Source of the DNA: a virus
Strand: one strand, 5' to 3'
Virus record (IMG/VR): IMGVR_UViG_3300021356_000143
Span: 1 to 26,286 of that record
DNA: 26,286 nt
Shown in pieces: positions 1 to 26,286 of the stretch (positions within the stretch are counted from its first letter, which is position 1; every line of letters begins with the position of its first letter). The translations under genes were made by a program, and so were the position numbers. The notes under the pieces were generated by a model that made no database searches, was not told the DNA's origin, and worked only from the letters and a program-made list of their open reading frames with translations.

Positions 1-1553
1 TCTTTGACATAGGACTTGAGAGAATCAGGAAGCACCCAGTAACTGTCCTGTATAGTATCACCAGAGTCTTCAATAGCCTTCTGCATCTCAGGAGCAAGGT
101 CTTCAAATTTGACTTCCTCCATACCCACTCCTCCAGTGTCGCCTTCTAGATCACGCTCCTCCTTCCACACATAATCCACATCAGACTTGTCACCTTTACC
201 AGCAACGCCTCCTACTCTAGCGGCATAGTCAGGTTTGATTGTCTCCATAAACTCAAGACTCTCAAGCATGTAATTTCTCAATGGACCCGAAATGTATTCC
301 TTGACAGTATCACGATCAACAATACCCATCTCAGAGACTGTATCCAATACCTCTGAGTACATTTCGTCTAAAGGACTTACGCCAGACTCCACATTACGCT
401 TCATGATTAAGGCATCGAATGCTCTTTTTCCGAACTTAGATACACCCTCTCTAATAATCTCTGCTGCTCCCTCCTTATCTCCTGTGTAGACCATGAAGGC
501 AGCCACTTTTAGATTCTCACTTAATTCCTTTACAATATTACCAGTGTTACCAGAGTCGTTAGTGTAGGCTGCTTCTATTTTCTTTTGAGGTATACTGTAA
601 TCTTCCAAATCTTCCCTACCTTCTGTACACCCAGACACATTACTGTTGTACGCATTAGCCATAAGGTTCAGTGGGTTCTGTTCTGCAACGGACAGAGATA
701 TACCGAATTTTTTATCATCTATGGGAGTGGAGAAGAAGAAGGATCCTGAGTCAGGATCCTGCCTTACATTACTAACCACCTTTGAGAAACTATCCACATC
801 ATCCATGTCACAGTTTCTAGACTTAGCATATGCCTTAGAGAAGTCCACCATAGAATCAACTGCACCACTAAGTTCTGAGACAGGTATAGGGTCAAGAGCA
901 AATGCTACACTTTTAGTTCTATCAATCCTAACTGCTCCTGCATCTATCTGAGACTCTAATGCCCATGCTAATGATCCTTTGCTTTTACCTCCAAAGATCT
1001 TTTGAAACAGAACCCTGTCACTAAACTTCTCTTTGAACATTTTAGAAGGTCCCGCGTCCTCGACTAATCCTGCTGCGTTGGTATATAATTCTTTGAACTT
1101 TTGAGTCGTTCCAGGCATAGCCTCTTCAATCTTGACCCACCTATCTCTATCCACTTGAGGAAGGCTAGACAATATAGGATCTAGATCAAAAGGATCTTGA
1201 GATTCTGCTTCGGCACCTAACTCCTCTTGACCTCCTCCTGTACCACCTTCTTCCTCTCCTGCAAACCAGTTATTTATCTTGGATCTATCTTCAGGACTCA
1301 GGTTGTTTATCTGTCTAGCCTGATCACCAAAAGGACCTCCTTTTGCTCTGGGCATATTGTCCTGAGGGGATGTGTAGAGCGTTATCGTAGGGTTAGAGAC
1401 CTTGGACGCAGCATCGGGGTTAGGGTGGTTTAGAACGGACTCAGGGGCGTTAGCGGGAGGCACAGGCTGACCTGTGAGCCACATAAGCCCATCGTTAGGT
1501 CCTTCGTTAAGCACCCCGTAACTTTCAAGAAGTAGTTTTGCGAACTTCATCAT
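1..1553 (-). CDS. Large unrecognised protein, candidate internal head protein (3' end outside window)
   Basis: An open frame runs without a stop from ATG at 1553 (or the next codon, ATG at 1550) to the left edge, giving about 517 residues with the C-terminus missing. I do not recognise the family. The N-terminus reads MMKFAKLLLESYGVLNEG, a short hydrophobic/basic peptide with two (L)-x-E sites. This resembles the capsid-targeting peptides of T4 internal proteins, which gp21 cleaves after Glu. A Gly/Glu/Pro-rich low-complexity stretch follows (about residues 30-125), then a mixed alpha/beta-looking body. It lies just downstream of the terminator that ends the gp18-gp19 unit. No clear Shine-Dalgarno precedes the start; the 12 nt before it are AT-only. 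It is not an obvious portal protein, although gp20 would sit here in T4. Coding status is secure from length and codon use; the function is inference. Confidence 0.85.
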   Translation of the reverse strand, partial: MMKFAKLLLESYGVLNEGPNDGLMWLTGQPVPPANAPESVLNHPNPDAASKVSNPTITLYTSPQDNMPRAKGGPFGDQARQINNLSPEDRSKINNWFAGEEEGGTGGGQEELGAEAESQDPFDLDPILSSLPQVDRDRWVKIEEAMPGTTQKFKELYTNAAGLVEDAGPSKMFKEKFSDRVLFQKIFGGKSKGSLAWALESQIDAGAVRIDRTKSVAFALDPIPVSELSGAVDSMVDFSKAYAKSRNCDMDDVDSFSKVVSNVRQDPDSGSFFFSTPIDDKKFGISLSVAEQNPLNLMANAYNSNVSGCTEGREDLEDYSIPQKKIEAAYTNDSGNTGNIVKELSENLKVAAFMVYTGDKEGAAEIIREGVSKFGKRAFDALIMKRNVESGVSPLDEMYSEVLDTVSEMGIVDRDTVKEYISGPLRNYMLESLEFMETIKPDYAARVGGVAGKGDKSDVDYVWKEERDLEGDTGGVGMEEVKFEDLAPEMQKAIEDSGDTIQDSYWVLPDSLKSYVK

Positions 1554-1562
1554 AATATTATA

Positions 1563-1602
1563 TGAAAACACCCAACCCAACTTGTTGCTGGGTTGGGTGT
1601 TT
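1563..1602 (-). terminator. Rho-independent terminator after gp19
   Basis: A perfect 14-bp inverted repeat (arms 1566-1579 and 1589-1602, 9-nt loop) lies between the stop of the tail-tube gene and the next start. Read on the minus strand, the second arm ends in TTT and is followed by T, then CATATAATATT, so the U-tract is short. The stem is strong and its place between two genes fits a terminator or 3'-end stabiliser. Confidence 0.85.
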
Positions 1603-1620
1603 AATTAACTTGAGTATGTA

Positions 1621-2259
1621 TCAGGTTACATTAAAGGGAGCACGAAGGTTCATGAAGTCGTAGCGGAACTTGACCTCAAAGGTATCGAACTCAGACTGTG
1701 CGTAGTTCTTCTCACCTTTAGTGAAAGACTTGGGATAAACACCTTTAAGTTCAATAACATTCTGCATTCTACCTGCTCCATCGAATTCGTAAATTCTCAT
1801 GGTGGTTTTGTAAGTAGTGCCGTCCGCACCACCAGCCTGATAGAATCCAGTTCTCATATCAAACACAGTTGCAAGGTACTCGTAGAACTGTCGGCCTGGG
1901 CTACTCTGGAGAAGGTTATCAAAGGTTACTGTAACCTCTTCGTGAGTAACTTTTCCAGGGTAGTAAACAAGGTCGTTCATTCTATGAACTTCAATGTCTT
2001 TGAAGGCATAGGATAGTCCAGTAACCTGCTTTGCAGCAAGAGTTAGTGCCCTACTATCCATTACCATAGCGCCTTGTGGTGTATCAAGTGGGGTAACATT
2101 TGCAACATCAAACTCGATTTCCCACTGATAACTTCTTACAGAGTCTAGTTCAGTTGATACAACAGGGAGTGCATTTGCATCCTGCCCAGGTAGACTTCTA
2201 CGCATGTTAGCGTCAGGACCACCTGCTACACCACCTGTATATTTTGAATTGTCAGCCAT
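1621..2259 (-). CDS. gp19: Tail tube protein (gp19-like)
   Basis: This 212-aa protein should polymerise as hexameric rings to form the inner tube of the contractile tail. After a flexible Gly-rich N-terminus (about residues 1-35), residues 40-205 match the T4-type tube fold. They include the opening strand RSYQWEIEFD, the YYPGKVTHEEVTVTFDN stretch, and a C-terminal strand pattern with SEFDTFEVKFRYDFM. It is longer than T4 gp19 (163 aa), mostly at the N-terminus. It follows the sheath gene by 15 nt with a good AAGGAG site before the ATG, the usual sheath-tube order. A terminator follows. Identity rests on sequence pattern plus position. Confidence 0.93.
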   Translation of the reverse strand: MADNSKYTGGVAGGPDANMRRSLPGQDANALPVVSTELDSVRSYQWEIEFDVANVTPLDTPQGAMVMDSRALTLAAKQVTGLSYAFKDIEVHRMNDLVYYPGKVTHEEVTVTFDNLLQSSPGRQFYEYLATVFDMRTGFYQAGGADGTTYKTTMRIYEFDGAGRMQNVIELKGVYPKSFTKGEKNYAQSEFDTFEVKFRYDFMNLRAPFNVT

Positions 2260-2274
2260 TTTTATTCTCCTTTA

Positions 2275-4326
2275 TTATGAAATTGATTCTGATTGGTTAA
2301 CCAAGTTAAGTTCAAAGACGATGATCTCTGCTGTCTTAGTTGGTCTAATTACTACTTTACACCATAGTTCACCCTTCTCAATCCTATCAGGAGTGTTAGT
2401 GGTGGAGTCGCAAGTAACACTGTAGTCGGTGATACCTCTTCTTCTCGCAATAGGATCGATAAGTCCCACTGTAACGCTCTCAATATCCTTCCAAGTGATT
2501 GGATCGTTTGGCTCGAAAGCGAACTGTCTAGTGGATCTAAGGATAGTCTTGCGAATGATGAGCATCATTCTTCTAACATTAACTCTATCTAGAGCAGAAG
2601 GTGCTCTCTGAGCGGTTCTCTGTCCGAAGATAGTGATTCCCTGTTGGGGGAAGTTAACGATTGGGTTAATGATGTTTCCGTCAGAGTACATCGCATCACG
2701 ATCACCCTGGCTTAGGCCGACTTCGACATCAGTTGGCTTGGTAAGTCTACCGCGAACAAATCCTGCGGGAGCAAACCAAGACTCAGAAACCTCATCGGTT
2801 ACGCACATTTGTCTAATGGCGTAGATGGCGGGGTCGTACCAGCGATCAACACCGTCGTAGGTGCTGAAGACCTTTACCCAGGGCCAGTAAACGGCAGCGT
2901 AAGAACTGTTTAGAGCGGAGGTTCTCTCGGTGGAAAGACCGTTACTCCAGTCTATAGCATTCTGAACACTTCCAATTGCGTATGGAGGGGAAAGAACTGC
3001 TAAGAACTCCTTGGTGCTTTCTGCAAGCGTTACAAGAGCATTCTGTACAGCATCGTTAGACCAGCCAGGAACAGCAGCCATGCTAAGGTTAAGAAGGTCA
3101 TTGTCTAGAACCTTCATACCCGTCTTCCCAGAATCAGTAACCTCACCGATCAGAAGATCGTCAATTGCATCCTCATCAGTTGAAGCAGGGATGCCATCAG
3201 TTCCACCTGCAAGTTGAACGCCTGTCTGAGCAACGAACTTGACGAATGCAGGGTTACTATCAGAGAGTAAACTATCTCCATAGTAACCTGAGAAAGTTCC
3301 AGTGCCTACTAGATCCTCTAGTTGATCAGTAAAAGCAGGGAGAGCGGTCGCCGCAACATCACTATCAGCAACTACAATGTTACCTTTTATGATCTGAGAG
3401 GTGACACCCTCAACTCCAGTGTTGATTTTAGTCTCTACGAACTCTTCACCGTCAATAAGATCAACAGCGAAACTCTCTGCTGCAACACCATCTTGAAGAA
3501 TGTTTATGGTTGCTCCAGCACCACCTGCTGTAGTGACAGAAACGGAGTTACCAGACTCAACACCAGCGTTGGTGATGGCATAGTTGTAACCCGTACCTGG
3601 ATGCTGACTCTCTACTAAGTAGGCAACATCGTCAGTATGTAGTGATAGTCCAGAAACTGTTAGAGGCGTGTCACCAATTCCAGAAAGAGCCCCGTTAGGA
3701 TCAATTTGTGCAAAGCCACCAGGGGCAGTGTTCGCTGCATCTGATCCACTTTTTGCCACAGCACTAACAGTTAAAGAAGCACCAGACCCTGCGTAGCCAC
3801 CTACAATTACCGCACTAGTTCCATAGGTATGAACAGATACCTTAGAGGCTGCCTGCATGTCACCACCTAACTTAGCCTTACTGGCTGTTACGGTATCTAC
3901 GGATCCTGCTGGTATGGCGAACAGTTTATCAAGTTGAGTAGTTCCTGCACCGTCCTTAACTGTGATGTGAATGTCAGTTGCACTAGTGGTTCCAATAGTA
4001 GAACTCACTGCTACTGCGGGACAGGCACCTAAAGTAACCTTGGCGGATGCATCAAGAGCACTGCTTGAAGCACATCTTACAAAGTAAAGTGAGTTAGTTG
4101 CCTCAAGAATCTCAAGGGCACCTTCAAGACCTTGACCGATGATATCTTCGCTAGGCTCTCCGAAGAGGGACACTAATCTTTCACCATTGGTTACCAAGGT
4201 TGCCTTATCGACAGGACCCTTAGTGGCAAAGCCCACAATGCCTACAACGCTAGGGTTGATTGCTGCGGGGTATTCACTTGAATCCTTTTCTAAAACATAT
4301 ACACCGGGGCTTACATAACTTGCCAT
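2275..4326 (-). CDS. gp18: Contractile tail sheath protein (gp18-like)
   Basis: A 683-aa tail sheath subunit, close to the length of T4 gp18 (659 aa). The N-terminus carries the hallmark SPGVYVLEKDSSEYPAAIN followed by SVVGIVGFATKGPV and a LFGEP motif, which is the start of the sheath core. The middle (about residues 100-330) is Ala/Gly/Ser/Thr-rich and probably forms the variable surface domains. The C-terminal core (about residues 580-683) includes the RRMMLIIRKTILRSTRQFAFEPND helix region and the strand KVVIRPTKTAEIIVFELNLV. The start is fixed by a TAAGGAG site that overlaps the stop codon of the 58-aa gene upstream. Sheath subunits surround the gp19 tube encoded next. Very confident. Confidence 0.97.
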   Translation of the reverse strand: MASYVSPGVYVLEKDSSEYPAAINPSVVGIVGFATKGPVDKATLVTNGERLVSLFGEPSEDIIGQGLEGALEILEATNSLYFVRCASSSALDASAKVTLGACPAVAVSSTIGTTSATDIHITVKDGAGTTQLDKLFAIPAGSVDTVTASKAKLGGDMQAASKVSVHTYGTSAVIVGGYAGSGASLTVSAVAKSGSDAANTAPGGFAQIDPNGALSGIGDTPLTVSGLSLHTDDVAYLVESQHPGTGYNYAITNAGVESGNSVSVTTAGGAGATINILQDGVAAESFAVDLIDGEEFVETKINTGVEGVTSQIIKGNIVVADSDVAATALPAFTDQLEDLVGTGTFSGYYGDSLLSDSNPAFVKFVAQTGVQLAGGTDGIPASTDEDAIDDLLIGEVTDSGKTGMKVLDNDLLNLSMAAVPGWSNDAVQNALVTLAESTKEFLAVLSPPYAIGSVQNAIDWSNGLSTERTSALNSSYAAVYWPWVKVFSTYDGVDRWYDPAIYAIRQMCVTDEVSESWFAPAGFVRGRLTKPTDVEVGLSQGDRDAMYSDGNIINPIVNFPQQGITIFGQRTAQRAPSALDRVNVRRMMLIIRKTILRSTRQFAFEPNDPITWKDIESVTVGLIDPIARRRGITDYSVTCDSTTNTPDRIEKGELWCKVVIRPTKTAEIIVFELNLVNQSESIS

Positions 4327-4337
4327 ATCTGTTCTCC

Positions 4338-4514
4338 TTATACTGATTTGATTCTAAGAATCTTTCTTTTGTTCATTATTGAGCACTGCCTTGAAACAGC
4401 CTTTTCAGGCACAACAATGGTCTGATGTGGTTTCAAAAAGACACTTTTAACCCCAGTAGGGTAGTCTAGAAACACTTGAAAGGTTTGTAGAGAAGTATTT
4501 GTAATTGATTTCAT
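4338..4514 (-). CDS. Small conserved-looking 58-aa protein upstream of tail sheath
   Basis: A short gene starting at ATG 4514 with a well-placed AGGAG (TTAGGAGAATAAA before the ATG) and ending in TAA at 4338-4340, inside the ribosome-binding site of the sheath gene. The product begins MKSITNTSLQTFQVFLDY and ends in a basic KRKILRIKSV. The pattern (TS, alternating hydrophobics, G, hydrophobic-K-P-x-Q-x-I, then E) suggests a small beta-sandwich. The same pattern appears in the 68-aa protein at 6629-6835. It fills most of the 237-nt gap between the gp15-like and sheath genes. Function unknown; coding status is supported by the ribosome-binding site, packing and similarity to the other small protein. 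Confidence 0.8.
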   Translation of the reverse strand: MKSITNTSLQTFQVFLDYPTGVKSVFLKPHQTIVVPEKAVSRQCSIMNKRKILRIKSV

Positions 4515-4563
4515 TTTATTCTCCTAAGTTAGATAGGTTGTTTGACCGCTAATTTTATTAATT

Positions 4564-5223
4564 TTATAGCCAAAACTCTGTATTGGTATGGATTATCTTG
4601 CCCGTATTTGTTAGTAAAAATTTAGGACTTGGGATATACCCTTGTACTGTAAGCGTAAAGTTTTTCCTCACTAACCTTTCCTCCTTATCTCCCACATCGG
4701 TCTTTGAAATGTCTTCTTCAGAGGTAAGAAATGCCTTTAGTACATTGGTATCAAATATCTCTAGGTTTTTGTGAGGATTAAAGGAAGATCTGAGTTGGGC
4801 TGATAATTGATCTATGTGAGAAATATATTTTGACCATATACTAAGAGTATACTCTATGTTAACTGGAACATCTGGATAAGACACGACTCTCTGAGCCCTC
4901 TGAGTTTCTTCGTCCCACTTTTTATCAAAAGAAAGCACACTCCAGGATCTACGCCTCTTCTCGTCTTCATTTACAGAAGATTGATATACTGTTGAGTAAG
5001 GTAAGATAAGGTTATTCTCCTGAAACTTTTTTGCTATAAGTCTCTCCTGCCTACCGTGATGAAGTTTTACTTGCTTGTGATTCGATTGATCATCTATGTA
5101 AGATAGTTTTACAGAGGACAACAGACTCCTAAGAACCTCCTTATAATAAGTAGGAGACATCTTTAAGTCCTGACTCATCTGATGTATTCTATCAGTAAAG
5201 TAACTTCTTTCGTAACTACTCAA
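4564..5223 (-). CDS. gp15: Tail completion/sheath terminator protein (gp15-like)
   Basis: A 219-aa protein expected to cap the finished tail and bind the neck. Residues 119-151 (PVNIEYTLSIWSKYISHIDQ, then the strand ending SSFNPH) match the T4 gp15 region with YELSIFTRYEDDMFQIVEQI and YFQPH. The N-terminal YERSYFTDRIHQMSQDL resembles the T4 gp15 N-terminus with its SSFRRYATLMGDLF segment. The start is unusual: the frame has a stop immediately upstream, and the first usable codon is TTG at 5223, overlapping the end of the gp14-like gene by 8 nt and preceded by a GGGGGG run. An internal ATG (residue 16) would remove the conserved N-terminus. It lies directly after gp13-like and gp14-like genes, as in T4. 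Identity is good but rests on remembered family patterns. Confidence 0.82.
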   Translation of the reverse strand: MSSYERSYFTDRIHQMSQDLKMSPTYYKEVLRSLLSSVKLSYIDDQSNHKQVKLHHGRQERLIAKKFQENNLILPYSTVYQSSVNEDEKRRRSWSVLSFDKKWDEETQRAQRVVSYPDVPVNIEYTLSIWSKYISHIDQLSAQLRSSFNPHKNLEIFDTNVLKAFLTSEEDISKTDVGDKEERLVRKNFTLTVQGYIPSPKFLLTNTGKIIHTNTEFWL

Positions 5224-5779
5224 GATCTAAGTACCCCCCTACATCGTCAGCAACATCAGTAACCTCCTGATTGAGCACTTCTTCATCATCGCGGAGGAGT
5301 TTTGCAGTGCATACTACATGATATACACCGTACATCTCAAAACTATCTTCTTGAACTTCCGTAATCTCATACTTCTGATTTTGGAAGTGTGGTTTTAACT
5401 GATCCCCTACCTCTGGAGATCTTCCTAAAACGCTCTCTATGTAGGACTTGTTAAATACAAACGACTGGTCGTTAGTTAACTCTATGCCAAAGTTAGAGAG
5501 GACTTCCTCTACTATGGAAGGCTCGTAGTACCCATGGACAGTTATAGGTTCAGACGCTATAGTTCTGGTTGAAGCCTCTAGGTAGACATCATCAAACTGT
5601 TCATTTACTAACTGCTTAAAGAAGTGTAAAGGAGATCCTGATATTCTTATAATCTCATCGTCTACCAGATTAAAAAGATTTACATCAGGGTTGGAAGGGT
5701 CATAAAAGGATAATGGAGTAGAACCTTCCACCTTTGGAAGGTTATCCATTTGCCTGTTAACTTTGAATCTCTTTGCCAT
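5216..5779 (-). CDS. gp14: Neck protein (gp14-like)
   Basis: A 187-aa protein likely to form part of the head-tail connector with the gp13-like protein. Residues about 95-142 (SNFGIELTNDQSFVFNKSYI, then PEVGDQL, ending KYEITEV) correspond to the T4 gp14 region with FFSNFGMQVQDEVTLSINP, PKEGDLIYFP and LFEINWVEP. The C-terminus is acidic. It is somewhat shorter than T4 gp14 (about 256 aa). The ATG overlaps the TGA of the preceding gene by one base (TGATG), implying translational coupling, and its own end overlaps the gp15-like start. Family assignment is by motif pattern plus gene order. Confidence 0.8.
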   Translation of the reverse strand: MAKRFKVNRQMDNLPKVEGSTPLSFYDPSNPDVNLFNLVDDEIIRISGSPLHFFKQLVNEQFDDVYLEASTRTIASEPITVHGYYEPSIVEEVLSNFGIELTNDQSFVFNKSYIESVLGRSPEVGDQLKPHFQNQKYEITEVQEDSFEMYGVYHVVCTAKLLRDDEEVLNQEVTDVADDVGGYLDLE

Positions 5780-6651
5780 CAGCCTGTTGTGAACATGGGA
5801 GGTTCTTCAACCTCTTTTATCAACTCCTCTTTGAGAGCCTTCTTCATATCTTCACCTTGTTTTATTAAGGCATCCCCGTTCAATTGAGTCCCGCCTCCTG
5901 GGCCTGGGACGATTTTAAACTTGCCTCTGACCTGACCTAGAAGTGAGGTAGCGCAGGCAGTAGCGTATCGTTGAATCCAGTTTCTCATCTTGGGAGACAT
6001 GGTTACTGAATTAAGACCTCTGTATTCCAGGATAGCAACATCACTCACAGAGGGAGTAGGGTACAGTTGTAAGAACTGACCGTCTATAATGTCCCAACCT
6101 CCGTCCTGACTAAGGACTCGTCTAGTCGTTTCTAAGGTAGATTGTAATAAGTAGTAATCACCTATGGTGAAGTTATCAAATAAATAGTTATCTTGGAAAT
6201 ACTTGATAAAGAAATCGAACTCCAATGTATTAGCCTGTGACTGGATACTCAGTAGAGTCTTTTTAAATGTTACATATTGTAGATTCCTTATAATGTACTT
6301 GGGAATCTGATAAAGATTGTAACCACCCGTTGTTTGGAATGCTGCCATTTGTCGGGTGAGTTGAGGAGAGTGATAATCTAACTCCGTGACTGCCTCATCT
6401 ATGCACAGTTTTAATTGATGGTCATTTAGTTCTACACGAACAACAGGAAATCCTAGACTTGCCAGCATGTAGTCTCTTATTTGTTGTTCAAAGTTAGTAA
6501 ACTCTACGACATCCGACTGTGTGGTTGTGTTCAAGTTATCTAAATCAATCTCTTGAACATCAGGTGAGGTGTGATCCCCTATTGATTGGCTAGTGTTATT
6601 ACTGAAACTATTACCATAAGAGGTCACATTAGGAATTATTATTCTTGCCAT
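5779..6651 (-). CDS. gp13: Neck/head-completion protein (gp13-like)
   Basis: A 290-aa protein. After a polar N-terminus, residues about 54-90 read FEQQIRDYMLASLGFPVVRV then ELNDHQLKLCIDEAV. This is the characteristic opening of neck-type proteins: a short helix, L-G-x-P-V-x-x-V-E-L, then D/E-x-Q-L-x-x-x-I-D-x-A. The central part is rich in aromatic residues, and the C-terminus ends in a charged helix followed by EEPPMFTTG. It is close in length to T4 gp13 (about 309 aa). It starts with ATG after GAGGTG and overlaps the 68-aa gene by 23 nt. The downstream gp14-like and gp15-like genes reinforce the call. An alternative is another head-tail adaptor of similar fold. Confidence 0.75.
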   Translation of the reverse strand: MARIIIPNVTSYGNSFSNNTSQSIGDHTSPDVQEIDLDNLNTTTQSDVVEFTNFEQQIRDYMLASLGFPVVRVELNDHQLKLCIDEAVTELDYHSPQLTRQMAAFQTTGGYNLYQIPKYIIRNLQYVTFKKTLLSIQSQANTLEFDFFIKYFQDNYLFDNFTIGDYYLLQSTLETTRRVLSQDGGWDIIDGQFLQLYPTPSVSDVAILEYRGLNSVTMSPKMRNWIQRYATACATSLLGQVRGKFKIVPGPGGGTQLNGDALIKQGEDMKKALKEELIKEVEEPPMFTTG

Positions 6652-6835
6652 TCTTCACCTCAATCTTCTTAGGCACTCTTTTTGTTCTAGGTTTTAGATC
6701 CGTTATTTCTTTCAAAAGATCATACTGTAAGTTCTCAGTTGTCTCTATAACCTGATTAGGTCTAATCGTCATGAGAGATCCTTCAATTTCTAGAAGAACA
6801 GGAAACCTAGAAGTGCATCTATACTTGTACTTCAT
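6629..6835 (-). CDS. Small 68-aa protein preceding the neck genes
   Basis: The product begins MKYKYRCTSRFPVLLEIEG, continues TIRPNQVIETTE, and ends in a basic Lys/Asn-rich tail (PRTKRVPKKIEVKNGKNNNS). I do not recognise a named family. The layout (CTS/TS, hydrophobic strand, I/L-x-P-x-Q-x-I, then E) is shared with the 58-aa protein upstream of the sheath gene, so both may be the same small beta fold. The gene sits directly after the gp23 terminator and overlaps the gp13-like start by 23 nt. No Shine-Dalgarno is evident, and the ATG overlaps a TATAAATA box, so translation may be weak or leaderless if transcription begins just upstream. Confidence 0.75.
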   Translation of the reverse strand: MKYKYRCTSRFPVLLEIEGSLMTIRPNQVIETTENLQYDLLKEITDLKPRTKRVPKKIEVKNGKNNNS

Positions 6836-6842
6836 ATTTATA
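6835..6842 (-). promoter_or_regulatory. T4-type late promoter box TATAAATA
   Basis: The minus strand reads TATATATAAATATGAAG here, giving an exact match to the T4 late promoter consensus TATAAATA. It sits immediately after the gp23 terminator, where a new transcription unit for the neck/tail cassette would be expected. With T4 spacing, the start would fall about 6 nt past the box, just inside the 68-aa gene, so the main beneficiaries would be gp13-like and later genes. The match is exact, but the region is AT-rich. Confidence 0.55.
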
Positions 6843-6857
6843 TATAGTGCCTACAAT

Positions 6858-6898
6858 AAAAAAACCACCCACTCCCCTGAATTTGAGGAGTGAGTGGT
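6858..6898 (-). terminator. Rho-independent terminator after gp23
   Basis: On the minus strand a 12-bp GC-rich stem (arms 6887-6898 and 6864-6875, one G-U pair, 11-nt loop) is followed by seven T residues (6864-6858). This is a textbook intrinsic terminator 19 nt past the major capsid stop codon. It separates the head cassette from the neck/tail cassette. The imperfection is a G-U wobble on the minus strand but an A-C mismatch on the plus strand, which confirms the direction. Confidence 0.93.
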
Positions 6899-6916
6899 AT
6901 TATCTAATCTGGTTTA

Positions 6917-8443
6917 TCAGACTACATTGTCGAAAGCACCAGCGGTGAGACCCTCAGCACCGACTACACGAATGACTCTGTAGAAGCGTGAAGCGGGGTT
7001 GACCGCAACCTTACCGTAACGGGTAAGGATGCCCTTTCTGGGCTGGAAACTCTCGGGGTCAGTGATGGTGGGTAGGGCCTGGAAGGGGATGTATGGAGCA
7101 TACACAAAACCACCGTCCATGGGACCAGCACCTTTGTAACCCATGAGAAGTTCACCCTCTGGGTAGAGAGGATCAACAAAGAGATCGTAACGACCCATGA
7201 ACTTACCACGGAACTGGATAGTGCCAGGACCGAAGTTAGTTGGGGCGTCAGTGGCCTCGATACCACCAGTGAGGCGAGAAGCACTTTCTAGAAGAGTTGC
7301 CATGATTGGGGCACAGATAATCCAGTTACCAGCACCACGAAGAGTGGTCTTGTAAATGTCCTGTGAAGCGAAGTTAATCGTGGCAAGTAGGTTAGCGTAC
7401 TTGTCGCCAATGTGGCGAGGAGCGAAGGAACTGAAAGCATCAGCGGCAAAGTCGAAGAGAACAGTGTTCTGACCGACAGAGTAAGTTCCAGGAATACCAG
7501 TGATACCAGAACCAGTAGAACCCTCGAAGAGGAAATCACCAAACTGTGAGTCGGTGTTGGGGCCAGTGAAGTTACCCATCTGACCCTGGTTGGTGGCTTG
7601 GTCAAGCATGTCCTTGTTGTAAAGGTCACTAACCTCACCAGTGAGATCGTAAGCAAGACCGCGAAGGTTCTCGATGAGTTCACGGTCAACCTCTAGACGA
7701 ATCTCCTTACCGAGAATGTCGGTAAGTTCGCGCTCAAGATCAAGGTTGTGGTAAGCCTTAAGGTCCTGAGATGCTTCAAGAGTCCAGAGGGCACGCATCT
7801 TCTTGGTGCGTGCGATCACAGGCTGCTGCTCGATGGACATGGTAACCTCAGGGATACCAGTTCCAGTGAGGTTTTCACCAGCAGATACTGACCAACCCTG
7901 AGCGTAAGCACTCTCAGGCCAGTTAGCGATGGCAGAAGCCATGTTGCTACCAGTGGCGAAATCAGCAGATAGAGCAGAACCACCCATGTTGAGACCTGCA
8001 AGTCCAGCAAGTTCGTCAGCACTTGAGACCCCGCGAGCCTGGAAATCAGGCTCACCAGTGGTTAGACCACGGTAAGTGAGTTGGTACTTGCTGTATAGGT
8101 TCTGACGCTCACCACCGTAAACTCTAGCAGCACCAAGGTAGAAGACCTGTGAGACGGGACCGCTCATAGGCTGAACACTAACAAGGTTGTTAGCGATTAG
8201 TTCGGGGAATACCCGACGAACGAGAGGGAATGCAAACTTCTGGAAAGTACCAATGCTACCAACGGTAGTGGTGCCAACACCTACGGCGGCTTCGTCTAGA
8301 CGATCCTCCTGTTGGGCTGACTTGAGTTGGTTCTCCAGTAGTTGTGCAGTTACTCTCTTAGTGTAATCGTTTTCGATGCCGTCAAGTGCGGGACCCCACT
8401 TTTGCGTGAGTTCGTCGCTGGCACCCATTTCCATAATATCCAT
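6917..8443 (-). CDS. gp23: Major capsid protein (gp23-like)
   Basis: A 508-aa HK97-fold major head protein, close to T4 gp23 (521 aa). Hallmarks are FPLVRRVFPELIANNLVSVQ then PMSGPVSQVFYLGAAR, and the acidic/helical region around LEASQDLKAYHNLDLERELT. A propeptide is evident: residues 1-51 end in RLDE, an L-x-E site of the type cut by the gp21 protease (T4 gp23 is cut after Glu65), leaving a mature chain of about 457 residues starting AAVGVGTTTVGSIG. The start follows TTTTAGGAG with 8-nt spacing. Codon use is strongly biased, with few AT-ending codons compared with the fibre genes, as expected for the most abundant virion protein. A terminator follows directly. Confidence 0.97.
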   Translation of the reverse strand: MDIMEMGASDELTQKWGPALDGIENDYTKRVTAQLLENQLKSAQQEDRLDEAAVGVGTTTVGSIGTFQKFAFPLVRRVFPELIANNLVSVQPMSGPVSQVFYLGAARVYGGERQNLYSKYQLTYRGLTTGEPDFQARGVSSADELAGLAGLNMGGSALSADFATGSNMASAIANWPESAYAQGWSVSAGENLTGTGIPEVTMSIEQQPVIARTKKMRALWTLEASQDLKAYHNLDLERELTDILGKEIRLEVDRELIENLRGLAYDLTGEVSDLYNKDMLDQATNQGQMGNFTGPNTDSQFGDFLFEGSTGSGITGIPGTYSVGQNTVLFDFAADAFSSFAPRHIGDKYANLLATINFASQDIYKTTLRGAGNWIICAPIMATLLESASRLTGGIEATDAPTNFGPGTIQFRGKFMGRYDLFVDPLYPEGELLMGYKGAGPMDGGFVYAPYIPFQALPTITDPESFQPRKGILTRYGKVAVNPASRFYRVIRVVGAEGLTAGAFDNVV

Positions 8444-8468
8444 AACTACAACTCCTAAAAGTTTATGC

Positions 8469-9092
8469 TCACTTCATTAACTTGAGCATTTCTTCGGTTA
8501 AGAACTCGTTTCCAATACTTTCCAAGTTTTGATCCTCAACCTCTTCGTCTACATTTTCAGTAATGACCACAGCCTGCTCTGTAGACTCAAACAGGGTAGC
8601 CTCCTTTTCTTCTGCTAGTGTCTTAACGCTCTCGTTTAGTGATTCTATTTCAGTTTCACGCTTTGAGACCTTGGACTCTAACAGTTGAATTGTTTTAGCA
8701 AGACGCTCTTGCTCTCTAAGTGACTCGGAAAGTTCACGGGCAAGGACCTCGTTATCATTAACAAGATCACCAGCCTCTGAAAGCCTTCTCTCACTCTCTG
8801 CGTCAATGTGCTCAGGACGGAACTCAACAGCCATGAAGCCCATAAGTTCTCTAAATCTCTGTGCATCACGATATACATCGTTAGACTCATGTAGTTCCTC
8901 AAGGGCAGACTCTTGAATCTGTTGACGCTTCATGGATAAGTAAGCGAAAACCTTGTCGGTAAGTTCGCCAACTTCCTCCTGCACTCTTTCCTCAATTAGT
9001 TCCTGCATAACACCAGCGATTTCAACGATAGTATCTTCGGTGATGCCCTCAGGAAGTAACTGAGCAATGTTTTCTATTTTCTTTTTATCCAT
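8469..9092 (-). CDS. gp22: Prohead core scaffold protein (gp22-like)
   Basis: A 207-aa acidic, almost entirely helical protein, shorter than T4 gp22 (269 aa). Residues about 110-165 form a coiled-coil-like stretch (ARELSESLREQERLAKTIQL and following) rich in Leu/Glu/Lys. It should form the internal scaffold on which gp23 assembles and is expected to be degraded by gp21. Several L-x-E sites suitable for that protease are present (LPEG, LLES, LNES). Its place between gp21 and gp23 is the T4 order. The ATG follows TTGGAG, and the ribosome-binding site lies inside a small hairpin (9093-9107). Confidence 0.92.
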   Translation of the reverse strand: MDKKKIENIAQLLPEGITEDTIVEIAGVMQELIEERVQEEVGELTDKVFAYLSMKRQQIQESALEELHESNDVYRDAQRFRELMGFMAVEFRPEHIDAESERRLSEAGDLVNDNEVLARELSESLREQERLAKTIQLLESKVSKRETEIESLNESVKTLAEEKEATLFESTEQAVVITENVDEEVEDQNLESIGNEFLTEEMLKLMK

Positions 9093-9107
9093 GATTGTAC
9101 TCCAATC
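9093..9107 (-). promoter_or_regulatory. Small hairpin enclosing the gp22 ribosome-binding site
   Basis: Immediately before the gp22 ATG, the minus strand reads GATTG-GAGTA-CAATC, a 5-bp stem with a 5-nt loop. The GGAG of the ribosome-binding site straddles stem and loop. If transcription starts from the TATAGATA box at 9114-9121, the hairpin would be almost exactly at the mRNA 5' end. It could tune translation or protect the 5' end. The stem is short and AT-rich, so its stability is modest. Confidence 0.35.
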
Positions 9108-9113
9108 TATTGT

Positions 9114-9121
9114 TATCTATA
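9114..9121 (-). promoter_or_regulatory. Possible late promoter for gp22 (TATAGATA)
   Basis: The minus strand carries TATAGATA, one mismatch from the T4 late consensus TATAAATA, in the 57-nt gap between gp21 and gp22. A start about 6 nt downstream (near 9108) would give a 16-nt leader containing the gp22 ribosome-binding site. Plausible because scaffold and capsid proteins are needed in larger amounts than the protease, but unproven. Confidence 0.4.
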
Positions 9122-9149
9122 CAGTTATTATAGACTTATCAGTTTTTTA

Positions 9150-10460
9150 CTATTTTTTCTCGCCTCTTGCTTCGCCTGTAGGGTTCTCGTATGATATATT
9201 TGCTTGATTCTCTCTTCTCTTAGCCCTTTCTACAGCCTTTTGTCCTCTAGCAAATCTTTGTTTATTTCCAGATGCTCTGGCCGCACTTCTTTGAGCCATG
9301 GCTAATGAAGTTTCTACTCCTTTTTTTACATCAGGAGAACCTGATGCTCTTGCCTGAGCCTGCCTCCTTCTCGCAGAGTATGCTACAGTTCCTGGTTTAG
9401 GATCTTCACCCCGTCTCATTGCTCTAAGTTGGGCTGCTAATCTTTGTCTCTCAGGGTTTCCACCAGGAAATCTCGCCATTCTCTGTCCTGCTCTTTCGAT
9501 TAGAACACCTCCAAGGCGGGGGAAGACTCTTGAATCGCTGATTCCCGCCTGGGCGTCCGCTTGTTGAATATCCGTAGTGGACCTTGTGTTTTTTCTAGTT
9601 TCTCTTTTTTTTATTGCTTTTTGTTTTTGTATAGGACTAAGTGCTTCCTTAAGAGCAGCAAACTTGGACTTCTTTCCCTTCTTCATCTTCTTGCCTTTCT
9701 TGCCCATAGCAGCACCGATAGCCTTTCTACGGTTCTTAAGGTAACCGTCAGTGCCATCTACTTTACCATCGTTGTTGATGTCTGCATCTTCCTGACCAAC
9801 GGGATCGAGACCTCTGGAAGCCTTCTTCTTCTTAGCCTTCTTCATCTTGGCCTCGTTAAGGCTCTCAGTAAGAAGAGTTGAGAAGACCTTCTCCTTGGTT
9901 ACGCGAGGAAGAACCTCGTTCATGATCTCTTCTACAAGGAGGCTCTGTCTGCTTTGACGAGACTCTGATAGCGAGGGGAAGGCACCACGGGTTGAAGGAT
10001 CAGCAACAAGGTCCCAGGTAATAAGGCGGAAGTCCTCGTTGACATAACGCTTACCATCCTGACCCTCGGAGAGAGTGCCCATACCACGGGAAGAGATACC
10101 TACTTGAACACCACCTTCGATAAGTGCCTTGGCAACCTTACCCATGGGAGTGTCTAGTATCTCGGCCTCACCAATGATCTCGTTACCCTTAACATCTAGT
10201 TTAGTGATAAGGTGAGACACATTAGAAAGTTTAACGCTGTCATGCTGTGGGTGATCTAACTCTCCCATGAGACGGCGACCTTTCATGGACTCACATAGTT
10301 TTGTGATCTCACGCTCAAGCAAAGCCTTGGGATAGATACGACCATTGTTGTTCTCCTCGTCTGCACGCTGGAAAACACCACGGACTCTCATTGGTCCTGT
10401 CTTACCCTCATTAATGACCTGTAAGTTCTCGATAATAAATACATCTTCTAGTAACATCAT
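9150..10460 (-). CDS. gp21: Prohead core protease (gp21-like) with a long basic C-terminal extension
   Basis: Residues about 10-170 are the prohead protease domain. They include MGELDHPQHDS (candidate catalytic His70), GISSRGMGTL (candidate catalytic Ser123/124) and WDLVADPSTRGAFPS. The enzyme should cut prohead proteins after Glu in L/I-x-E and itself has such sites (VINE, LLTE, SLNE). T4 gp21 is only about 212 aa, while this is 436 aa. Residues 205-436 are unusually basic (61 Lys/Arg in 232) and contain one EF-hand/dockerin-like loop, DINNDGKVDGTD (227-238). From about residue 272 the lysine codons switch from nearly all AAG to nearly all AAA, suggesting a joined segment. The start overlaps the preceding stop (ATGATG after AAGGAG); the second ATG at 10457 has the better spacing. 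Confidence 0.92.
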   Translation of the reverse strand: MMLLEDVFIIENLQVINEGKTGPMRVRGVFQRADEENNNGRIYPKALLEREITKLCESMKGRRLMGELDHPQHDSVKLSNVSHLITKLDVKGNEIIGEAEILDTPMGKVAKALIEGGVQVGISSRGMGTLSEGQDGKRYVNEDFRLITWDLVADPSTRGAFPSLSESRQSRQSLLVEEIMNEVLPRVTKEKVFSTLLTESLNEAKMKKAKKKKASRGLDPVGQEDADINNDGKVDGTDGYLKNRRKAIGAAMGKKGKKMKKGKKSKFAALKEALSPIQKQKAIKKRETRKNTRSTTDIQQADAQAGISDSRVFPRLGGVLIERAGQRMARFPGGNPERQRLAAQLRAMRRGEDPKPGTVAYSARRRQAQARASGSPDVKKGVETSLAMAQRSAARASGNKQRFARGQKAVERAKRRENQANISYENPTGEARGEKK

Positions 10461-10909
10461 TTTCTCCTTTTGGCCTTGGCCTTATATTTTTTTGGTTGAT
10501 CCTTCTGCCTACGAGCGGCAGCCTTTAGTTTGCCTTCTGTAGCACCACCATGCTTAACCCTGGTCCTTGCTGCGTGGCTTCTGATACTCTTCCAGTCTGC
10601 ACTAGGAGTGGCACTTCCAGGAGTAAAACCCTTGGCAGTTCTACCAGAAACTCTCTGCTGCTTACTGTTACCCCAGCCACCTGCGGTAGTAACATACATT
10701 CTATACGATCCTTTCGTAGAGAATATACTTCCAGGCTTTGTCTTTGCAAGAGCGTCCTTGATAGTTTTATAAATAGGAACTCTACTCTTTCTAGCAGTTA
10801 GTTTATCTTTTCTCTTGTAGCCACCCCTACCTTGAGGGTATCTGCTAGATTTTTTTTCTTCTAACTTTTGCCCGTCTCTTAGACTTCTTACGGCGTTTAT
10901 CAGACTCAT
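10457..10909 (-). CDS. Small highly basic protein of the prohead gene cluster
   Basis: A 150-aa protein with 42 Lys/Arg residues and few acidic ones, probably nucleic-acid-binding or a partner of the acidic core. The central segment (about residues 50-90: GSIFSTKGSYRMYVTTAGGW and after) looks like a small folded unit; the ends are disordered-looking and basic, finishing AKAKRRK. I chose ATG 10909, which has an AGGAGG site at ideal 8-nt spacing, over the longer TTG start at 10927. The frame overlaps the end of the 139-aa gene by 65 nt and the gp21 start by 4 nt. In T4 the small core genes 67 and 68 occupy this position before 21, so a core role is likely, but I see no clear sequence match to them. 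Confidence 0.85.
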   Translation of the reverse strand: MSLINAVRSLRDGQKLEEKKSSRYPQGRGGYKRKDKLTARKSRVPIYKTIKDALAKTKPGSIFSTKGSYRMYVTTAGGWGNSKQQRVSGRTAKGFTPGSATPSADWKSIRSHAARTRVKHGGATEGKLKAAARRQKDQPKKYKAKAKRRK

Positions 10910-11264
10910 GGCTACATCCTCCTGCAAAGTTAGGAGCGCCTAGGCTCCCTACGGTTGTTGTTCCTACGCCTAACTCATTAAGGAGTTCTTTAAGTTCGTT
11001 AATCTTAACTTGAATCTGCTCCCTAATATGCTTCTGTCTTTCTTCTTGAAGGTTGACCTTATGTGATGAATCTCCTCCAACTCCAAAAGAATTAGAGAGA
11101 ACTGCATCAACATCCTCTTGAAGAACTTGTACATTCTCTATATCAGGCACATCACCCCTCACGGGGGCTTTGTGAGAAACAGGTGTGGGGTTAGACTGCT
11201 CTTGCTCTAATAGTTTTAGAGCAAAATCACCTACTCCCATACCTGTTTCATCAAGAGAAGCCAC
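10845..11264 (-). CDS. Small prohead-associated protein with a capsid-like motif and basic tail
   Basis: A 139-aa protein starting at GTG 11264 after GAGGATC (the site overlaps the previous stop codon). Residues 1-70 are acidic/polar, 70-97 a Lys/Glu helix ending LLNE, then GVGTTTVGSLG (99-109), and a very basic tail RRKKSKRRAKVRRKKI. The 11-residue motif is identical, apart from L for I, to the segment that begins just after the predicted cleavage site of the major capsid protein, and it too follows an L-x-E site. This points to a prohead protein processed by gp21. The last 21 residues are encoded within the 65-nt overlap with the next gene. No named family recognised; T4 gp67/gp68-like core proteins are the nearest positional analogues. 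Confidence 0.82.
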   Translation of the reverse strand: MASLDETGMGVGDFALKLLEQEQSNPTPVSHKAPVRGDVPDIENVQVLQEDVDAVLSNSFGVGGDSSHKVNLQEERQKHIREQIQVKINELKELLNELGVGTTTVGSLGAPNFAGGCSHESDKRRKKSKRRAKVRRKKI

Positions 11265-11275
11265 TATCTAGATCC

Positions 11276-11719
11276 TCACTTCTTGCCCATCTCGGGCTTT
11301 CTAGCGTCGGCCTTCATGGCCTTCTTCTTCTTATCCTCTTTGTAGGCTTCGATAAGTTCAGCAACCTCTTCGAGGTCCTCATCGTCAATGCCCTCAAGAA
11401 GGTCGATCTCTTCAAACTCTTCGTCCTCTTCGATAACCTCACCGTCCTCAGCCTCCTCGGCCTCGGATAGAAGTTGCTCTGCTTCCTCGAAGACGCCTAG
11501 CATTTGTGAGGCGTGCTCAAGAAGAGCCTCGTCGGACAGTTCACCCTCAAGGGTGGACTCGCAGAGTGGGCAGGTGTGAGCCTCAGGAGCGGTCTCCTCG
11601 GCCTTTGCTTCTTCGATGACCTCTTGCTCCTGAACGGGAGCAACGGACTCGTTAAGTAAACCAGCCTTGTTCCAGGCTGCGGTGCCGAGTACGGCTTCTC
11701 TTAATTGATCTCTGTTCAT
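11276..11719 (-). CDS. Acidic prohead-cluster protein with a CPLC motif
   Basis: A 147-aa protein with 46 Asp/Glu residues, concentrated at residues 75-128, followed by a short basic tail (KEDKKKKAMKADARKPEMGKK). The N-terminus (MNRDQLREAVLGTAAWNKAG, then LLNES) has an L-x-E site at 22-24 that gp21 could cut. Residues 48-53 (HTCPLC) could bind zinc through H48, C50, C53 and perhaps H69, though a full zinc site is not evident. Strongly acidic small proteins of this kind occur in the T4 core (gp67). The gene opens the head cassette, has a strong AGGAG, and is preceded by its own putative promoter and leader hairpin. Function by context only. Confidence 0.85.
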   Translation of the reverse strand: MNRDQLREAVLGTAAWNKAGLLNESVAPVQEQEVIEEAKAEETAPEAHTCPLCESTLEGELSDEALLEHASQMLGVFEEAEQLLSEAEEAEDGEVIEEDEEFEEIDLLEGIDDEDLEEVAELIEAYKEDKKKKAMKADARKPEMGKK

Positions 11720-11730
11720 AATAAACTCCT

Positions 11731-11745
11731 GACGGTCTAACCGTC
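11731..11745 (-). promoter_or_regulatory. Leader hairpin abutting the ribosome-binding site of the 147-aa gene
   Basis: The minus strand reads GACGGT-TAG-ACCGTC, a perfect 6-bp stem with a 3-nt loop, followed at once by AGGAGTTTATT and the ATG. If transcription starts six bases after the TATACATA box (11752-11759), the first base is A 11746 and the hairpin begins at base 2 of the mRNA. A 5'-terminal stem of this sort commonly protects phage mRNAs from 5'-end-dependent decay. It is not followed by a T-run and so is not a terminator. Confidence 0.5.
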
Positions 11746-11751
11746 TGTAGA

Positions 11752-11759
11752 TATGTATA
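11752..11759 (-). promoter_or_regulatory. Possible late promoter for the head cassette (TATACATA)
   Basis: TATACATA on the minus strand differs by one base from the T4 late consensus TATAAATA. It lies in the 75-nt intergenic gap between the PAAR-like gene and the acidic head-cluster gene, one of the few gaps large enough for a promoter. The fit with the leader hairpin directly downstream strengthens it. Recognition depends on the phage late sigma factor, which is not visible here. Confidence 0.45.
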
Positions 11760-11794
11760 CTTAGTTAAATTTAATTGATGATTTTTCTATTTTT

Positions 11795-12142
11795 TTAGTG
11801 TATTCCTATTTGTGCTAATAAAGTTTCTAGGGGTTGGTTTGCAATAATTCTTCCATAAGCATGAGATCCACATGCAGCGGCAGCGCCGATGGAAACCATT
11901 TTACTTTGTCCTTGAATAGTGATGTTAATCAAGTCAGTAAGTTCGGGTATGCATGATTTAGGAGACTCATGCTCGAACCCATGAGTTCCAGCAAAAACAG
12001 AAGCATTATCTACATCCATAGCAAATAATTCCTGACCTCCTATAGTAACATTAGGAGTTGCCACAAGAGCACAGCCTTTAGGAGCACCAGCAGGATCAAT
12101 TACAGCGTCTCCAGTTATACAATATTCATTCATACTTCCCAT
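11795..12142 (-). CDS. PAAR-like spike tip protein
   Basis: A 115-aa protein whose strand pattern resembles PAAR proteins, which form the sharp metal-bound cone at the tip of contractile-tail spikes (T4 gp5.4, VgrG tips). It has GDAVIDPAG, then GCALVATPNVTIGGQ, a second NITIQGQSKMVSIG repeat and AACGSHAYGRI. Candidate metal ligands are H54, H58, C64, C91 and H94. The canonical early His is not obvious, so the metal site may be rearranged. ATG 12142 has GGAG at good spacing inside the end of the preceding gene, only 3 nt away. Its neighbour is the 1274-aa cysteine-rich virion protein, consistent with a baseplate hub location. PAAR assignment is by pattern and should be tested by structure prediction. 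Confidence 0.72.
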   Translation of the reverse strand: MGSMNEYCITGDAVIDPAGAPKGCALVATPNVTIGGQELFAMDVDNASVFAGTHGFEHESPKSCIPELTDLINITIQGQSKMVSIGAAAACGSHAYGRIIANQPLETLLAQIGIH

Positions 12143-12145
12143 AAA

Positions 12146-15100
12146 TCACTCCAATAATTCAGGCGTTTCGGCAACAAGACCTTCTATCGTTAATTTCTGA
12201 GCAGATACTGGTGTGAACTCAGATGCCTTTCCTATGCCTGTGTTCACTGCATCTTTTACTTTTCCAAATTCTTGATTCACGGTATCATTGCTACTTATCT
12301 TACCTAATAATAGTTTAGATCTTAAGTCTTGGAAGTTCAAAGTGTCCACAAGGGCTAAAGATTTCTTGTCTTTCTTACTCATTCTCTTGTAAACTGAGCC
12401 CCAGGAGATAGTATTATTGTTTCTCTCAACAAACTCGTTACCGTCGTCTACAACTTCTCTAATCGCCCTAAACAACGCGCGAGTGGCAGGCTCTCTTCTG
12501 GGAAGAACCTCACTTCCTTGTTTGTAAGGCTTAACCTTTTCTCTAACTTTGTTGTCGTTGTACTTATAGTTAAAGGACTCTATGTATTTCTCACCCGTAG
12601 CGGTGTTCTCTACGGCGACTCCTGGCTCTTCATCAAGGATCAGAGAATCAAAGTTCTGCTTATACTCAGATGTTCTAGGAGTTATCTTAAATCTCAGAAC
12701 TCTGGTCTGATAATCAACTAGTTTTGATAAACCTATGGAAGATATGTAATCATTTCTGTCTGTAGGTATGACAACCACATACCAAGGTATTCTTCTAGGA
12801 ACTACAGGGAACTCTTCGGACTCACTGTTAGAGAAATTATCAAAAGTTATATCCTTGTATTCTATGTTAACTGATTTCTTTTTCTCAAGGTGATCTAAGA
12901 ATAAATCATTATGGTTTACATAGAAATTATAGAAAGGGTAAGTTTTTGTCTTTGCCCAAGACTCGATCTCTTCCGCGTCTGTCATCAACTCGTAGTCACA
13001 AGAGGTTAGTCTTATGACAGGGTTCCTTCGATCCAAATCTTGAAGTGTTTCTGGCTTCAACTTGAGGACATACTTGTCTGGTCTAGCGTCCTCTAGTGAA
13101 GCCTCCTCCTCTATCTTGGCTACAGCAGCGGTAGTGACAGTGAGTTTTATATCGAAAGTTTCTCCTAGGCTTGCAAACGAGGCTATAAGTTCCTCAAAAT
13201 CCATTACCTTGGACCTGTGAATCTGCGTGTCTAAGGGTAATACCGACTGAACTCCGTCTCTATAGATGAAGTTAACCTCATCAAAATCATTGATTGGAAT
13301 TGAGGAAGGAGTTCCATCACTTAAAGTAAGATTTATTGTATCAGTATCGTTTACTACAAGTTCTTCTATACTAAGATCAGTCTCCACTAGTGGTAACTTC
13401 TTCTCTAGATCGCTTGCTATAGTTTTCCATCTAAGAACCCTTTCTCTATTCTCACCCGTATAATCGTTAGGGTCTACGCTTTTAGAGTTTTGAAGAGTTT
13501 GATAAACATTATTTAAATCTGCATACGATCTAGTTGTAGTTTGAGATAGGTTACTATTTGAAGACTCAGTAACCATAGTTCTCAACTCCTCAATATCAAA
13601 AGTGTCTAGTTGATCTGTTATAATAAGTTCCTTAATGTGTTGTAGTATATCTCTTCGTATACTCTCCCCGTTGATACCTATCTTCTCATTTACGAGGTTT
13701 CTACTGGACCTACTTAAACTTCTTTGTATATTGTCCAAAGTTAGATCTTGGAATATGGCCTCGCTGTAGTCTTCCTCAATCTCATCTTCGTAGAATCTTC
13801 TAATCAACTCTATCCTGTAGTCTATTACTTCGTTAAATATGTTTGGGAAGTAAGTTGTTCTAAAAGGTATAAAAGGAACATTAACTCTTTGTCTATACCT
13901 CTTATTAGCGAGCACTGGATCGAACAATACTTCGCTTCTCCTTCTAGACTTCAAGTGATTGTCGTAGTTCAGTATCGCGGTTGAAGTGTAACCTCTACTT
14001 TGCCTACTGGGGAGTCTAAATCTGCGGAAATTATTCCGCCTTGAGAGGAAGTTTATAATACTCTGTGTAAGAGAGTTACCATTACCTCCTGAGGGTAATT
14101 CTCCAGTAGAAGGACCACACTGACGCTCCTCAGGGAACGCTGCGTTAGGAGGAGATGCTACCCCTTGAGCGCCACCACCCTCGCTGGGGTTCACATAGAG
14201 AGTGAATGTTTTCTGGGGCGTGCTTGCGTTGCCTACTGTAAGACTACCGTAGGCCCTTATACCAGGAGGACTGGATTGATTATATGCGTTAGGGCTTATA
14301 TTCTCTAATTGAACCAACCACTCTGAATTGTCAGAGGTTATAGGTGTCGATGCTGTTTGATTCCACTGCCCTGGACTTTGTGAGGCTGGGCTTAACTGAA
14401 CTGAGTTCATCTCTGTCCTGTTCCCCTGCTGATCATAAGCAATTACTTTAACCTGAGAAGTTAGTTCTGGGAAGCATACATCCCAGTACCTAGGAGGTGT
14501 TTCCCATGTAGTTAGTGGAATGGTCATTTCTAGTTCACCATACCCAAAAGGTTGACCCCACTCAAATAACAAAACATCCGCTACAGGACTTTCTATGGGC
14601 TGAGTCTGCCATACTTGAAGTGATACTATCTCAGCCTCATTGTTTTGAGAAAAACCGCATCCATCAGGAATACCTAGGCTTACACACTCATTGAAAGAGT
14701 TGCATGTTACAAAATCAGAAGGATCAAAGAATATACTAACTGATGCTTGAACAGGAGGGTTTCCGCAAGTCTTGGTATAAGTTACTGCTAATTCCTTAGT
14801 GGTCCCGCCCTCAATTAGACTTTGTATAGGTATGGAGATAACACCGTCCTGCTGACCTATAGATGCACCTTCAACTCCAAAGACTTCCTTATCGTAATTA
14901 TTCTGTCCCGTAAAGGCAGCAGGGAGAGTAAAAGGCTCTAGGACAAGGAATTGGTCTTGTGGGCAGTAGGTGTAGTCTCCAGGCTGATTGTTGTTGTAGG
15001 CGTCATTGTAGCCCCCGTATGCGTCAAGTAGAACACCCTCTAATATCTCGGGGGCTCCAGGGGCTCCTGCCCCACCACCTCCAGGTGGATCGTAACCGCT

Positions 15101-15970
15101 ACAGCAAGGATTCTTTACATCACCCTCGCAAGAATCTTTTGAAGGATATCCTTGATCACAAAGGGAATTGTCTGCTAAAGTGTTTACTATGTAAGTTGTT
15201 CCTACACACTCACCCAAGTCTTCGTTACAATCCCACCTCTCACATCTTGTACACCAAGAAACACAATCTTTTGCTCCGTAAATTGTCCTTCCTCCAAAAG
15301 GAATTCCTTGACAACTTGTATTAGGGCACTCGTTATTAGGTAAAAATGAAGACTCTATTTTAGTATACTCGACTTCTCCATTCTCACACCAGTAAATGTC
15401 ACAAACTTCAACCACCTCTGGGTCTTCGCAGCAACCTAGATTAGCCTGATTACATAATTGCTTTGTCCTGTATGCCAAACTACCTGTTGGAGCAGTTACG
15501 GTATTAGGAGCGTCATCTGGAAGTAGTAAGTTATATGATTTATCTACTTCACCAGTGCATCCGCTTTTAGGACATATTTGTAATGGATCCGCACAGTATA
15601 CATAAGTTAAATCTATACAGCAGTCTAAAGATCCTGCACTATCAGCAGGTACATACTGTGTACCACCTATTTCAAAAGAAGTAGGGCAAGGATCACTACA
15701 GTCTGCCATAAGACCATTAGTGACTAATAACTCCTTATCAAAATCATCAAACCTTATGCCAGGATCCACAGAGCACTCCGCTCCTGTGTAATCACAGTAG
15801 GCGTAATAACATCTTCCTTCACAATCGTCCTCTTCTTCATCATCACATATTCCATTGTTATTAACATCTATGCAACCGCCGTCAGGGTCTGTTCCTCCAC
15901 CTCCGTCAGGTGGAGGAGGCCCCGTCACTATTTGAGTTGCTCTTAATATGCATGAATACAGAAGTCCCAT
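12146..15970 (-). CDS. Very large virion protein with a cysteine-rich N-terminal region
   Basis: A 1274-aa protein I cannot assign to a named family. Residues 1-34 include a Pro/Gly linker (GPPPPDGGGG). Residues 35-46, DVNNNGICDDEE, match the EF-hand/thrombospondin-3-like calcium loop. Residues 1-290 hold 30 cysteines with three CC pairs, and a Gly/Pro/Ala linker follows (about 294-306). Residues about 310-620 look like beta-sandwich repeats. The C-terminal half, from about 640, changes character to a charged helical/beta body rich in Arg, Glu and Ser. It lies 6 nt after the 845-aa gene and 3 nt before the PAAR-like gene, within the baseplate/fibre series. A structural, baseplate-associated role is inferred from context. 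The start has AGGTAG at about 10 nt. Confidence 0.85.
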   Translation of the reverse strand: MGLLYSCILRATQIVTGPPPPDGGGGTDPDGGCIDVNNNGICDDEEEDDCEGRCYYAYCDYTGAECSVDPGIRFDDFDKELLVTNGLMADCSDPCPTSFEIGGTQYVPADSAGSLDCCIDLTYVYCADPLQICPKSGCTGEVDKSYNLLLPDDAPNTVTAPTGSLAYRTKQLCNQANLGCCEDPEVVEVCDIYWCENGEVEYTKIESSFLPNNECPNTSCQGIPFGGRTIYGAKDCVSWCTRCERWDCNEDLGECVGTTYIVNTLADNSLCDQGYPSKDSCEGDVKNPCCSGYDPPGGGGAGAPGAPEILEGVLLDAYGGYNDAYNNNQPGDYTYCPQDQFLVLEPFTLPAAFTGQNNYDKEVFGVEGASIGQQDGVISIPIQSLIEGGTTKELAVTYTKTCGNPPVQASVSIFFDPSDFVTCNSFNECVSLGIPDGCGFSQNNEAEIVSLQVWQTQPIESPVADVLLFEWGQPFGYGELEMTIPLTTWETPPRYWDVCFPELTSQVKVIAYDQQGNRTEMNSVQLSPASQSPGQWNQTASTPITSDNSEWLVQLENISPNAYNQSSPPGIRAYGSLTVGNASTPQKTFTLYVNPSEGGGAQGVASPPNAAFPEERQCGPSTGELPSGGNGNSLTQSIINFLSRRNNFRRFRLPSRQSRGYTSTAILNYDNHLKSRRRSEVLFDPVLANKRYRQRVNVPFIPFRTTYFPNIFNEVIDYRIELIRRFYEDEIEEDYSEAIFQDLTLDNIQRSLSRSSRNLVNEKIGINGESIRRDILQHIKELIITDQLDTFDIEELRTMVTESSNSNLSQTTTRSYADLNNVYQTLQNSKSVDPNDYTGENRERVLRWKTIASDLEKKLPLVETDLSIEELVVNDTDTINLTLSDGTPSSIPINDFDEVNFIYRDGVQSVLPLDTQIHRSKVMDFEELIASFASLGETFDIKLTVTTAAVAKIEEEASLEDARPDKYVLKLKPETLQDLDRRNPVIRLTSCDYELMTDAEEIESWAKTKTYPFYNFYVNHNDLFLDHLEKKKSVNIEYKDITFDNFSNSESEEFPVVPRRIPWYVVVIPTDRNDYISSIGLSKLVDYQTRVLRFKITPRTSEYKQNFDSLILDEEPGVAVENTATGEKYIESFNYKYNDNKVREKVKPYKQGSEVLPRREPATRALFRAIREVVDDGNEFVERNNNTISWGSVYKRMSKKDKKSLALVDTLNFQDLRSKLLLGKISSNDTVNQEFGKVKDAVNTGIGKASEFTPVSAQKLTIEGLVAETPELLE

Positions 15971-15976
15971 TTTTCA

Positions 15977-18514
15977 TCAACTACCTAATGTCATAGTGCT
16001 TGTGCCATTAACAGTTCCCGTGCTTTGTGAGTTGATGTAACCAGCGTCTTGCCTGTATCCTGTAACAGTGAAACTTACAGTTGGGTAGTTAACCCACATT
16101 CCACCGAAAGAAGGACCTATATCTCGCACATTATTATGTGTGTGATTACCGCCTTCTATAACAGGTTTTGCATACTGAGAAGATGACCCTATGAAGTCGG
16201 TAATTATTCTAGAAGATACGAAACAGTAATTATAAGCGGGTCGATTTCTTATATTATACACAAAGTCGTCGTCAGTGGCTAGTGGTTTACAGAAAACCTG
16301 ATACCCTTGTCTAGGAGCAACAGGACCTGTATGTACAAATATGGTAAACCTATCGTGTTCTTTTTCAACAGTTACGCCACCGTAGTTTACCCCCAACATC
16401 CACTCTGGAGCGCCTCCGTTTTCTTCGGCACCTATGCCATTAGTTAACGAACAACTTATTAAAGATACATTAACATCGTAATCCTCGTAACCATCGGTAA
16501 GGCCATTAAGATATATTGTTTTCTTTACAAAGACTGAGCCGTTTTGAGCGATTACTCTCCAGCCCGGATTATTTCCGTGATAGAAACTTCCTCTAGCACG
16601 ATATCTTCCCTCAGGAGTGCCTGTCAAAGCGGTGATAGGTTCTGATTCACCTGTATTAGTATTCACCATTTGTATGTCTGTTAGTTCTTCATTGATGCTA
16701 ATTGGAGCGTTAGCACCAGAATTATAGCCCCACATTTGAGATGAGTGAAGTCTATCATTTCTATACAAACCAGGTTGATCTAGGCTTCCAAAGTAGTCAG
16801 TGTTGATATCCCATCCTGCGTGATAAGGTATTTGTGTTGCCGTAGACAAAACATGTTTTTTAGTTTTTAGGAAATTAAGAACCTCAGAATCACTAGTCCA
16901 ATCTACATCATTCTTATACTCTCCATAGGCTTTCTCAAGCATTAGAATGGCACCTTCTACGCCGTATCGGGTTCCTCCGTACACCATCCCTCTAGCCAAG
17001 GGCTTACTTTCTAGAGGAGCGGTGTTGAACTGCTCTTGTACAAAGTCTCTGACCTTGAACAAACCATCCTCCAGTTCTTGCTTACCTACAGCAGGATTAG
17101 CCAGAGAAAGAGGAGGGTTAGCAGCAGCGACACCTGCACGCTCGTTGTATGAGAGTTCAGTGGTTCTCATGAAAGGTCTAATATCGAAGAGATCGTTTGT
17201 TACGATCACAGGCTGACCTCTTCTGGAAATAACATATGCGACTGGTAGAATAGACTGTCCTACTAACGCTAAGTTGTTACTCTCTAAATTCTCCTCAAGA
17301 AGAGGAGTTAAGTTCATAAGATCATCTGGTGATGGGATGTTAGCGAACTCTCCATTAAGACCTATCTCGGTCTGTAGTTGATCTCCCATTGTGGAGTTCA
17401 TTTGGAAAGCACCATCATCATCAGCGTAAGTGTTTTCTGATATAAAGTGGTTGGTAGCAGTAGAAGATCCGTTGATATAAGTGCTGCTATCAAAGAATCC
17501 ACTATCGCTAGTGGTGTAGTTTGAGTAAGCACCAGTTCCAAGGTTCAAAGCAATAACGCCAGCGCCTTTTAGTATACCTAGTTGAGGTGCTGTAATCTTT
17601 TGTGGTGTACCTGTGCTAGAAGGTTTTACTATGGAAGTTGTTCTAGCATCAACGGGGTGAGAGTAAATGAATACTAAGTCTATTCTTACGGCAGGAGAAA
17701 ACTCAGTGTTGTTAGCAAAGGCAAACTCAGTATCATCGAAGGCAGGGACCTCTACGGATAGAACCTCCTGAACATCTACTACCGCAGTTCTAGCAACCCC
17801 TCCCCAAAGTCTAGTAAACTCGACAGCCTCTTGCTGTAAGTCGTTAAAGAAGAGTGTTCCTGTGTTAAGACCCTCAGGTCTCCAGGCTGCACCTTTGATC
17901 TTAGGAAGCCCGTAAATACCTTGACCTCCAGGGTTCACACTAGTCTCAATACCGCTTCTATACTCAAGGCTGTTTGGATCACCTTCTGGCTCTGAATTGT
18001 GGTGCTGCAAGAAGGTGTATAGACCGTTATCGTTAATTGCATCTAGTACAGTTATGCCTGCTAGTTTCTTCATCTGCTCTACAGATAAAGTGAACTTTCT
18101 CTTCTCTCTATTTCCTAAGGTAGCGTAACCACTTCTAGTCTGATTTGCTCCTACAAAAGTCTGAACATCATTACGAAGAAGATATTCAAAGTTGTTAAGA
18201 CCTTTCTCGTAAGCATCGTTGATCCTAGCACTGTACCTTCCTGGGTTAACATAAACTGTTCTGTCCGTTCCATTTACGAAAGGTCTTAGTTCTGCTAGGT
18301 CACTTCTTCCAATACCAGAAACGCTAAGGTTGTTTGCAATCTGATCTCTAAGGAATAGAATATTCTCCTCTAGTTGCTTGAGTGGAATGTTGTCTACTTC
18401 CCAATAGTAAGGGTCGTTACTCTTGAACATTCTCACTGGTTCTGTAAACTTGTGAGAACTTTCTACATACTGTTCAGAGGCAGAATTGAAAAGTGAATCG
18501 TTAAGATCAGCCAT
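15977..18514 (-). CDS. Large baseplate/fibre-type structural protein
   Basis: An 845-aa protein. The N-terminus carries DPYYWEVDNIPLKQLEENIL (residues 34-53), a motif shared with the 1172-aa neighbour (FYSWEQDNIPLYDLEERTDY) and, to my knowledge, typical of virion proteins of T4-like marine phages, probably a baseplate attachment module. VYVNPGRYSARINDAYEKG follows. The long middle is beta-rich with Asn/Gly/Ser/Thr. The C-terminal 100 residues include GGNHTHNN and a Thr/Ser/Gly-rich end (VNGTSTMTLGS), as seen in trimeric fibre or collar proteins. ATG 18514 follows AGGAG at 5-nt spacing. It is likely a baseplate wedge or fibre-connector protein, but which T4 part it replaces cannot be told from sequence alone. 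Confidence 0.88.
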   Translation of the reverse strand: MADLNDSLFNSASEQYVESSHKFTEPVRMFKSNDPYYWEVDNIPLKQLEENILFLRDQIANNLSVSGIGRSDLAELRPFVNGTDRTVYVNPGRYSARINDAYEKGLNNFEYLLRNDVQTFVGANQTRSGYATLGNREKRKFTLSVEQMKKLAGITVLDAINDNGLYTFLQHHNSEPEGDPNSLEYRSGIETSVNPGGQGIYGLPKIKGAAWRPEGLNTGTLFFNDLQQEAVEFTRLWGGVARTAVVDVQEVLSVEVPAFDDTEFAFANNTEFSPAVRIDLVFIYSHPVDARTTSIVKPSSTGTPQKITAPQLGILKGAGVIALNLGTGAYSNYTTSDSGFFDSSTYINGSSTATNHFISENTYADDDGAFQMNSTMGDQLQTEIGLNGEFANIPSPDDLMNLTPLLEENLESNNLALVGQSILPVAYVISRRGQPVIVTNDLFDIRPFMRTTELSYNERAGVAAANPPLSLANPAVGKQELEDGLFKVRDFVQEQFNTAPLESKPLARGMVYGGTRYGVEGAILMLEKAYGEYKNDVDWTSDSEVLNFLKTKKHVLSTATQIPYHAGWDINTDYFGSLDQPGLYRNDRLHSSQMWGYNSGANAPISINEELTDIQMVNTNTGESEPITALTGTPEGRYRARGSFYHGNNPGWRVIAQNGSVFVKKTIYLNGLTDGYEDYDVNVSLISCSLTNGIGAEENGGAPEWMLGVNYGGVTVEKEHDRFTIFVHTGPVAPRQGYQVFCKPLATDDDFVYNIRNRPAYNYCFVSSRIITDFIGSSSQYAKPVIEGGNHTHNNVRDIGPSFGGMWVNYPTVSFTVTGYRQDAGYINSQSTGTVNGTSTMTLGS

Positions 18515-18525
18515 GATGTCTCCTA

Positions 18526-21500
18526 TTAAATATCCTTATTGAAATCAAATATATTGTGCATCTTGAATCCTGCTCCGAACCCTGATGTCGCCAAACTAGC
18601 CGAGCCACCTTCTTCTGTTGTGGCCCTGTAAATATTTACAAGTTTAGGTCTACCTAGTATAGGTATAGATGCGTTTTTAGCGTTAGAGAATGTATTAGAT
18701 GCTGAATCGTCCAGCAATATATTATATCTCTCTGGGGTACAGAATCTTGCGGGGTGGTAATACCCTGATGGAATGAACCCAGAAACAATAACACCAGAGC
18801 CATCTATTTCATAAGCAGAAGGAGTTACTGAATGAAGCCCAAATGCGAAGGAATCCATAGCCCCTGATGTAGCCGAACAAGGACCAGATAGGAAGTATCC
18901 TTGTGCAAGAGTTTGGAAAGGTCTGTTGTCATAAGATGAGGGGTCTGCCCCTGAGTAAGACAATGATTTTGATACGGGATCGACTTCCATGTAAAGTCTG
19001 AAGATACCCCAGTTCTCATAGTTTGCACTAGTTCCGAATCCTAGACTGTTATCAGAACCAAACCTTTTTCTAGACCATGATTGGAAGTATTCGTTCTCAA
19101 GCGTGTTCTCCACAGACGATAGAGAACTACATGACGAACATCCTAGACCAAAGAAATCTAATATGGCTAGATTACCTAGAGGCATGTCCTCATAGTAACC
19201 CAACCCACTTACAGCATCCAGCCCTGCGAGATCAGGGTAACTTCCTGTGTTAGGGGTAAAGTTTCTCCACTGTGGAAGGTTCTTTACAAACCTTTGACCA
19301 CTGACATAAGGATCGTCGTTGAAAGCAGTATACGCTGCATCAGAGCAGTCGTAGGAACTACCATCATAATAAACTCCCCTAGGTCCATAATGACCAGCCT
19401 GAGAAGGATACAGCCCAGATACACTTAGATGAGACGAGTGTAGTGTTGAACCTCCCGCTATCGACCAAACTCTTAGGTCATTACATCCTCCAGCCTGTTC
19501 AAGGTAGGGATCCAAGAAGATACCGTCTGCAACTACAGGTCCTGGCATGAAGTTTACATTATCAACATTCACGGTGCTATTGTTAGTAGCCTTTACACAA
19601 ATGCCTCCATTAGAATAATTTCTCCAGTCTTCTATAGACATTGATACAGGGTCTCTTTCGAGATAACTGAAATGGACACCATTATCTAAAGGAGTTGTCG
19701 TAAATCTCCTTGGAGGAGTATTGTACCAGTAAAACACACTACCTGCTCCACCATGACCTCTAGAAGCCTGCCTATCTGGAGTTCCTATTCCTGTGTGTGG
19801 AAGGAATGTAAAGGATCCTGCACTGAAGTATTGATGATTATCCCCATAACCCCTCGAATCAATAGCAGAGAACACAGGGTCAGACGCTAAAGTTCCAGAC
19901 CAGCACGCCTCAAAGGACCCGAGGTCCTTCATGTCTATAGTGGAGTTATTGTTTGCAACCAAGCACCCTCCAATTCCATTAACATACACTGAAGTATGGT
20001 TCTCTGGCTTGTTTAGTTTGTATCCACTAACATCTAAAGTACCCTTACCAGTTAGAAGATGAGGAGTGATAGAAAGAGTGGAGTTATCATCACAGACTAT
20101 GGCCGCATCCATGTCAGTAATTGAAGTAGGTCCTGAGATGTTTATGGTGGAATTTCCAGTAAGGTGTATGTTAGAACCTACATTGTCTGCATTATATTCA
20201 TGAATAATGGTGGCACCGTTCTCATGGCCTCTAAGAACACAGGAAGATGACCTCTGTAGAAGCAAATGTTTTCCTCTAGCAGGGAAAACATTTGCATCAG
20301 ATCTTGTAGAGAAGGCACTGATAAGTTCAGCATCACTGTTAATTAATTCTACACCTGCTAAAGGACTATCATCTATACTATTGTTTCCAAAGGCAAACAA
20401 TAAACTAAACTCCCCATGCTTGTCAGGCATTTCATCAGCGTATTCAGGCTTGATCAGTGACTCTCTCGCTACAATATGCTGACCATTGTTTGAGTAAAAG
20501 TTTTTTGATAATTTATAAGCCTGACCGTTGATTGTCGCGTCTGGGAATGTAGTTGGGAGAACTAGTTGTTTGTTATACAGCAGCGTAGATCCATTGAGTC
20601 TTAGACCTTCCTTCGTGTGAGCATGTGCAATGATGTTATCAGTCTCTAATGTGGACTCATAAAGATCATAACCTCTTGTGTTATTGTATGCATCTAAGAA
20701 TCCTAATACAGATAGAGTTGAATTTGTTAAGTGATATGCTGTATCACAATGGTTTACATTAACCACAGACCCCGTTGATTGAGCAGCATTTACAGCCTCC
20801 CCTCCTTTTAGGATCGAGTTGGTTAATTTAATGCCGTATTTTTGCATACCTACGCATATCATACTATCAGTTGATTGGGCGTAAGTATCCTGTCCAAAGT
20901 TTATAACGGAGTTGTATGCTAAGATTCCGTAATCGTCTGCAACGCCCCTGTTATCAATATCGTAGTTTCTTGCTGAGAAGAATCTTCTGTTAAGAGTTAC
21001 ATCAGAGTTGTTAACTCTTAAACCAGCAACACCTGCGCGAGCGACACCACAGTTCTCAACAACAAGACCTTCACAAGAGTTGATATCAATACCGTAGTCG
21101 TTTAAGATCTCATAAGTTCCTGCGGTTCCACTTGCAGCGTTTACAAGGAAGCCTCTAATGTAAATAGGACCGTCACAATTACTAACCTTTATTCCAGATA
21201 TTCTATTACCTGTATAAATACCTATTAGATTATCAGACGATGCAAGGGTTGTTCTACCTGCATCCTCCGTAACTAAAGTTCCTTCTGGATATTGCGCTGA
21301 AGTGTCCGTTGTCGTATCATTAAATGGAGAGGTTCCTATGGTAACATCAGCGGCTGTAAATTGTGCTAGAGAAACAGTTGTCGTTAATTTATAAGTTCCA
21401 TCTCCTAGGCAAACATTAGTGTAAGGAGTCAGTTCTGTGTTATTAAACTCTGCGGCGTGCATAGACATGCCTGTATCAGAGTAGTAAAGGGACGAGGTAT

Positions 21501-22044
21501 TAGAACTTAGTAAAAGACAAGAAGTATCTCTTACCTGTGTGGCAAAGTTACCTGCTGCGTAAGTAGATCTAAGAGTACAGTTGCCTTTAGTTCCTGGACT
21601 CCCTACTACATCTCCAGACTCATAAAGAGTTCCATGGACTCTGTTAATAATCTCTAGAACACCGTTACCTACGCATTTAATGTTATCTAATTTTATATCA
21701 CCTAAATCTCCACTTACAGCAACTTCTATGAGAGTAGGGAACCTAATGATTTCAGGAAGAGCATCTATAGCATCATCGATGGTTGTGAATACATTAGTAG
21801 ATGCATCCAAATGTGTAGGGATATCAGAAGATACCGCAAGGACCAAGCCAGGAATTGATGATGTAGGCCACCCTAACTTCTCCCAAAGGTAGTCAGTTCT
21901 TTCTTCTAAATCATATAGTGGGATGTTATCCTGCTCCCATGAGTAGAAAGATGAACTATCAAACTTTGTTACAAAAGGGTTCCAGTAATCATATAGGTAA
22001 GCACCAGAACTTACAGAATAGAGATCGTCTGAGTAGAAAGCCAT
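18526..22044 (-). CDS. Large beta-helix tail fibre/tailspike-like protein
   Basis: A 1172-aa protein. Residues 33-58 contain the YSWEQDNIPLYDLEERTDYL attachment motif also found in the 845-aa protein. Residues about 75-700 show the repeating short-strand pattern of a right-handed parallel beta-helix, with runs such as GIKVSNCDGPIYIRGFLV, GLVVENCGVARAGVAGLRVN and YGIKLTNSILKGGEAVN, each roughly one rung long and often with an N-S/N-T turn. This architecture is typical of tailspikes and fibre stalks that touch or degrade surface glycans; no catalytic acids can be named from sequence. The C-terminal third is aromatic- and Gly/Ser-rich. Its start is 1 nt past the preceding stop, and it lacks a strong ribosome-binding site, suggesting coupling. 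Confidence 0.87.
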   Translation of the reverse strand: MAFYSDDLYSVSSGAYLYDYWNPFVTKFDSSSFYSWEQDNIPLYDLEERTDYLWEKLGWPTSSIPGLVLAVSSDIPTHLDASTNVFTTIDDAIDALPEIIRFPTLIEVAVSGDLGDIKLDNIKCVGNGVLEIINRVHGTLYESGDVVGSPGTKGNCTLRSTYAAGNFATQVRDTSCLLLSSNTSSLYYSDTGMSMHAAEFNNTELTPYTNVCLGDGTYKLTTTVSLAQFTAADVTIGTSPFNDTTTDTSAQYPEGTLVTEDAGRTTLASSDNLIGIYTGNRISGIKVSNCDGPIYIRGFLVNAASGTAGTYEILNDYGIDINSCEGLVVENCGVARAGVAGLRVNNSDVTLNRRFFSARNYDIDNRGVADDYGILAYNSVINFGQDTYAQSTDSMICVGMQKYGIKLTNSILKGGEAVNAAQSTGSVVNVNHCDTAYHLTNSTLSVLGFLDAYNNTRGYDLYESTLETDNIIAHAHTKEGLRLNGSTLLYNKQLVLPTTFPDATINGQAYKLSKNFYSNNGQHIVARESLIKPEYADEMPDKHGEFSLLFAFGNNSIDDSPLAGVELINSDAELISAFSTRSDANVFPARGKHLLLQRSSSCVLRGHENGATIIHEYNADNVGSNIHLTGNSTINISGPTSITDMDAAIVCDDNSTLSITPHLLTGKGTLDVSGYKLNKPENHTSVYVNGIGGCLVANNNSTIDMKDLGSFEACWSGTLASDPVFSAIDSRGYGDNHQYFSAGSFTFLPHTGIGTPDRQASRGHGGAGSVFYWYNTPPRRFTTTPLDNGVHFSYLERDPVSMSIEDWRNYSNGGICVKATNNSTVNVDNVNFMPGPVVADGIFLDPYLEQAGGCNDLRVWSIAGGSTLHSSHLSVSGLYPSQAGHYGPRGVYYDGSSYDCSDAAYTAFNDDPYVSGQRFVKNLPQWRNFTPNTGSYPDLAGLDAVSGLGYYEDMPLGNLAILDFFGLGCSSCSSLSSVENTLENEYFQSWSRKRFGSDNSLGFGTSANYENWGIFRLYMEVDPVSKSLSYSGADPSSYDNRPFQTLAQGYFLSGPCSATSGAMDSFAFGLHSVTPSAYEIDGSGVIVSGFIPSGYYHPARFCTPERYNILLDDSASNTFSNAKNASIPILGRPKLVNIYRATTEEGGSASLATSGFGAGFKMHNIFDFNKDI

Positions 22045-22045
22045 T

Positions 22046-22624
22046 TTAGAATTGTAATGTCCAAAGGAATACTAATGTGAAGAACTTAGTCTTTTTAATT
22101 GGTTTGAACGGTCTGTATGCAACCAACATGGGGCTGTGGGGGCTTGCTCCTGTAGGATTCCTCATGAACAGACCAATCTCATTCAACTCGTCCTCCACAT
22201 TTGCAGTGTTCTCATCAAGAACTATTGTGTACTTAACTGCTGTTTTGGACAATCTATGTATGTTTGTGTAGGGTATTCTTACAAAAGCCTTAGAGGCTGC
22301 TACGGATCCGTTTTCAATAGGTTGAAGATCTTCTACCCTAATAAAACTCTTGAGTCCATAGGGCCTAACCCCTGATAAAGGCGACTCCAGAGCGTAAGAA
22401 GATACACCATAGTTGTTAAGATCCCCTGAAGTTCCTACTTGATAGTTAAGTATTTGATAATCTACGATGGATGTAGACCCTGACACAGCGTATAAGTGTG
22501 CCAACCCTACACCCATACCAGAGGTAATCACATTGTGATCATTCCAATGAAGTTCTTTAGACCCGTCAGGATATACCTTCCAGATCTCAATATTTCCTTT
22601 TGGTGTAAACTTGTCTTGGCTCAT
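22046..22624 (-). CDS. Small structural protein, paralogue of the 869-aa protein N-terminus
   Basis: A 192-aa protein made of a single domain. Its opening, GNIEIWKVYPDGSKELHWND then NVITSGMGVGL, parallels the 869-aa protein opening (GQVTVTKVYKDGSKETVLQD, NVLTDGFGMNI). Its end, LNEIGLFMRNPTG then LVAYRPFKPIKKTKFFTLVF, parallels the other protein's LNGIAIREFGLFSENPEG and AAYKSLPDPIEKNDEFSLDI. It is therefore a stand-alone copy of the same anchor domain. GAGGG precedes the ATG. A baseplate or fibre-adaptor role is inferred from the neighbours; no family name recognised. Confidence 0.87.
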   Translation of the reverse strand: MSQDKFTPKGNIEIWKVYPDGSKELHWNDHNVITSGMGVGLAHLYAVSGSTSIVDYQILNYQVGTSGDLNNYGVSSYALESPLSGVRPYGLKSFIRVEDLQPIENGSVAASKAFVRIPYTNIHRLSKTAVKYTIVLDENTANVEDELNEIGLFMRNPTGASPHSPMLVAYRPFKPIKKTKFFTLVFLWTLQF

Positions 22625-22640
22625 GTGAATCCCTCTTTAC

Positions 22641-22648
22641 TATTTATT
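22641..22648 (-). promoter_or_regulatory. Possible late promoter box (AATAAATA within TATAATAAATA)
   Basis: The 28-nt gap between the 869-aa and 192-aa genes contains TATAATAAATAG on the minus strand, one mismatch from TATAAATA at best register. A start six bases downstream would leave a leader of about a dozen bases including GAGGG. The gap is small and AT-rich, so a chance match is quite possible. Confidence 0.3.
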
Positions 22649-22652
22649 ATAT

Positions 22653-25262
22653 CTAGGGAGTTACCGTAACTTTCTGATTTGAGGGATCTATGAAAGTATT
22701 ACCCAACGGAGTCCAGAAATCGAAAGGTCGTGGCTGATAGGGTCTGGGGACTGTTCTATCATGCGTGTCCGTCTTTAAAGTTTCCTCGTATTGAGCCCAA
22801 CAGTGCAAAGTTCCTGACAAGGTTGTGGGAGCGGAGTCCAACTCTCCCGTGTACCCAGGTAATTTCTGCGACAAGGACCCTGGAGTAGCGGAAGTCGTTG
22901 GGAATATGAAGTATTGAGAAACGGATCCACTTCCGTCCCAGTTGAGATCAGCGTTCTCTGCTATATCAGTTAGGGCTGAAGGAACCGCTGCTGTAAGGAA
23001 GCATCTGTACCAGCCATCCTCACACCACTCATCTTGATACCCCATTTTTGCTACATCGTCCGAGGTTCCAGAGAATACTCCACCACTAAGATAAGTTGAA
23101 TTATCCCAAGCCCCGTTAGATAAAACCTCCTGGAAGTCTAATCCACCTGTGCTAGAGTTCCATTTAAATCGTGCTAAACATCCTTTACCTGCGGAACCAG
23201 GAGTTACATTGTTTCCAGTCTCCTTAAACCCTCTAGAGTAAAGTCGAAGTTCTACATATTCATTCATAGCGACTTCACTTGATTCAGTCAGACTTGGATG
23301 AACCGCTGTTATAGTGTTATCAAACTTCTTAACATACATGGAAAAGACGATTGATGACATGTCAGAGTTGTACTCCTGTAACTGAGACTCTCTTTCTATA
23401 CTTCTATTGAGTTGATCGTACTCGTAAGTTGTATAACTTCTTCTTATTTTAGGAGGTGAATCCACAGGTCTGGCTTGCCCCGTATTAGCGTAATATGCTG
23501 CGTTTATTTGTTTGATCTCAGGCCATATATAAACGGATGAGGGCGCATAACTAAGAGTGGCGTTCTGTAGGCCGTCTGGGGCCTTTATATCTGGAACAAC
23601 ATAACTGTGAAGATACATATCCTGAGTAGGTCCAGTTGAATAAGTGTCATTACCAGAGTGTGTTTTTAAGGTTGGATAGCCTGGGTAGTACACTTTGCTG
23701 TGACCTATATTGCTTCTCCACCAATACGACTGCTCAGTTATTAAATCCTCTGTGTGTTCTACAATGTCCTGTATACTAACCTGTACAGGAGGTTGCCATT
23801 CAGGAGAGAAGTCGTTTGAATGAGCAAAGTTATTATACTGAGTGGCTCCATCTAATACATTATACGAAGACACCTCTATAGTTGTTGCAGGGGTTGGAGC
23901 AGAAGGGACAGGATCTGTCTGGAAGACTCCTGAAGTAGATGAAGCAGGTATAACTAATCCTAGATTTACGGAACTCGCCTCCTGCGAAAGGAACAGGACT
24001 TCGCCATCCCCTTGAGGAGGAGCAGCGTTACGAACATAAAACCCGCCGTCCGCTGAAAAATTCAAATAGACAACCGAGTCACTTGTAGAACTTGAATCCA
24101 GAGTAGCCACTACTCTTTCAGGGCTAGAGTCCACACTAGCAGTCCAACTTAAACCAGCAACGGGGGCACTATTATTATTTCTAAAGAATATTAGGAAAGA
24201 GTCAGGAGTGCCGTCCTTCATTATTTCAGGAACCCTAAATCCACCAGTGAAATCATCTATGACGAACTCTAGCACAGTCTGAGGGCTAGTAAATGAGGTG
24301 GTGTCCAGTGACTCAATAGGGATTGTTATGAGAGTGGTTCCCTTTGGAACAAAAAAGGGAGAAGCATAATTAGAACCCATATTGTAATGTAATCCAGATA
24401 CTGCGTCACCACTTAATGAGTAATTCAAGTACCCTGATCTAGGGGTAGGGCAGGGAAACTCTATCTGAAGGCTGTACCTATCTCCTGGTAAAAGAGTCTT
24501 AACATAAAAGTGATTAGCCAAAGGCTTTACTCCTGGGTGGAATCTAATAACATCTCCTATATTCTTTAGTTCCCAAACATCGTAATACTCCTGAGTCCTA
24601 GTTGGACTTTGATTGAGTTTTATAACCCACTCAATGTCTAAACTAAACTCATCGTTCTTTTCTATAGGATCTGGAAGACTCTTGTAAGCAGCCAATACTG
24701 CTGTAGGTAGGAAAGTCCCCTCAGGATTTTCAGAGAATAGTCCAAACTCTCTAATAGCGATACCGTTTAACGACTCCCTATCTATTGTTATCTTGGTGTT
24801 CACAGACTGATCTGTTAAGTTCGTCGTAGGGTGGTCATAAAGTTTTGCTAGTAATACAGACTTCTTTGTGTAATTTAAGTTTTCTTGTGTGCTGAAAGGG
24901 TTTGTTGCTGCAAGAATTTCTCTTTCGACAATCTCAAGGTCTCCATCTGTTCCGTACTGATCAATACTTGTGAGAGCAGATGAAAGTTCATAGAAGTTAT
25001 TGTGAGTAGCAAGAGGCAGTGAGTATGCCCACTCAGTATTATCATTACCTACAGAAACAAAGTCTAAATGCTGATAGTAACTAGAGACTCCTACTTGAAA
25101 GTATTTGAAATGAAACCTATCTGCCTCAGCATCAGGATAAGCGTTCAGCATGGCTGCTATGTTCATGCCAAATCCGTCAGTAAGGACATTACAACTGTCC
25201 TGTAAAACGGTTTCTTTGGAACCGTCTTTGTATACTTTTGTTACAGTTACTTGACCTTTCAT
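22653..25262 (-). CDS. Multidomain tail/baseplate protein with carbohydrate-binding-like C-terminus
   Basis: An 869-aa protein in at least three parts. Residues 1-217 are the anchor domain shared with the 192-aa neighbour. Residues about 276-336 resemble a Calx-beta-type strand set (GYLNYSLSGDAVSGLHYN, VPKGTTLITIPIESLD, TVLEFVID). The C-terminal part (about residues 560-830) looks like the jelly-roll carbohydrate-binding modules common in phage fibres: FSMYVKKFDN, EYVELRLYSRG, ARFKWNSSTGG, EDGWYRCFLTAAVPS and LHCWAQYEET. A receptor-binding or adhesion role is plausible. The start overlaps the preceding stop by 4 nt (ATGA). Domain names are pattern-based and have not been searched. Confidence 0.85.
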   Translation of the reverse strand: MKGQVTVTKVYKDGSKETVLQDSCNVLTDGFGMNIAAMLNAYPDAEADRFHFKYFQVGVSSYYQHLDFVSVGNDNTEWAYSLPLATHNNFYELSSALTSIDQYGTDGDLEIVEREILAATNPFSTQENLNYTKKSVLLAKLYDHPTTNLTDQSVNTKITIDRESLNGIAIREFGLFSENPEGTFLPTAVLAAYKSLPDPIEKNDEFSLDIEWVIKLNQSPTRTQEYYDVWELKNIGDVIRFHPGVKPLANHFYVKTLLPGDRYSLQIEFPCPTPRSGYLNYSLSGDAVSGLHYNMGSNYASPFFVPKGTTLITIPIESLDTTSFTSPQTVLEFVIDDFTGGFRVPEIMKDGTPDSFLIFFRNNNSAPVAGLSWTASVDSSPERVVATLDSSSTSDSVVYLNFSADGGFYVRNAAPPQGDGEVLFLSQEASSVNLGLVIPASSTSGVFQTDPVPSAPTPATTIEVSSYNVLDGATQYNNFAHSNDFSPEWQPPVQVSIQDIVEHTEDLITEQSYWWRSNIGHSKVYYPGYPTLKTHSGNDTYSTGPTQDMYLHSYVVPDIKAPDGLQNATLSYAPSSVYIWPEIKQINAAYYANTGQARPVDSPPKIRRSYTTYEYDQLNRSIERESQLQEYNSDMSSIVFSMYVKKFDNTITAVHPSLTESSEVAMNEYVELRLYSRGFKETGNNVTPGSAGKGCLARFKWNSSTGGLDFQEVLSNGAWDNSTYLSGGVFSGTSDDVAKMGYQDEWCEDGWYRCFLTAAVPSALTDIAENADLNWDGSGSVSQYFIFPTTSATPGSLSQKLPGYTGELDSAPTTLSGTLHCWAQYEETLKTDTHDRTVPRPYQPRPFDFWTPLGNTFIDPSNQKVTVTP

Positions 25263-26286
25263 AGGAAGTTAATTCTCCATTTTATAGTAAGTGCAGTGTT
25301 CAGCGAGTTTCCTGCTGTAGGCGTTGATAAAATATCACTCGTTGCATTTATATTTTCGTTGAACACCTTCCTGCAAAACAGTCTGAACTTCATGTCGTCA
25401 CCAGTTAGAACAGTCTTATTTACGGAACTATCTAATGATAATCCATTTTTTAGCATCTCTCTGTAGTCTAAAGAGTACATTCCTAATATTGTGGTTCCTC
25501 CAAAATAATTAAGAGTCGCTACATCATAGTCTATTAACTTAACTTCATATTCTACATATCCCTCATAAGGATTTGATAGTTTACAAAGAAGAAAGTATGG
25601 AGAAGTTAGTGATTCACCTAGTTCATAATACCTTGCTCTAATGTATCCGAATGGGTCACAACTACGAGCAACATTGATTCCTGCCTTGGCTCTGGACTGA
25701 GTGTGTACGAAATTGTTATAAGAACTAAGTTCAAGACCTGAAGTTATAGAAAAATCTGTTTTCTGTGGGAACCCATACCCTCCAAACCATCTCAAATCTG
25801 CCATCGCAGGGTGGCCCGTTAAGTCTGAGTGAACCGTCCAACCGTCATTCAGGTATTCATAAACATTAAAATCGTACCCCACAAACCCTGCGAAGTTTAG
25901 ATTGTGATCTGCCTTTACATCTGCATCAACACAGTTAGCATAATCAGTAACCGACCCTGGCTCTATGCCTGTATACTTCGGATCTTGAACCTGGGGGAGG
26001 GACATTATAGGGTCATAAGCACTAGCATTAGACCTTAATGTCCCAGGATCGTTTGGAACCACAATAGCACTCACGCCTGCTGCCTTAGCCGAAGAACTTC
26101 CCTGATCCTCTACATTTGGAAGTGACGATGTTAAGACAGGGTATTCTTGCGTGTCTTTGTCAGAATCGAACAAGGTCTCGCTACCAAGGTAGTAGTTTAT
26201 AGGAATACTACCCATCGTAACAGAGGGCCTAGTCATTAGCATACCGCCTGAGGGGGAAGTGCTGGTGAAGTTTCTTTCGGTTCCTT
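25259..26286 (-). CDS. Structural protein, 5' end outside window
   Basis: The frame is open from the right edge to the TGA at 25259, giving 342 codons in view. An ATG at 26242 gives 327 aa, but no ribosome-binding site precedes it at suitable spacing, and the 14 upstream codons (ERNFTSTSPSGG and so on) look coding, so the true start is probably beyond the window. The visible part is rich in Tyr, Asp, Asn and Ser. It ends in a hydrophobic strand (LTIKWRINFL) like the last strands of the anchor domains of the next two genes. No named family recognised. The stop overlaps the start of the 869-aa gene, so the two are coupled. A baseplate/fibre role is inferred from the neighbours. Confidence 0.82.
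   Translation of the reverse strand, partial: GTERNFTSTSPSGGMLMTRPSVTMGSIPINYYLGSETLFDSDKDTQEYPVLTSSLPNVEDQGSSSAKAAGVSAIVVPNDPGTLRSNASAYDPIMSLPQVQDPKYTGIEPGSVTDYANCVDADVKADHNLNFAGFVGYDFNVYEYLNDGWTVHSDLTGHPAMADLRWFGGYGFPQKTDFSITSGLELSSYNNFVHTQSRAKAGINVARSCDPFGYIRARYYELGESLTSPYFLLCKLSNPYEGYVEYEVKLIDYDVATLNYFGGTTILGMYSLDYREMLKNGLSLDSSVNKTVLTGDDMKFRLFCRKVFNENINATSDILSTPTAGNSLNTALTIKWRINFL

Follow-up and report, generated by a model that had tools for sequence, protein, structure and literature searches.

Why do two proteins of one phage head cluster, the major capsid protein (MCP) and a protein of 139 residues (here called sp), carry nearly the same eleven residues directly behind a candidate prohead protease site? 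The question arose from a first-pass annotation of the window, the whole stretch of 26,286 nucleotides that we analysed (positions 1 to 26,286 of IMG/VR virus record IMGVR_UViG_3300021356_000143). The annotation placed the motif GVGTTTVGS(I/L)G at residues 55-65 of MCP and 99-109 of sp, both just after an L-x-E tripeptide, and these positions proved correct. With a slash for the predicted cut, the context is DRLDE/AAV-GVGTTTVGSIG-TFQKF in MCP, where the motif lies three residues after the cut, and ELLNE/L-GVGTTTVGSLG-APNFAGG in sp, where it lies one residue after. Ten of the 11 residues are identical, and the same codon is used at only two of those ten (ACC and AGC). When 11-mers were compared over all pairs of the 19 window proteins, the MCP-sp match ranked top (10/11, score 53); the runner-up pair reached 8/11 with a score of 44, as did the best match in 30 shuffles of all window proteins. 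No further G(V/I)GTT was found in the six frames of the window.

The head cluster and its relatives

The minus strand of the window carries a cluster of head and tail genes (Table 1), with the portal gene outside the window. The MCP combines a Gp23 profile match over most of its length with a predicted L/I-x-E propeptide site, and each longer relative contig searched has a single open reading frame of the gp23 family. Its cleavage after LDE51 is expected by analogy with T4 gp23, and the gp21-type protease is presumed to cut both MCP and sp. The closest cultured phages are distant (capsid protein identity 28-31%); the phage belongs to a divergent, uncultured T4-like group, and the sp family is widespread in a large group of such phages.

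Table 1. Coordinates of the head-cluster features discussed in the text.
Feature	Position	Strand	Basis
gp23-type major capsid protein (MCP), 508 aa	6917..8443	-	Pfam PF07068 1.8e-76, phrog_138 7.7e-78
Predicted capsid propeptide, residues 1-51, LDE at end (8291-8299)	8291..8443	-	E51 invariant in 36 aligned capsid proteins
MCP motif GVGTTTVGSIG, residues 55-65, start of predicted mature N-arm	8249..8281	-	
Core/scaffold protein in gp22 position, 207 aa	8469..9092	-	Between protease and capsid gene
gp21-type prohead protease	9150..10460	-	PF03420 3.7e-25, phrog_207 4.4e-52
Basic protein in gp68 position, up to 156 aa, internal ATG at 10909	10457..10927	-	
sp, small head-cluster protein, 139 aa, GTG start	10845..11264	-	Same-position homologues
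sp L-N-E, predicted gp21-type cleavage site after residue 97	10974..10982	-	E97 in 61/62
sp motif GVGTTTVGSLG, residues 99-109	10938..10970	-	
Remainder of predicted released sp peptide: APNFAGG, then polybasic tail (SDKRRKKSKRRAKVRRKKI)	10848..10937	-	
Acidic protein in gp67 position, 147 aa	11276..11719	-	No shared motif in 42 family members

Relatives were drawn from viral contigs by pattern search, and 62 distinct sp homologues entered the conservation counts. Because the search patterns mostly avoid the arm (the exception is one short pattern in each of two single-protein scans), this sample is hardly selected on the motif. The gene order acidic protein, sp, basic protein, gp21 protease, core, gp23 was found in 55 full clusters, and in 64 of 64 distinct loci with a readable flank sp preceded the genes for the protease, the core and the capsid protein. 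Thus sp adjoins the protease within a gp20-gp23-type head cluster, as the prohead core proteins of T4-type phages do.

Several other features of the window and its relatives were noted. The protease, at 436 residues, is about twice the size of T4 gp21 and has a long, very basic C-terminal extension, in which a DADINNDGKVDGTDGYL stretch resembles a calcium loop and matches phrog_4359, a family of unknown function. The 3' end of sp runs 65-83 nt into the basic 156-residue frame (10845-10927, minus strand). Among 61 relatives, 21 show more than 20 nt shared between the frames called for sp and for the basic protein, and the start assigned to the latter is tentative. The acidic protein contains a CPLC pair (HTCPLCES), present in several relatives, that resembles half a zinc finger. 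By eye, a 115-residue protein (11795-12142, minus strand) is like a PAAR-type tail tip, with no library match, and proteins of 845 and 1172 residues (15977-22044, minus strand) share YxWExDNIPL near both N-termini (8/11), a likeness that suggests paralogous baseplate or fibre parts. The GTDB genome Prochlorococcus sp. AG-409-P03, obtained from a single cell, includes a 130-kb contig that is one of the relatives (L103 / L131); the cell was possibly infected, which would give a clue to the host.

An element limited to sp and the capsid protein

We looked for the motif within 20 residues after [LIVM]xE, and found it in 69 of 76 capsid proteins and 32 of 47 sp sequences, as against 0 of 219 distinct sequences from the core, protease, basic and acidic families of the head cluster. 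In a 112-kb relative, no protein besides capsid and sp contained it, and on this ground we reject a low-complexity GTT motif common to phage structural proteins at large. Alignment of the sp and capsid family profiles with hhalign gave a single block of 17 columns comprising L-x-E and GTTTxGxLG (P 1.6e-4). When each sp arm was scanned along the full capsid protein of its own genome, the N-arm was the best match in 48 of 61 genomes, compared with a mean of 9 for shuffled arms, and it was still best in 29 of 36 once relatives above 80% identity had been removed.

Loss of the motif from homologues, which the first-pass annotation had named as evidence against its reading, was not seen. The glutamate of the site, E97, is the most conserved residue of sp (61 of 62 distinct homologues); G109 (57/62), G106 (55/62) and T103 (53/62) are also among the most conserved positions. 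At variable distance after E97 comes the pattern T, x, x, G, x, L/I, G, so that most sp proteins keep a T..G..G core. The L/I-x-E site is itself conserved, as in T4-type core proteins, with P3 mostly Leu or Ile, and Val or Met in 12 of 62. Such tripeptides are a weak signature alone, as there are 8 in sp and 17 in the core protein; what lends the sp cleavage site credit is its invariance among homologues, and not L-x-E as such.

The predicted structure of sp consists of three helices with the arm and tail disordered, and gave no significant fold match. The site sits where the last predicted helix (72-99) ends and marks a reversal of charge: the net charge before it has a median of -9 and that after it a median of +8 (range 1 to 12; 57 homologues), the segment after the site being about 42 residues long. 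A predicted cut at LNE97 would therefore divide an acidic, helical N-terminal portion from a basic peptide that starts with the N-arm copy.

The letters of the two arms also match by lineage. The same YGPGTTTVGSIG occurs in both sp and the capsid protein of L007, GNIGV in both proteins of L186, AAATTTGQLGT / AAATTTGQIGT in the two proteins of L145, and TTVGKLGTFQKF / TTVGGIGTSQKF in those of L047. The copy in sp extends to GTxQKF in one lineage (two genomes), and the likeness is faint in several others (L046, L054, L058, L101). We then exchanged sp arms between paired relatives, and counted how often the match to the capsid arm was lowered or raised. The ratio was 10:4 for the nearest pairs (one-sided p 0.07-0.09) and 21:1 where identity was 70% or less (p 5e-6); two intermediate distances gave 12:4 (p 0.04) and, with identity up to 80%, 15:6 (p 0.014-0.04). 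Judged from these sequence comparisons, the two arms co-vary strongly from clade to clade but weakly inside a clade. Identical codons at shared residues numbered 135 of 334, with 146.5 expected from codon usage. Codon sharing was thus no higher than chance, ruling out recent duplication or gene conversion and bearing out the earlier view that the likeness is kept at the level of protein and owes nothing to recent DNA copying.

Readings of the shared arm

From the likeness, its limit to two families, its conservation and its lineage matching, we infer, at a probability of roughly 45%, that sp belongs to the prohead core and that its basic C-terminal peptide, once cleaved off, docks as a mimic of the gp23 N-arm. 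The MCP motif aligns to about residues 83-92 of T4 gp23, at the border of N-fist and N-arm; the structure model of the capsid protein is poor (pLDDT 47.5). In T4 the N-arm and N-fist of gp23 contact neighbouring capsomers and move on expansion (PMC9958956). The gp21-type protease would cut sp after LNE97, as it would the capsid protein after LDE51, and the copied stretch would dock in place of a gp23 N-arm. Prior to cleavage, the docked arm would link the core protein to the shell's inner surface; afterwards, it would hold the basic tail at the shell, either next to the packaged DNA or in places that lack a gp23 arm, such as those surrounding the portal. Three observations count against docking: co-variation is weak among closely related pairs, the likeness is faint in several lineages, and the arms of T4 gp23 terminate on the outer side of the expanded shell (PMC9958956), to which a DNA-facing internal peptide would have to be reconciled. 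A narrower form of the proposal is tentative and less likely than not: the cleaved peptide might act as a decoy arm, filling N-arm sites that no capsid protein arm occupies (those near the portal, for instance). It would then fix a basic tail that faces the DNA, and would link cleavage during maturation with the expansion of the shell or the arrangement of the DNA. The first-pass suggestion of a shared docking peptide is the one favoured. Two-family specificity, conservation, lineage-matched letters, the GTxQKF extension and the N-fist/N-arm mapping all argue for it, while docking itself is a prediction from sequence.

The same sequence facts, namely the two-family limit, the profile block and the lineage letters, would also fit if both arms bind a third partner or each other (through arm-arm strands in expansion, the portal or a chaperone), with no mimicry of a site in the shell. 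That gp23 arms do meet other proteins is seen in T4, in which the N-arm is contacted at Met98 by the whisker of the portal (PMC7136217). The 112-kb relative, however, offered no candidate partner with a matching element, and we regard this explanation as possible but doubtful. The first-pass annotation had also offered the motif as a recognition element for the gp21 protease, in effect an exosite by which the enzyme finds sp and the capsid protein. The motif does stand close behind L-x-E in both proteins, and the hhalign block includes the site. We nevertheless consider a protease signal unlikely, because the L-x-E-rich proteins elsewhere in the cluster, which are likely substrates, are without the motif, because the P1' residue differs (Met in 43 of 62 sp proteins, Ala or Asp in MCP), and because the spacing from Glu to TTxG varies from 1 to 7 residues in sp and from 2 to 21 in MCP. 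In addition, the copy that reaches GTxQKF would go beyond the expected reach of protease subsites.

The order helix, L-x-E, arm in both proteins (allowing for the poor capsid model) could mean that the 5' end of the capsid gene was once duplicated in part, long ago, and that each copy has been constrained separately since. We hold such a relic to be improbable: the similarity ends at 17 columns, and the lineage-matched letters and the 21:1 swap result require a constraint that is shared. Chance likeness of Gly/Thr-rich sequence, which the short and low-complexity letters might invite, is for practical purposes refuted, since no shuffle equals the match and it recurs family-wide at homologous places.

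Docking by arm imitation, if it is the correct reading, bears on how core proteins are held against a T4-type shell, which is described as open (PMC9958956). A core-cluster protein with a conserved copy of the capsid arm, matched lineage by lineage, points to a probable core-shell contact and makes that contact testable. Furthermore, sp is a recognisable family for annotating the head clusters of uncultured T4-like phages.

Comparison with known systems

No sp was detected in cultured phages by tblastn with three diverse members as queries, and the protein has no Pfam or PHROG match. The sp profile gave nothing below E 0.78 against head-region frames of T4, cyanophage, Mel-JY01 and X1, nor was a counterpart found in the head clusters of T4, S-SSM5, Mel-JY01 and X1. 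A limited search of openly licensed literature found no description of the family. By description, RM378 is the only cultured Far-T4-like isolate (PMC7198788). In this Rhodothermus phage, Rm378p116 (L196:16321-17190), encoded directly upstream of gp21, reads IEE/MTTTGDIAGYD, and the capsid protein reads LME/TTQTTEVDGWN. Unlike sp, Rm378p116 has 289 residues and is acidic beyond the motif, and the match is non-significant; going by these letters, the two RM378 proteins are a possible distant counterpart of the sp-capsid pair.

In T4, the core proteins gp67, gp68 and IPI-III are cut by gp21. The sp gene resembles theirs in lying between the portal or acidic protein and the protease, and its product in having an L/I-x-E site and acidic and basic parts; it differs from gp67 and gp68 in showing no detectable sequence homology to them. 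In T4 IPII and IPIII the targeting peptide is at the N-terminus (PMC9958956), whereas in sp the conserved element comes after the predicted cut and reproduces the arm of the capsid protein. DarA of phage P1 is found inside the head, where the prohead protease cleaves it; it is seated on the inner shell, and its cleavage site is adjacent to the capsid protein's (PMC12810830). Unlike sp, DarA is a large defence protein, and the words 'motif' and 'mimic' do not occur in the text of PMC12810830. In SaPI1 CpmB and the 80alpha scaffolding protein, one short RIIK helix-and-hook motif binds the capsid protein (PMC5644958). The element reported here is of the same kind, being short, conserved and limited to two proteins, but that motif is common to two scaffolds and ours to sp and the capsid protein itself. 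As far as the available text describes them, neither DarA nor the CpmB/80alpha pair includes an internal protein that copies the capsid protein's own arm. If the reading proposed here is true, imitation of a capsid arm would be a new mode of attachment for an internal protein of the phage head.
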